From Flagellimonas aquimarina (GTDB lineage: Bacteria; Bacteroidota; Bacteroidia; Flavobacteriales; Flavobacteriaceae): a stretch of DNA of 64,000 nt. Both the position numbers and the translations under genes were made by a program. The notes under the pieces were generated by a model that had not been told where the DNA came from, ran no database searches, and saw nothing but the letters and a program-made list of their open reading frames with translations. Shown piece after piece: positions 1 through 64,000 of the stretch (its first letter is position 1; each line of letters begins with the position of its first letter). The stretch covers positions 62,001-126,000 of the forward strand of contig NZ_QGEG01000004.1 of NCBI RefSeq assembly GCF_003149745.1. The letters are read 5' to 3'.

Positions 1-108
1 GTACCAATAGTAGTTAATTTTGATTGGAGACCAGCCTTAGTAATAAGTGATGCCGGAGATGGAGAAGCAGGTGCTTTTGGCTTTGGAATACAATATGCTT
101 TTAACTAA
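1..108 (+). CDS. C-terminal end of an outer-membrane protein (partial)
   Basis: An open frame enters from the left edge and stops at a TAA at 106-108, leaving 35 residues. It ends in FGFGIQYAFN, with alternating hydrophobic residues and a terminal aromatic before a final Asn, as in the last strand of outer-membrane beta-barrel proteins. The rest of the gene is outside the window, so the family cannot be named. A strong hairpin at 191-226 probably ends its transcript. Confidence 0.55.
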   Translation, partial: VPIVVNFDWRPALVISDAGDGEAGAFGFGIQYAFN

Positions 109-190
109 CAAAAAGACAGAATATATTATTGAATAATTTTTTTTCCATGCAGGGATGGTCATTGGTTATTCCTACTTGGAAAATTTAGAG

Positions 191-235
191 TGGCACTTTT
201 AGTATTCAATTGTACTAAAAGTGCCATGTTTTGTT
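191..235 (+). terminator. Long hairpin, probable terminator
   Basis: Perfect 14-bp inverted repeat: TGGCACTTTTAGTA (191-204) and TACTAAAAGTGCCA (213-226), with an 8-nt loop, followed by TGTTTTG. It lies downstream of the partial gene ending at 108. The T-run is short, so termination strength is uncertain. Confidence 0.6.
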
Positions 236-291
236 TAAGTGAATTTTAAAAGTTTTGCAGCTTTTCACCTGTTAAAGGACATTGTGTTTAG

Positions 292-299
292 TATATTTG
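292..299 (+). promoter_or_regulatory. Bacteroidota -7 promoter element
   Basis: TATATTTG matches the Bacteroidota -7 consensus TAnnTTTG and lies 25 nt before the ATG at 324. No TTTG box stands at the usual 17-23 nt upstream, so the -33 half is weak or absent. Confidence 0.4.
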
Positions 300-323
300 T
301 TACTCACAACTAAACAATACATC

Positions 324-830
324 ATGAGAAAATCATTTATTTTAATTGTACTTTTTATAGGCATCGTATCAACAACTTACGGTCAGGAGGGCTTTGCTGT
401 TAGGGCGGGTTTTAACAATGTATCTATCAGTGTGGATACTGGCGGTTTTTTTGGAGATGTTAGTGATAGTGAATTGGGATTTTATGTAGGTGGAGGTTAT
501 AATTTTGAAGTATGTGAAACCTTTGATATTGAGCCATCCTTGCTTTTTAGCTTTGTAGATGATTTAACTTCTTTGTACCTACCTATAATGGGTAAATACA
601 GGATTACCGATCAATTTAACGTTCAAGCTGGACCTCAAATCAATTATTTATTGGAAGACCTTCCTGATGGTGAATTTGGTCTGGACATTGCTTTTGGAGG
701 CGGTTACCAAATAGATGACAATTGGTTTGTTGAAGCGCGCTATGGCTTTCAGATTTCAAGAGCAGGGGATTTTGGTGACGCCGTAGATATTAACACTCTT
801 ACAGTGGGTGCTGGTTATAGATTCAATTAA
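324..830 (+). CDS. Small outer-membrane beta-barrel protein
   Basis: 168 residues. Residues 1-20 form a Sec signal peptide (MRKSF, hydrophobic core, then YGQ). The mature part has alternating Gly-rich amphipathic strands (GFYVGGGYNF, IAFGGGYQI, TVGAGYRFN) with a final Phe-Asn, as in 8-strand OmpW/PorT-like barrels of Bacteroidota. An upstream TTG at 282 is in frame, but it would put a non-signal stretch before the signal peptide and lies before the -7 box, so ATG 324 was chosen. It stands as a single gene between two terminators. Substrate and exact role are unknown. Confidence 0.75.
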   Translation: MRKSFILIVLFIGIVSTTYGQEGFAVRAGFNNVSISVDTGGFFGDVSDSELGFYVGGGYNFEVCETFDIEPSLLFSFVDDLTSLYLPIMGKYRITDQFNVQAGPQINYLLEDLPDGEFGLDIAFGGGYQIDDNWFVEARYGFQISRAGDFGDAVDINTLTVGAGYRFN

Positions 831-850
831 AAACAATAATAACTTTAAAG

Positions 851-880
851 AAAGGGGAGGTAGTTGCTTCCTCTTTTTTA
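851..880 (+). terminator. Rho-independent terminator
   Basis: AAAGGGGAGGT (851-861) pairs, with three G-U pairs, to GCTTCCTCTTT (866-876) across a 4-nt loop and runs into a T-tract. It follows the barrel gene ending at 830. Confidence 0.65.
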
Positions 881-909
881 TGCCCTAAAAATATTGGTAC
901 ATTTACCTT

Positions 910-1326
910 ATGAAACTAATTGTCATCAACGGTCCCAATCTTAATTTGCTCGGAAAACGAGAACCAGAGGTCTACGGTAGCACTACATTTGAGGACTATT
1001 TCTCGCAACTACAGGAAAAGTTTCCTGAAATTGAATTGGAATACTATCAATCCAATATCGAAGGAGAACTGATAAGTAAAATTCAAGAGGTTGGCTTTAC
1101 CTACGATGGGATAGTCTTAAACGCTGCATCGTACACACATACTTCTGTAGGCATAGGAGATGCCGTTAAGGCAGTGAATACACCAGTTGTTGAGGTTCAT
1201 ATTTCCAATACCCATAAACGGGAAGATTTTAGACATGTTTCCTACATTTCTTCGGGAGCCAAAGGCGTGATTTTAGGTTTTGGACTTCAGAGCTATGAAC
1301 TTGCCATTAAAAGTTTCTTAAGCTAG
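910..1326 (+). CDS. aroQ: Type II 3-dehydroquinate dehydratase
   Basis: 138 residues, the normal length. It catalyses trans-dehydration of 3-dehydroquinate to 3-dehydroshikimate, the third step of the shikimate pathway, as a cytoplasmic dodecamer. Seen: the N-terminal INGPNLNLLGKREPEVYG signature with Arg17 and the catalytic Tyr22, and the VHISN motif with general acid His97. It is alone on its strand. Its stop lies inside the convergent neighbour: the two genes overlap by 9 bp (1318-1326) in a 12-bp palindrome. No other shikimate gene is nearby. Confidence 0.97.
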   Translation: MKLIVINGPNLNLLGKREPEVYGSTTFEDYFSQLQEKFPEIELEYYQSNIEGELISKIQEVGFTYDGIVLNAASYTHTSVGIGDAVKAVNTPVVEVHISNTHKREDFRHVSYISSGAKGVILGFGLQSYELAIKSFLS

Positions 1327-1632
1327 CTTACTCAAATATTTTTTATCTGCGTAAAACGTACCAAAAGGCAATAAAGACGCTAAAAAAAGAATAATAAACC
1401 GCTTAATGGTCCATTTTCTTTCCCAACAAAAAACTAAAGCCACTACCACATAAATAATAAAGAGTGCCCCATGTGCGTAACCTACAACTTTGTTAGGTTC
1501 CAACAAACCTGCCCAATACTTTAATGGCATTGTTAACCCAAATAGAAGTAAATAAGATATTCCTTCAAATATCGCTGTTGCCCTGAATACTTTTAGCACA
1601 AGAGAAAGATTATAAATGGATAACTTCACCAT
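1318..1632 (-). CDS. DUF3817 family small membrane protein
   Basis: 104 residues with three hydrophobic segments (about 14-34, 50-68, 75-92) and the family pattern FEGISYLLLFGLTMPLKY followed by GYAHG. DUF3817 proteins are inner-membrane proteins of unknown function, also found as a C-terminal part of some transporters. The start overlaps the end of lpdA by 23 bp, so the two are probably translated from one message. The function is not known. Confidence 0.85.
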   Translation of the reverse strand: MVKLSIYNLSLVLKVFRATAIFEGISYLLLFGLTMPLKYWAGLLEPNKVVGYAHGALFIIYVVVALVFCWERKWTIKRFIILFLASLLPFGTFYADKKYLSKLA

Positions 1633-3001
1633 ATGCAGCCGCTACTGCTTCCATTACGGCCTCACTCATGGTTGGGTGCGGGTGAACTGCTTTCAGGATT
1701 TCATGTCCTGTAGTCTCTAATTTTCTTGCAACCACAGCTTCAGCAATCATGTCAGTTACACCGACACCGATCATGTGGCAGCCTAGCCATTCTCCATACT
1801 TTGCATCAAAAATAACTTTTACAAAACCATCTGGGGTTCCAGCTGCTTTCGCTTTTCCACTAGCTGAAAAAGGAAACTTACCTACTTTTATGTCATACCC
1901 TTGTTCTTGGGCCTGTTTTTCGGTAAGGCCTACAGAAGCCACTTCGGGAATACAATACGTACATCCTGGTATGTTTCCATAATCCAATGCCTCTACATGC
2001 ATTCCTGCTATTTTTTCAACGCAAAGAATACCTTCAGCCGAGGCAACATGGGCCAAAGCCTGCCCTGGTGTAACATCACCAATGGCATAGTACCCAGGAA
2101 TATTGGTTTGGTAATAATCATTGACTAAGATTTTATCTCTATCAACAGCAATACCAACGTCTTCTAATCCTATATTTTCAATATTGGTCTTAATACCAAC
2201 TGCTGAAAGAACAATATCAGCTTCCAGAACTTCCTCTCCTTTAGCTGTCTTTATGGTGGCTTTTACACCTTCACCGGAAGTATCTACGTGCGTGACTTCT
2301 GCTGAAGTTTTGATCTTAACACCTGCCTTTTTAAAACTACGTTCCAATTGCTTGGAAACATCCTCATCTTCAACCGGAACAATATGTGGTAGATACTCAA
2401 CTACAGTAACCTCTGTACCCATGGAGTTATAGAAATAAGCGAACTCAATACCAATGGCACCACTACCTACAACTATCATTTTTTTTGGTTGTGTTTCCAA
2501 AGTCATCGCTTCTCTATAACCAATTACTTTTTTTCCGTCTTGTGGAAGACTAGGTAATTCGCGACTTCTTGCTCCCGTAGCTATTATGATATGGTCAGCG
2601 GTATACTCGGCCGGGTCACCATGTTCTCCTTTTACCACTACTTTTTTTCCGGGTTGTACTTTTCCATAACCATTAAGAACTTCAATCTTGTTTTTCTTCA
2701 TTAAGAATTGAACTCCTTTGCTCATTCCATCAGCAACACCACGACTTCTTTTTACCACAGCACCAAAATCATGCTCAACTTTTTTGGCACTTAACCCATA
2801 GTCTTCGGCATGCTTTAAATAATCAAAAACCTGAGCAGATTTTAAAAGGGCTTTGGTAGGGATGCATCCCCAATTAAGACATACACCTCCTAGACTTTCC
2901 TTTTCTACAATGGCTGTTTTGAATCCAAGTTGTGAGGCTCTTATGGCCGTTACATATCCTCCAGGACCACTACCCAAAACAATTACATCGAAGTTGCTCA
3001 T
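1610..3001 (-). CDS. lpdA: Dihydrolipoyl dehydrogenase (E3)
   Basis: 463 residues. This FAD flavoprotein reoxidises the dihydrolipoyl groups of the 2-oxoacid dehydrogenase complexes or of the glycine cleavage H protein, reducing NAD+. Seen: FAD-binding GSGPGGY (10-16), redox disulfide C41/C46 in GGVCLNWGCIPTK, NAD-binding GSGAIGIEF (about 180), the second FAD motif YAIGDV, and the C-terminal HPHPTMSE with catalytic His442 and Glu447. No E1 or E2 gene is adjacent. gcvT lies 41 kb away in this window. It is followed by the overlapping DUF3817 gene. Confidence 0.97.
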   Translation of the reverse strand: MSNFDVIVLGSGPGGYVTAIRASQLGFKTAIVEKESLGGVCLNWGCIPTKALLKSAQVFDYLKHAEDYGLSAKKVEHDFGAVVKRSRGVADGMSKGVQFLMKKNKIEVLNGYGKVQPGKKVVVKGEHGDPAEYTADHIIIATGARSRELPSLPQDGKKVIGYREAMTLETQPKKMIVVGSGAIGIEFAYFYNSMGTEVTVVEYLPHIVPVEDEDVSKQLERSFKKAGVKIKTSAEVTHVDTSGEGVKATIKTAKGEEVLEADIVLSAVGIKTNIENIGLEDVGIAVDRDKILVNDYYQTNIPGYYAIGDVTPGQALAHVASAEGILCVEKIAGMHVEALDYGNIPGCTYCIPEVASVGLTEKQAQEQGYDIKVGKFPFSASGKAKAAGTPDGFVKVIFDAKYGEWLGCHMIGVGVTDMIAEAVVARKLETTGHEILKAVHPHPTMSEAVMEAVAAAYGEVIHL

Positions 3002-3099
3002 TAGAATTTGATTTTAGTTGTTAAAAATGAAGTGCAAAAGTACGTAATTCAGATGCCAAATACCAAGATTTGGGATTCCTGATTTTCCTAAGACTGAAT

Positions 3100-3636
3100 T
3101 TAGGATTTAGGTGGTCCAAACATCTTTTTATTGAAAGAACTTGAACCTCCTTTTGGAATTGAAAGTGAAATCCAATCTGAACCTTTTATCATTTTCCCCA
3201 GAAATGCTAATTGCCCTACGTGGCTTGGATAATGGGCCAATTGTCGATTTATAGCCTCAATTAAGGTGTGTTCTTTGTTTCTGATCTTAATTTTAGTCTC
3301 AAAATTTGAGCTATCAATGCTGTTTAGTGCTTTGAAAAGACATTCCCAGCCTCTTTCCCAAGCTGCCATCATTTCCACTTTGGAGGCATATGGTTTTTCA
3401 AACTCCATTTCCCGATTGCGCCAGGATTTCTCACCATCTTCAGTTAAAAAGTTGGTCCATCTGCTCAACATATTACCTACAATATGTTTAATAATGATGG
3501 CTATGGAATTGTCTGTGGCCTGATACTTCCAATGGATTTCTTTATCGGAAAGTTGGGCGAAGGTCTTATCGCCCATGGTTTTATAGCGTTTGAATTCAAA
3601 AACTACATTTTTAAGATAGTTTTCTTGAAAATTCAT
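3100..3636 (-). CDS. DUF1572 (DinB-like) protein
   Basis: 178 residues. It has the four-helix DinB/YfiT fold pattern with a likely metal triad: His51 (IIKHIVGNM), His135 and His139 (AHYPSHVGQL). The W-rich central part (SRWTNFL, SWRNRE) is typical of DUF1572. These proteins are predicted metal-dependent enzymes, possibly thiol S-transferases; the substrate is unknown. Its ATG overlaps the stop of msrB by 4 bp, which suggests translational coupling and perhaps a role in redox or thiol homeostasis (inference). Confidence 0.8.
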   Translation of the reverse strand: MNFQENYLKNVVFEFKRYKTMGDKTFAQLSDKEIHWKYQATDNSIAIIIKHIVGNMLSRWTNFLTEDGEKSWRNREMEFEKPYASKVEMMAAWERGWECLFKALNSIDSSNFETKIKIRNKEHTLIEAINRQLAHYPSHVGQLAFLGKMIKGSDWISLSIPKGGSSSFNKKMFGPPKS

Positions 3637-4043
3637 TTTTCCGCTGATGGGTCAAAATCAATACTTATAGAATTGATGCAATAACGTTGTCCTGTTGTTT
3701 CTCTTGGGCCATCGTTAAAAACATGACCTAAATGTCCACCACAATTAGCACAAACCGTTTCCGTTCGAATCATTCCATGTGTGGTATCTCTAATGTATTC
3801 AATGGCACCTTCCACCGCTTCATCAAAGGAAGGCCAACCACAGCCACTTTCAAATTTGTGTTCACTTTCAAAAAGTTTGGCGTTACAGGCCTTACAATGA
3901 TAGTCCCCATTTTCAAAATGTAGGTCGTATTCCCCTGTATGTGGTCTTTCTGTTCCTTTTTGCCTCAGAACATAGTATTCTTCTGAGGAAAGTTGTTTTT
4001 TCCACTCCTCTTCTGATTTTTTGATATCATACTTATTTTCCAT
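3633..4043 (-). CDS. msrB: Peptide-methionine (R)-S-oxide reductase, cytoplasmic
   Basis: 136 residues, no signal peptide. It reduces methionine-R-sulfoxide in proteins. Seen: zinc cysteines C50/C53 (CKAC) and C98/C101 (CANC), catalytic C122 in RYCINS, and a resolving Cys68 in SGCGWPSF. It is thus a classic 2-Cys thioredoxin-dependent MsrB. It sits 74 bp downstream of a second, lipid-anchored msrB and is coupled to the DUF1572 gene by a 4-bp overlap. Confidence 0.95.
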   Translation of the reverse strand: MENKYDIKKSEEEWKKQLSSEEYYVLRQKGTERPHTGEYDLHFENGDYHCKACNAKLFESEHKFESGCGWPSFDEAVEGAIEYIRDTTHGMIRTETVCANCGGHLGHVFNDGPRETTGQRYCINSISIDFDPSAEK

Positions 4044-4117
4044 AACCTCAAATTAAGTGAAAAATGAATAAAATTTTGAAAACTACTAAACTACAAACTG
4101 GGCTTTTAGCCTATAAA

Positions 4118-4609
4118 CTAGTTGGAATCTGGGATAAAATCCAAAGCAACACCATTAATACAGTGCCTTTTTCCCGTGGTATTTCTGGGACCATCATTAA
4201 AAACATGTCCTAAATGGCCACCACAGGTGTTACAGTGCTCTTCTGTGCGTTCATAGCCAATCTTATAATCTACATCGTACGCAACATTACCTTCAATCTC
4301 TTGATCAAAACTTGGCCATCCTGTACCAGAGTTAAATTTGTTTTCGCTACGGAAAAGTGGAGTGGCACAAGCAGCACATACATAAGTTCCTTTTTCTTTG
4401 TTGTCCAACAGATCACTGGTAAAAGCATTTTCTGTTGCCGCTTTTCTTAGGACATAATACTCCATATCCGTTAGTTCTGCTTTCCATTCTGCATCTGTCT
4501 TGGTTATGGCAAACGCAACATCTTTTTTTGTTTCTTTTTTCTCCTCCTGTGATACACCCTTGCATCCTAACGTAACAAGGAATGCTATTAAAAGCAATTG
4601 TTTTCCCAT
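4118..4609 (-). CDS. msrB: Lipoprotein MsrB, envelope methionine sulfoxide reductase
   Basis: 163 residues. The N-terminus MGKQLLLIAFLVTLGC is an SPII signal with the lipidated Cys at 16, followed by a charged linker. The MsrB domain holds zinc cysteines C78/C81 and C126/C129 and catalytic C150 (RHCING). Where the neighbour has the resolving Cys (SGCGW) this protein has Thr96 (SGTGW), so it must be regenerated in another way. Location: anchored facing the periplasm or in the outer membrane. The gene pair reads as one operon giving MsrB in two compartments. Confidence 0.9.
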   Translation of the reverse strand: MGKQLLLIAFLVTLGCKGVSQEEKKETKKDVAFAITKTDAEWKAELTDMEYYVLRKAATENAFTSDLLDNKEKGTYVCAACATPLFRSENKFNSGTGWPSFDQEIEGNVAYDVDYKIGYERTEEHCNTCGGHLGHVFNDGPRNTTGKRHCINGVALDFIPDSN

Positions 4610-4671
4610 TTTTTAATTTTTTTTAATAGACGTTTTTTTTAGACTATCCTTTCACCATAGCACTGTTAAAT

Positions 4672-4702
4672 AAAAAGACCTACTGGTTTTCAGCAGGTCT
4701 TT
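4672..4702 (-). terminator. Rho-independent terminator
   Basis: AAAGACCT-x-CTG and CAG-x-AGGTCTTT (674-702 region) form a stem with one mismatch. On the minus strand it is followed by TTTTTATTT, so it ends the transcript of the collagen-like lipoprotein gene. Confidence 0.75.
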
Positions 4703-4722
4703 AAATTAACATTTTTATGAGT

Positions 4723-5301
4723 TTAATCTATATCGATCTTCATAACTTGATTTTCTTCAATACCTAAAGCGCTCATTACATTCTCTATATTGGATGTGTC
4801 CATTTTAGAAGAATTGGCAAACACGCTAGGCACAAATACGATTCTAAAGGATTGATTATCCGTAAAATCAGTACTCAAGGCAGATAGGTCAAAATTTCCA
4901 TCAATAAATAGCTCTACATCTACAAAGGTATGGGCAAACACGTATTGTATGGTGCCTTCAGGAAGGAAAAAGTTTTGTGGTATTTGGCTCCAAGCGTCGG
5001 CCGTGCTGTTGTCATCAAGATCAATGGTTCCATCAAATCTGTATACTAAGACTGCATCTGCTTCAAATACTTCAAAGTTTGTAATGTCTTCAAAAGAAAT
5101 CAATGCATTGTATATGTTGCCATTTACATCATAAGCAAAATTGACCCCATCTACTTCTACGACCTGCCCTTGAATCCCGTCTTGACCATCTTGACCATCC
5201 AGTCCGTCAAACCCATCAAAACCTGGAGGTCCTGCTGGGCCTTCGCAGGATACGCTGAGCAAAACTAGGAATGCTCCAATAATTGTGTTGAATTTATTCA
5301 T
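4723..5301 (-). CDS. Lipoprotein with collagen-like Gly-X-Y stalk
   Basis: 192 residues from ATG 5301; an upstream in-frame start at 5328 would only add residues before the signal. SPII signal with lipobox LSVSC (Cys19). Directly after it come about eight Gly-X-Y triplets (GPAGPPGFDGFDG, then GLDGQDGQDG; residues 21-45), then a globular domain of about 145 residues with a V(Y)xFDGxID and FFLPEGTIQYVF pattern. Collagen-like lipoproteins of this design are frequent in Flavobacteriia, but their role is unknown. The triplets may form a trimeric stalk (inference). It has its own terminator. Confidence 0.75.
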   Translation of the reverse strand: MNKFNTIIGAFLVLLSVSCEGPAGPPGFDGFDGLDGQDGQDGIQGQVVEVDGVNFAYDVNGNIYNALISFEDITNFEVFEADAVLVYRFDGTIDLDDNSTADAWSQIPQNFFLPEGTIQYVFAHTFVDVELFIDGNFDLSALSTDFTDNQSFRIVFVPSVFANSSKMDTSNIENVMSALGIEENQVMKIDID

Positions 5302-5461
5302 GATTTTTGATTTTTGATTTGCGTTCATTTCATTTGTTTTTCAGTCAAAATCAAAAAGCATTCCATTTTTGGAAGAACATCAATTTATTTTGCAAACAAA
5401 GAGACCAAAATCGGATTCTTTGTCAAAGATGTGTAATATTGTAATTGTTAAACCAGCTTAT

Positions 5462-7357
5462 ATGTCCAAGGTAGTCGTCCACAGTCTTTTCACCGAGTTT
5501 GATATCAATCTTTTCAAAGCTGGAAAGCATTACAGACTTTATGATAAATTAGGTTCCCACTTGATAGAGGTGGATGGTGTTAAAGGAACCTACTTTGCGG
5601 TCTGGGCCCCTTCCGCAAAATCAGTTTCAGTAATTGGAGATTTTAATTTCTGGAAAGCGGAAGACCACAAGTTATATGTTAGATGGGATGAAAGTGGTAT
5701 TTGGGAAGGCTTTATTCCCGGAGTGGACAAGGGCACCAAGTATAAATACAAGATTCAGTCTAACAATAACGACATCTGGACAGAAAAGGCAGATCCTTTT
5801 GGAAGGCTTTGTGAACAACCACCTAATACTGCCTCTGTGGTTTGGGATGCTTCTCATAACTGGAAGGATGCAACATGGATGGATACGCGCAACGAGAAAA
5901 ACGCATTGGATAAACCTTACTCTGTCTATGAAGTTCATTTAGGGTCTTGGAAGAAAAAAAATGGATGGGAGTCACTCTCCTATATAGAATTGGCAGATGA
6001 ACTGGTGGATTATGTGGAAGAAATGGGGTTTACCCATGTGGAATTTATGCCCATAATGGAATACCCATATGATCCTTCATGGGGGTATCAGTTAACAGGA
6101 TATTTTGCTCCGACATCCAGATTTGGAAAACCTGAAGATTTTAAACTTCTGGTCGATAAATTTCATCAACGTGGAATAGGGGTTATTTTGGACTGGGTTC
6201 CATCGCATTTTCCAGAAGATGCACATGGACTTGGATTTTTTGATGGCTCTCACCTTTATGAACATCCTGATAGAAAAAGAGGCTATCATCCAGATTGGAA
6301 AAGTTTGATTTTCAACTACGGAAGAAATGAAGTGCGTGCCTTCTTGATAAGCAATGCAATATTTTGGTTGGATCAATACCATGTGGATGGTCTTCGTGTA
6401 GATGCAGTAGCATCTATGTTGTATCTAGACTATTCACGTGAAGAAGGGGAATGGGAGCCCAACATGTATGGCAACAATGAAAATTTGGAAGCCATGTCCT
6501 TTATAAGGGAAATGAACCAAGAAGTATATGCCAGTTTTAAAGGAGTACAGACCATAGCAGAAGAATCAACGGCCTTTAGCGGCGTTTCTAGACCTGTTGA
6601 TTTTGGAGGGCTTGGATTTGGTATGAAATGGATGATGGGTTGGATGCATGATACATTGGAATTCTTTAAAAAAGAACCAATACACAGGTCTTACGATCTA
6701 AACGATATCACCTTTAGCATGACCTATGCTTTTACCGAAAACTTTATGTTACCATTTTCCCATGACGAAGTGGTATATGGAAAAAAATCACTGCTTTATC
6801 GAATGCCTGGTGATGAGTGGCAACGGTTTGCCAATTTAAGGTTGCTTTTTGGGTTTATGTTCACCCATCCCGGAACCAATCTCCTTTTTATGGGTGCGGA
6901 GTTTGGACAGTCTTCAGAATGGGATTTTGAAACAAGTTTGGATTGGCATTTGACCCAATATGATTTCCATGCTGGAATCCAAGAAGTTATTAAAGACTTG
7001 AATAAAGTTTACAAAAACAACCCCGCGTTATATGAAAAACAATTTAGTTCAGATGGTTTTGAGTGGATTGAATACAATGACCAAGAAAATACGGTACTGA
7101 CTTTTATCAGAAAAGGAAGGGATGCTAAGAACGATTTAATTGTAGCGTGCAATTTTACCCCTGTTCCAAGAGAGAATTATAGGGTTGGGGTTCCTAAAAC
7201 ATCACAATTAAAATTGCTTTTTAACAGTAACGACACCAAGTACGCGGGAAGCGGAATGGGTAAGAAAACGCTTAAACCATCACCAAAAGCATGGAATGGA
7301 CATAAACAGTCCGTAGTAATGACGCTTCCTCCTTTAAGTGTAGTGATTTATCGATAA
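5462..7357 (+). CDS. glgB: 1,4-alpha-glucan branching enzyme (GH13_9)
   Basis: 631 residues. It makes the alpha-1,6 branches of glycogen. N-terminal CBM48-like beta sandwich (GTYFAVWAPSAKSVSVIGDFNFW), then a GH13 barrel: region I DWVPSHF, region II GLRVDAVASMLYLDYSR with nucleophile Asp314, region III IAEES with acid/base Glu367, region IV PFSHDEVVYG with Asp435, and a C-terminal all-beta domain. Starts at TTG 5369 and ATG 5429 are in frame, but the extra residues are not family-like; ATG 5462 fits the usual N-terminus. A GH31 glucosidase follows after 94 bp. No glgA, glgC or glgP is in the window. Confidence 0.93.
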   Translation: MSKVVVHSLFTEFDINLFKAGKHYRLYDKLGSHLIEVDGVKGTYFAVWAPSAKSVSVIGDFNFWKAEDHKLYVRWDESGIWEGFIPGVDKGTKYKYKIQSNNNDIWTEKADPFGRLCEQPPNTASVVWDASHNWKDATWMDTRNEKNALDKPYSVYEVHLGSWKKKNGWESLSYIELADELVDYVEEMGFTHVEFMPIMEYPYDPSWGYQLTGYFAPTSRFGKPEDFKLLVDKFHQRGIGVILDWVPSHFPEDAHGLGFFDGSHLYEHPDRKRGYHPDWKSLIFNYGRNEVRAFLISNAIFWLDQYHVDGLRVDAVASMLYLDYSREEGEWEPNMYGNNENLEAMSFIREMNQEVYASFKGVQTIAEESTAFSGVSRPVDFGGLGFGMKWMMGWMHDTLEFFKKEPIHRSYDLNDITFSMTYAFTENFMLPFSHDEVVYGKKSLLYRMPGDEWQRFANLRLLFGFMFTHPGTNLLFMGAEFGQSSEWDFETSLDWHLTQYDFHAGIQEVIKDLNKVYKNNPALYEKQFSSDGFEWIEYNDQENTVLTFIRKGRDAKNDLIVACNFTPVPRENYRVGVPKTSQLKLLFNSNDTKYAGSGMGKKTLKPSPKAWNGHKQSVVMTLPPLSVVIYR

Positions 7358-7451
7358 TGCATTTACTAAAACGTTGTAGTTAAGTTGTTCAAAACATCTT
7401 TTTAATTTCTCGCCCTAAAGTCTTTCTTTTGTTAGTCTTAATCCACTGAGA

Positions 7452-9851
7452 ATGATTACCAATACAGAAGTAGAAAAAAGAGGTAACCAATACCCAAACC
7501 ATATAGTTGATTTTAAACAGGAGAACGATAAACTCTATTTTACCACCCAGAACGGTGTTATACTGGAGCTTACCATATTGCGAGATAGTGCAATTCGTTT
7601 TAGATATGCCACAGAACATGTATTTGAACCTGATTTTTCTTATGCCATTAGTGATGATGTAAGTTTGGGATACAATGAACTTACGGTAAAAGAAGAGGTG
7701 CCAGAGTACGTTATCACCACTTCAAAAGTTAAGATATATGTTAATAAGTCCAATTTGAAGATTCAAATTTTGGATTTAGAGGACAGGATCATTATTGAAG
7801 ATGAATTAGGTTTTCATTGGGAAGAGAACTATGACTACGGAGGAAACATAGTGAAGATGAGCAAAACTTGCCATTCTGGTGAAAGCTACTATGGAATGGG
7901 GGACAAAGCTTCCCACACAAATTTAAAAGGAAAACGAGTAAATAATTGGGCTACGGATTCTTATGCCTATGGTAAAGATCAAGAACCTTTGTATAAGTCC
8001 ATCCCATTTTATGTTGGACTTAAAGAAAATGTTGCTTATGGGGTTTTCTTTGACAATTCTTTTAGCACTTACTTTGATTTTGCCAATGAAAAAAGAAATG
8101 TGACCAGTTTTTGGGCAGATGGTGGTGAGATGAATTATTACTTTTTCTACGGCCCTAAAATGAACCAAGTAGTTGAAGCCTATACTGATTTAACCGGCGT
8201 GCCAGAACTACCGCCATTGTGGGCTTTGGGGTTCCATCAATCAAAATGGAGTTATTTTCCAGAAAAAAAGGTGAAAGACATAGCATCAACCTTCAGAAAG
8301 CTGAAAATTCCTTGTGATGCTATTTATTTGGATATAGATTACATGGAAGGTTTTCGTTGTTTTACATGGAACAATCGTCACTTTCCAAACCCAAAAAAGA
8401 TGATTGAAGAACTGGAAGAAGATGGCTTTAAGACCATCACCATGATTGATCCAGGAATAAAAATAGATAGAGATTATTGGGTATATCAACAAGCAATGGA
8501 CAATGGGTTTTTCTGTCGCCGTGCAGACGGTCCCCATTTTAAAGGTAAAGTGTGGCCAGGGGAATGTAAGTTTCCAGATTTTACGGACCCTGAAGTTCGA
8601 GAATGGTGGGCTGGCTTGTATAAAGAAATGATAGCTGACTTGGGAGTAAAAGGTGTTTGGAACGATATGAATGAACCTGCCATCATGGAAGTTCCCACAA
8701 AAACCGCAAACCTGGATGTAAGGCATGATTATGACGGTCACCCTTGTAGTCATAGAAAGGCGCATAATGTATATGGCATGCAAATGGTTCGTGCTACATA
8801 CGAAGGCGTAAAAAAATTCATGTTTCCTAGAAGACCTTTTGTCTTGACTCGTGCTGCCTATTCAGGAACGCAGAGGTACTGCGCAACTTGGACTGGAGAC
8901 AACGTTGCCACATGGGAACACCTATGGATAGCCAATGTACAGATGCAGCGTATGTGTATGAGTGGTTATTCTTTTGTAGGGTCAGACATTGGTGGTTTTG
9001 CTGAACAACCTAATGGAGAATTGTTCGCCAGATGGATGCAATTGGCAATTTTCCATCCATTTTGCAGGGTACATTCCAGTGGAGATCACGGGGAACAAGA
9101 ACCATGGTCTTTCGGTGATGAAATCACAGATATTGTTAGAAAGTACATAGAGTTAAGATATAGACTATTGCCTTATCTATACACCATGTTTTATAGGTAT
9201 ATCAAAAATGGCGTTCCAATGCTTCAGTCTTTGGTTTTCTACGACCAAGAGGACACCCAGACGCATTTTAGAACGGATGAGTTCCTTTTTGGAAAACAAT
9301 TGTTGGTATGCCCAATACAAGAACCAAATGCTCAAGGAAGGAGAATGTATTTTCCAAAAGGAAAGTGGTTCAACTATTGGACAGATGAAGTAGTAACCGG
9401 AGGTGTTGAAAAATGGGTTGCTGCAGAAATAGAAACAATACCACTATTTGTAAGAGAAGGAGCTATGATTCCTAAATATCCAGTACAGCAATATGTGGGC
9501 GAAAAAGAGATAAATGAATTGGAGATAGACGTGTATTACAAAGATGGAATTGAAAATTCAAGCGTTTATGAAGATCAGCAAGATGGATATGACTACAAAA
9601 AGGGCCGTTACAGTTTAAGAAAGTTCAGACTACGAGGAAAAGAAAACGAATTGATTATTCAGCAGTTTAAAGATGGAGAATTCATTACTTCCTATAACAA
9701 GTTCAAACTAACGTTCCATGGTCTTCCATTTACCATTGGTACTGTAGAATTGGATAATGAGGTAGTGAATGCAAAGGATATAAAACTAAATGGAAACAAT
9801 ACCATTGAAGTGAGCAAGGATTTTACAGAACTTCATTTAGTCGGAAAATAA
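7452..9851 (+). CDS. Glycoside hydrolase family 31 (alpha-glucosidase)
   Basis: 799 residues, no signal peptide, so probably cytoplasmic. GH31 enzymes cleave terminal alpha-glycosidic bonds. Seen: N-terminal galactose-mutarotase-like domain, (beta/alpha)8 barrel starting near ALGFHQSKWSY, nucleophile Asp405 in GVWNDMNEPA, acid/base Asp483 in WTGDNVATW, then SGYSFVGSDIGGF, and C-terminal beta domains including the DUF5110-like part. Placed after glgB it probably acts on glycogen- or maltodextrin-derived oligosaccharides (inference). The exact substrate cannot be read from the sequence. Confidence 0.92.
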   Translation: MITNTEVEKRGNQYPNHIVDFKQENDKLYFTTQNGVILELTILRDSAIRFRYATEHVFEPDFSYAISDDVSLGYNELTVKEEVPEYVITTSKVKIYVNKSNLKIQILDLEDRIIIEDELGFHWEENYDYGGNIVKMSKTCHSGESYYGMGDKASHTNLKGKRVNNWATDSYAYGKDQEPLYKSIPFYVGLKENVAYGVFFDNSFSTYFDFANEKRNVTSFWADGGEMNYYFFYGPKMNQVVEAYTDLTGVPELPPLWALGFHQSKWSYFPEKKVKDIASTFRKLKIPCDAIYLDIDYMEGFRCFTWNNRHFPNPKKMIEELEEDGFKTITMIDPGIKIDRDYWVYQQAMDNGFFCRRADGPHFKGKVWPGECKFPDFTDPEVREWWAGLYKEMIADLGVKGVWNDMNEPAIMEVPTKTANLDVRHDYDGHPCSHRKAHNVYGMQMVRATYEGVKKFMFPRRPFVLTRAAYSGTQRYCATWTGDNVATWEHLWIANVQMQRMCMSGYSFVGSDIGGFAEQPNGELFARWMQLAIFHPFCRVHSSGDHGEQEPWSFGDEITDIVRKYIELRYRLLPYLYTMFYRYIKNGVPMLQSLVFYDQEDTQTHFRTDEFLFGKQLLVCPIQEPNAQGRRMYFPKGKWFNYWTDEVVTGGVEKWVAAEIETIPLFVREGAMIPKYPVQQYVGEKEINELEIDVYYKDGIENSSVYEDQQDGYDYKKGRYSLRKFRLRGKENELIIQQFKDGEFITSYNKFKLTFHGLPFTIGTVELDNEVVNAKDIKLNGNNTIEVSKDFTELHLVGK

Positions 9852-9889
9852 TTTTTTGTAATTTACCTACACTAAACACTATAAATAAA

Positions 9890-10699
9890 ATGAAAAAGTT
9901 AATCATTACAGCGGCAATTTTTTTAGCCGTCTCGGCATGTAAAACAAACCCTTTTACGGGGAAAAGCACCCTTAATTTTTACCCAAACAGTCAAATTTTC
10001 CCAATGGCTTTTGCACAATATGACCAGTTTTTGACGGATAATAAAGTCATAACTGGAACCTCAGATGCACAAATGATAACCAAAGTGGGTCAGCGGATAT
10101 CTTCTGCAGCTGAACGTTGGTTAGATTCAAATGGATATCCCGGTTATTTAAAGGATTACAAATGGGAATACAATTTGGTGAATGATGAAACTGTAAACGC
10201 TTGGTGTATGCCCGGCGGAAAAATTGTTTTTTACACTGGAATTCTACCTATTACCCAAACTGAAACAGGTGTTGCCGTTGTTATGGGACATGAAGTGGCT
10301 CATGCTTTAGCTGATCATGGCGCACAACGAATGAGTGCGGGAATGGTACAACAGATTGGTGCTGTTGCAGGAAACGTGGCTATTAAGGATCCAGAAAAAC
10401 GAAATATGTTCAACCAAGCTTATGGGTTGGGCTCAACAGTGGGTGTAATGTTGCCCTTTAGCCGGAGTCATGAAACGGAAGCAGATAGAATAGGATTGCA
10501 AATTATGGCAATCGCGGGCTACAACCCAGACGAAGCAGCAAATCTTTGGAGAAGAATGAAGGCCAAATCTGGAGGACAGGCTCCGCCAGAATTTATGAGC
10601 ACACACCCTTCAAACGACACAAGAATCAATAACCTAATGGCATGGGCACCAGCCGCAAAGCAAGAAGCTGCAAAATTTGGAGTAACATCTTTTAAATAA
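9890..10699 (+). CDS. M48 family metalloprotease lipoprotein
   Basis: 269 residues. SPII signal MKKLIITAAIFLAVSAC (Cys17), then the peptidase domain with zinc site HEVAH (His134, Glu135, His138) and third ligand Glu195 in ETEADRIGLQIM. It resembles the periplasmic lipoproteins LoiP/YcaL and the Oma1 group, which degrade misfolded envelope proteins. Family signature NPFTGKSTLNFYP follows the lipidated Cys. It lies 38 bp after the GH31 gene and is closed by a very long terminator hairpin. Confidence 0.93.
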   Translation: MKKLIITAAIFLAVSACKTNPFTGKSTLNFYPNSQIFPMAFAQYDQFLTDNKVITGTSDAQMITKVGQRISSAAERWLDSNGYPGYLKDYKWEYNLVNDETVNAWCMPGGKIVFYTGILPITQTETGVAVVMGHEVAHALADHGAQRMSAGMVQQIGAVAGNVAIKDPEKRNMFNQAYGLGSTVGVMLPFSRSHETEADRIGLQIMAIAGYNPDEAANLWRRMKAKSGGQAPPEFMSTHPSNDTRINNLMAWAPAAKQEAAKFGVTSFK

Positions 10700-10724
10700 C
10701 CAATTGACCAAATTAATACTTTAA

Positions 10725-10776
10725 TGTCATCTCAAATATTCCTGATAAAACAGGAGTGTTTGAGATGACATTTTTA
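10725..10776 (+). terminator. Strong Rho-independent terminator
   Basis: Arms 10725-10744 and 10751-10770 pair over 20 bp with two G-U pairs, 6-nt loop ATAAAA, then TTTTT. It separates the M48 protease gene from the transporter gene. Confidence 0.85.
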
Positions 10777-10789
10777 ATTTAGAAAACCA

Positions 10790-12115
10790 ATGGCACGAGC
10801 ACTCGCATTAAAGGGAAGTAAAAAGTTGTTAAACGCATGGGCATTTTATGACTGGGCAAACTCGGTATATAGTTTGGTCATCTCTTCGGCTGTTTTCCCT
10901 ATTTTTTATGGTGCGTTGTTTCGTGTGGCAGAGATTGAAAAGGTAACCATATTTGGTGGTGAGATAGCTAGAGCCCCTTTAATCAGTTATGTTACCTCAC
11001 TTGCCTTTGTTTTTATTGCAATAGTTACACCTTTGATTTCTGGAATAGCGGATTATTTGGGGAATAAGAAGATATTCTTAAAGTTCTTTTGCTACTTGGG
11101 AGCTTTGTCTTGCATTGGGCTCTATTGGTTTTCGTTGGAAAACATTTATTTTGGGTTGGCATGTTACTTTTTTGGTCTAGTAGGGTTTTGGGTAAGCTTT
11201 GCCATTAATAATTCCTACCTGCCAGATATTGCATTTCCAGAACAACAAGATGGAATTAGTGCCAAAGGCTTTTCTCTGGGATATATTGGAAGTGTAATTT
11301 TGCTGGTTTTTAATCTTGCCATGGTAATGCAACCTGCCGTCTTTGGAATTACAGATAGTGGAGGAGAGGTAGCGGAGATAAAAGCCATGAAATATTCCTT
11401 TATTTCTGTAGGGGTGTGGTGGATACTTTTTAGCCAGTATACTTTTATGCACCTACCTAAAGGGTATAAGAGAGAGGGAGCACGAACCAATATCGTTCTC
11501 AATGGATTTAAAGAGCTGCAAAGTGTTTGGAAGCAGTTGGGTACAGAAACACGTCTTAAACGTTATTTAGGGGCATTTTTTGTATATAGTATGGCTGTCC
11601 AGACCATAATGCTCATCGCCACTTATTTTGGTGAGGAAGAAATTAGTTGGGGAACAGATAGTGAACGCACTACTGGACTAATCATCAGCATTTTAGTGAT
11701 TCAAATAGTTGCAATTTTTGGAGCAACAGTTACCGCTTTTGCCTCCAAGGCATATGGGAACATTAGAACGTTGATTTTTATCAATGTTATTTGGATTCTG
11801 CTATGCGTGTACGCCTACTTTTTACAAACCCCAATGGATTTCTACATTGCAGCTGGTTTGGTGGGTGTGGTCATGGGAGGTATTCAGGCGCTGTCAAGGT
11901 CCACATATTCTAAATTTTTACCAGAAACCACGGATACAACCTCTTTTTTCAGCTTTTATGATGTTGCCGAAAAAATAGGAATTGTAATAGGAACTTTTTT
12001 ATACGGAGCTGTAGCACAGCTCACAGGAAGTATGCGGAACAGTACCATCTTTTTGGGATTGTTCTTTTTGGTAGGTGCTTTTTTGTTGGTTAGGGTCAAT
12101 AAGAAAGGTAAATAG
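10790..12115 (+). CDS. MFS transporter, UMF1/Atg22 family
   Basis: 441 residues with about 12 hydrophobic helices. Starts MARALALKGSKKLLNAWAFYDWANSVYSLVI; the AWxFYDWANSxY pattern is the hallmark of the UMF1 (Atg22-like) branch of the major facilitator superfamily. Later motifs include LPDIAF in the first half and GGIQALSRSTYSKFLPE near the end, also family-typical. Fungal Atg22 exports amino acids from the vacuole; the bacterial substrate is unknown. It is followed 31 bp later by a small lipoprotein gene. Confidence 0.9.
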   Translation: MARALALKGSKKLLNAWAFYDWANSVYSLVISSAVFPIFYGALFRVAEIEKVTIFGGEIARAPLISYVTSLAFVFIAIVTPLISGIADYLGNKKIFLKFFCYLGALSCIGLYWFSLENIYFGLACYFFGLVGFWVSFAINNSYLPDIAFPEQQDGISAKGFSLGYIGSVILLVFNLAMVMQPAVFGITDSGGEVAEIKAMKYSFISVGVWWILFSQYTFMHLPKGYKREGARTNIVLNGFKELQSVWKQLGTETRLKRYLGAFFVYSMAVQTIMLIATYFGEEEISWGTDSERTTGLIISILVIQIVAIFGATVTAFASKAYGNIRTLIFINVIWILLCVYAYFLQTPMDFYIAAGLVGVVMGGIQALSRSTYSKFLPETTDTTSFFSFYDVAEKIGIVIGTFLYGAVAQLTGSMRNSTIFLGLFFLVGAFLLVRVNKKGK

Positions 12116-12146
12116 TGCATCTAATTTCTTTGATAACTCAATTTTC

Positions 12147-12632
12147 ATGGAGGTAAATAGGTTTCTTTATGTTATCATTTTGATGGTTGTATGTTCGTGT
12201 ACCAACAAGGATAATAGCATCAATGAAACTGTAAAAGAGTATTATGAAACTTATCAAGACCGGAATGATTTTGAAAAGTTTTTGGGTTTTTATGATGAAA
12301 AAATAGTTCTGGAGGATATTATCAATGCCGATAGAATTGTTGGGAAAAAAGCTCTTGAAGATTTTTTTGATTGGAATGATCCAGGATATAAAAAGATAGC
12401 TGCAGACGCACTCGTAATTTATGAACAGACAATTGAAGGGAATAGAGTGGTTACCAGTGGTTATTTTAATGAATTTCTTTGGGGTGGAAACACCTTTGAA
12501 GCAATGCACTTTGTTACCATTTTGACTTTTAACCGATCTGGAAAGATCATTAAACAGGTTGATTGGATAAACTACCCTTCCAATTTGGTCGATTATACAA
12601 AAAGGAAAAACTCAAATGAGTGGATTAAATAG
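12147..12632 (+). CDS. SnoaL/NTF2-like lipoprotein
   Basis: 161 residues from ATG 12147. The longer in-frame start at 12075 lies inside the transporter gene and is not supported. The N-terminus MEVNRFLYVIILMVVCSC gives an approximate lipobox with Cys18. The rest has the SnoaL/NTF2 cone-fold pattern: KEYYETYQDRNDFEKFLGFYDEKIV, a central DFFDWNDPG, and C-terminal strands (GYFNEFLWGG, FEAMHFVTILTF, GKIIKQVDWINYP). Such domains serve as small-molecule binding or isomerase folds; no specific function can be given. Confidence 0.75.
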   Translation: MEVNRFLYVIILMVVCSCTNKDNSINETVKEYYETYQDRNDFEKFLGFYDEKIVLEDIINADRIVGKKALEDFFDWNDPGYKKIAADALVIYEQTIEGNRVVTSGYFNEFLWGGNTFEAMHFVTILTFNRSGKIIKQVDWINYPSNLVDYTKRKNSNEWIK

Positions 12633-12633
12633 T

Positions 12634-12662
12634 AAAAGCCCTGACCTAAGGTCAGGGCTTTT
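12634..12662. terminator. Bidirectional terminator
   Basis: AAAAGCCCTGACCT and GGTCAGGGCTTTT form a GC-rich stem with A- and T-tracts on both sides. It separates the convergent SnoaL-like lipoprotein gene and the minus-strand DUF2807 gene. Confidence 0.85.
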
Positions 12663-12711
12663 AAATTATTGATTGATGATGATTTGTTTTTGATTGGTAA
12701 TAAACTCCTAA

Positions 12712-13437
12712 TTATCCTCTGGAAATATCCCCTGAGCCGGAAGACCTACTTTTAATTTTCTCAGGATTACCTCGATAACTGATATCTCCAGAACCGGAAA
12801 CCTGTGCATTAATGGATTGGTTGGCTGTAACTTTAACATCTGCCGAGCCAGATACCTGCACCGTGGCAAATTCAGCTTCTAGTTCATAAGCCTTTATATC
12901 TCCAGAACCGGAAACCTGAATATCTAAATTTGTGGTTTTTCCTTCTAAGTTGATATCACCAGAGCCAGATAGTGTAGCTTCAACACTTTGTGCTTCTATA
13001 TCTAGAGAAATGTCTCCTGAACCAGATATTCTGGTACTAAAATTATTAGATTTAAGCGTTGTCTTGCTTACAATATCTCCAGAACCTGATAAGGTGACAG
13101 AATTAATGGTTTCTACGGGAACGGTGATATAAATTCCTGATTTCCAGTTGGAAGGTCTAAGATTGACTCCTTTTTCAACTTTAACGATCAATTTTCCGTT
13201 TTTCACTTCAGTTTTAATGTATTCCAATAGATTGGACTCTCCTTTTAGTGTAATCTCTCCTTCATTACCATCTACCAGTTCAACATCAAACCAGCCGGCC
13301 AATGCCACCGCATCGTAATCCCCAACAGAACGTTCAATTGTAACAATGTTGCCATTTCCTTTTACTCTTTTGCCCCATTGGGCATTTGTAATAGCTACCA
13401 TAGATAGTGCTAATACCAATGTGATAAACTTTTTCAT
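12712..13437 (-). CDS. DUF2807 head-GIN protein, exported
   Basis: 241 residues, signal peptide 1-19 (ends TNAQ). The mature protein is a DUF2807 (putative auto-transporter adhesin, head GIN) domain: each turn of a right-handed beta-solenoid ends in SGSGDI, seen six times exactly plus one SGSADV. Regular spacing of about 18-22 residues marks the solenoid turns. The repetition is also visible in the DNA: an identical 23-mer occurs at 12782-12804 and 12896-12918. Last gene of an ECF sigma/anti-sigma operon; probably a surface or periplasmic structural protein. Function unknown. Confidence 0.9.
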   Translation of the reverse strand: MKKFITLVLALSMVAITNAQWGKRVKGNGNIVTIERSVGDYDAVALAGWFDVELVDGNEGEITLKGESNLLEYIKTEVKNGKLIVKVEKGVNLRPSNWKSGIYITVPVETINSVTLSGSGDIVSKTTLKSNNFSTRISGSGDISLDIEAQSVEATLSGSGDINLEGKTTNLDIQVSGSGDIKAYELEAEFATVQVSGSADVKVTANQSINAQVSGSGDISYRGNPEKIKSRSSGSGDISRG

Positions 13438-13472
13438 GATTGTGTTTTAATTATTGTTTTTTGATTTGATTA

Positions 13473-14567
13473 TTAATTTTGATAAAAAGTGATTCCTCCA
13501 TAGTCACTGGTAATGTAAACCGTGTTTCCAGAGTTTTGACTTCCGTGATATCCCTTAAAATATTTTTGGTTCGATTTTTCTTTACTGACATTGATTTCAA
13601 AAGCATCCTTGCCACTTACACCGGCATACTCGGTAGAAATTTCAAAATCAAAATGATATTCTGGGCTATATCCGATCTTAATACCGGTATAATCCGTTTT
13701 AATGTTCATGTCGCCAGCATCAGCGGCCATTTCACTTATTTTTAGCGAACCATAGTCAGAATTTATGGTAACGTTTCCGTGTACCGTTCCCAATTTTACT
13801 CCAATATAGTCCCCGTTGCCATTTACATTATTGACATTGTTTACTTCAATTGAGCCATAATCACTGGAATAGTCCAAATTTTCCATTTCATTTATTACAG
13901 CGTTGGTGTAATCCGCTTTTACGTTGAGGTCACCAGCCTTTTCAACGGTAAAGCCAGAGTAATCTGCTATAATTTCACCGCTGTTGATAAACTCGAACGT
14001 AGAACGAGAGGTATAATCAAAGCGTAATTCATTGTTTCTTCCTCTTAATTCCCCAACATCAATTTTTCCGTAATCACAATTAATTTTGGCATGTCCGTCT
14101 ATACGGTCAAGATATATGTTTCCGTAATCATTGTTTAGGTTGATATTATTCTTTACCGGTAGCTTAATGGTGTAGTTCACTTGCACATTTACATTGTTGC
14201 GCTTTCCCCATTTCCAGCCCCAATTGTTGCTCCTATCGCCAAAAAGAGTACGTGCGCTTACCAAGCTGGCACTATTTTCAAAATCCACATCGATTTCATT
14301 AAGTCTATTTTGAACTTTTTCCTCGTTGTTGCCATTTGTTTTTATATGAACCTCTATAAGAATCCTGTTTTCGTTCCAAGATGTAATATTCAAGTTTCCA
14401 TAGCTGTTCTTTACTTTAAAAAGGGCATCTGAATTTACATTGAATTCCTTTTTTATGGTTTTTTCCTTGGTATACCTACCGCCCATTTTACCAGTACTGG
14501 CTCCTAAGGCAAAAGGAATTAAGGTCAATGCCAAAAAGGCATATTTATATAGTAATGTTTTCATCAT
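13473..14567 (-). CDS. DUF4097-like exported beta-solenoid protein
   Basis: 364 residues with a signal peptide (MMKTLLYKYAFLALTLIPFALGAS). After it come repeated short strands with SDYG and ADYT/TDYTG turns (for example INCDYGKIDVGEL, SSDYGSIEVNN, NSDYGSLKI, TDYTGIKIG), the pattern of DUF4097/DUF4098 adhesin-like solenoids. The start overlaps the anti-sigma gene by 23 bp; the DUF2807 gene follows 35 bp after the stop. It is probably an envelope protein controlled by the sigma factor of this operon (inference). Confidence 0.85.
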   Translation of the reverse strand: MMKTLLYKYAFLALTLIPFALGASTGKMGGRYTKEKTIKKEFNVNSDALFKVKNSYGNLNITSWNENRILIEVHIKTNGNNEEKVQNRLNEIDVDFENSASLVSARTLFGDRSNNWGWKWGKRNNVNVQVNYTIKLPVKNNINLNNDYGNIYLDRIDGHAKINCDYGKIDVGELRGRNNELRFDYTSRSTFEFINSGEIIADYSGFTVEKAGDLNVKADYTNAVINEMENLDYSSDYGSIEVNNVNNVNGNGDYIGVKLGTVHGNVTINSDYGSLKISEMAADAGDMNIKTDYTGIKIGYSPEYHFDFEISTEYAGVSGKDAFEINVSKEKSNQKYFKGYHGSQNSGNTVYITSDYGGITFYQN

Positions 14568-15111
14568 TGTATGCTTTTAAATTTTTAATGTTTTCAATAT
14601 TGGTCAATACTTCTTTTAATAGATCAATTCTGGTTTGAAAATTGGTTATCATGGCGTTCAATATTATTTTACTATTGCCACCATTCACGAGTTCTTGCTC
14701 TAGGTTTTGATAATTTAATTCCAGTTTTTCCAATTGTTGCAAGGTATCATCCACAAGCTTTGCTGTTTCAGGGGATTTTTCATCCTTGAGTTGTTGTACC
14801 TGCTCCTCAATAAGGCTGGCAAAATAAAACTCGGTTTTTGAAACCTCAGGCGCAATTTCCACTACCTGTTCTTTAATGTTTGGCCTAGAATTGAATACTT
14901 GAAGACCTAGTAAACAAACAAGGGCAATGGATGCCGCTACGGACAAAGGTTTCCACCAGACTGTTCTTTTCTGATGTAAGGTTACTACCCCGTTGGTTTG
15001 GCTCAATTTTTCTAAAAATCGTTCTTGATGCCCACTTTTGGGTTCTTCAAAATCAAAATCATCTTGAAGCCTCTCAAACAATTGTTCTAAATTATCTTTA
15101 CTCATAATCAA
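14545..15111 (-). CDS. Anti-sigma factor, membrane-anchored
   Basis: 188 residues (the second Met at 15105 is an alternative start). N-terminal cytosolic part of about 50 residues with acidic helices (LEQLFERLQDDFDFEEP), one transmembrane segment at about 52-69 (PLSVAASIALVCLLGLQVF), and a periplasmic region with a coiled-coil (LDDTLQQLEKLELNYQNLEQEL-type heptads). The topology and its 4-bp overlap with the ECF sigma gene identify it as the partner anti-sigma factor. It has no HCxxC zinc motif, so it is not of the ZAS type. Confidence 0.82.
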   Translation of the reverse strand: MIMSKDNLEQLFERLQDDFDFEEPKSGHQERFLEKLSQTNGVVTLHQKRTVWWKPLSVAASIALVCLLGLQVFNSRPNIKEQVVEIAPEVSKTEFYFASLIEEQVQQLKDEKSPETAKLVDDTLQQLEKLELNYQNLEQELVNGGNSKIILNAMITNFQTRIDLLKEVLTNIENIKNLKAYNDENITI

Positions 15112-15665
15112 GCATTTACAGTCAATTTTTTTCTTAGACTTTCTTTGGCCCTAGAAATTGTGGTTCTACAATTTGCGTAACTGATGTTCATAATGTCACT
15201 AATTTCTTGATAATCATACCCTTCAATTAAATGTAAGGTCAAAGAAACTCTGTAATTGTCTTTTAAACTTTTCATGGTCTCCATCACTTTTTGAGCCTTC
15301 AATTCAGTGTAACCATTGTGATTCAAAGCAACTTCATCATTGTCTTCGACCTTGTACATTACTTCATCCAGATCAACAGCTCTATTTTTTTGCTGTTTTT
15401 TGTAATGATAAATACTGTTGTTTATCACAATTCGCTTCAACCAGGCTCCAAAGGTGACATCTCCTTTAAATGTATGCAGTTTCGTAAACGCGTTCAAAAA
15501 CGATTCTTGCATTACATCTTCAGCTTCGGCCGAGTCCTTTACAATTCTAAAAGCTATGTTGTACATGGCCTTATAGTACATATTGTAAATTTCCAGTTGT
15601 GCACTTTGTTTACCTTTTAAGCACGATTGCAGTAGCGCATCAGTATGTTCATTTTGGTGGCTCAA
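15108..15665 (-). CDS. ECF RNA polymerase sigma factor
   Basis: 185 residues. Region 2 covers about 10-95 (YNMYYKAMYNIAFRIVKDSAEAEDVMQESFLNAF, with the DVxQExF core contacting RNA polymerase); region 4 is about 120-180 with a helix-turn-helix (YQEISDIMNISYANCRTTISRAKESL). It directs RNA polymerase to a small regulon and is held by the anti-sigma factor encoded next. A candidate autoregulated promoter upstream has TGTAAC at 15708-15713 and CTATAAG about 19 nt further, both on the minus strand (weak evidence). Confidence 0.93.
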   Translation of the reverse strand: MSHQNEHTDALLQSCLKGKQSAQLEIYNMYYKAMYNIAFRIVKDSAEAEDVMQESFLNAFTKLHTFKGDVTFGAWLKRIVINNSIYHYKKQQKNRAVDLDEVMYKVEDNDEVALNHNGYTELKAQKVMETMKSLKDNYRVSLTLHLIEGYDYQEISDIMNISYANCRTTISRAKESLRKKLTVNA

Positions 15666-15864
15666 AAAATGAATGGTTTGTCTTATAGATGGATGAATTT
15701 ATTAATTGTTACACTTTTTTCTAAATTTTTAGTTTTTAATGGCACAAGAATTGCCCTTATAGCAGAAGAAAAGAACCTAAAACCTTTTGTAATACCTACT
15801 TTTAAGAGATTATGAGGGTTTGTAGGTCTAATATAAACTGAAGATTGGTGTCATTTGTGACAAA

Positions 15865-18333
15865 ATGACCGAAACATATGATATGGGAGAAATAAAAATT
15901 TCAACTTTTGACAATATATCCCTGCAAGGTCTTGATGAAGATGCAGAATTGATTCCCTTGTTAACACCAGAGGATGAAGAGGAAATGAACAGGGAAGAAT
16001 TACCGGAAACTTTACCAGTATTACCATTAAGAAATACAGTGCTTTTTCCAGGAGTGGTTATTCCAATTACCGCTGGAAGGGATAAGTCCATAAACCTAAT
16101 TAAAGACGCGAACAACGGCAATAAGACCATTGGGGTAGTTTCCCAAAAGGATGAAGAGACAGAAAACCCGGGAATAGGGGATATTAACACGCTGGGAACC
16201 GTTGCCAGAATCTTGAGGGTATTACAAATGCCAGATGGAAATACAACCGTTATCATTCAAGGTAAAAAGCGTTTTGAGATTGCCGAGGTAATCACTGAGC
16301 ATCCGTATTTGACCGCTACAGTAAAAGAAGCATCGGAAGAACGGCCCAATGAAAAGAGCAAAGAGTTTGAGGCGATCATAGATTCAATCAAAGAATTGGC
16401 TTTTAAGATTATAAAAGACAATCCAAACATACCCAGTGAGGCTACATTTGCCATTAAGAATATTCAAAGCAATTCGTTCCTAATCAATTTTGTGTCTTCC
16501 AACCTTAATTTGAGCGTTGGTGAAAAGCAAAAGCTTTTGGAAATTCCAAACTTGCAGGAGCGTGCCCTGACCACTTTGAAGTACATGAACATGGAGCTTC
16601 AAAAATTGGAATTGAAGAATGATATCCAGTCCAAGGTACGTAGCGATATGGACCAACAACAGCGGGAATATTTCCTACATCAACAAATGAAAACCATTCA
16701 GGAAGAATTGGGTGGAATTTCTTATGAAGAGGAAGTGGATGAGATGCGCGCCAAGGCCACAAAGAAGAAGTGGGGCAAAACAGTTAAAGAACATTTTGAG
16801 AAAGAGCTTGCCAAAATGCAGCGTATGAACCCACAAGTTGCAGAGTATTCTATTCAACGTAACTATTTGGACTTGTTTTTAGATCTTCCATGGAATGAAT
16901 TTTCAAAAGATAAGTTTGACTTAAAACGGGCACAACAAATTTTGGATAGAGACCATTATGGTCTTGAAGATGTTAAGCGCAGAATCATCGAATATTTAGC
17001 CGTATTAAAGCTACGTAACGATATGAAATCGCCAATTCTTTGTCTTTATGGACCCCCGGGAGTTGGTAAAACGTCTTTGGGAAAATCTGTTGCAGAGGCT
17101 TTAGGAAGGGAATATGTTAGAATTTCTTTGGGCGGTTTACGAGACGAGGCCGAGATCAGAGGACATAGAAAAACATATATTGGGGCAATGCCAGGAAGGA
17201 TTGTGCAAAGTCTGAAGAAAGCAGGTAAATCCAATCCCGTTTTTATTCTAGATGAAATTGATAAGCTTTCCAGTAGTCACCAAGGTGACCCTTCATCAGC
17301 AATGCTAGAAGTATTAGATCCCGAACAAAATAGCGAGTTTTATGACAACTTCTTGGAAATGGGATACGACCTCTCTAAAGTAATGTTTATTGCAACCGCA
17401 AATAACTTGGGAACCATTCAACCCGCGCTGCGCGATCGTATGGAAATCATCAATGTAACTGGGTACACCATTGAAGAAAAGGTTGAAATAGGCAAAAAGC
17501 ATTTGTTGCCAAAGCAGTTAAAGGAACACGGACTTACCGCAAAGGATTTGAAGATTGGAAAACCCCAAATGGAGAAAATTGTAGAAGGGTATACAAGGGA
17601 ATCCGGGGTGCGAAGTTTGGAAAAGCAACTGGCCAAAATGGTGCGTTACGCAGCAAAGTCCATTGCTATTGAAGAGGAGTATCATATCAAGGTAAACAAC
17701 CAAGATATAGAGAAAATATTGGGCCCTGCCAGATTGGAGCGCGACAAATATGAGAACAATGATGTGGCAGGAGTGGTCACCGGCTTGGCTTGGACAAGCG
17801 TAGGTGGCGACATTCTTTTTATTGAATCAATATTATCCAAGGGTAAGGGTGCTTTAAATATCACCGGAAACCTTGGCAAAGTGATGAAAGAATCTGCTAC
17901 CATTGCCATGGAGTATATTAAATCCAATGCAGATGCCTTTGGGATAAATTCAGATGTTTTTGAAAAGTATAACGTCCATATTCATGTACCAGAGGGCGCT
18001 ACACCAAAAGATGGCCCCAGTGCAGGAATAACAATGCTTACCTCATTGGTTTCGCTTTTTACACAAAGAAAGGTGAAAAAGAGCTTGGCAATGACAGGGG
18101 AGATAACCTTACGTGGTAAAGTACTGCCGGTTGGCGGAATAAAAGAAAAGATTTTAGCTGCTAAAAGGGCTCGCATAAAAGAGATTATCCTTTGTGATGA
18201 CAATAGAAAAGATATAGAAGAAATAAAGGAGGACTATTTAAAAGGGCTTACATTCCATTATGTGTCTGATATGAGCGAGGTCATTGATATTGCAATTACC
18301 GACCGCAAAGTGAAAAATGCCAAAACCCTATAA
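15865..18333 (+). CDS. lon: ATP-dependent protease Lon
   Basis: 822 residues. It degrades misfolded and regulatory proteins in the cytoplasm. N-terminal LAN substrate domain ([19 protein letters not shown], about 50-70), coiled-coil linker, AAA+ module with Walker A GPPGVGKT (about 396) and Walker [10 protein letters not shown], and C-terminal Ser-Lys protease with Ser719 (PKDGPSAG) and Lys762 (GGIKEKI). ATG 15865 and ATG 15883 are both possible; the second begins [11 protein letters not shown] and is equally plausible. cmk follows after 58 bp. Confidence 0.97.
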
Positions 18334-18391
18334 ACCCAAAGATTATCTGCTTAGGATTGGTTCATCTTTTATTTCTAGGTATTTTTAAGTA

Positions 18392-19084
18392 ATGGGAAAA
18401 ATTACAATTGCCATAGATGGGTATTCATCAACAGGTAAAAGTACTTTGGCCAAAAGATTGGCTTCAGCGCTCAATTATGTTTATGTGGATACAGGAGCTA
18501 TGTACCGTGCAGTTACACTTTTCGCTTTAAATAACGAATATGTTGGCGTTAAAGAGGATATTCCCTCTCTAGTGGCGCAATTGTCCAACATTAAATTGAA
18601 ATTTATGCCCAATGAAACGTTGGGTCTTTCAGAGATGTATCTCAACGGGCAAAATGTGGAAAAGCAGATAAGGACTATGAAAGTGTCCGAGCACGTAAGC
18701 AAAGTTGCAACCATTGAAGAAGTTAGGCGTATGCTCGTGGCTATGCAGCAGCAAATGGGTGAAGAAAAGGGCATTGTAATGGACGGCAGGGATATTGGTA
18801 CTGTTGTTTTTCCAAATGCAGAACTAAAGATATTTATGACGGCGTCTCCAGAAACGCGTGCCACAAGGCGCTATAAAGAACTATTGGAGAGGGGGGAAGA
18901 CGTAACTTTTGATGAAGTACTCAAAAATGTTCAGAAACGGGACAGAATAGATTCAACCCGTGATGTGTCGCCGTTAAAGAAAGCTGAGGATGCCATTGAA
19001 TTTGATAATAGTGATATGGGGCTCGATGAACAGTTTGAGCGTATCCATAACTATACACTTCGCGTAATCAATCAAAACAATTAA
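18392..19084 (+). CDS. cmk: (d)CMP kinase
   Basis: 230 residues. It phosphorylates CMP and dCMP to the diphosphates. P-loop GYSSTGKST at 10-18, YVDTGAMYRA, and MDGRDIGTVVFPNAELKIFMTASPETRA, all typical of bacterial Cmk. It lies directly after lon and upstream of rpsA, a cmk-rpsA association found in many bacteria, but here the two are separated by about 960 bp containing a hairpin-rich locus and the reverse-oriented lysM gene. Confidence 0.97.
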   Translation: MGKITIAIDGYSSTGKSTLAKRLASALNYVYVDTGAMYRAVTLFALNNEYVGVKEDIPSLVAQLSNIKLKFMPNETLGLSEMYLNGQNVEKQIRTMKVSEHVSKVATIEEVRRMLVAMQQQMGEEKGIVMDGRDIGTVVFPNAELKIFMTASPETRATRRYKELLERGEDVTFDEVLKNVQKRDRIDSTRDVSPLKKAEDAIEFDNSDMGLDEQFERIHNYTLRVINQNN

Positions 19085-19165
19085 AAAATGTTGGTTTTTG
19101 GTATAATCCAGAATCTCTTGTGATCAACGGATTGTTCCATTGCAAAGGTTAAACAAGATGAAGTA

Positions 19166-19384
19166 TAGTTTTGGATGCACTTATCGTTTAAGATATTGTC
19201 CATTTCAATGGACTATATGGCCGATAAGTGAAGTTCGTGAATTTTATTGTAAAAATCTAGATGAAATGGGTAGATGGACCTTTTGGAGAAACAACCTCCA
19301 ATGTATAAGGGATGTAGGAAAGATAAGGTTGCATTTTCTTTGGAATTAACACAATAAAAAAAGGCGCTTAACAAGCGCCTTTTT
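19166..19384 (+). ncRNA. Candidate small RNA locus (hairpins plus terminator)
   Basis: The 321-bp gap 19085-19405 holds no convincing gene. What is seen in order: a -7-like box TAGTTTTG (19166-19173); a 53-nt two-part hairpin at 19178-19230, with outer arms CACTTATCG/CGATAAGTG (9 bp) and inner arms ATATTGTCCATT/AATGGACTATAT (12 bp, one mismatch); a second hairpin TTGGAG/CTCCAA at 19283-19301, extendable by CCTT/AAGG; and a strong terminator at 19361-19381. The expected transcription start falls at the first base of the first hairpin, giving an RNA of about 205 nt. A 63-codon open frame crosses the hairpins but resembles nothing I know. A decayed gene is the alternative. Confidence 0.35.
19356..19384. 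terminator. Bidirectional terminator
   Basis: AAGGCGCTT (361-369 of this stretch) and AAGCGCCTT (373-381) with a 3-nt loop, flanked by A- and T-runs. It serves the minus-strand lysM gene and any transcript entering from cmk or from the candidate small RNA. Confidence 0.85.
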
Positions 19385-19405
19385 CTATAAACAAAGTATC
19401 TGTTC

Positions 19406-19786
19406 TTAAATGTTTGGAATAACCAAAACCTGATCAGGATGAATCACATCCGGATTCTTCAAGATATTGGTGTTTGCATCAAAGATTTTGTTGTACTTCA
19501 TGGCATCGCCATAATAATGTTTTGCAATTTTGCTCAAAGACTCTCCGCTTTTTACAGTATGTCTGTGGTACACAGAATCATCGGCAACACTAATGTTTGC
19601 CTTAACATCGGATGGGCTTTCACCACCAATTTGCTTTATTTTGTCCCAAAGGGCATTTTTTTCATACGGCGTATTGGCCACTCCTTTAATTTTCAATACT
19701 CCACCTTCTTCAGATACATCGCCATCCTTTATCCCTAATTCTTGACCTAAATCTAAAACTGCCTGGTATTTTGCTTTTGCACTCAT
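19406..19786 (-). CDS. lysM: BON-LysM peptidoglycan-binding protein
   Basis: 126 residues, no signal peptide. BON-like domain at about 20-68 ([31 protein letters not shown]), then a LysM domain at about 74-124 ([46 protein letters not shown]). This is the YgaU/Kbp-type two-domain protein; the E. coli homologue binds potassium ions. The lack of a signal peptide fits a cytoplasmic Kbp-like role rather than cell-wall binding (inference). It is read against its neighbours and is closed by a bidirectional terminator. Confidence 0.92.
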
Positions 19787-19901
19787 AATATTCTTAATTG
19801 TTTTAATGGTTAATATTAAGAAACAAGATATGTATAAAAGTCACATTTCGACTTATTTTTTCACTAATTATTGGTCTAAACACATAAGTGGGCGGCAAGG
19901 G

Positions 19902-19932
19902 TTTGTAAAACAAGGAATTAATTGTATTTTTG
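19902..19932 (+). promoter_or_regulatory. rpsA promoter
   Basis: TTTG at 19902-19905, 19-nt spacer, TATTTTTG at 19925-19932: an exact match to the Bacteroidota sigma-A consensus. Transcription should begin near 19938-19940, leaving a leader of about 107 nt before the rpsA ATG. Confidence 0.8.
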
Positions 19933-19952
19933 CACTCCTTTTTAACAAAGAG

Positions 19953-20025
19953 ACAAGAGGAAAAGGAAATAGAAAAAATCAATAACAACTTCTGCAGTAA
20001 TTGTTTAACTCTTGTAAAACTGTAG
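19953..20025 (+). promoter_or_regulatory. rpsA leader with two crossing stems
   Basis: Within the rpsA leader, ACAAGAG (19953-19959) can pair with CTCTTGT (20009-20015), and CTGCAGT (19992-19998) with ACTGTAG (20019-20025, one G-U). The two stems cross, so they are either mutually exclusive or form a pseudoknot. Autoregulation of S1 through its own leader is known in E. coli; whether this leader acts so is inference. Two 7-bp stems could also occur by chance. Confidence 0.3.
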
Positions 20026-20046
20026 AATACAAATTTTAATCAGCAA

Positions 20047-21882
20047 ATGGCTGAAGAAAAAACAAACGTTGAGGTAGAAGAAACTACCGCAGCAGTACAA
20101 GAAGTAAAAGAAGAAACTCCAAAACAGGATCCGAAAGAATATCTTGAAAATTTTGATTGGGAAAAGTACGAAGAAGGAATTGAGCGTGTAGATGATACAA
20201 AGCTTAAGGAATTTGAAGTACTTGTAGAGGAAAATTTCGTTGACACCGCTGATGAAGAGGTGGTACAAGGAAAAGTGGTTCACATGACCGATCGTGAGGC
20301 TATCATTGATATCAATGCAAAGTCTGAAGGTGTTATTTCGTTGAATGAATTCCGTTACAATCCTGACCTTAAGGTTGGAGATAAAGTTGAGGTTCTTATA
20401 GATATTCGTGAAGACAAAACTGGTCAACTGGTATTGTCCCACAGAAAAGCAAGAACAATTATGGCTTGGGACAGAGTTAACGCTGCCCATGACAAAGAAG
20501 AAATTGTTCAAGGTTTTGTAAAGTGCAGAACCAAAGGAGGTATGATCGTGGATGTATTTGGAATCGAGGCGTTCTTGCCAGGATCTCAAATTGATGTTAA
20601 GCCTATTCGTGATTACGATCAGTATGTTGGCAAGACTATGGAATTCAAAGTGGTTAAGATAAACCATGAATTCAAAAACGTAGTTGTATCCCATAAAGCA
20701 TTGATCGAGGCGGATATTGAAGAACAGAAGAAAGAAATCATCGGTCAGCTTGAAAAAGGTCAAGTTTTGGAAGGTGTTGTTAAGAATGTTACTTCATACG
20801 GTGTCTTTATTGACCTTGGTGGTGTTGACGGACTAATTCACATTACAGACCTTTCTTGGAGTAGAATCAACCATCCAAACGAGGTTGTTGAGCTAGATCA
20901 GAAATTAAATGTGGTAATCCTTGATTTTGATGACAACAAATCAAGAATCCAACTAGGTCTTAAACAATTAGAGAAACATCCATGGGATGCTTTGGGTGAT
21001 GAAATAAAAATTGGTGACAAAGTAAAAGGTAAGGTTGTGGTCATTGCTGACTACGGTGCCTTTATAGAAGTTGCCGAAGGTGTGGAAGGATTAATCCACG
21101 TTTCTGAAATGTCATGGTCCACTCACTTACGTTCCGCACAAGATTTTGTAAGCGTTGGTGATGAGGTAGAGGCAGTAGTATTGACCTTGGATAGAGAAGA
21201 TCGCAAAATGTCATTGGGCATTAAGCAATTAACTCCAGACCCATGGACAGATATTACTTCTAAATATCCTGTAGGATCAAGACACAAAGGAATTGTAAGA
21301 AACTTTACCAACTTTGGTGTGTTTGTAGAAATGGAAGAAGGAATAGATGGATTAATTTATATCTCTGACCTTTCTTGGACCAAGAAAATTAAGCACCCAT
21401 CTGAGTTTGTAGCTGTTGGTGATACTTTGGAAGTTGAAGTATTGGAATTGGATGTTGAAGGACGTAAGTTGAGTCTTGGTCACAAACAAACAACAGAAAA
21501 CCCTTGGGACAAGTACGCAGCAGAATTTGCTGAGGGTACTATTCACAAAGCAGCTATTTCAGAAGTTGTTGATAAAGGAGCTACCGTTAATTTCAATGAG
21601 GATATTGTAGGATTTGTTCCTTCAAGACACATGGAGAAAGAAGATGGCAAGAAGATTGGAAAAGGCGAAGAGGTAGAATTTAAGATCATCGAGTTCAATA
21701 AAGATTTTAAGCGAGTGGTAGCGAGCCATACAGCTATCTTTAGAGAGCAAGAAGAACGCAACGTAAGCACAGCTAAGAGAAAAGCTGCCGCTACTGCAGA
21801 TGAAGCTAAAACCACACTTGGTGATGCTAACTCTCAATTACAGGCGTTGAAAGATAAAATGGAAGCTGATTCTAAAAAATAA
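20047..21882 (+). CDS. rpsA: 30S ribosomal protein S1
   Basis: 611 residues with six S1 OB-fold domains beginning at about residues 70, 154, 238, 323, 410 and 497 (for example GVVKNVTSYGVFIDLGGVDGLIHITDLSW-type strands in domain 3). An acidic N-terminal extension rich in Glu precedes domain 1. It binds mRNA on the 30S subunit and is important in a lineage that makes little use of Shine-Dalgarno pairing. Strong own promoter, 107-nt leader and a clear terminator make it a single-gene unit. Confidence 0.97.
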   Translation: MAEEKTNVEVEETTAAVQEVKEETPKQDPKEYLENFDWEKYEEGIERVDDTKLKEFEVLVEENFVDTADEEVVQGKVVHMTDREAIIDINAKSEGVISLNEFRYNPDLKVGDKVEVLIDIREDKTGQLVLSHRKARTIMAWDRVNAAHDKEEIVQGFVKCRTKGGMIVDVFGIEAFLPGSQIDVKPIRDYDQYVGKTMEFKVVKINHEFKNVVVSHKALIEADIEEQKKEIIGQLEKGQVLEGVVKNVTSYGVFIDLGGVDGLIHITDLSWSRINHPNEVVELDQKLNVVILDFDDNKSRIQLGLKQLEKHPWDALGDEIKIGDKVKGKVVVIADYGAFIEVAEGVEGLIHVSEMSWSTHLRSAQDFVSVGDEVEAVVLTLDREDRKMSLGIKQLTPDPWTDITSKYPVGSRHKGIVRNFTNFGVFVEMEEGIDGLIYISDLSWTKKIKHPSEFVAVGDTLEVEVLELDVEGRKLSLGHKQTTENPWDKYAAEFAEGTIHKAAISEVVDKGATVNFNEDIVGFVPSRHMEKEDGKKIGKGEEVEFKIIEFNKDFKRVVASHTAIFREQEERNVSTAKRKAAATADEAKTTLGDANSQLQALKDKMEADSKK

Positions 21883-21906
21883 TCAGGTTTTATTAAAACC
21901 AATTGG

Positions 21907-21937
21907 AAGCCCCGCTGGAAACAGACGGGGCTTTTTT
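21907..21937 (+). terminator. rpsA terminator
   Basis: AAGCCCCG (21907-21914) and CGGGGCTT (21926-21933), with inner CTG/CAG pairing over a GAAA tetraloop, then TTTTTT. Confidence 0.9.
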
Positions 21938-21965
21938 ATGCGATCGACCTTTTTAAAGAATTGTT

Positions 21966-21973
21966 TACTTTTG
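21966..21973 (+). promoter_or_regulatory. -7 element of the pyrR operon
   Basis: TACTTTTG matches TAnnTTTG; the predicted start near 21980 leaves only about 20 nt before the pyrR ATG at 22001. No good TTTG box is seen at the -33 position. Confidence 0.45.
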
Positions 21974-22000
21974 CATACAACAGAGACGGTAGCATAGCAA

Positions 22001-22540
22001 ATGAGTCAAAAAGTACTTCTTACCTCAAAAGAAATCCACATCATACTGCACCGTTTGGCTTGTCAACTTTTAGAAAACCATCTAGACTTTAGCAACACGG
22101 TTTTAATAGGGATTCAACCAAGAGGAATTTTTTTAGCTGAACGATTAGAGAAAATCCTAAGAGAGGAATACAAAGTAAAGGATATAGATTTAGGTTTTTT
22201 GGATATTACCTTCTATCGAGATGATTTTAGAAGAGGAGAAAAGACCCTAGAAGCAAACACCACCAAAATAGATTTTCTAGTCGATGATAAAAATGTAGTC
22301 TTGATCGATGATGTCCTATACACCGGAAGGAGCATTAGAGCTGCCCTCACTGCCATTCAATCTTTTGGAAGACCTTCTGATATAGAATTGTTGACCTTGA
22401 TAGATAGAAGGTTTAGCAGACATTTGCCCATTCAGCCCAATTATAGAGGGCGGCAGGTAGATGCAATTAATGAAGAAAAAGTAAAGGTGATGTGGGAGGA
22501 AAATGATGGAAAGGATATTGTGTATTTAGTAAATAAATAA
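22001..22540 (+). CDS. pyrR: PyrR: pyrimidine regulator / uracil phosphoribosyltransferase
   Basis: 179 residues. PRPP-binding motif VVLIDDVLYTGRSIRAA, plus IGIQPRGIFLAERL and LIDRRFSRHLPIQPNYRGRQVD, the PyrR signatures. In Firmicutes PyrR binds pyr leader RNA to cause attenuation and also has UPRTase activity. It is the first gene of a run with pyrB (6 bp gap). The leader here is too short for a classical PyrR attenuator, so an RNA target, if any, must be elsewhere. A dedicated upp gene lies at 63126. Confidence 0.93.
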   Translation: MSQKVLLTSKEIHIILHRLACQLLENHLDFSNTVLIGIQPRGIFLAERLEKILREEYKVKDIDLGFLDITFYRDDFRRGEKTLEANTTKIDFLVDDKNVVLIDDVLYTGRSIRAALTAIQSFGRPSDIELLTLIDRRFSRHLPIQPNYRGRQVDAINEEKVKVMWEENDGKDIVYLVNK

Positions 22541-22546
22541 TTTAAA

Positions 22547-23473
22547 ATGAGCGAATTAAGTGTAAATCACTTACTGGGAATAAAATATCTGGACAAAAAG
22601 GATATAGGACTCATTTTTGAAACAGCCGACCATTTTAAAGAAGTTATAAATAGATCCATTAAAAAGGTTCCTACGCTTAGAGATACCACTATTGCGAACA
22701 TTTTTTTTGAAAATAGCACACGAACAAAGCTTTCTTTTGAGTTGGCGGAAAAAAGGCTATCAGCAGATGTCATCAATTTTTCTGCATCCCAGTCCTCGGT
22801 CAAAAAAGGAGAAACACTCATAGATACGGTAAATAATATCCTTTCTATGAAAGTGGATATGGTGGTAATGCGCCACCCAAATCCCGGAGCAGGTATTTTC
22901 CTTTCAAAACATGTTAATGCCTCAATAATAAATGCTGGTGATGGAGCGCATGAGCATCCAACTCAAGCCTTGTTGGATTCCTATTCAATACGGGAAAAAT
23001 TAGGAAATGTAGGAGGAAAAAATGTTGTTATTGTAGGTGACATTCTTCATTCAAGAGTAGCACTATCAAATATTTTTGCACTAAAATTGCAGGGGGCCAA
23101 CGTAAAAGTATGTGGGCCAAGAACGTTGATTCCAAAACATATAGAATCTTTGGGAGTAACAGTTGAGACAAACCTAAGAAAGGCACTGGAATGGTGCGAC
23201 GTGGCAAATATGCTGCGTGTACAGAACGAACGAATGGATATTAGTTATTTTCCAACAACAAGAGAATACACACAGCAGTTTGGAATTAACAAAAAACTAT
23301 TAAATAGCTTAGACAAAGAGATTGTAATCATGCACCCTGGACCAATTAACAGAGGAGTTGAGATTACAAGCGACGTAGCGGATTCTAACCAGTCCATTAT
23401 TTTGGAACAAGTGGAGAACGGAGTGGCAATCCGCATGGCGGTGATATATTTATTGGCATCAAAAATTAAGTAA
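22547..23473 (+). CDS. pyrB: Aspartate carbamoyltransferase catalytic subunit
   Basis: 308 residues. It forms carbamoyl aspartate, the committed step of pyrimidine synthesis. Carbamoyl-phosphate loop FENSTRTKLSFE (about 54-65), HEHPTQALLDSYSIRE, MHPGPINRGVEI. No pyrI regulatory subunit follows, so the enzyme may be a simple trimer or pyrI is elsewhere. Co-transcribed with pyrR and the two downstream genes (1-bp gap to the next). Confidence 0.97.
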   Translation: MSELSVNHLLGIKYLDKKDIGLIFETADHFKEVINRSIKKVPTLRDTTIANIFFENSTRTKLSFELAEKRLSADVINFSASQSSVKKGETLIDTVNNILSMKVDMVVMRHPNPGAGIFLSKHVNASIINAGDGAHEHPTQALLDSYSIREKLGNVGGKNVVIVGDILHSRVALSNIFALKLQGANVKVCGPRTLIPKHIESLGVTVETNLRKALEWCDVANMLRVQNERMDISYFPTTREYTQQFGINKKLLNSLDKEIVIMHPGPINRGVEITSDVADSNQSIILEQVENGVAIRMAVIYLLASKIK

Positions 23474-23474
23474 A

Positions 23475-23807
23475 ATGATTTTCAACAAAGAAGGAACAAC
23501 AACCATTGTTTTCCAGGAAAAAATATCACTTTCTACCTTCTTGGAAAATTTGAACAAAGCTTATCCCAAATTAAAGCACGATAATATTATTGTAAACCTT
23601 TTCTCTTTCAACGAACTGAAAGCAGGAGACATTCTGGAGTTTTTTGAGATTTCAAATATGCACAAGGCTTCCAATAAATCTTTCGTTTTGGTTACGGATA
23701 AGGTAGCATATGATGATACGCCGGAAGAAATTAACGTGGTACCAACAATACAAGAAGCAAAAGATCTTATCGAAATGGAAGAAATAGAACGGGATTTGGG
23801 TATATGA
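23475..23807 (+). CDS. STAS-like small protein coupled to RNase Z
   Basis: 110 residues. N-terminal strand-helix units and the ending VVPTIQEAKDLIEMEEIERDLG, which is typical of STAS-like proteins in Bacteroidota that sit beside rnz; by position they are sometimes mislabelled ribonuclease Z. It has no metallo-beta-lactamase motif and cannot be the nuclease. It starts 1 bp after pyrB and its end overlaps rnz by 4 bp (ATGA), so the two are translationally coupled. A regulatory partner for RNase Z is conceivable but unproven. Confidence 0.75.
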   Translation: MIFNKEGTTTIVFQEKISLSTFLENLNKAYPKLKHDNIIVNLFSFNELKAGDILEFFEISNMHKASNKSFVLVTDKVAYDDTPEEINVVPTIQEAKDLIEMEEIERDLGI

Positions 23808-24709
23808 AGTTGACCATACTCGGCTGTTATTCAGCTACTCCCAGGACATTTACAAATCCCACTTCGCAAATATTGGAGATTCGAAACCATCTTTTTTTGA
23901 TTGATTGTGGTGAGGGTACACAAGTACAGCTCAGAAAGAACAAGATTAAGTTCTCCAGAATCAAACATATTTTCATCTCTCACTTACACGGAGATCACTT
24001 TTTTGGTTTGCCGGGTCTTATTTCTACGTTCAGACTTTTGGGAAGAGAAACAGAAATGCACATTTATGGCCCAAAAGGAATTAAAGAAGCAATTACCTTG
24101 TTCCTTAAGCTTGGAGATTCATGGACTAATTACCCTTTAATTTTTCATGAACTTGATTCTAAAGAATCCGAGCTCGTTTTTGAAGATGAAAAAGTAAGCG
24201 TGCATACCATTCCATTAGATCACAGAGTTTATACCAATGGATTTTTGTTTAAAGAAAAATCCCTTCCTCGCAAGCTAGATGTAGATGCCGTGGCTAAACA
24301 TGAAATTGATAGGAGTCAATACAACAATATTAAAAATGGGGCTGATGGAGTCCTGGAAAATGGTGAAATAATTTCAAATAAGGACTTAACCATTGATCCG
24401 CCATCTCCAAAAAGTTATGCATTTTGTAGCGATACGGCTTACAACGAAGCTATTCTGCCACTAATAAAAAACGTGAATACCCTATATCACGAATCTACAT
24501 TTTTGGAGACCAATGTAGACCTTTGCAAAAAAACTAAGCACGCAACAGCAAAGCAAGCGGCCCAGATTGCGCTCAAAGCAAACGTGGACAATCTAATTTT
24601 GGGTCATTATTCCACTAGATACAAATCCATTGACCTTTTTAAAGAGGAAGCCTTGGAAGTTTTTCCTGATGTTGAGCTGGCAGATGACGGAAAATCCTTT
24701 GAAATATAA
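23804..24709 (+). CDS. rnz: Ribonuclease Z
   Basis: 301 residues. tRNA 3'-processing endonuclease, a metallo-beta-lactamase-fold zinc enzyme. Metal motif SHLHGDHFFGLPG with His60, His62, Asp64 and His65; later HRVYTNGFLF, FCSDTAY and LGHYSTRY provide the remaining ligands. The two tRNAs in this window do not encode CCA, which fits a need for RNase Z trimming. Last gene of the pyrR-pyrB-STAS-rnz run. Confidence 0.96.
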   Translation: MKLTILGCYSATPRTFTNPTSQILEIRNHLFLIDCGEGTQVQLRKNKIKFSRIKHIFISHLHGDHFFGLPGLISTFRLLGRETEMHIYGPKGIKEAITLFLKLGDSWTNYPLIFHELDSKESELVFEDEKVSVHTIPLDHRVYTNGFLFKEKSLPRKLDVDAVAKHEIDRSQYNNIKNGADGVLENGEIISNKDLTIDPPSPKSYAFCSDTAYNEAILPLIKNVNTLYHESTFLETNVDLCKKTKHATAKQAAQIALKANVDNLILGHYSTRYKSIDLFKEEALEVFPDVELADDGKSFEI

Positions 24710-24792
24710 TTGTTAAGGAAATAAAACAAAAGGGAACCAACCTTTTTAATCTGCATACTTTTGTTGAAATTTGTTTATACCTAGAACAAATC

Positions 24793-25440
24793 ATGCAAAA
24801 AGATTTAAGCAATTATAGAAAGTCTTATGAAAAGAGCGCTCTCATGGAGGATGCTATTTTTGAGAACCCATTAGAGCAGTTTCAAAAATGGTTTTATGAG
24901 GTTGAAGCTACCGATGGCATAGATGAGCCTAACGCCATGACAGTTTCTACCATTGGTTTGGACGGATTTCCAAAAAACAGGGTTGTTTTAATGAAAAGAT
25001 ATACCCATGAAGGGTTTATATTCTATACCAACTATGAAAGTGAGAAAGGTAAAGCTATTCAAAACGACCCTTCTACCTGTCTCTCTTTTTTTTGGCCTAA
25101 TTTGGAACGTCAAATAATAATCAAAGGAAAAGCGGAGAAGATAGCTGAAAACCTATCTGATGGTTACTTTGAATCCAGGCCGGTCGGCAGTCAATTGGGC
25201 TCTATAGTTTCAAATCAAAGTGAAGTAATATCATCTAGAGAAGAAATGGAAAAGAGGCTGACAGAAATGGAGAAACAAAATGAAGGAAAGGAGTTGGAAA
25301 GACCATCTTATTGGGGAGGTTACTTGGTAAGACCGGTTTCTATAGAATTTTGGCAAGGGCGTCCCAATCGTTTGCATGACAGAATTAGATATACACTTCA
25401 AGAAGACTATAATTGGAAAATTGAACGTTTGCAGCCTTAA
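24793..25440 (+). CDS. pdxH: Pyridoxamine 5'-phosphate oxidase
   Basis: 215 residues. FMN enzyme that oxidises pyridoxine/pyridoxamine 5'-phosphate to pyridoxal 5'-phosphate. Full-length match: DLSNYRKSYEKS at the start, NRVVLMKRYTHEGFIFYTNYESEKGKAI, SFFWPNLERQIIIKG, and the C-terminal signature EFWQGRPNRLHDR. It starts the stretch leading into sixA (35-bp gap). Confidence 0.97.
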   Translation: MQKDLSNYRKSYEKSALMEDAIFENPLEQFQKWFYEVEATDGIDEPNAMTVSTIGLDGFPKNRVVLMKRYTHEGFIFYTNYESEKGKAIQNDPSTCLSFFWPNLERQIIIKGKAEKIAENLSDGYFESRPVGSQLGSIVSNQSEVISSREEMEKRLTEMEKQNEGKELERPSYWGGYLVRPVSIEFWQGRPNRLHDRIRYTLQEDYNWKIERLQP

Positions 25441-25475
25441 TTTTTCACTTTCTTGGAACATAATCAAAAAAGATA

Positions 25476-25964
25476 ATGAAAACAGTCATTTTGGTAAGGC
25501 ATGGGAAATCATCATGGGATTATGAAGTTTCGGATAAAGACCGGCCATTAAAAGAAAGAGGAATCAATGATGCACAAATTGTTGCCAAAAAATTTAAGAC
25601 AGAAGACATTGAAATGGACTTTGCGTATTCAAGTCCAGCAAATAGAGCCTTGCATACCAGTATGATTTTCTTGAGAAACCTTGAATATGATTTAGGTAAT
25701 TTTCAAGTGGACGAGTCGCTTTACGATTTTTCAGGACAAAGTGTCAAGACCTTTGTGGAAGGTTTAGATAATAAAATGAGCACAGTAATGATTTTTGGAC
25801 ATAATTATGCGTTCACAAACCTTGCAAATACTTGGGGAGATCAGTATATTGAAAACGTTCCCACTTCTGGTCTTGTTCAAATTAAGTTTGAGACTGATCA
25901 ATGGTCTAAAATTTCAAAGGGAATCACAGAGACAATAATCTTTCCAAAACAGTTGAAACAGTAA
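25476..25964 (+). CDS. sixA: SixA-type phosphohistidine phosphatase
   Basis: 162 residues. Histidine phosphatase fold with RHG motif LVRHGKSSWD (nucleophile His9), YSSPANRALHTS, and the second catalytic His in FGHNYAF. SixA in E. coli removes phosphate from His of HPt domains and PtsN-pathway proteins. The stop codon abuts the ppk1 ATG with no gap, so it is co-translated with polyphosphate kinase, whose mechanism uses a phosphohistidine. Confidence 0.9.
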   Translation: MKTVILVRHGKSSWDYEVSDKDRPLKERGINDAQIVAKKFKTEDIEMDFAYSSPANRALHTSMIFLRNLEYDLGNFQVDESLYDFSGQSVKTFVEGLDNKMSTVMIFGHNYAFTNLANTWGDQYIENVPTSGLVQIKFETDQWSKISKGITETIIFPKQLKQ

Positions 25965-28046
25965 ATGATTAAAGTTAAGAACGAATACGTAAATAGAGAA
26001 ATTAGTTGGTTGCACTTTAATGCACGTGTGCTTCAAGAAAGTGCTGATAAAAAAGTCCCGTTAATTGATAGACTCCGGTTCCTTGGTATTTTCAGCAATA
26101 ACCTAGATGAGTTTTTCAAGGTGAGATATGCAACTGTAAAACGTATTGTAGATGCTGGTAAAAAAGGGAAAAGTGTTTTGGGGGGAGAGAAAGCCCAAGA
26201 TCTGTTGGCAGAGATTACAAAGGTTGTGATAGCACAGCAAGCAAGAAGTCTTGAAATTCTCCACAGCATTGAAGAAGAGCTTAAGGCTGAAAATATTTTT
26301 ATTATCAATGAGGATGAAGTAGACGAAACGCAAGCTGAATTTATAAGGGATTATTTTTTCAAAAAAGTCAACCAAGAGTTGATGACCATTATATTAAATG
26401 ATTTAACTGAATTCCCACTACTTAAGGATACAGCGGCCTACCTAGCTGTTAAAATGGTAATGGCAAATAAAGAGACAGCAGGAATTAATGGGAATAACAG
26501 GTATGCCTTAATTGAAATACCAAAAGGGATAGATCGCTTTATTGTGCTTCCAAAGAAAGGTGACAAGAACTACATTATCATTTTAGATGACCTTATACGG
26601 TATTGTCTGGATAGTGTTTTTACCATGTTCGAGTTTGAGTCTATTAGCGCTCACATGATAAAAATCACAAGAGATGCTGAACTGGATATTGATAATGATT
26701 TAACAAAGAGTTTCATAGAGAAGATTTCTTCAAGTGTAGAACACAGAAAAATTAGTGATCCCGTGCGTTTCGTCTATGACAAAGGAATAGATAAGGATAC
26801 ACTACAGTTTCTTAAGGACAAAATGAACATTGTCGACACGGACAGCGTTATTCCCGGGGGTAGGTACCACAACAGAAGAGATTACATGGGTTTTCCAAGT
26901 TTGGGGAGGCATGATTTAATGTATAAGAAAATTGAGCCACTTCCCGTAAAAGGTTTAAGCATGACAGGAAGTCTTTTGGAACAAATACATCAAAAGGACT
27001 ACCTGATCTATACCCCATATCATACATTTACCTATGTTACCAAGTTTTTGAGGGAAGCAGCACTAGATCCAAAGGTACGAGCCATAAAAATCACTGTATA
27101 TCGGCTTGCAAATGACAGTCAAATAGCCTCTGCTTTGATAAACGCTGTAAAAAATGGAAAACAGGTTACCGTTCAGATAGAGCTACAAGCAAGGTTTGAT
27201 GAGCAGGCAAATATCCAATATGCCAATCAGTTACAAGCAGAAGGAATCAATTTGATTTTTGGAGTTCCCGGACTTAAGGTTCACAGTAAAATTTGCTTAA
27301 TTGAAAGAGAAGAACCGGAAGGAATCAAAAGATATGGCTTTATCAGCACAGGGAACTTTAATGAATCGACCGCTAAAATTTATACTGATTATACTCTTTT
27401 TACCGCTCATGAAGGAATATTAAAAGAAATGGGCAAGGTCTTTGAGTTCTTCGAGACCAATTACAAAATAAACAAGTATAAGCACCTTGTTCTATCTCCA
27501 CACTATACAAAGTCAACATTTATTAAATTAATCGATAATGAGATAGAGAATGCGCGTACCGGTCAAGAAGCTTATATTAAAATAAAAATGAACAGCTTAA
27601 CTTCCTATAAAATGGTTGATAAGTTATACGAAGCAAGCAGGGCAGGGGTAAAGGTTCAATTGATTATAAGAGGAGTTTGTTGTTTAATTCCAGGGGTTGA
27701 GGGAATGAGTGAGAATATTGAAGCAATCAGTATAGTGGATAAATTCTTGGAACACCCAAGACTATTTATTTTTGGTAACCAAGGTGACCCAAAAATATAT
27801 ATCTCATCTGCCGATTGGATGACCAGAAATCTTGATTTTAGGGTGGAGGTAGGCTGTCCTATTTATGATCAGGACATAAAGCAAGAATTACTGGATACAT
27901 TTAATATTTCTTGGAAAGATAACCTTAAGGCAAGAGTTTTTTCGGAAAAACAGGACAACGCCTATAGGGAAAAGGAGGAAACAAGTCCAGAATTAAGATC
28001 CCAGTTTGAACTTTATGATTACTACCTGGAGAAACTAGAATCCTAA
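25965..28046 (+). CDS. ppk1: Polyphosphate kinase 1
   Basis: 693 residues. It reversibly builds inorganic polyphosphate from ATP. N domain (YVNREISWLHFNARVLQE), head domain, then two PLD-like catalytic domains; the autophosphorylated His is His440 in GLKVHSKICLIER, and a second conserved His lies in LEHPRLFIFGNQG. Full-length. It sits between sixA (0 bp) and ppx (10 bp), so synthesis and breakdown are encoded together. Confidence 0.97.
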   Translation: MIKVKNEYVNREISWLHFNARVLQESADKKVPLIDRLRFLGIFSNNLDEFFKVRYATVKRIVDAGKKGKSVLGGEKAQDLLAEITKVVIAQQARSLEILHSIEEELKAENIFIINEDEVDETQAEFIRDYFFKKVNQELMTIILNDLTEFPLLKDTAAYLAVKMVMANKETAGINGNNRYALIEIPKGIDRFIVLPKKGDKNYIIILDDLIRYCLDSVFTMFEFESISAHMIKITRDAELDIDNDLTKSFIEKISSSVEHRKISDPVRFVYDKGIDKDTLQFLKDKMNIVDTDSVIPGGRYHNRRDYMGFPSLGRHDLMYKKIEPLPVKGLSMTGSLLEQIHQKDYLIYTPYHTFTYVTKFLREAALDPKVRAIKITVYRLANDSQIASALINAVKNGKQVTVQIELQARFDEQANIQYANQLQAEGINLIFGVPGLKVHSKICLIEREEPEGIKRYGFISTGNFNESTAKIYTDYTLFTAHEGILKEMGKVFEFFETNYKINKYKHLVLSPHYTKSTFIKLIDNEIENARTGQEAYIKIKMNSLTSYKMVDKLYEASRAGVKVQLIIRGVCCLIPGVEGMSENIEAISIVDKFLEHPRLFIFGNQGDPKIYISSADWMTRNLDFRVEVGCPIYDQDIKQELLDTFNISWKDNLKARVFSEKQDNAYREKEETSPELRSQFELYDYYLEKLES

Positions 28047-28056
28047 TATTGCTAAA

Positions 28057-28944
28057 TTGATAATAAGAAAATTTGCTGCCATTGATATTGGGTCCAATGC
28101 AATTAGGCTATTGGTGAACAATGTGATAGAACAGAAAGGAAAACCAACCACGTTTAAAAAAAGCGCATTGATAAGGGTTCCAGTGCGTTTAGGAGAAGAT
28201 TCGTTTATTGTGGGCGAAATATCTACAAAAACCTTGGGTCGCCTTACCAAGACCATGAAATCTTTTGATTTGTTAATGCAAGTATATGGTGTTGAAAAAT
28301 ACATGGCATGTGCAACTTCGGCATTAAGAGAGGCAAATAATGGTCATGAGGTTGTGGAACAGATATATAAAGATTCTGGAATAAAGATTGATATTATAGA
28401 CGGAAAGAAAGAAGCATCAATCATAGCTTCTACCGATTTAAAGGACCTAATCAATAATGACAGATCGTATTTGTATGTTGATGTGGGCGGTGGAAGTACT
28501 GAGTTTACCATTTTTGACCAAGGAAATCTAATTTCGTCAAAATCGTTCAAAATAGGTACGGTAAGAATTTTAAATGATTTGGTAAAAGAATCTGTTTGGG
28601 ATGAAATAAAAGTATGGATAGGTTCACATTTTAATAAAGAAAGCAAAGTTGAAATTATAGGTTCTGGGGGGAATATCAATAAACTACATAAAATGTCCGG
28701 TAGAAAAATTGGTCAGCCTTTATCTTTTATCTGGTTGAATGCACAGTACCATTTTTTGAATAGTATGGAATATGATGACAGGATTTCAGAACTTGGACTA
28801 AACCAAGACAGGGCAGACGTGATTATCCCTGCTGCAAAAATATTTTTGTCCGCTGCAAAATGGAGCGGAGCAAAGAAAATACATGTTCCAAAAATTGGAT
28901 TGGCAGATGGTATGATAAAAACACTCTACCAACAATCGCAATAG
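28057..28944 (+). CDS. ppx: Exopolyphosphatase / guanosine pentaphosphatase family
   Basis: 295 residues of the ASKHA actin-like fold: phosphate-binding IDIGSNAIRLL at the start and DVGGGSTEFTIF at about 147. It is the short Ppx/GppA form without the C-terminal HD domain. It hydrolyses polyphosphate from the end. No ATG is near the proper N-terminus; TTG 28057 gives MIIRKFAAIDIGSN, the expected start, 10 bp after ppk1. Its stop is 2 bp from the convergent miaE stop. Confidence 0.93.
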   Translation: MIIRKFAAIDIGSNAIRLLVNNVIEQKGKPTTFKKSALIRVPVRLGEDSFIVGEISTKTLGRLTKTMKSFDLLMQVYGVEKYMACATSALREANNGHEVVEQIYKDSGIKIDIIDGKKEASIIASTDLKDLINNDRSYLYVDVGGGSTEFTIFDQGNLISSKSFKIGTVRILNDLVKESVWDEIKVWIGSHFNKESKVEIIGSGGNINKLHKMSGRKIGQPLSFIWLNAQYHFLNSMEYDDRISELGLNQDRADVIIPAAKIFLSAAKWSGAKKIHVPKIGLADGMIKTLYQQSQ

Positions 28945-28946
28945 AG

Positions 28947-29528
28947 CTACCCGTGTATGGTTTCCTTTTTGCCCAATTTTTGCATTAATGTTGCCTCATG
29001 GTCCAAAAGTTGTTGCCATTTTTCATCTACCACATCTCGCTGTCCATATTTTCGGGCAAATTTTAAAAACATGGTATAGTGATTTGCTTCACTGACCATA
29101 AGGTTACGGTAAAAATCAGCAAGCTCCTTATCATTTATTTCTTCAGAAAGTAGTCTAAATCGTTCGCAACTTCTTGCTTCAATCATTGCGGCATATAAGA
29201 GCTTATGGACTAAATGGGTTTCTCTGCTTCCGCCTTTAGGAAAGAATTTCATTAATTCAAGAACATACTCATCCTTGCGTTCCCTTCCTAACACCCATCC
29301 TCGTTTTACAATTTTGTCGTGAACCATATTAAAGTGTCCCATTTCTTCTCTCGCCAATGAAGTCATTTCTTTCACTAGCTCAGATTTTTCTGGAAATCCA
29401 ATAATAAGGGATATGGCCATACTGGCAGCTTTTTGCTCACAATAAGCATGGTCTGTTAGAATTTCTTCAATATTCTTTTCAACTATGTTTACCCATCTTG
29501 GGTCTGTAGGTAGTTTTAGGCCTAGCAT
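28947..29528 (-). CDS. miaE: tRNA-(ms2io6A)-hydroxylase MiaE family
   Basis: 193 residues. Diiron ferritin-like enzyme that hydroxylates the isopentenyl group of modified A37 in tRNAs reading UNN codons. Iron-ligand pattern: Glu in DHAYCEQKA, REEMGHF (ExxH), EARSCERF and SEANHY (ExxH). It is monocistronic, convergent with ppx and 92 bp downstream of dnaX. Confidence 0.93.
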   Translation of the reverse strand: MLGLKLPTDPRWVNIVEKNIEEILTDHAYCEQKAASMAISLIIGFPEKSELVKEMTSLAREEMGHFNMVHDKIVKRGWVLGRERKDEYVLELMKFFPKGGSRETHLVHKLLYAAMIEARSCERFRLLSEEINDKELADFYRNLMVSEANHYTMFLKFARKYGQRDVVDEKWQQLLDHEATLMQKLGKKETIHG

Positions 29529-29620
29529 TTACATGTTTTTAGTAAAAAGGTTGCTTACAAAGATAGAAGTATTCATCTTAAAGTTTTAAGAACCTTGAAA
29601 TTCTAGATGTTAGAGGTGCA

Positions 29621-31351
29621 TTAAAAATCGAGGTCAAATTCTTTACGGAGAATGTCTATGGCCGGATTTTTTTCCCTAAGCTTTTGATATTTCTCTTCTG
29701 GAGTAAAAGCAAATTTTTTGGCAACAATTTCATTCACCGTTATGTGCAATGAAATGGAAAAATTATTCATTTTTTCCTTTAAATAATTTAGCATGAGGCT
29801 TTGTTCCCGTTCCACTTCCTTTTTCATGGTGTCATTTGGAAGCTCGATCCAAATAACAAAATCATCTTTTAGCTTGGGAATATCTGTTTGAAGGTTACTT
29901 GCTAATATTTTACGTCCCTTGTTCTCTAATTGATGCACAAAATCATTCCAATGCTTTAGCATGTCCTCCTTGGTGAACGGTTCCTTTGGGAGCTCCTCCT
30001 GGGCAGCTGGTGGCGCCTTCACATTTTCATGTGCCTTTTTTGCCTTGATGCTGGATAGAGATAATCCAGACACCCTATTTTCTGGTGATTTTAGTTGAAT
30101 CTTTTTAACCAGTATTGGAGTATTTACTTCAAATTTAGACGCTTCAACGCTTTCAATGGGTGGCTTTATGTCCTCTACAACTGCTTCTACTTCCTGCTCT
30201 TCTTCAACATTTTTGGTTATTGAAGCGCTATTATGTTCAGGTTCTAGGGCAAAAAATGAAGCTGGAATTATGAAATCAGACTTTTTTTTTTCTCCATCAA
30301 AAGTGATGGAAGCCAATTTCATTAATGTAAGTTCAACAAGCAAATGTTGATTTTTACTGGTTTTATACTTTAGGTCACAATCGTTGGCCATGTCCAAGGC
30401 TTTTAGTAAAAACTCCTTTTGAGTTTTTTTGGACTGTTCTTGATAGTGTAGCTTAACATCCTCCCCAACCTCTAAAAGTGATAAGGTCTCTGGATGCTGA
30501 CATACCATTAAATCCCTAAAGTGAGAAGCTAATCCTGAGATAAAATGATGACCATCAAAACCATGGGATAGTGTTTCATTAAATAAAACCAGTAAATCAG
30601 GAATTTTGTTTTCAAGAATTAAATCGGTCGCTGTAAAATAGGTGTCATAATCAAGGACATTCAGGTTCTCGGTTACGGACTTTCTAGTTAATTGTTTTCC
30701 AGAAAAGCTGACTACCCTGTCAAAAATAGAGAGTGCATCTCGCATAGCACCATCCGCTTTTTGTGCTATAACATGCAAGGCACTTTCCTCAGCTTCTATG
30801 CCTTGCTGTTCAGCAATGTATTTTAAATAGTCGGCGGCATCTTTAACCGTAATTCGTTTAAAGTCGAAAATTTGACAACGAGAAAGAATGGTAGGAATTA
30901 TTTTGTGCTTTTCCGTGGTGGCCAAAATAAAAATAGCATGTCTTGGCGGTTCTTCCAATGTTTTTAGAAAAGCATTAAAGGCAGACTGCGAAAGCATATG
31001 TACCTCATCAATAATATAAACCTTGTATTTACCAACTTGCGGAGGTATTCGTACTTGATCTATAAGGCTTCGTATATCATCTACAGAATTATTGGAAGCG
31101 GCATCCAACTCAAAAATGTTGAATGCAAAATCTTCATCCTCCAGCTCAGTACCATCTTCGTTTATTTTTTTTGCCAGAATACGAGCACAGGTGGTTTTAC
31201 CTACACCTCTGGGGCCACAGAACAGTAGCGCTTGCGCCAAATGGTCATTATCAATCGCATTAAGTAAAGTACTGGTAATAGCCCCCTGGCCCACAACATC
31301 TTTAAAGGTCTGGGGACGATACTTTCTCGCTGATACTACAAAGGGTTCCAA
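29621..31351 (-). CDS. dnaX: DNA polymerase III subunit gamma/tau
   Basis: 576 residues from TTG 31351. Clamp-loader ATPase: SARKYRPQTFKDVVGQ, Walker A GPRGVGKTTCAR, Walker B IIDEVHMLSQSAFNAFLKTLEEPP, sensor ATTEKHKIIPTILSRCQIF. The usual four zinc cysteines after Walker A are absent. A long tau-like C-terminal part ends in DILRKEFDLDF. The frame is open to 31585, but that stretch lies antisense to rnpB, and ATG 31417 lies upstream of a perfect -7 box (31374-31381). TTG 31351 gives MEPFVVSARKYRP, the common flavobacterial N-terminus. Confidence 0.93.
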   Translation of the reverse strand: MEPFVVSARKYRPQTFKDVVGQGAITSTLLNAIDNDHLAQALLFCGPRGVGKTTCARILAKKINEDGTELEDEDFAFNIFELDAASNNSVDDIRSLIDQVRIPPQVGKYKVYIIDEVHMLSQSAFNAFLKTLEEPPRHAIFILATTEKHKIIPTILSRCQIFDFKRITVKDAADYLKYIAEQQGIEAEESALHVIAQKADGAMRDALSIFDRVVSFSGKQLTRKSVTENLNVLDYDTYFTATDLILENKIPDLLVLFNETLSHGFDGHHFISGLASHFRDLMVCQHPETLSLLEVGEDVKLHYQEQSKKTQKEFLLKALDMANDCDLKYKTSKNQHLLVELTLMKLASITFDGEKKKSDFIIPASFFALEPEHNSASITKNVEEEQEVEAVVEDIKPPIESVEASKFEVNTPILVKKIQLKSPENRVSGLSLSSIKAKKAHENVKAPPAAQEELPKEPFTKEDMLKHWNDFVHQLENKGRKILASNLQTDIPKLKDDFVIWIELPNDTMKKEVEREQSLMLNYLKEKMNNFSISLHITVNEIVAKKFAFTPEEKYQKLREKNPAIDILRKEFDLDF

Positions 31352-31373
31352 ATCTAAACTTTTTGGATTACTA

Positions 31374-31381
31374 CAAATATA
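31374..31381 (-). promoter_or_regulatory. -7 element of dnaX
   Basis: On the minus strand this reads TATATTTG, a perfect TAnnTTTG. Transcription would start near 31368, leaving about 17 nt before the TTG at 31351. A TTTG lies 14 nt upstream, closer than usual. Confidence 0.45.
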
Positions 31382-31446
31382 AAAATTGGAATCTGCAAAG
31401 CTGGTTGAGCTTTGCATAGTAAACCATTTTTTATTAACAATTGCTT

Positions 31447-31454
31447 TACCTTTG
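31447..31454 (+). promoter_or_regulatory. -7 element of rnpB
   Basis: TACCTTTG matches TAnnTTTG, and its end lies 5-6 nt before the predicted 5' end of RNase P RNA, as expected for the transcription start. Confidence 0.6.
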
Positions 31455-31458
31455 CAGT

Positions 31459-31757
31459 CAGCAGGCCACCTTATCGCTGCAATCTTAAGAAATTGGGATT
31501 GAAGAGGAAAGTCCGGACACCGTAGTGCAGCATAGCGGGTAACGCCCGTCAGCCGAAAGGCAAGGACAAGTGCAACAGAAAGCAAGTACAGTTAGGCTGT
31601 AGTGAAATCAGGTAAACTCTATGCGGTGAAACGTCATGTAAACCAACGTTTAAGGGCTGCACGCCCAAGTTGGAGGGTAGGCGGTTGGAACTTTTGGGCA
31701 ACTAAAAGTCTAGATAAATGATAAGGCTAGACAGAATCCGGCTTATGGCCTGCTTTT
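31459..31757 (+). ncRNA. rnpB: RNase P RNA component
   Basis: About 300 nt. Recognised from the class A core: GAGGAAAGTCCGGACACC near 31502-31519, the AGCCGAAAGGCAAGG region, GAAACGTC, and the 3' end ACAGAATCCGGCTTATGGCC. The 5' end GCAGGCC (31461-31467) pairs with GGCCTGC (31748-31754) to form helix P1. It is the catalytic RNA that removes tRNA 5' leaders. Divergent from dnaX; the long open frame antisense to it is a shadow. The exact ends are within a few bases. Confidence 0.95.
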
Positions 31758-31874
31758 TATTAAAATTTGCATTGCTTCACCTTGGGTTTTAATTGTTGTT
31801 GACCTTATTAAGATGTTATTTTTTAGTTAGTTATCTTTAATTAAAAGTCAGCTATCCATAATTAATAAAACCTT

Positions 31875-32804
31875 ATGACACTCAAAGTAACTTTTCTTTT
31901 CGTGGCAATTACTCTTGCATCTTGCAATTCATCTGAGACGAAAAAAGATTCTGAGGAATTTGAAGTAGTATCTATACTCGACAACTTATACTGCGGAACT
32001 GGTGGTTTAACTGTAGGTCCGGATGGGTATATTTACCTTTCGGATTTTGGACCTTGGTTGAGTGGTACTCCCGTTCTAAACCCTAAAAATCGAGTGTACA
32101 AAGTCTCTGAGGACGGTAATATATCGATTTATGCAGCGATGTTTGATGGTGCTTCTGGAAGTAAATTTGATAGTAAAGGCAATTTTTACCAGTCAAACGT
32201 GAAATTAGGTCATATCACTAAAATAACCCCAAACGGAACAATAGATACGCTTTTTGTGTCTGGACAAGTATCTCCAGTAGGTATAGAGGTGGATAAAGAG
32301 GATAATTTATATATAAACAACTGTGATGCCCACTTGATCAGAAAGGTAACCCAGGCAAGAGATACCACTATCTTTTGCCAAGATTCGCTTCTTAACTGCC
32401 CTAATGGTCTTACCAAGGACATTAAGGGGAATTTCTATGCATCAAATTTTTACGATGGCAATGTAATTAAGATTACGCCAGAAGGAAAAGCGAGTCTTTT
32501 TGCTACTATTCCAGGAAACAACAATGGTCATGTATTATATCATGAAAATAGTATTTATGTTATTGGCCGATCGGCGCACCAGATTTATAAACTTTCTATG
32601 GATGGGGAGATTGAATTATTTGCCGGATCTGGTAAAAGGGGGAAAAAAAATGGCGCCAGACTCGAGGCAACTTTTTCCTATCCAAATGATTTAGATGTAA
32701 GCCTGGATGGCAAATACCTCTATGTCAATGAAGTTGCTGATACCATTTCGGACAATAGAGTACTTACACCAACTAGTTTGAGAAGGATTAACATATTTGA
32801 TTGA
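31875..32804 (+). CDS. Beta-propeller (NHL/SMP-30-like) lipoprotein
   Basis: 309 residues. SPII signal MTLKVTFLFVAITLASC (Cys17). The remainder is a six-bladed propeller with repeated D-G-x-IY/FY and RVYKVSEDGN motifs (GLTVGPDGYIYLSDFG, GSKFDSKGNFYQSN, GIEVDKEDNLYINN, GLTKDIKGNFYASN, DLDVSLDGKYLYVNE). This resembles NHL and SMP-30/gluconolactonase propellers, but catalytic ligands cannot be confirmed. It lies alone after rnpB. Ligand or substrate unknown. Confidence 0.85.
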   Translation: MTLKVTFLFVAITLASCNSSETKKDSEEFEVVSILDNLYCGTGGLTVGPDGYIYLSDFGPWLSGTPVLNPKNRVYKVSEDGNISIYAAMFDGASGSKFDSKGNFYQSNVKLGHITKITPNGTIDTLFVSGQVSPVGIEVDKEDNLYINNCDAHLIRKVTQARDTTIFCQDSLLNCPNGLTKDIKGNFYASNFYDGNVIKITPEGKASLFATIPGNNNGHVLYHENSIYVIGRSAHQIYKLSMDGEIELFAGSGKRGKKNGARLEATFSYPNDLDVSLDGKYLYVNEVADTISDNRVLTPTSLRRINIFD

Positions 32805-32811
32805 CTTTTTT

Positions 32812-33357
32812 TTAATCCAAAGGATTTTCGAAAAAACTAAATACACTTCCGCCATACTTTCTACTTTCTTTAAAAAAAGGACTATTAGAAAGGTTGGTTT
32901 GGTCTGAATGCTCTATAATCAAAAGACCATCATCTAGCAAAAGATGTTTTTGGAATACCAAATCAACAATTTTGTAAAATTTATCATCCTTAAAATCATA
33001 TGGTGGATCAGCAAAAATGATGTGTCCTAGTAGTTTTGTTCTTTCCAGGAATTTAAAAACATCCGATTTAACCGGAGAAATGGGAAGGCCCATTTCTTTT
33101 GCCGTTTTGGATATGTATTGTACACAACTAGGAAAACTATCTACAGCTATAATATTGGTGGCCCCCCTGGATGCAAACTCAAAACTAATATTACCAGTTC
33201 CAGCAAAGAGATCTAATACCGTTAGTTCATCAAAATGAAATCGATTGTTAAGAATATTGAAAAGACCTTCTTTGGCCATATCCGTTGTAGGGCGAACAGG
33301 TAATTTCTTAGGAGCAATAAGTCTTTTGCCCTTAAACTTTCCAGAGATAATACGCAT
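32812..33357 (-). CDS. rsmD: 16S rRNA (guanine(966)-N2)-methyltransferase
   Basis: 181 residues. MRIISGKFKGKRL at the start, RPTTDMAKEGLFNIL, SAM-binding LDLFAGTGNISFEFASRGA (FAGTGN at 51-56) and catalytic DPPY at 117-120. It methylates G966 of 16S rRNA. Its ATG overlaps the stop of the DUF3822 gene by 1 bp, an association found across Bacteroidota. Confidence 0.95.
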   Translation of the reverse strand: MRIISGKFKGKRLIAPKKLPVRPTTDMAKEGLFNILNNRFHFDELTVLDLFAGTGNISFEFASRGATNIIAVDSFPSCVQYISKTAKEMGLPISPVKSDVFKFLERTKLLGHIIFADPPYDFKDDKFYKIVDLVFQKHLLLDDGLLIIEHSDQTNLSNSPFFKESRKYGGSVFSFFENPLD

Positions 33358-34193
33358 TACAAAGAACTTAAAACTGTAAAATCAATGCTCTTATCTTTCA
33401 ACTGATCCATAGGTAATATGGAATTACTTGGTGCAAAAACGGAAACATGTTTTATATATCTATAGCACAGTTCGTAAATAGCATCACCTTCTTCAATAAG
33501 CCCAAAAAGCTTAAGTTGTAAATGCTCTAAATTCAATTGTAATTGCTCCAAACTAAAGAGCAAGTAATAGAGAAAATCCTCTTTGGTTTTGTATTCGAAA
33601 AGGTTATAAAGAAGAAGTTTTTTCTCAGAAATAACCACAACCTCCATTTCTTTTTCAGAAACCTGTACATAACAGATAGGTTCTCTAGAAGCACTGCTTT
33701 GACTTAAAAGTGTTCCTATTAGAATGGTGCCACTGTGCTTAAATTCAAATTCACCAAAAAGATCAAAAATATAATTGTTCACATTGGTAAATGGAACATA
33801 TACATTGACCATATCTTGATTTAGTATTTCATCGAAAACGATATGGTCATTAGCCATTATTTTAGCGTTGAACTTAAGGTAGTTGGGCAATTCTTCTTCA
33901 TTAAAAAGCGTTTTAGGCACCAAACCAAAGAATCCATTCTTATGAATGACCATGACTTCTGAAAAGTCACTATCGGTAATGTTTTTTTGACTAAGTGCAG
34001 TTTTTAACTCTTTTAGCACCAAGTATGGAGTAGAGGATGTTTTGAAAACCGTTTTTTCAAAAACCAGTATTTCATTGGAAATTGTATCCAGAACACAAAA
34101 AGAAAGTCCATTCAGGCCAACCTGAATGGACAATTTTTTAATAGTATTATTGGATTTTGAATCTTCTATTTTAATTCTTTTTTTTCCTGTCAT
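33357..34193 (-). CDS. DUF3822 family protein
   Basis: 278 residues. N-terminal KKLSIQVGLNGLSFCVLDT and the paired ELKTAL...SEVMVIHKNGFFGLVPKTLF segment are typical of DUF3822, a Bacteroidota family encoded next to rsmD. No catalytic motif is evident. Location in the middle of a three-gene overlapping run (1-bp overlap with rsmD, 23-bp with the upstream gene) implies one message. The function is unknown. Confidence 0.88.
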   Translation of the reverse strand: MTGKKRIKIEDSKSNNTIKKLSIQVGLNGLSFCVLDTISNEILVFEKTVFKTSSTPYLVLKELKTALSQKNITDSDFSEVMVIHKNGFFGLVPKTLFNEEELPNYLKFNAKIMANDHIVFDEILNQDMVNVYVPFTNVNNYIFDLFGEFEFKHSGTILIGTLLSQSSASREPICYVQVSEKEMEVVVISEKKLLLYNLFEYKTKEDFLYYLLFSLEQLQLNLEHLQLKLFGLIEEGDAIYELCYRYIKHVSVFAPSNSILPMDQLKDKSIDFTVLSSL

Positions 34194-34908
34194 AAATCGG
34201 AGGCCAATTTCCGTTTGAGCTTACATCTGTAAGTGAGCCAACTTTAATCTCGGTACCATTTACCTCTTCAACACTTTGATGTGCGTTTTCTCTTGCCAAC
34301 AAATCTTTTGGTTGATCGTAAAGAATAATATCTTTTTTGGTTTTAGCCTCAAAAACGTGTGCTTTATAGCCTTGCTTATCAATGATGTCGGCTTTCATTT
34401 CAAATTTTTCACCTCCTTGAGCATAAGGAACATCCATCATGGATTTGAAGCGGTCATCATTTTTAAATAATGAATCTTTGACTTTAACAAACCCTAAAGT
34501 ATCAATGATAATAGTATCCTTTTGAAGTTCAATACCGTAAGTCTTATCAAACCTCATAAAAGAAGAATCTCTTTGTTGGGTAATGGTATAGCTTCCCGTA
34601 TCCACAAATTTAACTAAACTGTTAAAATCTTTGGCGAACCTTCCATTTACAGTTTTGTAAGCTTCTTGTGAATCTCTAATATCTTTAAGCTTAGCAATGA
34701 CTTGAGTGAATCTTTCTTTTCTAACCTTATTAAATTCAATAGGAGCATTAATGGATTGATAAATTTTATATCCTAAGAATATACTTAAAAGACCAAATAC
34801 GATAACAAGAACTGGTTTTATCTTTTGAGGTAAAAATTTATCAATTAAGAATACTAGGCCTATGGTCAAAAGGCATATAACTAAAACGATAATAATTAAG
34901 TTTAACAT
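34171..34908 (-). CDS. Membrane protein with pseudopilin-like region
   Basis: 245 residues from ATG 34908; an earlier in-frame start at 34950 adds only 14 residues. Two hydrophobic helices (about 2-23 and 30-50), then KLKDIRDSQEAYKTVNGRFAKDFNSLVKFVD, which recalls the stalk-to-head part of type II/IV pseudopilins (helix followed by AYxxxNGxYAxxFxxL). No prepilin peptidase site is visible. The C-terminal part is hydrophilic. I do not recognise a named family. Overlaps the DUF3822 gene by 23 bp. Confidence 0.75.
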   Translation of the reverse strand: MLNLIIIVLVICLLTIGLVFLIDKFLPQKIKPVLVIVFGLLSIFLGYKIYQSINAPIEFNKVRKERFTQVIAKLKDIRDSQEAYKTVNGRFAKDFNSLVKFVDTGSYTITQQRDSSFMRFDKTYGIELQKDTIIIDTLGFVKVKDSLFKNDDRFKSMMDVPYAQGGEKFEMKADIIDKQGYKAHVFEAKTKKDIILYDQPKDLLARENAHQSVEEVNGTEIKVGSLTDVSSNGNWPPIYDRKKKN

Positions 34909-35015
34909 ACTAATATTGTCTTTCTGAGTTAATTTAGCGGTTACAGACAAATCTACAATTTTTTTTTAATCACGAAACTTTTTGCTTTAAAAATCCATGC
35001 TATCTTTAGAAGCTT

Positions 35016-36455
35016 ATGAATGACCCTACACCTTCAGGATTTTTAACCATTCTAATTGAAAAATTTCCGCATACTCCAACTATTAAACAAGGTTTGGCAA
35101 TGGAAAAGCTTGCCAATTTTGTTTTAAATGGAAAAAATGAGGAAGTTTTTCTCTTGAAAGGATTTGCCGGGACAGGCAAAACCACAATTGTTGGAACTGT
35201 AGTAAGTAGTCTATGGAAAGTGAAAATGAGTTCGGTTCTAATGGCACCAACAGGCCGTGCAGCAAAGGTTATGTCTGTTTATTCAGGTAATAAGGCATTT
35301 ACTATACACAAGAAAATATATTTTCCAAAAAAACAAGCTGGTGGAGCTATCCGATTTGTTCTGGCTCCCAACAAGCATAGAAATACACTTTTTATTGTTG
35401 ATGAAGCTTCCATGATACCGGACACTCCGGCGGATTCTAAACTTTTTGAAAATGGATCTTTGTTGGATGACCTCATGTTTTATGTATACTCAGGTCATAA
35501 TTGCAAATTGCTGCTTATTGGGGATACGGCGCAGTTACCGCCTGTAAAATTGGATTTAAGTCCAGCATTGGAAGAACAAAGACTTTCTCTAAATTATAAT
35601 AAGGAAGTTGAGTTTTTGGAATTGGATGAGGTTATGAGGCAGAGCAATGACTCTGGAATTTTGTACAATGCAACAAACCTTAGGGAACAATTACAATCTC
35701 ATTTTTTTGAAGAATTCAAATTTGAAGTGAACGCTTTCAAAGATATTGTAAGATTGATTGATGGTACTGAAATACAGGAAGAAATAGATACCTCATATAG
35801 CCAAAATGGGAGGGAAGAGACCGCAATAATAGTTCGTTCCAACAAGCGTGCAAACTTATATAACAAAAACATAAGGGAGCGTATTTTGTTTTTGGATAAT
35901 GATTTGGCGGTTGGTGATTATATGATGGTGGTGAAGAACAACTATTTTTGGTTAAGACCCAATTCAGAAGCGGGATTCATTGCCAATGGCGATATCATTG
36001 AAGTGTTGGAGTTGTTTTCTATAAAAGAATTATATGGGTTTTCATTCGCCGAGGTAAAAGTGAAAATGGTGGATTACCCAAACCAGAAACCTTTTGAAAC
36101 TGTATTGTTGTTGAATACGATCAACGCCGAAACCCCTTCACTTTCCTATGAAGAAGGCAATAGATTATACCAAGAAGTCTTAAAAGATTATGCCCATGAA
36201 AAATCGAAGTACAAAAAATTTCTTGGTGTAAAGAACAATAAATTCTTCAATGCACTTCAGGTTAAATTTTCATACGCCATAACGTGCCATAAATCGCAAG
36301 GGGGACAATGGAATACAGTTTTTGTGGAACAACCATACCTGCCCAATGGGGTGGACAAAGATTATTTAAGATGGTTGTATACTGCGGTTACAAGAGCTAG
36401 GCAAAAACTATTTTTAATAGGATTTAAAGATGATTTTTTTCTTGACAAGGAATAA
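35016..36455 (+). CDS. RecD/Dda-like SF1 DNA helicase
   Basis: 479 residues. Walker A GFAGTGKTT (49-57), motif Ia MAPTGRAAKVM, Walker B LFIVDEASMI, motif III LIGDTAQLPPV, and the C-terminal TCHKSQGGQW and LYTAVTRARQKLFLIGF motifs of UvrD-like helicases. Compact, without RecD accessory domains, close to phage Dda and the short RecD2-type helicases. It is likely to act in repair or recombination; no RecBC partners are nearby. DUF4126 follows after 18 bp. Confidence 0.9.
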   Translation: MNDPTPSGFLTILIEKFPHTPTIKQGLAMEKLANFVLNGKNEEVFLLKGFAGTGKTTIVGTVVSSLWKVKMSSVLMAPTGRAAKVMSVYSGNKAFTIHKKIYFPKKQAGGAIRFVLAPNKHRNTLFIVDEASMIPDTPADSKLFENGSLLDDLMFYVYSGHNCKLLLIGDTAQLPPVKLDLSPALEEQRLSLNYNKEVEFLELDEVMRQSNDSGILYNATNLREQLQSHFFEEFKFEVNAFKDIVRLIDGTEIQEEIDTSYSQNGREETAIIVRSNKRANLYNKNIRERILFLDNDLAVGDYMMVVKNNYFWLRPNSEAGFIANGDIIEVLELFSIKELYGFSFAEVKVKMVDYPNQKPFETVLLLNTINAETPSLSYEEGNRLYQEVLKDYAHEKSKYKKFLGVKNNKFFNALQVKFSYAITCHKSQGGQWNTVFVEQPYLPNGVDKDYLRWLYTAVTRARQKLFLIGFKDDFFLDKE

Positions 36456-36473
36456 CTTATTTTAGACAAAACC

Positions 36474-37049
36474 ATGGGAATGGCACCAGATACCATAATA
36501 AGTATATTTTTAGGAATAGGCTTAGCTGCATCAGTTGGGTTTAGAGTTTTCTTGCCACTTTTTGCGCTCAGCTTAGCTGCATATTTAGGTGTGTGGGAGC
36601 TTAATGAAAGCTGGCAGTGGATAGGAAGTTTAGCTGCACTTATAACCCTGGGAGTGGCCACTTTTGTCGAAATATTCGCTTATTTCATTCCTTGGGTGGA
36701 CAATGCACTTGATAGTGTAGCAGTTCCTTTAGCCGCTATTGCAGGTACTGCCGTGGTGGTATCTACCGTTGCTAATTTAGATCCAGTTGTTACATGGTCT
36801 CTGGCAATTATAGCGGGTGGCGGAACAGCTACAGCAATAAAAGGAGCAAATGCCGCTGGAAGGCTAACCTCTACGGCAACTACTGGTGGAATTGCCAATC
36901 CTGTTGTGGCTACAATTGAAACTGGAACTGCAGTAGCCGTATCAACGGCTTCCATATTAGTTCCACCAATAGCAGCAATTCTAGTTATTATAATATTGAT
37001 TGTAATTTTTAGGATTTACCGTAAGTTGAGACCAAAACCAAAGAGATAA
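36474..37049 (+). CDS. DUF4126 membrane protein
   Basis: 191 residues, rich in Ala, Val and Ile, with about five membrane segments. Family signature near the start: LGIGLAASVGFRVFLPLFALSLAAY, and later GTATAIKGANAAGRLTSTATTGGIANP, then a C-terminal helix and basic tail KLRPKPKR. DUF4126 proteins are of unknown function. It may be co-transcribed with the helicase and kdsB. Confidence 0.9.
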   Translation: MGMAPDTIISIFLGIGLAASVGFRVFLPLFALSLAAYLGVWELNESWQWIGSLAALITLGVATFVEIFAYFIPWVDNALDSVAVPLAAIAGTAVVVSTVANLDPVVTWSLAIIAGGGTATAIKGANAAGRLTSTATTGGIANPVVATIETGTAVAVSTASILVPPIAAILVIIILIVIFRIYRKLRPKPKR

Positions 37050-37074
37050 TAATATCAAACTAATATAAGTAGGA

Positions 37075-37803
37075 GTGAAGATAATTTCTATGATACCGGC
37101 TAGGTACCAAGCCTCAAGATTTCCTGCAAAACTTATGCAGGACTTAGGCGGTAAACCGGTCATTGTAAGAACCTATGAAGCAGCTGTGCAAACCGGTTTG
37201 TTTGATGAGGTTTATGTGGTTACGGACAGTGATATCATCTTTGATACCATTTCTGCAATTGGCGGTCACGTGATTATGAGTAAAACGGAGCACGAAAGCG
37301 GTAGTGATAGGATTGCTGAGGCTGTTGAAAATATGGATGTTGATATTGTAATTAATGTTCAAGGAGATGAACCCTTTATTGATGGAGAGAGCTTAACAAA
37401 GGTCATAAAGGTTTTTGAAGCAGATGTTGATGGCGAAATAGACTTGGCCTCCCTAATGACCCCAATTACAGACTGGGATGAAATTTCCAACCCAAATACG
37501 GTAAAAGTAATAGTGGACAACCAAGATTTTGCACTTTATTTTTCGCGTTCCCCCATTCCTTACCCAAGAGATGAGAATGTTGAGGCAATATACCATAAAC
37601 ACAAAGGAATTTATGCCTTCAGGAAAAGAGCTTTGTTAGATTTTCAACGATTGCCCATGCTTCCTCTAGAGGCCAAAGAAAAAATAGAGGCAATACGGTT
37701 TTTGGAATACGGAAAAAAAATAAAAATGGTTGAAACACATGTCACTGGTATAGAAATTGATACTCCAGAAGACCTAGAACGAGCTAAAAAAGCATGGAAA
37801 TAG
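37075..37803 (+). CDS. kdsB: 3-deoxy-manno-octulosonate cytidylyltransferase
   Basis: 242 residues from a GTG start. It activates Kdo to CMP-Kdo for lipopolysaccharide. Seen: [55 protein letters not shown]. The next gene (HAD) overlaps by 10 bp, then kdnB follows with a 1-bp overlap, forming an LPS-sugar operon. Confidence 0.97.
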
Positions 37804-38498
37804 ATTTCAAGGATATAAAGGTTATCGGGTTTGATGCCGACGATACGTTATGGGTGAACGAAACCTATTTTAGGGAAACTGAAGAACGTTTTGCAGAATT
37901 GTTAGAGGGTTATGAAACCAAGAACAAAGTGGACCAAGAGCTGTTTAAAATGGAGATGGATAACTTAGGGCTTTATGGTTACGGAGTGAAAGGATTTATG
38001 CTTTCAATGATAGAATCTGCCCTTGACCTATCAAATAACAAGATTCCACAAGAAACTATTTTAGAAATTTTAAGCTTGGGTAAAAAGATGATTTCCCATC
38101 CTGTAGAATTACTGGACGGTGTTGAAGAAGTATTGAGCAAGTTGGTCAACAAGTACAGGTTAATTGTCCTTACCAAAGGAGATTTATTGGACCAAGAACG
38201 AAAACTTGAGAAATCCGGAATCTCTAAATATTTTCATCATGTGGAGGTGCTTAGCGATAAAAAAGAGAGTAATTACAAAAACTTATTGGAGCATTTGGAA
38301 ATTGATGTGAGGGAGTTTTTGATGATAGGAAATTCTTTAAAGTCGGATGTATTACCTATATTGAATATTGGGGCAAATGCGGTTCATGTGCCATTCCATA
38401 CAACTTGGGCACATGAGATGGTTACAGAAGTGGAACAGGTGAACAATCACTTGAAGTTGAACAGCCTTAAAGACATTTTGAAGTATTTGGATAACTGA
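37794..38498 (+). CDS. HAD hydrolase, YjjG-like
   Basis: 234 residues. HAD motif I FDADDTLW with nucleophile Asp14 and Asp16, motif II VLTKG, Lys and motif III in a late [13 protein letters not shown]. The insertion between motif I and II is a C1 helical cap, so it is a subfamily I phosphatase, not the capless KdsC-type Kdo-8-phosphate phosphatase. Overlap with kdsB (10 bp) and kdnB (1 bp) ties it to Kdo metabolism, but the substrate is unproven. Confidence 0.88.
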
Positions 38499-39625
38499 TG
38501 AAGACAGAGAACAATTTGAAGAAAAAGCAAAGAACATCAAACCAGAACACTTCGTACCGTAATTTCCCCATGGTACCAAGAGTGGTTTTTGGACAAGGTA
38601 GTTTTAATCAGTTAGGTGATATCCTATTGCCCAAGCGCCTTAATTCTGAAGCCCCATTTATTTTTTTGATTGATGATTTTTTTGAAAAGAGAGAACTTGT
38701 TGGCCGTATTCCGATGATGTTCAATGATGAGGTAATTTTTGTATCCGCAGAGGAAGAACCCAAAACGGCACAAGTTGATGCGCTTGTCAAAAGAATTAAA
38801 GAAACATTTGAAGAATTGCCATCAGGAATTATTGGCATAGGAGGAGGAACGCTTTTAGATTTGGCTAAGGCCGTTGCAATACTGTTAAACAACAAAGGCA
38901 AAGCGCAAGATTATCAAGGATGGGACTTGGTTGGTAAACCATCTTTGTACCATGTAGGGATTCCAACCATTAGTGGAACAGGGGCGGAAGTTTCTAGAAC
39001 AACAGTGCTATTGGGACCTGAGAAAAAACTTGGGATCAATTCTGATTTTACTACATATGATCAAGTTATCCTAGACCCAGATTTAACTATAACAGTACCA
39101 AAAGAACAATGGTTCTATACTGGTATGGACTGTTTTATTCACTGCATAGAATCATTGAATGGAACCTATTTGAATGCATTTAGCCAGAGCTATGGGGAAA
39201 AAGCTCTTGAACTTTGTGAAGAGGTTTTCTTGCAAGATGTTCCAATTATGGAGTCGAGGGATAAGCTGATGATGGCATCTTGGCATGGAGGCATGAGTAT
39301 TGCCTACTCTCAGGTTGGTATTGCCCACGCTATGAGTTATGGGCTCTCTTATCTTCTTGGTATTAAACATGGAATTGGAAACTGTTTGGTTTTTCAACAC
39401 CTTGAGGAATTTTATCCAGAAGGGGTCCGGTTGTTTAAAAAAATGTTAGAAAAGCATAAGATCCTTCTTCCTAAAGGAGTTTGCTCCAATTTGACCCAGA
39501 ATGATTTTGATATTTTAGTAAATGTTGCATTAGGCATGGAAGCACTCTGGGAAAATGCGCTTGGAAAAGAATGGAAGAACATCATGACCCCAGAACGTCT
39601 TCAAGAACTTTATCAAAAAATATAG
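38498..39625 (+). CDS. kdnB: 3-deoxy-D-manno-octulosonate 8-oxidase (KdnB)
   Basis: 375 residues, iron-dependent alcohol dehydrogenase fold. Seen: FGQGSFNQLGDIL, GIGGGTLLDLAKA, GIPTISGTGAEVSRT, QWFYTGMDCFIHCIES, GMSIAYSQVG, HGIGNC and LEEFYPEGV. These agree closely with Shewanella KdnB, which oxidises the C8 hydroxyl of Kdo so that the aminotransferase KdnA can make 8-amino-Kdo. Position in a kdsB operon is the same as in Shewanella. The N-terminal 20 residues are basic and may be an extension. No KdnA is in the window. Confidence 0.85.
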   Translation: MKTENNLKKKQRTSNQNTSYRNFPMVPRVVFGQGSFNQLGDILLPKRLNSEAPFIFLIDDFFEKRELVGRIPMMFNDEVIFVSAEEEPKTAQVDALVKRIKETFEELPSGIIGIGGGTLLDLAKAVAILLNNKGKAQDYQGWDLVGKPSLYHVGIPTISGTGAEVSRTTVLLGPEKKLGINSDFTTYDQVILDPDLTITVPKEQWFYTGMDCFIHCIESLNGTYLNAFSQSYGEKALELCEEVFLQDVPIMESRDKLMMASWHGGMSIAYSQVGIAHAMSYGLSYLLGIKHGIGNCLVFQHLEEFYPEGVRLFKKMLEKHKILLPKGVCSNLTQNDFDILVNVALGMEALWENALGKEWKNIMTPERLQELYQKI

Positions 39626-39673
39626 GAGTTTTTACAGGCTCTCAAACTTTCTTAAGAAGATTAAACAACATGC

Positions 39674-40213
39674 ATGCACAAGCTTTCTAAGTTTTTATAT
39701 TTTAAAGTATTGGGTTGGAAGCTTATAGGTTCATTTCCCAAAGTGGATAAATGTGTAGTAATTGTGGTTCCCCATACACATTGGATGGATTTCTTTTTAG
39801 GCCTAATAGTTCGGAAAGTTCTTAATGAGGAAATCAATTACATTGGAAAGAAAAGTCTTTTTAAACCTCCATTTGGATGGTTTTTTAGATGGACGGGAGG
39901 AGCACCCATAGACCGTTCCAAAAGTTCCAATACGGTTGAAAGCATTGTAGGAATTTTTAAAGAAAGAAAGGTTTTTAGATTTGCCTTGGCACCGGAAGGC
40001 ACAAGAAAAAAAGTATCAGAACTAAAAACAGGCTTTTACCATATTGCAGTAATGGCACAAGTTCCTATTGTGGCCGTTGCTTTTGATTTTGGAAAAAAGC
40101 AGGTCAAGATATCCGAAGCCATTTATCCCACTGGCGAAATGAAGGAAGATTTTAAAATATTCCATAATTTCTATAAAGGGGTTTTAGGAAAAGTGCCCGA
40201 ATACAGTTTCTAG
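39674..40213 (+). CDS. 1-acyl-glycerophosphate acyltransferase-like protein
   Basis: 179 residues of the PlsC superfamily. HX4D motif HTHWMD (His34, Asp39), GRxPIDR-type GGAPIDRSK, PEGTRKK, and VPIVAVAFDF. Short and with no obvious membrane anchor. It acylates a glycerophosphate or related acceptor. Last gene of the kdsB-HAD-kdnB group (48-bp gap); it converges with the next gene with a 4-bp stop overlap. Confidence 0.85.
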   Translation: MHKLSKFLYFKVLGWKLIGSFPKVDKCVVIVVPHTHWMDFFLGLIVRKVLNEEINYIGKKSLFKPPFGWFFRWTGGAPIDRSKSSNTVESIVGIFKERKVFRFALAPEGTRKKVSELKTGFYHIAVMAQVPIVAVAFDFGKKQVKISEAIYPTGEMKEDFKIFHNFYKGVLGKVPEYSF

Positions 40214-40704
40214 ATTTTTTTTAAAACCTTTGGTTTAGGTTTTTCCGCTTTTTTGGTGTTTCCAGGAAATACAATATTTGTGCTTGAGTAAGAACTCCCA
40301 AATGTAACGGCGGCTGAATATACCTGATTTATGGCATCCACAACTTGATGCTCCGAGAGCTCCGCCAATGGATGTGTGAAAACGGACCAGATAATTTCAT
40401 CACTTAAAGCATACTTTACGTCTAATGCTGAATGGAAGTTGGCCACAAACGCATTTAGTAATTCTTCTTCACCAATTTCTTCCCGTTTTATAATGGGTGA
40501 AATAATACGCATTCTATTTGCATTCTCATCATAAATACAGATTAGCATATTCTCTTTGATTAAAAACTGGATGGAATTACCGTTCACTTTAACGGTATCC
40601 GCTTCTTGTTCTATGAGTTCAACAAGTTTGGCAGAGGTCATTTCTTGAGAATAGGTGACTCCTACCGTAAATAGCAGAACAAGCGTGGTGATTATGTTTC
40701 GCAT
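40210..40704 (-). CDS. Exported YbjN-like protein
   Basis: 164 residues from ATG 40704; the upstream in-frame start at 40737 would precede the signal peptide. Signal peptide 1-20 (ends TYSQ). The mature part shows the YbjN / type III chaperone-like pattern: IQFLIKENMLICIYDENANRMRIISPI, then ANFHSALDVKYALSDEIIWSVFTHPLAELSE. Basic tail KKAEKPKPKVLKKI. The fold call is by pattern and is moderate. Role in the envelope unknown. Confidence 0.65.
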   Translation of the reverse strand: MRNIITTLVLLFTVGVTYSQEMTSAKLVELIEQEADTVKVNGNSIQFLIKENMLICIYDENANRMRIISPIIKREEIGEEELLNAFVANFHSALDVKYALSDEIIWSVFTHPLAELSEHQVVDAINQVYSAAVTFGSSYSSTNIVFPGNTKKAEKPKPKVLKKI

Positions 40705-40770
40705 AGCGGAATAGTTTGTTATTTGGTCGCCAAACAATTCCTTACTTACAAATCAAGGTTTAAATAGATG

Positions 40771-41481
40771 TTACTCTTGCATGGTATGGTAGACATTTTG
40801 GACATCGTCATCCTCTTCAATTTTTTCCAGTAGTTTCTCTACTTCCAAAACCTGTTCTTCACTGAGTTGCTTGGTCACTTGGGGAATGCGTTCAAACCCA
40901 GATGATAAAATCTCAATCTCTCTTGATTCCAATTCTTTCTGAATAGACCCAAAACTTTCAAAAGGAGCATAAATTAGAATACCATCTTCGTCAACAAAAA
41001 CTTCTTCTGCTCCAAAATCAATCATTTCCAATTCAAGCTCCTCTGGATCTATTCCCTCAGCAGGAATACGGAAATTGCATGTATGGTCAAACATGAACTC
41101 CACAGAACCGGATGTTCCCAGACTCCCGTTACATTTATTAAAATAACTTCTAATGTTTGCAACAGTTCTTGTATTGTTGTCTGTTGCGGTTTCTACAAGT
41201 ATGGCTATACCGTGGGGCGCATAACCTTCAAATAAAACTTCTTTATAGTCACCTAGGCTTTTGTCGCTCGCTCTTTTAATCGCTCGCTCCACGTTGTCCT
41301 TGGGCATGTTGACGGACTTGGCATTTTGAATTACTGCTCGCAGTTTGGAGTTGGAGTCAGGGTCTGGCCCTCCTTCTTTTACCGCCATTACAATATCCTT
41401 GCCTATGCGTGTAAAGGCTTTGGACATAGCGGACCAACGTTTCATTTTTCGCGCTTTTCTAAATTCAAATGCTCTTCCCAT
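40771..41481 (-). CDS. YebC/PmpR (TACO1) family protein
   Basis: 236 residues. MGRAFEFRKARKMKRWSAMSKAFTRIGKDI start, SKLRAVIQNAKSVNMPKDNVERAIKR, GYAPHGIAILVE, TDNNTRTVANIR. The family was described as a DNA-binding regulator and more recently as a ribosome-associated factor helping translation through difficult motifs. Full-length. Monocistronic in appearance. Confidence 0.95.
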   Translation of the reverse strand: MGRAFEFRKARKMKRWSAMSKAFTRIGKDIVMAVKEGGPDPDSNSKLRAVIQNAKSVNMPKDNVERAIKRASDKSLGDYKEVLFEGYAPHGIAILVETATDNNTRTVANIRSYFNKCNGSLGTSGSVEFMFDHTCNFRIPAEGIDPEELELEMIDFGAEEVFVDEDGILIYAPFESFGSIQKELESREIEILSSGFERIPQVTKQLSEEQVLEVEKLLEKIEEDDDVQNVYHTMQE

Positions 41482-41558
41482 GAATTCTTTTTGGTTATGG
41501 ATAGGGGCAAATTTAGCAAAAAATGCCCCTTTATCAAGCGTTGCTTAGTACAAGGGAC

Positions 41559-41846
41559 TTATTTATTATTGACAATTTTTTCTATGCTTTTGGCAAGGTC
41601 GAAATCATTTTGTGTAATGCCACCCACATCATGCGTGTTAAGTTTGATGGTAAGGTTGTTGTAGACGTTTTCCCAATTGGGGTGGTGGTTTTGTTTTTCA
41701 CATTCAAAGGCAATCCTTGTCATTATGGAAAAGGTGTCTTTAAAATCTTGGAATTTAAATGATTTCCAAATTGAACCTTCATTATAGGCCCAGCCTTTAA
41801 TATCTTTTAAGGATTCTTCAATTTGATCAGCGCTTAACTTTTTCAT
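41559..41846 (-). CDS. phhB: 4a-hydroxytetrahydrobiopterin dehydratase
   Basis: 95 residues, the whole PCD/DCoH domain. It dehydrates 4a-hydroxytetrahydrobiopterin, the by-product of pterin-dependent aromatic hydroxylases. Catalytic HHPNW (His54, His55) and the family ending LNTHDVGGITQNDFDLAKSIEKI. No phenylalanine hydroxylase gene is nearby. Confidence 0.95.
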   Translation of the reverse strand: MKKLSADQIEESLKDIKGWAYNEGSIWKSFKFQDFKDTFSIMTRIAFECEKQNHHPNWENVYNNLTIKLNTHDVGGITQNDFDLAKSIEKIVNNK

Positions 41847-41911
41847 AAACTTTCATTTTTTCTAAAGTTAGCTAAATCACTTACAAAAGGTCAAAAGGGA
41901 TGTTTAAAAAA

Positions 41912-42733
41912 TCAATCTACTGTAATATGGTCGTCTATAATATCCTGATAACTAGTTCTAAGGTTTTTAGGAAGTTTGTTGTCTTTGGGCAAGGCTGCCA
42001 AATATCTGTCTTCGTTGGTGGTAAACACCCTTTTCAATAAGGGATGAAAATTACCCATGCGTTTTATGATCTCTTTAATGAATTCTTCATGTTGAATTAA
42101 ATCAATACTGCCCAGGTGAAAAATACCGCTTTTGTCCCTATTGATCAAATAGTGGATTTGTTGGGTGAGTTTGTCATCATTGGTGACATTTATGATGAGA
42201 TTTGGAAACACTTCGATGGGCTCATTATTCTCCAAATTTGTTTTAATCTCCCTAACCCTGGGGGATAGGTTTCCAAAGACCATAGGCACTCTTAAAATAG
42301 CAGTTTTCTCCTTGGGTAGCCGCATCATCATGTTTTCAATTTTGATCTTGAGTCTGCCATAAACACTTTCAGAAAGTGTTTTGTCAAATTCATAAGAAGG
42401 AAATTTACTATAGGCATCAAAAACATTGGCGGAAGAAATGAAGTACAATTTGGCCTTATGCTTTAAAAGGTATTCCATTAAATGTTGATGTGCCTGAATC
42501 TGAGCGCCAAAATTTCCTCGTAATGCTGAAATGATTAAATCTGGATTTACCTTATCCAAAACATAAAAAATATCGTCTTCCTCAAGGTCATACCTATAAA
42601 ACTGCTTATTTGTAGAGAAAGAGGAATTGGAACAGTAGGTGCCATATGTATCAAAATAGGAACAGAGTTCTTTGTAGATAGCATTGCCTATAAAACCACT
42701 TGCTCCAAGTATAAGTATCTTTTTCTTATCCAA
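41912..42733 (-). CDS. RmlD-like sugar-nucleotide SDR protein
   Basis: 273 residues. Extended SDR: NAD-binding GASGFIGNAI (10-19), YFISSANVFDAYSKFPSYEFDKTLSESVYGRLKIKIE with Tyr and Lys of the YxxxK site, RVPMVFGNLSP. Closest in pattern to dTDP-4-dehydrorhamnose reductase-like proteins. No other nucleotide-sugar genes are near. It follows glsA by 3 bp, so it is in the same message. Substrate not determinable. Confidence 0.82.
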   Translation of the reverse strand: MDKKKILILGASGFIGNAIYKELCSYFDTYGTYCSNSSFSTNKQFYRYDLEEDDIFYVLDKVNPDLIISALRGNFGAQIQAHQHLMEYLLKHKAKLYFISSANVFDAYSKFPSYEFDKTLSESVYGRLKIKIENMMMRLPKEKTAILRVPMVFGNLSPRVREIKTNLENNEPIEVFPNLIINVTNDDKLTQQIHYLINRDKSGIFHLGSIDLIQHEEFIKEIIKRMGNFHPLLKRVFTTNEDRYLAALPKDNKLPKNLRTSYQDIIDDHITVD

Positions 42734-42736
42734 ATA

Positions 42737-43651
42737 TTAAAATATTGACAAACCGGTATCGGTTGTTAGTTTTTCCAAAGCAAGCATACCAAGCTTGGAA
42801 TTTCCTTTTCTATTTAATCCTGGTGACCAAGTGGACACGCAAAATTTATTGGGCAATAATGCGACAATACCTCCTCCTACACCACTTTTACCGGGTAAGC
42901 CCACTTCAAAAGCAAATTCACCGGCTTCATCATAAAAGCCGCAGGTAAGCATTATGGCATTGATACGTTTTACCTGTGGTAATTTTAGATAGTTGTCATT
43001 TTGAAGGCAGTTGCCACGGTTCATAAAAATATAGAAGACTTTCACCAATTGTTTGCATGACATTCTAATTGAACAAGCGTGAAAATAAAAATCCAATACC
43101 GTTTCTACATCATTCTTCAAGTTTCCAAAAGACTTTATCAAATATGCGGCTGCATAGTTTCTAAATCCAGTTCTTTTTTCAGATGCTGCAACTTTCTCAT
43201 CATAGGATATAGAAGAATCATTGGCGATACCCTGAACATATTTTAAAAAATCTGACTTTGGATTTTTTAGATTGGAAATAAGAATATCACTTATAACAAT
43301 GGCTCCCGCATTGATCAGGGGATTCCGTGGAATACCGTTTTCCATTTCCAATAATGATAGATGGTTGAATGGATCCCCGGATGGTTCCACGCCAACACGT
43401 TTCCACAAACCTTCACCAATCATGGAAAAAGCCATGGAAAGAGACATTACCTTTGAAATACTCTGTATTGAAAACTGTTCATTGGAATCTCCTGCACTGT
43501 ATTCAATTCCATTGGTATCCAATATGCAGATACCAAACTTGTTGGGGTCAATATTAGAAAGTTCCGGGATATAGCTAGCCACCTTGCCCTTGTCCTTTTG
43601 CCTTTTGGTTTCATTGACAATGTCGTTTATAATAGGCTGAAAATTTTGCAT
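42737..43651 (-). CDS. glsA: Glutaminase A
   Basis: 304 residues, serine-beta-lactamase-like fold. It hydrolyses L-glutamine to glutamate and ammonia. Catalytic SxxK with Ser64 and Lys67 (SIQSISKVMSL), NAGAIVISD, YAAAYLIKSFGN, GLPGKSGVGGGIVALLP. The ATG abuts the gcvT stop with no gap; the SDR gene follows 3 bp later, giving gcvT-glsA-SDR as one transcript. Confidence 0.96.
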   Translation of the reverse strand: MQNFQPIINDIVNETKRQKDKGKVASYIPELSNIDPNKFGICILDTNGIEYSAGDSNEQFSIQSISKVMSLSMAFSMIGEGLWKRVGVEPSGDPFNHLSLLEMENGIPRNPLINAGAIVISDILISNLKNPKSDFLKYVQGIANDSSISYDEKVAASEKRTGFRNYAAAYLIKSFGNLKNDVETVLDFYFHACSIRMSCKQLVKVFYIFMNRGNCLQNDNYLKLPQVKRINAIMLTCGFYDEAGEFAFEVGLPGKSGVGGGIVALLPNKFCVSTWSPGLNRKGNSKLGMLALEKLTTDTGLSIF

Positions 43652-44737
43652 TTACGATTTGTAAAATGGAAGTTTTATGATGGTGGCGGGAACTTGATTT
43701 TTTCTTATCTGAATATGTATTGTACTATCTACTTTTGAGTTTTCTTTGGTTACATACCCCAAACCGATTCCTTTTGAAAGGGAAGGGGACATAGTACCGG
43801 AAGTTACTTTTCCAATTTCAGCTCCTTCTTCATTCAATATGGGATATCCACTTCTTGGAATTCCTTTTTCTTCCATTTGGAATGCCACTAATTTTCTTTT
43901 GGCGCCTTCTTCCTTTTCTTTTGCCAATGCTTCGCTATTGACAAAATCCTTAGTAAATTTTGTTACCCATCCCAATCCGGCTTCTAAGGGAGAGGTAGTG
44001 TCATCAATGTCATTACCGTAGAGACAATAACCCATTTCCAAGCGCAAAGTGTCGCGAGCAGCTAAACCAATTGGCTTTATCCCAAAACCGGCTCCAGCTT
44101 CCAGAACTTTATCCCAAACTTGTTTCACTTCAGCATTTTTACAATAAATCTCAAACCCACCAGAACCAGTATAACCTGTTGCTGAAATAATAACATGTTC
44201 TATTCCGGCAAAATCACCAACAACAAAGTTGTAAAACTTTATGCTAGAAAGGTCGATGGATGATAGGGACTGCATGGCATCAACCGCTTTTGGTCCTTGT
44301 ATGGCCAATAAAGAATACTCCTCGGACAAGTCTTTCATGGTCGCTCCGATGGTTTCATTGTATTTTGCAATGTGGTTCCAATCTTTTTCAATGTTTGAAG
44401 CATTCACGACCAATAGATAGCTCTCTTCTTTTACTTTATAAACGATTAAATCATCGACTATTCCTCCTGTCTCATTTGGAAAACAACTATATTGAGCCTT
44501 ACCAATTACCAGTTTGGAAGCATCATTGGAAGTTACTTTTTGAATCAAATCCAAGGCTTTGGGTCCTTCAATAAGAAATTCACCCATATGCGAAACATCG
44601 AATACGCCAACAGCTTTTCTAACCGTCTCATGTTCAATATTTACTCCTTCATAAGATACAGGCATATTATATCCGGCAAAAGAAACCATTTTAGCTCCTA
44701 AAGAAATGTGCGTTTCACTTAATGCAGTAGTTTTCAT
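43652..44737 (-). CDS. gcvT: Glycine cleavage system T protein
   Basis: 361 residues. Aminomethyltransferase moving the methylene of glycine to tetrahydrofolate. Seen: GYNMPVSYEGVNIEHETVR, VFDVSHMGEFLIEGP, IEHVIISATGYTGSGGFEIYC, RDTLRLEMGYCLYGNDID. gcvH and gcvP are not adjacent. The 101-bp leader 44738-44838 shows no glycine riboswitch. lpdA, which could act as L protein, is encoded elsewhere in this window. Confidence 0.96.
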   Translation of the reverse strand: MKTTALSETHISLGAKMVSFAGYNMPVSYEGVNIEHETVRKAVGVFDVSHMGEFLIEGPKALDLIQKVTSNDASKLVIGKAQYSCFPNETGGIVDDLIVYKVKEESYLLVVNASNIEKDWNHIAKYNETIGATMKDLSEEYSLLAIQGPKAVDAMQSLSSIDLSSIKFYNFVVGDFAGIEHVIISATGYTGSGGFEIYCKNAEVKQVWDKVLEAGAGFGIKPIGLAARDTLRLEMGYCLYGNDIDDTTSPLEAGLGWVTKFTKDFVNSEALAKEKEEGAKRKLVAFQMEEKGIPRSGYPILNEEGAEIGKVTSGTMSPSLSKGIGLGYVTKENSKVDSTIHIQIRKNQVPATIIKLPFYKS

Positions 44738-44838
44738 GACATCAATTTATGGGATAAATTTATTGAATTCACCCAAGATGAGCCTATTTAACGACTAATG
44801 TTTTGAACAAAGTGATGTTAATTGAGAAGAGAAATTTG

Positions 44839-46134
44839 CTAACTATCCATTAAATAGGATTTTAGCTCTTCATATGTATTGATTTTCATTGCCTTTTTTT
44901 TCCTGCCCATAACTTTTTGAATTTGGGGAGGTATTTTAGGAGAAAGCCCCAAGGTATCCTCAACAACATCTAAAAACTTAACAGGGTGAGCTGTTTCCAG
45001 AAAGACACCATATGTGTTTGGGTTGGATTTTTGATATTCCTTAAGTCCAAGATACCCTACCGCACCATGGGGATCCATAATATAGCCAGATTCCGCATAA
45101 ATCATTTTCATTATGGATTTTGTAGCTTCATCTGAGAAGGAATAGGACGAAAGATTCTCTTGTATGGTTAAGAAATCATCTTGATATAAATGCCGTATTC
45201 TTATAAAATTGCTGGGATCGCCAACATCCATGGCATTAGAAATTGTTGCTATGGAAGGCATAGGTTCATAAACCCCACTTTTCATGAAGTTTGGAACCAC
45301 GGTATTGGCATTGGTAGACGCAACAAAATGTTTCACAGGCATACCTAATTTTTGGGCCACTATTCCGGCACAAATATTTCCAAAATTACCTGAAGGAACA
45401 GCGAACACAATTTCTTTGCCTTTTGTCCTTGCTTGTTTGTATGCAAACAGAAAATAGAACAGTTGGGGCAACCATCTGGCTACATTTATACTGTTTGCCG
45501 AGGTCAATTTCTTTTGATTTGTGATTTCAGCATCCAAAAAAGCCGTTTTTACCATACGCTGACAGTCATCAAAAGTGCCGTTCACCTCCATGGCCACAAT
45601 ATTTTGTCCCAAGGTGGTCAGCTGCTTTTCTTGTATGTCGCTCACCTTTCCACTAGGGTACAGAATGACCACATTAACGCCTTTAACACCTAAAAAACCA
45701 TTTGCTACGGCGCCACCAGTATCACCGGATGTTGCAACAAGTACAATAACCTCATTATTTTTGTCTTCAGAAAAATGGCCCAAGCATTCAGCCATAAATC
45801 TTGCCCCCACATCTTTAAATGCCATGGTAGGGCCATGAAAAAGTTCAAGAGTAGCCACATTTTCTTCAATTTGCACTAATGGGAAATCAAAATCCAACAC
45901 TTTTTTGATGATTTCTTTCAGGACTTCATCTGGAATGTTCTTGTCTACAAATTGATGTATTGCTTTAAAGGCAATTTCGTGATTGGAGTAGGAGTCTATG
46001 TTTTCAAAGAAGTTAGCGGGCAACGGTTGAATTTCTTCTGGAAAGTATAGTCCTTTATCTGGAGCAATGCCGTCGATGACCGCTTCTTTAAAGGAAGCTT
46101 GAATTTTGGAATTATTTAAACTGTAAAATTTCAT
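44839..46134 (-). CDS. thrC: Threonine synthase
   Basis: 431 residues, PLP enzyme converting O-phosphohomoserine to threonine. PLP lysine Lys107 in HGPTMAFKDVGARF, VATSGDTGGAVANGFLG, PSGNFGNICAG. Last gene of thrA-thrB-thrC; it starts 4 bp after the thrB stop. The transcript would be controlled by the leader at 49569-49658. Confidence 0.97.
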   Translation of the reverse strand: MKFYSLNNSKIQASFKEAVIDGIAPDKGLYFPEEIQPLPANFFENIDSYSNHEIAFKAIHQFVDKNIPDEVLKEIIKKVLDFDFPLVQIEENVATLELFHGPTMAFKDVGARFMAECLGHFSEDKNNEVIVLVATSGDTGGAVANGFLGVKGVNVVILYPSGKVSDIQEKQLTTLGQNIVAMEVNGTFDDCQRMVKTAFLDAEITNQKKLTSANSINVARWLPQLFYFLFAYKQARTKGKEIVFAVPSGNFGNICAGIVAQKLGMPVKHFVASTNANTVVPNFMKSGVYEPMPSIATISNAMDVGDPSNFIRIRHLYQDDFLTIQENLSSYSFSDEATKSIMKMIYAESGYIMDPHGAVGYLGLKEYQKSNPNTYGVFLETAHPVKFLDVVEDTLGLSPKIPPQIQKVMGRKKKAMKINTYEELKSYLMDS

Positions 46135-46138
46135 GTGT

Positions 46139-47062
46139 TTATGCTATTCTTTTAACTCCTTCTGTATTGATCTTTGAAATATGAATGTCAAAAGGAATTC
46201 CAATGGTCCCATAGACTTCCTTCATCGATTCCGCAACTCTTTGTGCCACATTCTCTCCTTTGCTCAAAGCAAAAATGGAAGGGCCAGAGCCTGAAATTCC
46301 GCAACCTAGTGCACCAACACCCATGGCACTGGATTTTACATGATCAAAGCCCGGAATCAATATTGACCGAATAGGTTCTACTATATGGTCTTCTAAAGAA
46401 CGCCCGATTAAATCGTAGTCATTTTTAAAAAGGCCGGCAATAAGGCCACCAACATTGCCCCATTGTTGTATTCCTTTTTCTAGAGTAATGTTGGTTTTTA
46501 AGATTTTTCTGGAATCAGAAGTTTTTATTTCAATCTGTGGATGGATTACGGTAGCAAAAAGTTCGCTAGGGGTTGGAATGGAAATAACATCTAACGGATC
46601 GTAACTTCTTACCAATGTAAACCCGCCGTAAATGGCAGGAGCTACATTGTCTGCATGGGCAACATCGCTTGCTAGTTTTTCTCCTTGCATTGCAAATTTA
46701 ACCAACTCCAAATTTGAGAATGGTTTTCCCAACAATTCATTCATGGCCCATACTGCTCCTGCAGAACTGGCCGCACTGCTGCCGATTCCACTTCCTGGTT
46801 TGATTTTTTTGTCAATCTCAATTTCAAAACCACCTTGGTAACCACTTTTCTCCAATAGAGCCATACCCGCCACCCCAGAAACATTTTTAGCGGTTTCAAG
46901 AGGTAAATCTTGACCCATAATTTTGGTAATGGCAATCCCTTTTTTAGCTGTTTTTCGAACTGTCATTTCATCACCTACAGCGTCTAGGGCAAGCCCCAGG
47001 ACATCAAATCCACATGAAACGTTTGCAATAGTTGCCGGACAAAAAACCTTTATTTCCTCCAT
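46139..47062 (-). CDS. thrB: Homoserine kinase
   Basis: 307 residues, GHMP kinase phosphorylating homoserine. N-terminal CPATIANVSCGFDVLGLAL, ATP loop KPGSGIGSSAASSAGAVWA, and C-terminal GCGISGSGPSIFAL. One base separates it from the thrA stop, and 4 bp from thrC, so the three are tightly coupled. Confidence 0.97.
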   Translation of the reverse strand: MEEIKVFCPATIANVSCGFDVLGLALDAVGDEMTVRKTAKKGIAITKIMGQDLPLETAKNVSGVAGMALLEKSGYQGGFEIEIDKKIKPGSGIGSSAASSAGAVWAMNELLGKPFSNLELVKFAMQGEKLASDVAHADNVAPAIYGGFTLVRSYDPLDVISIPTPSELFATVIHPQIEIKTSDSRKILKTNITLEKGIQQWGNVGGLIAGLFKNDYDLIGRSLEDHIVEPIRSILIPGFDHVKSSAMGVGALGCGISGSGPSIFALSKGENVAQRVAESMKEVYGTIGIPFDIHISKINTEGVKRIA

Positions 47063-47063
47063 C

Positions 47064-49508
47064 TTAGAAGTTTCCTATTCGTATGATATCGGCAAAGATA
47101 CCAGAAGCTGTGACATCTGCACCTGCACCCGCACCTTTAATAATTAGGGGTTGATTTGGATATCGTTCTGTATAAAACAGCACAATGTTATCGCTACCCT
47201 CCAGATTGTAAAAATCGTGTCCTTTAGGTATTTTTTGTAGCCCAACACGTGCTTTCCCATCTTCAAACTGCGCTACATACTTAAGTTTGCTATCAGCGTC
47301 CTTAGCTTCTTTGAACATTTTTTGAAAGGTAGTTTCATTTTTCTTCAATGATGCGAAAAATGCTTCATTGGATTTGGTATCCAAGCTTTCCTTTGGCAGA
47401 AAGGAGTCGTTTTCAATTTGTTCTATGTCCAATTGGTTTCCACTTTCTCGTGCCAAGATCAGAATCTTTCGCATTACGTCTATACCGCTGAGGTCAATGG
47501 TGGGGTCAGGCTCGGTATACCCCTCTTCTTGTGCTTGCTTTACAATATCATGAAAGGTAACGGAATCATTAAAATTGTTAAAGACAAAATTTAGACTTCC
47601 TGACAATACTGCTTGTATCTTTTTCACCTTATCTCCCGAAGCGATGAGATGTTTCAATGTATCAATAATGGGAAGTCCCGCACCCACATTGGTTTCAAAC
47701 AAAAATGGCGAATTGTATTGCTTTGCCAATTGCTTCAAATAGCGGTAGTAGTCGTAATCTGAGGAACAGGCAATTTTGTTACAAGTGACCACGGAAATAC
47801 TATTTTTTAGATAATCTGGATAGCTTTCTGAAACCTGTTCACTTGCGGTATTGTCCACAAAAACGCTATTACGATAATTTAGCTTTTTTACAATTTTAAA
47901 AAACACTTCTTTATCAGCTTTTCGTCCATTTGCCAAAGTGGTTTCCCAATCTTTTAATGAGATTCCATCTTCGTCAAAATCCATGGTTCTTGAATTACTA
48001 ATACCAATGACTCTTATATTGAGTTTAAGTTCTTCCTTTAGGTATTTTTTCTGTTGCTTTATCTGGTTTAGGAATTTGGAACCAACATTCCCAACACCCA
48101 TTACAAAGAGATTGAGTTGTTTTATATTTTCCTCAAAAAATTCCTCGTGTAAGGAATTAAGGGCTTTTTTTACATCTGTTTTTGTAATTACTGCAGAAAT
48201 GTTCCGTTCAGATGCTCCTTGGGCTATGGCTCTTATGTTTACATTGTTCCTCCCCAGAGTGCTGAACATTTTACCGCTGAGCCCTTGATGGCTTTTCATG
48301 TTATCCCCAACTAAAGCAACTATAGCTAGGTCTTTTTCAACCAATACCGGTTTTATTTTATTACTGGCGATTTCATATTCAAAAGCTGTGTTTACCACTT
48401 GTACCGCTTTTTCAACATCATCATCTGAAATACCTACGCAGATAGAGTGCTCAGAGGAAGCTTGGGTTATGAGTACAACGCTTATATTTTCTAAGGACAA
48501 GGTTTCAAAAAAACGTTTTGAAATTCCTGGAACGCCAATCATGCCAGGTCCTTCCAGAGAAAGCAAACTAATATTGCTCACATGGCTAATGCCTCTTACG
48601 GTTTTTCCATTGCCATTGTTGTTTTTGGCAATGTAAGTTCCTTCATCTTCAGGTTTAAAAGTATTTTTGATGACAATGGGTATTTCCTTGTTTAGCACGG
48701 GCTGAATAGTGGGGGGGTAAAGGACTTTAGCTCCAAAATGGGAAAGCTCCATGGCTTCTTCATAGCTAATATGTGATACACACTTTGCCTGTTTTACCAA
48801 TTTGGGATTGGCCGTAAACATACCGCTAACATCTGTCCATATTTCTAGAATATCCGCTTTTTGGGCCGCAGCAATTATTGCTGCAGTATAGTCTGAGCCA
48901 CCTCGGCCCAGAGTGGTGGAATTTCCAGAACCACTTGAAGATACAAACCCGGGAAGTACGGTTATTTGATTTTTGGCATTCTTAAAATAAGCATTGCAGT
49001 TAGCATAGGTTTTTTCAACATCGATTGTTGCATTGCCATAGTTCTCATCTGTAAGTATTAATTGCCTGCTATCTTTAAAATCGGCTTTTAGGCCCTCAGC
49101 TTTAAAGAACTCACTAATAATAAATGATGAAAGTAGTTCTCCGTAGCTTACTATCTTATCAGATAACTTAGGAGTAAGCTCTCCAATTAAAAATGAACCT
49201 TCTAAAAGGGTTTCCAAAACGTTCAAATCACTTTTAACCTTGCTTAAAATGGTACTTTGAGCTTTAACGGGTATAAGCGCTCTAATTGAGTCTATATGTC
49301 TATCCTCAATTTCTTTAAGGCCTTTTTTATAGGCTAAATCTTGATTTGAGGCCAAATGGGATGTGTTGAGCAGTAAATCTGTAATGCCCCCAAATGCAGA
49401 TACCACAATGGCTATCGTATCAGTGTGATTGTTTTGAACAATGGCTTTGACTCGATTTATATTTTCAGGATTGGCGACCGATGTACCGCCAAATTTTAAG
49501 ACTTTCAT
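47064..49508 (-). CDS. thrA: Bifunctional aspartate kinase / homoserine dehydrogenase I
   Basis: 814 residues. The kinase domain starts MKVLKFGGTSVANPENI and has TLGRGGSDYTAAIIA; two ACT domains follow (GISKRFFETLSLENISVVLITQASSEHSICV and MFSTLGRNNVNIRAIAQGASERNISAVI), usually the site of threonine feedback. The homoserine dehydrogenase domain begins LFVMGVGNVGSKFLNQI and includes TCNKIACS, ETNVGAGLPIIDTL and the late EPDPTIDLSGIDVMRK. First and third steps of threonine synthesis. A 160-nt leader with a Thr-rich peptide precedes it. Confidence 0.97.
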   Translation of the reverse strand: MKVLKFGGTSVANPENINRVKAIVQNNHTDTIAIVVSAFGGITDLLLNTSHLASNQDLAYKKGLKEIEDRHIDSIRALIPVKAQSTILSKVKSDLNVLETLLEGSFLIGELTPKLSDKIVSYGELLSSFIISEFFKAEGLKADFKDSRQLILTDENYGNATIDVEKTYANCNAYFKNAKNQITVLPGFVSSSGSGNSTTLGRGGSDYTAAIIAAAQKADILEIWTDVSGMFTANPKLVKQAKCVSHISYEEAMELSHFGAKVLYPPTIQPVLNKEIPIVIKNTFKPEDEGTYIAKNNNGNGKTVRGISHVSNISLLSLEGPGMIGVPGISKRFFETLSLENISVVLITQASSEHSICVGISDDDVEKAVQVVNTAFEYEIASNKIKPVLVEKDLAIVALVGDNMKSHQGLSGKMFSTLGRNNVNIRAIAQGASERNISAVITKTDVKKALNSLHEEFFEENIKQLNLFVMGVGNVGSKFLNQIKQQKKYLKEELKLNIRVIGISNSRTMDFDEDGISLKDWETTLANGRKADKEVFFKIVKKLNYRNSVFVDNTASEQVSESYPDYLKNSISVVTCNKIACSSDYDYYRYLKQLAKQYNSPFLFETNVGAGLPIIDTLKHLIASGDKVKKIQAVLSGSLNFVFNNFNDSVTFHDIVKQAQEEGYTEPDPTIDLSGIDVMRKILILARESGNQLDIEQIENDSFLPKESLDTKSNEAFFASLKKNETTFQKMFKEAKDADSKLKYVAQFEDGKARVGLQKIPKGHDFYNLEGSDNIVLFYTERYPNQPLIIKGAGAGADVTASGIFADIIRIGNF

Positions 49509-49567
49509 GATTGAATTATGTTGTAAAATGTTGAAATAGATTGAATGAGTACGGAAACAAATAGCAT

Positions 49568-49586
49568 ATTACCCCAAAGGGGTAAT
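49568..49586 (-). promoter_or_regulatory. Hairpin at the end of the thr leader peptide
   Basis: Perfect 8-bp stem ATTACCCC/GGGGTAAT with a 3-nt loop, on the minus strand covering the last six codons and the stop of the leader peptide. A ribosome finishing or stalling there would melt it. It is followed by ATGCTATTTGTTTCC, a poor T-run, so it is not a textbook terminator. GGAAAC (minus, 49620-49615) can also pair with GTTTCC (minus, 49558-49553) to enclose the whole element. Confidence 0.55.
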
Positions 49587-49658
49587 GGTAGTGAAAGTGA
49601 AGATAGATGAAAAAGTTTCCATCATTGAATGTTTAATATCCGTTTGTTTAAATTGCAT
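49569..49658 (-). CDS. Threonine operon leader peptide
   Basis: A 29-codon frame, ATG at 49658, TAA at 49569, about 12 nt after the predicted thrA transcription start. An internal pair of ATG codons (49625, 49622) is an alternative start. The C-terminal half reads ETFSSIFTFTTITPLG: five Thr and two Ile codons in 16, four of the Thr within six codons (T-F-T-T-I-T) just before the end. Threonine and isoleucine are the products controlled by this operon, as in E. coli thrL. The last codons and the stop lie inside a perfect hairpin (49568-49586). The gene is too short for usual gene callers. Confidence 0.7.
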   Translation of the reverse strand: MQFKQTDIKHSMMETFSSIFTFTTITPLG

Positions 49659-49675
49659 AGCGCAAGACTCGAGGT

Positions 49676-49706
49676 CAAAAGTAGTACTTTTGAGAGCTTC
49701 TTCAAA
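49676..49706 (-). promoter_or_regulatory. thrA promoter, with a palindromic -7 region
   Basis: On the minus strand: TTTG (49706-49703), 19-nt spacer, TACTTTTG (49683-49676), an exact Bacteroidota promoter. The -7 box is half of a 17-bp palindrome CAAAAGTA-G-TACTTTTG (49676-49692), so the plus strand also carries TACTTTTG (49685-49692) toward nnrDE, without a -33 box at the right distance. Confidence 0.7.
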
Positions 49707-49758
49707 TGATTCTAAAATTTTTGCGAAATCTATAGTAATAACCAATTTTTCTTGTTGA

Positions 49759-51294
49759 ATGAAAATTTTTACCGCAAGTCAGATATATGAAGCTGATAAA
49801 TTCACAATAAATAAGCAGCAAATTACAAGTGATGCTCTTATGGAAAGGGCCGCTACCAAATTATTTGATTGGATGCATTCCAGGCTTCAAGGTGCCCAGG
49901 TTAAAATCCACTTGTTCTGTGGAATTGGAAACAACGGAGGTGATGGTGTGGCTTTGGCTAGACATCTTCATGAACATGGGTATGATATTGCGGTCTATGT
50001 TGTCAACTATAGCGAAAAGCGCTCAAAAGACTTTTTAATTAATTTGGATAGGCTTAAAGAACGAAAACTATGGCCTGAATTTTTGGATTCTGATTGTTCT
50101 TTACCTGAGATAACCCCGAATGATATTATCGTAGATGCAATTTTTGGGATAGGATTAAATAGGGCACCCGATGCATGGGTTGCAAACCTCATCAAACATC
50201 TCAATTCCTCTTCTGCGTTTGTTCTCTCTGTGGATATACCTTCCGGTTTACCCTCAAATAGAAGTCCCTGGGACGGTGAACATGTTGTTCGTGCTAGTTA
50301 CGTATTAAGTTTTCAGGTTCCCAAATTGGTGTTTTTTCTTCCAGAAACAGGAGTGTACCAAAACCAATGGGAAATCTTGGATATTGGATTGGATTCTGAA
50401 TTTTTGGTCAAAACCGATACGGATTATGAACTCATAGGCAGACCGGAAATCATGCCAATGTACCGCCCACGACTAAAGTTTTCTCATAAAGGCACTTACG
50501 GACATTCTGTAATCATTGGAGGAAGTTATGGAAAAATTGGGGCTGTTCAATTGGCCAGTAATGCATGTTTGTCTGCCGGTAGTGGTTTGGTGACTGCCTT
50601 TGTGCCAGAATGCGGATATCATTCTTTACAAACTTCAATTCCTGAAATAATGGTACTGACCGATGATGCGGACGACAGCATAAGCGAGATTGATATTCCA
50701 TTTGTGCCTACTGCTATTGGTGTAGGAATGGGAATGGGTACAAAAGATGAGACAATTAAGGCTTTTGGTTCATTTTTAAAGAAGGTTGAAACCTCTATTG
50801 TAATTGATGCGGATGGCCTAAATATTTTGGCAAAGCAACCTAACTTGCTTAAAGATGTTCCTAAGCAATCTGTTTTAACACCACATCCAAAAGAACTGGA
50901 ACGTTTAATAGGGAAGTGGAAAGACGATTTTGATAAGCTTGAAAAAGCCAAATCATTTTCAATGAAGAATGATTGCATCATAGTAATTAAAGGTGCGCAC
51001 AGTATTACCGTATACAAGGATAAAGGATTTGTGAATACAACAGGAAATCCAGGTATGGCAACTGCAGGAAGTGGAGATGTTTTAACAGGAATGATTACAG
51101 GTTTAATGGCCCAAGGATATGCTCCTTTACAGGCAGCTATTTTTGGGGTTTACTTACACGGACTGGCAGGAGATGTTGGAGTGTCTACCGCAGGATACGA
51201 AGCATTAAAAGCTTCTGGTATTATTGAAAATATTGGTAATGCCTATATGGAGCTGTTAAGACCGCCAAATAAGGAGAATGAGGAAAAAGTTTAA
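49759..51294 (+). CDS. nnrDE: Bifunctional NAD(P)H-hydrate epimerase/dehydratase
   Basis: 511 residues. It repairs hydrated NAD(P)H. N-terminal YjeF_N epimerase domain (about 1-215): GIGNNGGDGVALARHL, VDAIFGIGLNR, SVDIPSGL. C-terminal ADP-dependent dehydratase (about 230-505): HKGTYGHSVIIGGSYGKIGAVQLASNACLSAGSGLVT, DADGLNIL, LTPHPKEL, NPGMATAGSGDVLTGMITGLMAQG. Divergent from the thr operon; convergent with the following gene at 14 bp. Confidence 0.96.
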   Translation: MKIFTASQIYEADKFTINKQQITSDALMERAATKLFDWMHSRLQGAQVKIHLFCGIGNNGGDGVALARHLHEHGYDIAVYVVNYSEKRSKDFLINLDRLKERKLWPEFLDSDCSLPEITPNDIIVDAIFGIGLNRAPDAWVANLIKHLNSSSAFVLSVDIPSGLPSNRSPWDGEHVVRASYVLSFQVPKLVFFLPETGVYQNQWEILDIGLDSEFLVKTDTDYELIGRPEIMPMYRPRLKFSHKGTYGHSVIIGGSYGKIGAVQLASNACLSAGSGLVTAFVPECGYHSLQTSIPEIMVLTDDADDSISEIDIPFVPTAIGVGMGMGTKDETIKAFGSFLKKVETSIVIDADGLNILAKQPNLLKDVPKQSVLTPHPKELERLIGKWKDDFDKLEKAKSFSMKNDCIIVIKGAHSITVYKDKGFVNTTGNPGMATAGSGDVLTGMITGLMAQGYAPLQAAIFGVYLHGLAGDVGVSTAGYEALKASGIIENIGNAYMELLRPPNKENEEKV

Positions 51295-51308
51295 ACTTTA
51301 TTCTTTTA

Positions 51309-51710
51309 TTACTTTTTTTTGAGCCTTTTTTTAACCCATGCCAATGCGTTGTCGTACTCAATAAAGAACTCCATGTTCTTTTTGTAAAAAAGCTTCTCAA
51401 TTTTAAAATTGTGCATGTCAATTTCTTTCTTGGATACAATTGCGAAAGCCTTTAAGTTTTCCATCCCTCTTAAATAATTGTAGATGGTTGGATCCACAGC
51501 ATAGGAGTTTTTTCTGAGGCTTATATAGCCAAACCCTTTATCCCTAAAGTGTATTTCTGAAATCCCGATAATTTGATAAGCTCTCTCCAGTGTTAATGTA
51601 GCACCTTCGTCAAAAGTTGAAACCATGTAGTTGTTAAAAACCTGAACACTTCCAATGTCTAGTTGGTATTCACGTACAACAATAGCTTTCTTAGTAGAAG
51701 CAATTTTCAT
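51309..51710 (-). CDS. Conserved hypothetical protein
   Basis: 133 residues, no signal peptide or membrane helix. Begins MKIASTKKAIVVREYQLDIGSVQVFNNYMVSTFDEGATLT and has a strand-helix alternation with a very basic C-terminus (WVKKRLKKK). The size and strand pattern resemble STAS/SpoIIAA-like proteins common in Flavobacteriia, but no diagnostic motif is seen. It lies between nnrDE and clpC and has no evident partner. Confidence 0.65.
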   Translation of the reverse strand: MKIASTKKAIVVREYQLDIGSVQVFNNYMVSTFDEGATLTLERAYQIIGISEIHFRDKGFGYISLRKNSYAVDPTIYNYLRGMENLKAFAIVSKKEIDMHNFKIEKLFYKKNMEFFIEYDNALAWVKKRLKKK

Positions 51711-51821
51711 TCTCCAATATATTATAGTGTCTCGTTGACGAAAGTATACCTATTAGTATGGGAGCAGAAAAATATTAGATTAAAGGCGCAAATATCGTGT
51801 GTACGGTAAGTTGGCACATAA

Positions 51822-51850
51822 TAAAAAGAGCCAACAAAATTGTTGGCTCC
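51822..51850 (-). terminator. clpC terminator
   Basis: GAGCCAACAA (51828-51837) and TTGTTGGCTC (51841-51850): a perfect 10-bp stem with a 3-nt loop. On the minus strand it is followed by TTTTTATT, and it lies 16 bp after the clpC stop. Confidence 0.85.
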
Positions 51851-51866
51851 TTACTATGATTGCTTT

Positions 51867-54422
51867 TTATTGCTCCGTTTTGGGCGTTTTTTCCGGTTTT
51901 TTAATTTTTATGGTGAGTTCTTCTTTTTTCTCATCCAAGTCCATAAAAATGCTATCACCTTCATCCAATTTGGAATTTACGATTTCTTCGGCAAGGGCAT
52001 CTTCTATGTATTTCTGAATTGCTCTTTTTAAAGGTCTGGCTCCATACTGCTTGTCAAACCCTTTTTCGGCAATATAGTCTTTTGCCTTTTTTGTAAGATT
52101 AAGATCATACCCTATATCCTTTATTCTGCCGAACAATTTATCCAGTTCAATGTCAATAATCTTGTGAATGTCTTCGCGTTCTAATGAGTTGAACACCACA
52201 ACATCATCAATCCTGTTTAAGAATTCTGGTGCAAATGCTTTCTTCAATGCACTTTCAATAACACTTTTCTGATGTGTATCTGCTTGAGCTTTCTTGGCAG
52301 CAGTGCCAAATCCAACACCTTGTCCAAAATCTTTTAGTTGTCGAGCTCCAATATTGGAAGTCATTATGATTATGGTATTTCTAAAATCGATTTTTCTACC
52401 TAAGCTATCTGTGAGAAATCCATCATCCAAAACCTGCAACAACATATTGAAAACATCTGGGTGTGCTTTTTCAACCTCGTCTAAAAGAATCACCGAGTAT
52501 GGTTTGCGACGCACTTTTTCCGTCAACTGCCCACCTTCTTCATATCCTACATAACCTGGAGGCGCCCCAACTAATCTAGAAATGGCAAATTTCTCCATGT
52601 ATTCACTCATGTCAATTCGGATCAGGGCGTCCTCAGAATCGAAAAGTTCCTTTGCAAGAATCTTCGCCAATTGCGTTTTTCCTACTCCGGTCTGTCCTAA
52701 GAAAATAAAAGAACCAATAGGTTTATTGGGATCTTTTAGTCCAGCTCTATTACGTTGAATTGCTTTGGCCACTTTTGCCACAGCATCATCCTGTCCAATA
52801 ACAAAACCTTTGATCAGTTCAGGCAATTCAGCAAGCTTGTTGCTTTCTGTTTGAGCTATTCTGTTCACTGGAATACCGCTCATCATTGAAACTACATCTG
52901 CCACGTTATCTTCAGATACTGTCTCCCGATTAAGTTTACTGTCTTCTTCCCATCTTTCTTGGGCTGAGGCAAGTTCTTTTTCTAATCGTTTTTCGTCATC
53001 TCTTAGTTTAGCAGCTTCTTCGTACTTCTGCTTTTTAACTACGCTGTTTTTTAGTTCACGAACATCTTCCAACTGACCTTCTAGTTCTAAAATCTGTTTT
53101 GGAACATCCATGTTTACGATGTGCACTCTTGAACCAGCCTCGTCCAAAGCATCAATTGCTTTGTCTGGCAGGAATCTGTCCGTCATGTAACGATTTGTCA
53201 GCGTAACACAAGCTTTGATCGCATCATCTGTATAAGATACATTGTGGTGGTCCTCATACTTTCCTTTGATGTTCATTAAGATTTCAATGGTCTCATCCAC
53301 TGTTGTGGGTTCAACGATCACTTTTTGAAACCTTCTTTCTAGAGCTCCGTCTTTTTCGATGTACTGCCTATATTCATCTAGCGTAGTTGCACCTATACAT
53401 TGAATTTCACCTCTTGCTAGGGCAGGTTTAAACATATTTGAAGCATCTAAACTGCCGGTAGCACCACCAGCACCAACAATGGTATGAATTTCATCAATAA
53501 AAAGGATGATATCGTCATTCTTCTCCAATTCATTCATCACAGCTTTCATGCGTTCTTCAAACTGTCCACGATATTTTGTGCCAGCTACCAATGAAGCCAA
53601 ATCCAAGGTAACAACTCGTTTATTGTAAAGAATTCTTGAAACTTTTTTGTTTATAATTCTCAAAGCCAATCCTTCGGCAATTGCACTTTTACCTACACCG
53701 GGCTCTCCAATAAGCAATGGATTGTTCTTCTTTCTTCTACTGAGTATTTGGGATACTCGTTCAATTTCTTTTTCTCTACCAACAACAGGGTCCAATTTGT
53801 TTTCTTCTGCCAGTTTGGTCAAATCACGGCCAAAGTTGTCCAAAACAGGGGTTTTAGACTTTTTGGTTCCTTTTTGTGATGAGCTTGAACCAAAAGTACT
53901 TTCCTTGGAATCTCCAGCATCGTCAGAGTCACTAGGGAAAGATTCAGCATGTGGAGTATCTAAATAATCATCATCACTGGTGATCATAGATTTAAATTGC
54001 TCCTTTACATTATCATAGTCCACTTTAAGTTTGTGCAACAATTTTGTAGTGGGGTCATTTTCATTCCTAAGAATACAGAGCAAAAGGTGGGCTGTATTAA
54101 TTGAAGAGCTTTGAAAAAGCTTGGCTTCAAGAAAAGTAGTCTTCAGTGCACGTTCTGCCTGTCTTGTTAGATGTAGGTTTTTTTTGTCTTTTTGAATTGT
54201 TCCTGTATTTGGATTCGCAGGACTAAGAATCTCCACCTTTCTTCTTAAATGGTCCAAATCCACATCCAAGGCATCCAGAATATTAATAGCTTTACCATTT
54301 CCATCTCTTAAAAGCCCTAACATTAAATGTTCTGTTCCTATAAAATCGTGCCCTAACCTTAGGGCCTCCTCTTTGCTATAAGCTATAACGTCTTTTACTC
54401 TAGGGGAAAAATTATCGTCCAT
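51867..54422 (-). CDS. clpC: ATP-dependent Clp protease ATPase subunit ClpC
   Basis: 851 residues from ATG 54422; the start at 54440 would add six residues not found in the family. Two N-terminal Clp repeats (FSPRVKDVIAYSKEEALRLGHDFIGTEHLMLGLL), first AAA+ with GEPGVGKSAIAEG, UVR domain (KKQKYEEAAKLRDDEKRLEKEL, about 425-465), second AAA+ with GQTGVGKTQLAKIL, and the PEFLNRIDDVVVF C-terminal region. It unfolds substrates for ClpP. The UVR linker and M-domain position mark ClpC, not ClpA or ClpB. Own terminator. Confidence 0.96.
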   Translation of the reverse strand: MDDNFSPRVKDVIAYSKEEALRLGHDFIGTEHLMLGLLRDGNGKAINILDALDVDLDHLRRKVEILSPANPNTGTIQKDKKNLHLTRQAERALKTTFLEAKLFQSSSINTAHLLLCILRNENDPTTKLLHKLKVDYDNVKEQFKSMITSDDDYLDTPHAESFPSDSDDAGDSKESTFGSSSSQKGTKKSKTPVLDNFGRDLTKLAEENKLDPVVGREKEIERVSQILSRRKKNNPLLIGEPGVGKSAIAEGLALRIINKKVSRILYNKRVVTLDLASLVAGTKYRGQFEERMKAVMNELEKNDDIILFIDEIHTIVGAGGATGSLDASNMFKPALARGEIQCIGATTLDEYRQYIEKDGALERRFQKVIVEPTTVDETIEILMNIKGKYEDHHNVSYTDDAIKACVTLTNRYMTDRFLPDKAIDALDEAGSRVHIVNMDVPKQILELEGQLEDVRELKNSVVKKQKYEEAAKLRDDEKRLEKELASAQERWEEDSKLNRETVSEDNVADVVSMMSGIPVNRIAQTESNKLAELPELIKGFVIGQDDAVAKVAKAIQRNRAGLKDPNKPIGSFIFLGQTGVGKTQLAKILAKELFDSEDALIRIDMSEYMEKFAISRLVGAPPGYVGYEEGGQLTEKVRRKPYSVILLDEVEKAHPDVFNMLLQVLDDGFLTDSLGRKIDFRNTIIIMTSNIGARQLKDFGQGVGFGTAAKKAQADTHQKSVIESALKKAFAPEFLNRIDDVVVFNSLEREDIHKIIDIELDKLFGRIKDIGYDLNLTKKAKDYIAEKGFDKQYGARPLKRAIQKYIEDALAEEIVNSKLDEGDSIFMDLDEKKEELTIKIKKPEKTPKTEQ

Positions 54423-54616
54423 ACACTTCCTTTTCAGCAATTAAAATTAATAAAAGTATCCTTACCGTAGTCAAATACCGTACCCATATTCGATAAAGTT
54501 GTAGTTAAAGTCGAAATAAGGGGCTCTTTTTGTTAGGTTTAACATAGCTTTATTACTCTTATTTAATCGAAAGTAATACTGTTGATAATTTTTTTAATAA
54601 AGTAAGGCTCAGTTGT

Positions 54617-54645
54617 TTTGAAAGGTGTGATTTTGCGTATATTGG
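54617..54645 (+). promoter_or_regulatory. gyrA promoter
   Basis: TTTG (54617-54620), 17-nt spacer, TATATTGG (54638-54645), one mismatch to TAnnTTTG. It lies 38 nt before the gyrA ATG at 54684. Confidence 0.5.
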
Positions 54646-54683
54646 CATGATATTTTAACCACAAAAAACAATTAGATTTTAGC

Positions 54684-57215
54684 ATGGCAGAAGGAGAAAA
54701 GTTAATTTCTATCAACATTGAAGATGAGATGAAATCTGCCTACATTGATTATTCAATGTCGGTCATTGTGTCACGTGCCCTGCCAGATGTTCGGGATGGA
54801 CTTAAACCTGTTCATAGAAGGGTGTTGTATGGAATGCATGAACTGGGTGTTAGATCCAATAGTGCACATAAAAAATCTGCACGTATTGTTGGGGAGGTAT
54901 TGGGTAAGTATCACCCACATGGTGACACCTCGGTCTATGATTCAATGGTACGTATGGCCCAGGAATGGAGCTTAAGGTATATGCTGGTTGATGGACAAGG
55001 GAACTTTGGTTCCGTGGATGGAGATAGTCCTGCAGCAATGCGTTATACCGAGGCAAGAATGCGCAAGATTGCTGATGATATGTTGATAGATATCGATAAA
55101 GATACTGTTGACCATCAACTAAATTTTGATGATTCTCTTAAGGAACCTACTGTTTTACCAACAAGGGTTCCACAATTATTGGTGAACGGAGCTTCCGGTA
55201 TTGCCGTAGGTATGGCAACAAACATGCCTCCTCATAACCTTTCGGAAGTTGTTGATGGAACAATTGCATATATCGAAAACAAGGATATTGAAATAGATGA
55301 GCTTATCACTCATATCAAAGCACCGGATTTTCCAACAGGTGGTATTATTTATGGCTATGATGGCGTAAAAGAAGCTTTTCATACCGGAAGGGGACGCGTT
55401 GTAATGAGGGCAAAAGCTACTTTTGAAGAGGTTCAAGGTAGAGAGTGTATCATTGTAACAGAGATTCCATATCAGGTCAATAAGGCAGATATGATCAAAA
55501 AGACTGCCGACCTTGTCAATGACAAAAAGATTGAAGGAATTTCTACAATTCGGGATGAATCCGACAGAAATGGTATGCGCATCGTTTACATTTTAAAACG
55601 GGATGCGATTCCTAACATTGTACTTAATATGCTGTACAAGTATACAGCACTTCAGTCATCTTTCAGTGTTAATAACATAGCGCTTGTAAACGGAAGACCG
55701 AAATTACTCAATCTAAAAGAAATTATCCACTACTTTGTTGAGCATAGACATGAAGTAGTGGTCAGAAGAACCAAGTTCGAGCTTAAAAAAGCCGAAGATC
55801 GTGCGCACATCCTGGAAGGTCTTATAATAGCTTCTGATAATATAGATGAAGTAATTGCAGTGATAAGAGGATCTTCCAACGTAGAAGAAGCAAGAAACGC
55901 TTTAATGGAGCGCTTTAAACTTACCGAAATCCAGGCAAAAGCCATTGTAGAGATGCGCTTGCGCCAGCTTACTGGACTGGAGCAGGATAAGTTACGAGAA
56001 GAGTATGATGCACTTTTGAAGACCATAGAAGACCTAAAAGACATTCTTGATAAGAAAGAAAGAAGAATGCAAATCATAAAAGATGAATTGTATGAGGTCA
56101 AGGATAAGTATGGAGATGAAAGAAGATCGGAGATTAATTTTGCGGGAGGTGATTTAAGTATTGAAGATATGATTCCTGATGAACAGGTTGTCATTACCAT
56201 TTCACATGCCGGTTATATCAAAAGGACTCCTTTATCGGAGTATAAAACTCAGAATAGAGGGGGAGTGGGTCAAAAAGCTTCATCAACTCGAAACGAGGAT
56301 TTCTTAGAACACCTTTTTGTGGGGACCAACCACCAGTATATGTTGTTCTTTACCCAAAAAGGGAAGTGTTTTTGGATGCGCGTTTATGAAATACCTGAAG
56401 GAAGCAGAACATCTAAGGGAAGAGCCATTCAAAATCTAATTAACATAGAAAGTGAGGATAAGGTCAAAGCCTTTATCTGCACGCAAGATCTAAAAGATGA
56501 AGATTATGTGAATGGTCACTATGTTATTATGGCCACTAAAAAAGGAACTGTCAAAAAGACATCGCTTGAGCAGTATTCCAGACCACGACAAAATGGTATA
56601 AATGCCATTACCATTAGAGACGAGGATGAATTGCTTGAAGCTAAACTTACCACAGGTACCAGTCAAATTTTCTTAGGATTGAAATCCGGTAAGGCAATTC
56701 GTTTTGAAGAAAGCAAAACCAGGCCAATGGGCAGAAATGCTTCTGGGGTAAGGGGAATTACTCTAGCAAGCGAGGATGATGAGGTCATAGGGATGGTATC
56801 AGTACACAATTTTGAGGACGATATCTTGGTGGTTTCTGAAAACGGATACGGAAAGCGCTCTACAATTGATGACTATCGAGTTACCAACAGAGGTGGTAAA
56901 GGAGTTAAAACAATCTCAATTACTGATAAAACAGGTGGTCTTGTGGCCATTAAAAATGTTTCTGATACTGATGACTTGATGATTATTAACAAATCGGGTA
57001 TTGCTATTAGGATGGGTGTAGAAGATTTGAGAGTAATGGGTAGAGCAACTCAAGGTGTAAAACTTATTAATTTAAAGGACAAGGACTCCATTGCGGCGGT
57101 TGCCAAAGTGATGAAAGATGAAGATGCGGTAGAAGAAGCCGATATCCTTGATATTGAGGTTAATGGAGAAGATGGCACAGCAATTGATGATACTTCCGAC
57201 GAGACAAAAGAATAA
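54684..57215 (+). CDS. gyrA: DNA gyrase subunit A
   Basis: 843 residues. It breaks and rejoins DNA during negative supercoiling. [31 protein letters not shown], quinolone-determining region [12 protein letters not shown] with Thr82 and Asp86 at the positions of E. coli Ser83 and Asp87, catalytic Tyr121 in AAMRYTE, and a six-bladed C-terminal propeller with GyrA box in [12 protein letters not shown]. An acidic tail ([19 protein letters not shown]) ends the protein. A TPR gene follows after 33 bp. gyrB is not in the window. Confidence 0.97.
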
Positions 57216-57248
57216 ACATAAACACTAATAATTATAATTACATTTAAA

Positions 57249-58511
57249 ATGAAGACTAAAGTTTTAATACTACTTGCCATAGGGATTTCTACGATGGGCT
57301 TTTCCCAAAAAAATGAAATCAAGGCAGCAGAAAAAGCACTAAAAGTAGGAGATTCCGAAAGTGCTAAGACCGCTTTGGATGGAGCTGCATCTTTGATTGA
57401 TGCTGCCGATGCCAAAATACAGGCACAATATTACACCGTTAAGGGTAATACGTACTCCGACTTGGCTAAAAAAGGAGATGCAACAGCTTTTCAACCTGCA
57501 ATTGATGCTTTCAACAAAGTTATTTCAATAGAGGAAGCAGCTGGTAAGGAAAAATATACTACTGTAGCTAGACAGAGTTTGGCCCAAATAACAGCAGATT
57601 TAGTAAATGCTGCCGTTGCGGACAATAACGACAAAAAATTTGGAGAAGCCGCTGAAAAACTATACCAGGCATATAAATTGAGTCCAACAGACACTCTCTA
57701 TTTATACTATGCAGCCAGTAGTGCAGTAAATGGGCAAAACTACGAGAAGTCATTGGAATATTATGATGAGCTTAAGGAAATTGGCTATGATGGTAGCGAT
57801 GTTACTTTCACTGCGGTTAATATAGAAACGGGAGAGGTGGAGACTATGGATAAGAACACCCGTGATCTTTATGTAAAGGCTGGGACTCATAAGGACCCAA
57901 AGGAAGAAAAATCTCCTTCAAAAAAGTCTGAAATTGTAAAAAATATTGCCCTAATAAATCAACAGCTGGGTGATAATGATAAAGCCTTGGCAGCATATGC
58001 AGATGCAAGAGCTGTAGATCCAAATGATGTTAACCTAGTTTTGGGTGAAGCTAATTTGTACTATGCCATGGGGGACAAGGATAAATTTAAAGAATTGATG
58101 GCTCAGGCCTCTGATATGGCTCCAGATAATGCAGATTTACTATATAACATTGGAGTTATTAATATGGAACAGGGTAATTTGGAAGAAGCCAGGGAGGCCT
58201 ACAAAAAAACCTTGGCGGTTGATCCAGGTTATATTAATGCCTTGTTGAATCTTTCAACAACTTATGTTAACGAAGGTAACGGTCTTATTGATGAAATGAA
58301 TACCCTTGGTAGCTCTAGAGCTGATATTGCAAGATATGATGAATTAAAGCAACAAAAAGACGACCTGTTTTTAGAAGGTTCAAAAATTTTGGAGGATGCG
58401 TTAAAAACTAACCCTGACAACCAAAGTGTTTTAGCTCAACTTAAAAACATATATGGTGCTTTAGGAGATACAGAAAATTTCATGAGAATTAAAAAATTAT
58501 TGGGAGAGTAG
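57249..58511 (+). CDS. Exported TPR protein downstream of gyrA
   Basis: 420 residues. Signal peptide 1-19 (MKTKVLILLAIGISTMGFSQ). At least six TPR units: AEKALKVGDSESAKTALDGAASL, the helix pair around KFGEAAEKLYQAYKLSPTDTLYLYYA, KALAAYADARAVDPNDVNLVLGEANLYYAMGD, YNIGVINMEQGNLEEAREAYKKTLAVDPGYINALLNL. Probably a periplasmic scaffold for protein interactions. The gyrA-TPR order is seen in other Flavobacteriia, and the 33-bp gap suggests co-transcription; the reason is unknown. Confidence 0.9.
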   Translation: MKTKVLILLAIGISTMGFSQKNEIKAAEKALKVGDSESAKTALDGAASLIDAADAKIQAQYYTVKGNTYSDLAKKGDATAFQPAIDAFNKVISIEEAAGKEKYTTVARQSLAQITADLVNAAVADNNDKKFGEAAEKLYQAYKLSPTDTLYLYYAASSAVNGQNYEKSLEYYDELKEIGYDGSDVTFTAVNIETGEVETMDKNTRDLYVKAGTHKDPKEEKSPSKKSEIVKNIALINQQLGDNDKALAAYADARAVDPNDVNLVLGEANLYYAMGDKDKFKELMAQASDMAPDNADLLYNIGVINMEQGNLEEAREAYKKTLAVDPGYINALLNLSTTYVNEGNGLIDEMNTLGSSRADIARYDELKQQKDDLFLEGSKILEDALKTNPDNQSVLAQLKNIYGALGDTENFMRIKKLLGE

Positions 58512-58532
58512 TTCTTCCTTTAGTAATAAAAT

Positions 58533-58563
58533 AAAAAAGCCCCTTTCGCAGGGGCTTTTTTTA
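58533..58563. terminator. Bidirectional terminator
   Basis: AAAAAGCCCC (58534-58543) and GGGGCTTTTT (58551-58560) around a 7-nt loop. It ends the gyrA-TPR transcript and also the convergent NlpC/P60 gene, whose stop codon (58561-58563) abuts the stem. Confidence 0.85.
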
Positions 58564-59313
58564 TATCACTTTTTTTATTACTCTGAGCTTGTGGGTGTAT
58601 TGTTTTTTTTGAGCGTTAAAAATACCAGTATGATCAATACGGTCAATACGCACATGCCCATGGGCATGAATAATGTAGTTGTCCTTTAGAATAATCCCCA
58701 CATGGTCAATAACTCCTTCATTATTATCAAAAAACGCTAAGTCTCCCGCTTCGCTTTCTTCAATGAAGCTTAAAGCTTCACCTTGTTTAGATTGCTGTTC
58801 GGCACCTCTTTTTAATGTATGTCCATTTATTTTATAGACCATTTGGGTAAATCCGGAACAATCTATTCCAAACGGAGTTTTTCCACCACTTTGATAAGGA
58901 GCTTTTAAATACAACAAAGCCGTATTTATCAAATCTGATTTTTTATTTGCTCCTTCAGTATAATTTCCTTCAAAAGTGTTTTGCAAAGCCTCAGTTTTAG
59001 ATACCATTGATCCAAGTAAAATAGGCATTAACATTTCATCTTCAGTACAAACATGAGAGATGATATCTGAGGAAAATTTTGGTTTTTCAAATGAGTTGAG
59101 AAAAGCGAACTCGTCTTCGGCTATTAAAGTTATTTGATTGTTAGATACCCAACCTTCACATTGGTCATATACAACACGAATTCTGCTCCATTTTTTTCTA
59201 TGCTCCAAAACTTTGAAGTGATCTCCGTATAGCAATTGAGAGACCATTTCACTGCTATTATCAGGGAGTGTTCTAATAGGAACAATGCTTAGATGGCAAA
59301 TTCCGTATTGCAT
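58561..59313 (-). CDS. NlpC/P60 (C40) peptidase with SH3 domains
   Basis: 250 residues, no signal peptide. Two bacterial SH3-like regions (about 1-65 and 70-105: GICHLSIVPIRTLPDNSSEMVSQLLYGD, W-SRIRVVYD-EGWV), then the C40 domain with Cys152 (GIDCSGFTQM), His204 (IDHVGII) and His216 (IIHAHG). It matches YkfC/LysM-less gamma-D-glutamyl-L-diamino acid endopeptidases that recycle peptidoglycan peptides. The absence of an export signal supports a cytoplasmic recycling role. It lies 22 bp after the thiolase gene. Confidence 0.9.
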   Translation of the reverse strand: MQYGICHLSIVPIRTLPDNSSEMVSQLLYGDHFKVLEHRKKWSRIRVVYDQCEGWVSNNQITLIAEDEFAFLNSFEKPKFSSDIISHVCTEDEMLMPILLGSMVSKTEALQNTFEGNYTEGANKKSDLINTALLYLKAPYQSGGKTPFGIDCSGFTQMVYKINGHTLKRGAEQQSKQGEALSFIEESEAGDLAFFDNNEGVIDHVGIILKDNYIIHAHGHVRIDRIDHTGIFNAQKKQYTHKLRVIKKVI

Positions 59314-59335
59314 CTATTTAATGAGCTTGAATAAA

Positions 59336-60511
59336 TTAATTTCTTTCTAAAACAATTGCCGAAGCACCACCACCACCATTACAAATGGCTGCAGCACCTA
59401 GTTTTGCATTGTTCTGCTCAAGTATATTAAGCAGGGTAATGGTAATTCGTGCTCCTGAACAACCCAAAGGATGACCTAAGGATACTGCTCCACCATTAAC
59501 ATTTACATTGGAATCTTGCAATCCTAAAAGTTTCATATTGGCAAGGCCAACAACAGAAAAGGCCTCGTTAATTTCAAAAAAGTCAATGTCTTTTATAGAG
59601 ACTCCAGCTCTATCCAAAGCTTTAGGCAGTGCCTTGGCAGGAGCGGTTGTAAACCATTCGGGCTCATGTGCTGCATCGGCGTAGCCCTTTATTGTGGCCA
59701 AAGGAGTAAGGTTTAACTCAGACGCTTTATCCGCGCTCATAAGTACTACTGCGGCAGCTCCATCATTTATTGTAGAGGCATTGGCGGCAGTAACGGTTCC
59801 GTCCTTGGTGAAAGCAGGTCTTAATGCGGGTATTTTTTCCATTTTCACATTGCTGTACTCTTCGTCTTCGCTAACAATGATTGGCTCTCCTCTGCGTTGA
59901 GGAACTTCAACAGGAATAACCTCATTTGCAAATTTGCCAGCTTTCCAAGCTTCAGTAGCTCTTTGATAAGATTGAATGGCGAAGGCATCCTGTTCTTCTC
60001 TACTAAAATTGTGCTCAACAGCACATGCATCTGCGCAAACGCCCATTGCATTTTGATCATAGGCATCCACCAGTCCATCCTTTTGCATTCCATCCACCAA
60101 AGTTCCGGGGCCAAATTTTAGACCATTTCTCATATAAGTGTAATGTGGAATTAGGCTCATGTTTTCCATACCTCCTGCTACCACTATGGAGTTCTCTCCC
60201 AAGGCAATGGACTGTGCCGCTTGCATCATGGCCTTCATACCAGAAGCACATACTTTGTTGATTGTAGTGCACGGGACGGTATCCGGTATTCCTGCGTAAA
60301 TAGCAGCTTGTCTGGCAGGAGCCTGACCAGTACCTGCTTGAACAACATTACCCATTAAAACCTCTTCTACCTGCTCTGGTTTTAAATTTATCTTTTCTAA
60401 TGCTCCTTTTATGGCTATTGAACCCAATTTAGGCGCTGGAACACTTGATAAAGAACCCATAAAACTTCCAATTGGCGTTCTAACAGCCGAAACAATTACT
60501 ACTTTATTCAT
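59336..60511 (-). CDS. Acetyl-CoA C-acetyltransferase (thiolase)
   Basis: 391 residues. It condenses or cleaves acyl-CoA. Nucleophile Cys88 (NKVCASGMKAM), His347 in GHPLGCSGAR, base Cys377 in CNGGGGAS. Full-length type II thiolase of the AtoB/ThlA branch; biosynthetic and degradative roles cannot be told apart by sequence. No other beta-oxidation gene is adjacent. Followed 22 bp later by the NlpC/P60 gene. Confidence 0.95.
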   Translation of the reverse strand: MNKVVIVSAVRTPIGSFMGSLSSVPAPKLGSIAIKGALEKINLKPEQVEEVLMGNVVQAGTGQAPARQAAIYAGIPDTVPCTTINKVCASGMKAMMQAAQSIALGENSIVVAGGMENMSLIPHYTYMRNGLKFGPGTLVDGMQKDGLVDAYDQNAMGVCADACAVEHNFSREEQDAFAIQSYQRATEAWKAGKFANEVIPVEVPQRRGEPIIVSEDEEYSNVKMEKIPALRPAFTKDGTVTAANASTINDGAAAVVLMSADKASELNLTPLATIKGYADAAHEPEWFTTAPAKALPKALDRAGVSIKDIDFFEINEAFSVVGLANMKLLGLQDSNVNVNGGAVSLGHPLGCSGARITITLLNILEQNNAKLGAAAICNGGGGASAIVLERN

Positions 60512-60597
60512 GTATGCTTTTTTCTAATGCGAAAATACTAAATTTAAATGCAAAGCTCTAGTCTATAAAGGGAGCACTACTTCTTATTTATATTTTC

Positions 60598-60605
60598 TAT
60601 TTTTG
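60598..60605 (+). promoter_or_regulatory. -7 element of the PgpH-like gene
   Basis: TATTTTTG matches TAnnTTTG exactly; transcription would begin near 60611, after the in-frame TTG 60603 and ATG 60606 and before ATG 60624, which supports the last as the start. Confidence 0.45.
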
Positions 60606-60623
60606 ATGCTTACAGCTCACAGA

Positions 60624-62660
60624 ATGGGAAAAACTTTGGATAATGTTTATAAGCATCAATCACTTGCCTACAAGTATTTTCTGTATTTGGTTTCTGTAGC
60701 GCTAATCGTGTTCTTTTTTCCAAAAGGAGGTAAATTTAAATATGAATTTCAGAAAGGGAAACCGTGGCAATATGAAAATCTCTACGCTCCTATAGATTTT
60801 TCAATAAAGAAGACAGAGGTAGAAATAGCTGATGAGCAACGCTCCCTCCTTGATAATAAAACGGATTATTACACTTTTGATGCCGATGTACCGGGAAATG
60901 TAAAAAAGGCACTCCAAACCGATTTAGAAGGGTTCTTTGCACAAAGTTCTTATCCAGAGTCTCAGCAAGGCGTTATTATGACCGCTGGATTAGAGGTTAT
61001 AGATAGTATTTATGGGGTAGGGGTATTCCAAGATTTGCCAACATCTAGCTCAATTTTGCTTGTTAAGAACAATGAGGCAAGACCCTTGGGAGCTAATAGT
61101 TTTATGGATTTACCTGAATCCAAGAAAAGAGTTTCAGGAATACTCTCCACAAAAAGGACTCCGGCAAAGGAAGTTCTGGAAACATTGATAATAAGAACAT
61201 TGGAAATAAATGTTTTCTATGATGAAGCACTCACCGAAAGGGCATTGGAAGAGGAATTATCCAAGATATCTTTTACAAGAGGTGAAGTTTCGGAAGGAAG
61301 ACTGATCATTGCCAAGGGAGAAGTTGTCGAGGCAGAGAATTTCAAAATCCTAAATTCTTTAAAGGAAGAGTACGAATCAGAGTTATGGAGAGGTGATAAT
61401 TATTACTTTATTCTTCTAGGGTATACCATTTTAGTGGCTTTGGTATTGATTATGTTGTTCCTTTTCTTGAAAAGATATCGAACGGAAATATTTCAGAACA
61501 ACAATAAGGTTACATTTATTTTCGTGAATGTTTTACTAATGGTGTTAGCAACTACACTCATGGTAAAGAATAATGAAAGCTACGTCTATGTAGTGCCCCT
61601 TTGTATACTTCCATTAATACTTAAGAACTTTTTTGATGCTAGATTGGGATTGTTTGTTCATGTACTAACAGTTCTTATTTTGGGGTTTGTGGTTCCCAAT
61701 AGTTTTGAATATATCTTTTTACAGATTATTGCAGGTATAGTTACCATTTTAACGGCATCTGAACTGTATAAGAGAGCAAATCTTTTTATTTCAGTAGGGC
61801 AGATTACTTTAATATACATCATAGGATATTTTGCATTTCATGCAATCCATGAAGGGAATCTTGAGAATATTGAGTGGGTACTATTCGGGGTTTTTATTTT
61901 AAACGGGCTTTTGACACTTTTTGCCCAACCCCTCATTTATATGTATGAAAAAATATTTGGCCTAATATCAGATGTTTCTTTATTGGAACTTTCTGATACC
62001 AATTCCAAGTTACTAAAAGAACTATCGGAAAAGGCACCGGGTACATTTCACCACTCTCTTCAAGTAGCTAATCTTGCCGAGGCCGCTGCAAACGAAATCG
62101 GGGCTAACGCAATGCTAGTTAGGGTAGGAGCATTGTATCATGATATTGGAAAGATGAGCAAGCCCACTTTTTTCACAGAAAATCAAATAACAAGTGTAAA
62201 TCCACATGATGATTTACCACCAAAAGAAAGTGCCAAGATTATTGTTGATCATGTTATCAACGGAATTGAAATAGCAAGAAAGAATAACCTTCCTGATAGG
62301 ATAATAGATTTTTTAAGAACGCATCACGGTACAACGTTGGTTTTTTACTTTTATAAAAAGCAGCAAGAACTAGAGCAAGAGGTAAATGAAAAAGATTTTA
62401 GATACCCGGGGCCTATTCCATTTTCCAAGGAAACTGCTATTTTAATGATGGCAGATGCAGTTGAAGCGGCTTCCAAAAGCTTAAAGAACCCAACCTATGG
62501 TATTATAGACGAATTTGTGGAAAAAATCGTGAAAGGTCAAATGCAGGCAAATCAATTTTTAAATGCCAATATCACACTAAAAGAGATTGAAATGGTAAAG
62601 AAAGTTTTAAAACAAAAATTGACCAATATCTACCATTTAAGAGTTGAGTATCCTGAGTAA
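60624..62660 (+). CDS. 7TM-HD c-di-AMP phosphodiesterase, PgpH-like
   Basis: 678 residues from ATG 60624. One N-terminal membrane helix (about 17-33), an extracytoplasmic 7TMR-HDED domain (about 40-265), seven membrane helices (about 270-455), then a cytoplasmic HD domain: HHSLQVANLAEAAANEIG, VRVGALYHDIGKM (HD pair), NPHDDLPPKESAKIIVDHV, RTHHGT. In Firmicutes PgpH hydrolyses cyclic di-AMP. The Bacteroidota homologues have the same architecture. It is a single gene. Confidence 0.93.
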   Translation: MGKTLDNVYKHQSLAYKYFLYLVSVALIVFFFPKGGKFKYEFQKGKPWQYENLYAPIDFSIKKTEVEIADEQRSLLDNKTDYYTFDADVPGNVKKALQTDLEGFFAQSSYPESQQGVIMTAGLEVIDSIYGVGVFQDLPTSSSILLVKNNEARPLGANSFMDLPESKKRVSGILSTKRTPAKEVLETLIIRTLEINVFYDEALTERALEEELSKISFTRGEVSEGRLIIAKGEVVEAENFKILNSLKEEYESELWRGDNYYFILLGYTILVALVLIMLFLFLKRYRTEIFQNNNKVTFIFVNVLLMVLATTLMVKNNESYVYVVPLCILPLILKNFFDARLGLFVHVLTVLILGFVVPNSFEYIFLQIIAGIVTILTASELYKRANLFISVGQITLIYIIGYFAFHAIHEGNLENIEWVLFGVFILNGLLTLFAQPLIYMYEKIFGLISDVSLLELSDTNSKLLKELSEKAPGTFHHSLQVANLAEAAANEIGANAMLVRVGALYHDIGKMSKPTFFTENQITSVNPHDDLPPKESAKIIVDHVINGIEIARKNNLPDRIIDFLRTHHGTTLVFYFYKKQQELEQEVNEKDFRYPGPIPFSKETAILMMADAVEAASKSLKNPTYGIIDEFVEKIVKGQMQANQFLNANITLKEIEMVKKVLKQKLTNIYHLRVEYPE

Positions 62661-62702
62661 CTGAACCACTAAAAAATTGTGTTCAAAAAAATTAGAAAAT
62701 AG

Positions 62703-62733
62703 TTGCGATGTTACAAATGAAAGGGTATTTTTG
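62703..62733 (+). promoter_or_regulatory. Promoter of the tRNA-Ser/tRNA-Pro unit
   Basis: TTG (62703-62705), 20-nt spacer, TATTTTTG (62726-62733). The predicted start near 62740 lies 35 nt before tRNA-Ser. Confidence 0.6.
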
Positions 62734-62774
62734 CATCCGCGTTTTGCGTAGGTTCATAGATAGATAAGATTATT

Positions 62775-62858
62775 GGAGAGGTGCCGGAGTGGTAACGGAG
62801 CAGATTGCTAATCTGTCGACGCGTAAGTGTCGCATGGGTTCGAGTCCCATTCTCTCCG
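62775..62858 (+). tRNA. tRNA-Ser (GCT)
   Basis: 84 nt. Acceptor stem GGAGAGG/TCTCTCC (one G-U), anticodon loop with GCT reading AGC and AGU, a long variable arm (class II), T arm ATGGG-TTCGAGT-CCCAT, discriminator G. CCA is not encoded. Anticodon assigned by reading the loop. Confidence 0.95.
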
Positions 62859-62888
62859 CAATTTTCTTTTAAAATAAGATAACCAATT

Positions 62889-62963
62889 CGGGGTGTAGCG
62901 TAGCCCGGTTATCGCGCCGCGTTTGGGACGCGGAGGTCGCAGGTTCGAATCCTGCCACCCCGA
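62889..62963 (+). tRNA. tRNA-Pro (TGG)
   Basis: 75 nt. Acceptor stem CGGGGTG/CACCCCG, anticodon loop TTTGGGA giving anticodon TGG for CCN codons, T arm with GGTTCGAATCC, discriminator A. CCA is not encoded. 30 nt after tRNA-Ser, so probably one transcript. Confidence 0.95.
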
Positions 62964-63125
62964 CTTTTAACATTTAAACCCTGATAATCTATCGATTATT
63001 GGGGTTTCTTGTTTTTATTCTTTTTATGATGCCAAATATAGTCTACATACTAAGTGTCAGAAAGTATGGAGACAAATACACTACCTGACTTAAAAATTGT
63101 ATTTTTAAGATCATCTATTTTGATT

Positions 63126-63779
63126 ATGATTGTCCACCACTTCGGAGAAGGAAACTCGCTCTTAAATCAATTTATTGCAGAAATCAGGGATGTTGAAATC
63201 CAAAAAGATGCAATGCGTTTTCGCAGAAATATTGAACGCATCGGCGAGATTCTAAGTTACGAACTAAGTAAGTCACTAAATTATCAGGGCACAGTGGTAA
63301 AAACCCCTTTCGGGAGCAAAGAGATGTCGCTGCCCACAGATAGGTTGGTGCTTTGTTCAGTATTACGAGCGGGATTACCCTTGCATCAAGGAATGTTGAA
63401 TTATTTTGATGGATCTGAAAATGCATTCATTTCGGCCTATCGTCATCATCGGGGAGATGAAGATGCTTTTGAGGTTATCGTCAAATACTTTGCGGCACCT
63501 TCTTTAGCCGGCAAAACTTTGGTACTCACTGATCCTATGTTGGCTACAGGAAAGACTTTGGAAAACGTTTTTAAATCCTTGAAGGAACATGGTGAACCGA
63601 AGCAGATTCATATCCTTTCCGTAATAGGTTCAAAAGCAGGAATAGAGCATATCAAGAAAGTTTTTCCAGAAAACACTCATTTATGGATTGCGGCCATTGA
63701 TGAAAAGCTAAACAACAGAGGTTATATTCTACCAGGAATAGGTGATGCAGGTGATTTGGCATTTGGAGAGAAGCTATAG
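63126..63779 (+). CDS. upp: Uracil phosphoribosyltransferase
   Basis: 217 residues from ATG 63126. The frame is open to GTG 63054 and ATG 63066, but MIVHHFGEGNSLLNQFIAEIRDV fits the normal N-terminus. Salvages uracil to UMP with PRPP. RAGLPLHQGML, PRPP loop LTDPMLATGKTL, PGIGDAGDLAFG at the uracil site. The longer start would give 241 residues. It lies after the tRNAs and is the dedicated partner of the UPRTase activity of PyrR. Confidence 0.94.
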   Translation: MIVHHFGEGNSLLNQFIAEIRDVEIQKDAMRFRRNIERIGEILSYELSKSLNYQGTVVKTPFGSKEMSLPTDRLVLCSVLRAGLPLHQGMLNYFDGSENAFISAYRHHRGDEDAFEVIVKYFAAPSLAGKTLVLTDPMLATGKTLENVFKSLKEHGEPKQIHILSVIGSKAGIEHIKKVFPENTHLWIAAIDEKLNNRGYILPGIGDAGDLAFGEKL

Positions 63780-63911
63780 ACAATTTTTATTCCTTTTAAA
63801 ATTAAAGGATCATTCTGTTAATTTTAAAGAACAAAGAACAGTGTCATTTGCATTTATTTATATTCAAAAGAACTCAAATGAAGTCTGCTGGATTATTAAA
63901 CCTTTATATAA

Positions 63912-64000
63912 ATGAAGAACAATATTAGACCTATATCATGGTTGGTGATAATCTTTTTGGTGACTTTCCATTTTAGCTGTAAAGAACAACATAAAAAGGA
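63912..64000 (+). CDS. N-terminus of a lipoprotein (partial)
   Basis: ATG 63912, open to the right edge (29 codons). MKNNIRPISWLVIIFLVTFHFSC is a signal with a hydrophobic core and a Cys at residue 23 after FHFS, followed by KEQHKK. A lipobox-like end suggests a lipoprotein. The family is not recognisable from this much. Confidence 0.55.
   Translation, partial: MKNNIRPISWLVIIFLVTFHFSCKEQHKK

Follow-up and report, generated by a model that had tools for sequence, protein, structure and literature searches.

A threonine- and isoleucine-rich leader peptide ending in a conserved hairpin upstream of thrABC in Flagellimonas aquimarina: a probable attenuation sensor, mostly found without a classical terminator

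Leader-peptide attenuation is a textbook mechanism, and in the thrL/thrABC attenuator of E. coli (Rfam Thr_leader) the sensor is a run of threonine and isoleucine codons in a short leader peptide on which the ribosome stalls. Attenuators in Bacteroidetes/Chlorobi are reportedly mentioned in a comparative study by Vitreschak and colleagues from 2004. In Flavobacterium psychrophilum, strong indications of leader-peptide attenuation have been described in front of operons for amino-acid biosynthesis (PMC9723704); these attenuators belong to the same kind and family as the leader considered here and are, in the available portion of that article, described generally with no operon, sequence or structure named. 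For B. thetaiotaomicron, a further study notes long 5' UTRs that contain small, leader-like frames (PMC7366714). In E. coli, according to PMC12121999, the toiL/topAI upstream frame acts by ribosome stalling and modulates Rho-dependent termination. It shares a stalling upstream frame and Rho with the mechanism proposed below for thr and differs in that it senses antibiotics, with a direct effect on topAI translation and an indirect one on Rho termination within the coding region. Attenuation is argued in PMC4833913 to need at least 40 bases from leader stop to gene, and the thr leader described here has 60. No flavobacterial thr leader was found in a literature search by title or abstract start, with subscription papers mostly outside its scope.

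The thr locus lies on contig C4 of the 3.6-Mb genome, within the 64,000-nucleotide stretch analysed here (the window). thrA, thrB and a thrC-like reading frame follow each other in close succession on the minus strand, and the gene upstream of thrA, an NAD(P)H-hydrate dehydratase/epimerase gene at 49759, faces away. The 250 bases between that gene and thrA hold a promoter, a 29-codon frame and 60 further bases, in this order. The genus referred to throughout is Flagellimonas/Allomuricauda, the closest named relatives. The features are as follows.

44839..46134, minus strand: thrC-like open reading frame from the ORF listing, threonine synthase by inspection
46139..47062, minus strand: thrB, homoserine kinase (NCBIfam TIGR00191 and NF002288, both above cut-off)
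47064..49508, minus strand, start at 49508: thrA, bifunctional aspartate kinase/homoserine dehydrogenase I, 814 aa (NCBIfam NF006959, 1066 bits against a cut-off of 726)
49509..49568, minus strand: 60-base tail from the leader to thrA with 13 C and 3 G, a candidate Rho-loading stretch by composition
49551..49555, minus strand: 3' element TCCGT (CGTCCGT in many relatives), from alignments and pairing probability
49568..49586, minus strand: hairpin ATTACCCC-TTT-GGGGTAAT holding the leader stop (49571-49569), from a hairpin scan and alignments of genus and distant relatives
49569..49658, minus strand: leader peptide frame of 29 codons with a TAA stop and the Thr/Ile run in codons 21-26, from translation, coding signature and spread
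49639..49643, minus strand: 5' element ACGGA in leader codons 6-7, complementary to 49555-49551, from alignments and pairing probability
49676..49683, minus strand: -7 element TACTTTTG, 19 bases 3' of the -33 element, from the sequence and the genus alignment
49703..49706, minus strand: -33 element TTTG of an inferred Bacteroidota-type promoter, from the sequence and the consensus of this promoter type

The second aspartate-kinase paralogue of the genome (contig C3) is continuous with an upstream reading frame. Elsewhere in the window, a bacterial class A RNase P RNA was located at 31458-31760.

The first-pass annotation, made from the letters and a list of reading frames, had placed a 29-codon frame between a consensus promoter and thrA and had pointed to four Thr codons and one Ile codon in six positions next to its stop. 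The frame is present at 49658-49569 on the minus strand and translates as MQFKQTDIKHSMMETFSSIFTFTTITPLG* with the C-terminal end TFTTITPLG, codons 21-26 reading T F T T I T as described. Only 2 of the 1769 window frames of at least 8 codons on both strands hold four or more Thr and five or more Thr plus Ile in six of their last ten codons; one is the leader frame and the other lies inside the span of thrA. The coding signature was evaluated in 27 distinct leaders out of 30 fetched genus loci, a DNA search having found the thr region in 58 of 60 genus genomes. The leader frame contains no inner stop in these sequences, only the 27 terminal ones, compared with 68 and 51 stops in the two other frames. 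Single-base codon differences over codons 1-26 were synonymous/nonsynonymous at 1017/1610 in frame and at 561/2680 and 462/2413 in the other two, and mean entropy was highest at third codon positions (0.65, against 0.46 at first and 0.41 at second positions). Codon 26 is Thr in all 27 leaders and codon 21 in 25, at codons 24 and 25 all 27 have Thr or Ile with several synonymous codons at both, and codon 23 is Thr in 18, Ile in 4, Val in 3 and Ala in 2. Threonine is thus exchanged chiefly for isoleucine, which fits the established role of the threonine operon, whose product feeds isoleucine synthesis. Comparison across the genus shows, at the level of sequence, a frame under coding selection whose Thr/Ile run is kept and is not a product of chance. 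An in-frame ATG is found at codon 1 in 26 of the 27 leaders (L024 is without it) and at codon 13 in all of them, and both are candidate starts. As judged from the coding signature of the 27 leaders and the putative promoter upstream, a short frame lies between promoter and operon, and its codon run, Thr/Ile before thrA-thrB, is for the amino acid that the operon itself makes.

A sigma-70 scan returned 3 sites, all of them on the opposite strand and none an E. coli-like site for the thrA leader. The arrangement TTTG-19-TACTTTTG, which matches the Bacteroidota promoter type, is found upstream of the frame. The putative promoter is of this type and is not E. coli-like. In the genus alignment the -7 element reads TACTTTTG, TACATTTA or similar forms, and TTG falls inside an 8-base interval at the -33 offset in 66 of 67 aligned relatives, of which 61 are distinct; this alignment does not include 3 more regions that lack the hairpin pattern described below. 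A promoter in this position would start the RNA near 49669 and give a leader RNA of about 160 nt, which agrees with the length first estimated.

The spread of the leader was evaluated by counting frames with at least three Thr and at least four Thr plus Ile in seven of the last 14 codons and a stop no more than 300 bases from thrA. Of the 56 distinct genus regions, 53 have such a frame before thrA (single-base shuffles 3.5; reverse strand 0). It was found in 93 of 122 regions that come mostly from other genera of the family (shuffles 7.3; reverse strand 2), the groups having been split by locus number so that at least two of these rows, L182 and L183, belong to the genus. Outside the family but within the class the count was 11 of 20 regions (shuffles 0.8; reverse strand 1), drawn from the 30 best places with 88 of 296 searched genomes matched, a sample in which near relatives are over-represented and the best thrA matches favoured; one of the 11 (L235, MTPPTTTAAAES) looks false. 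The family loci comprised 30 plus 60 hand-picked from the match list (294 of 299 genomes matched), and the named loci were the best 80 of 360. L069 and L103, for which the thrA start was not found, and the window copies L039, L070 and L071 were left out before counting. No frame of this composition was seen in 29 of the 122 family regions and 9 of the 20 class regions; among these L233 and L240 plainly have a near-miss frame, and L121 and L223 have none by eye. Leader ends in distant relatives include SATTTITITTP*, TTTTFTTTR*, IIATTTITTP* and INTIITITITG*. The first-pass annotation had named the upstream regions of close relatives as the place where its proposal could fail, and in these regions, as in those of distant relatives, the short frame occurs in the same place with conserved Thr/Ile codons and change at third positions. 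A loose ATG-Thr-Thr-Ile pattern searched in the window's own genome was uninformative, with 48 places against 43 for the reversed control.

The stop codon of the leader is enclosed in the window by a hairpin of 8 pairs, the core of which forms 14 invariant columns in the 30 genus loci. Of 156 distinct leaders, 127 have a hairpin of at least 4 pairs, at least 3 of them G-C, in contact with the stop codon; control positions taken from the same sequences gave a mean of 7.3. The inner arms of these 127 hairpins are CCCC/GGGG in 111, ACCC/GGGT in 9, CCCT/GGGG in 2, CGGG/CCCG in 2, and three single cases. Arms and loops differ in distant relatives while pairing is kept, and in some distant leaders the stop codon itself sits in the loop (CCCGG-TAA-CCGGG, CGGG-GTAA-CCCG). 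The peptide end varies with it, reading PLG, PFGV, LWGC, R or P. This retention of shape under changing sequence and changing peptide end argues for a conserved RNA structure around the stop codon. Upon folding of 117 leaders the predicted probability of the stop hairpin was 0.79 in free RNA and fell to 0.00 once a ribosome was placed over the Thr run or the stop, the footprint being imposed by the model. A combined pattern of hairpin and CGTCC occurs in 10 of 119 family genomes, at one place each, and its reversed form in none; nine of these places lie just upstream of thrA by coordinates and the tenth by way of the thrA start in L252. The window's own genome has no CGTCC at this position and is thus outside the 10. 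A hairpin pattern matches 3 places in that genome, two of which are this palindrome on its two strands, while the third (L069) falls in a pckA-like coding region.

A second pairing, spanning the leader, is possible. The early codons of the leader contain ACGGAC, which is ACGGAT in the genus, and GTCCGT, the reverse complement of ACGGAC, follows the hairpin; the window keeps only ACGGA:TCCGT. The mean best pairing probability between the two elements was 0.69 in the 117 folded leaders, and in the first 60 leaders it was 0.67 against 0.25 with a shuffled tail. Paired variants exist (GCGAAC with GTTCGT, TCGGAC with GTCCGA), and many rows break the pairing. Covariation was not significant, as 1533 of 10000 permutations reached the observed value (53 distinct pairs, 118 sequences). 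A crude test by duplex energies showed no consistent excess, own duplexes beating swapped ones in only 17/31, 25/41 and 15/38 cases. RNAalifold on 61 sequences returned the stop-codon hairpin only, and in 118 aligned leaders the mutual-information signal was noisy, with the long-range pairing not standing out. The pairing also did not switch across three modelled ribosome states (0.69, 0.69 and 0.60). In terms of alternative structures, the stop hairpin is excluded by the imposed footprint, and the long-range pairing shows neither a switch nor significant covariation.

Terminators were searched for with a script that requires 5 or more pairs in the stem, 3 of them G-C, and a U-rich tail after it. 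Where a count depends on the hairpin pattern, only regions showing the pattern were used, giving 159 distinct thr leaders for the terminator search and 152 for the tail analysis, the latter also limited to tails of 40-140 bases. Only 13 of the 159 pass (shuffles 0.6), 12 of them by way of the stop-codon hairpin itself with a marginal tail, and the window's own leader is among the 146 that fail. In a second terminator scan the window hairpin with the tail ATGCTATTTG passes marginally. By eye, many thr leader tails read like AAGCNACTATATAT, which is not a U run. The likeness to E. coli thrL that had been claimed extends accordingly to the sensor, a short Thr/Ile leader peptide just upstream of thrABC, and not to the terminator: a strong GC stem with a U run was not found between leader and thrA in 146 of 159 relatives. 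The stop codon held in a conserved short hairpin and the promoter type are further differences from E. coli thrL. Rfam release 15 covariance models, Thr_leader included, gave no match at gathering score in the thr leader region; with E up to 5 the only hit was CRISPR-DR22 (E 0.91, below gathering score), again without Thr_leader.

The tail itself has a skewed composition. The 152 thr tails contain 20.3% C and 7.3% G, a C/G ratio of 2.79, compared with 0.93 in 29 his tails and 0.89 in 26 intergenic 70-base stretches before window genes; the highest single control upstream ratio was 2.27, and the related sequences are not independent. Over the last 45 bases before the gene, C/G was 3.36 for thrA (169 distinct regions) and 1.24 for hisG (29 regions). 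Stretches of C over G are a known mark of Rho loading, and by composition the untranslated stretch before thrA is of this kind.

Runs of cognate codons were also found in short frames before other operons of the same genome, HHHH before hisG, VVIII before ilvD and WWW before a trpE-like gene, as in the thr leader; by the script these leaders have long stems and U-rich tails, which the thr leader lacks. The His leader, MRNKNTHHHHFYTCTQAR, is located at about 2207-2151 on the minus strand of the hisG locus (L213), with a strong intrinsic terminator at 2120-2095. Among 60 genomes 55 gave a match; of the 30 best family loci, which were the ones examined, 29 have a His leader and one is without it by the criterion used. 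The same script finds a strong intrinsic terminator in 29/29 of these His leaders, through long stems with U-rich tails. A probable ilv leader, VRAKNLINSVVIIIPSLE, with a GTG start lies at about 1141-1197 on the plus strand of the ilvD locus (L212), and about 40 bases on the script reports a strong terminator with a 12-pair stem and the tail TTTTATG. The second scan confirmed the his terminator and found none at ilv, which we think may result from its extending the stem into the T run. The Trp leader, MNLRTVNTWWWINLRRMS, at about 1330-1390 on the plus strand of the trpE-like locus (L253, below the family cut-off), is followed by the strong terminator AGGCTTGTC-ATCAC-GACAAGCCTTTTT.

With high confidence we regard the frame at 49658-49569 as encoding the leader peptide through which a ribosome-mediated attenuator senses charged tRNA-Thr, and probably tRNA-Ile as well, a reading which fits the coding signature, the spread, the stop-codon hairpin and the matching his, ilv and trp leaders. 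Transcription would begin near 49669 and the leading ribosome would translate the leader. When threonine is short, the ribosome would stall on the Thr/Ile run with its footprint covering the stop-codon hairpin, and stalling would be expected to raise thrABC transcription and expression. When threonine is plentiful, the ribosome would finish and leave, upon which the hairpin could form, the untranslated G-poor tail would be exposed and transcription would end early. The ACGGA(C):(G)TCCGT pairing, should it be real, may tune termination. Since a canonical intrinsic terminator comes after few of the thr leaders, the tentatively favoured way in which the signal may be converted is termination by Rho in the C-over-G tail, at a little below an even chance. 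The hairpin as a weak terminator is ranked second, ahead of a translational effect.

Were the stop-codon hairpin itself to serve as intrinsic terminator and to be blocked when a ribosome stalls at the Thr codons, the marginal pass of the 8-pair window hairpin in the second scan and the 12 of 13 script-passing leaders that pass by this hairpin (shuffles 0.6) would be accounted for. The failure of 146/159 leaders, the window's included, together with the many tails like AAGCNACTATATAT and the his leaders of the same family that pass 29/29, makes this unlikely. Lack of a terminator is compatible with translational control, in which stalling on the leader would alter access to the thrA start or allow reinitiation, leaving transcription unaffected. 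The predicted openness of the thrA start is however the same in the three ribosome states (0.56, 0.56 and 0.57), which speaks against simple masking of the start site, and the distance from hairpin to thrA ranges from 70 to 291 bases, the long gaps, like the thr tail distances, hinging on the start and the hairpin chosen by patterns. We consider this explanation improbable to a similar degree.

Two further explanations dispense with codon-rate sensing and are far less probable. The palindrome TTACCCCTTTGGGGTAA might be a DNA operator for a repressor with the Thr-rich frame incidental to it, and the 14 columns invariant across 30 genus loci speak for it; against it, arms and loop differ in distant relatives where the pairing and the Thr codons ahead of it remain, the frame is under coding selection, and the hairpin with CGTCC occurs only at thrA in 119 genomes. 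An operator is for these reasons very hard to credit. Arrest by the nascent peptide at the C-terminal PLG, in the manner of TnaC, would explain why PLG does not vary among the 27 distinct genus leaders, but elsewhere the ends read TPFGV, TTLWGC, TTTR and TTP while the Thr/Ile run and the RNA pairing persist, and we give it scarcely more weight. A hairpin shape kept while sequence and peptide end change, as described above, stands against a fixed operator and an arrest peptide alike, and a leader peptide read at the rate of its Thr and Ile codons is retained as the preferred reading.

What is already known here is the type of sensor; what differs is the conserved hairpin at the stop codon, mostly without a classical terminator. 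A wider generalisation, which we hold to be rather doubtful, would be that the thr attenuator of Bacteroidota is widely conserved and combines a leader-peptide sensor with the lack of an intrinsic terminator; in it the hairpin-locked stop and the C-over-G tail would leave Rho to decide, the classical terminator having been kept in the his, ilv and trp leaders of the same genome. The modelling and comparisons suggest a way in which bacteria from a major phylum of sea and soil may regulate their supply of threonine and isoleucine, and the leader frame is a small gene absent from the listing. As thr leaders are mostly without a terminator and his leaders of the same family have one, the step from stalling to transcription is directly testable.

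Some additional structures were observed by eye in relatives. A further hairpin is seen before thrA, and a ACATATCATC-like motif, which may be an RNA polymerase pause site, recurs shortly 3' of the stop hairpin in thr leaders from Flavobacterium-like and more distant members of the class (some of L220-L241 and L088-L106). In one family group, L107-L128, several leaders seem to hold an extra hairpin in the coding sequence before the Thr run, the 3' arm of which could also pair downstream of the stop.
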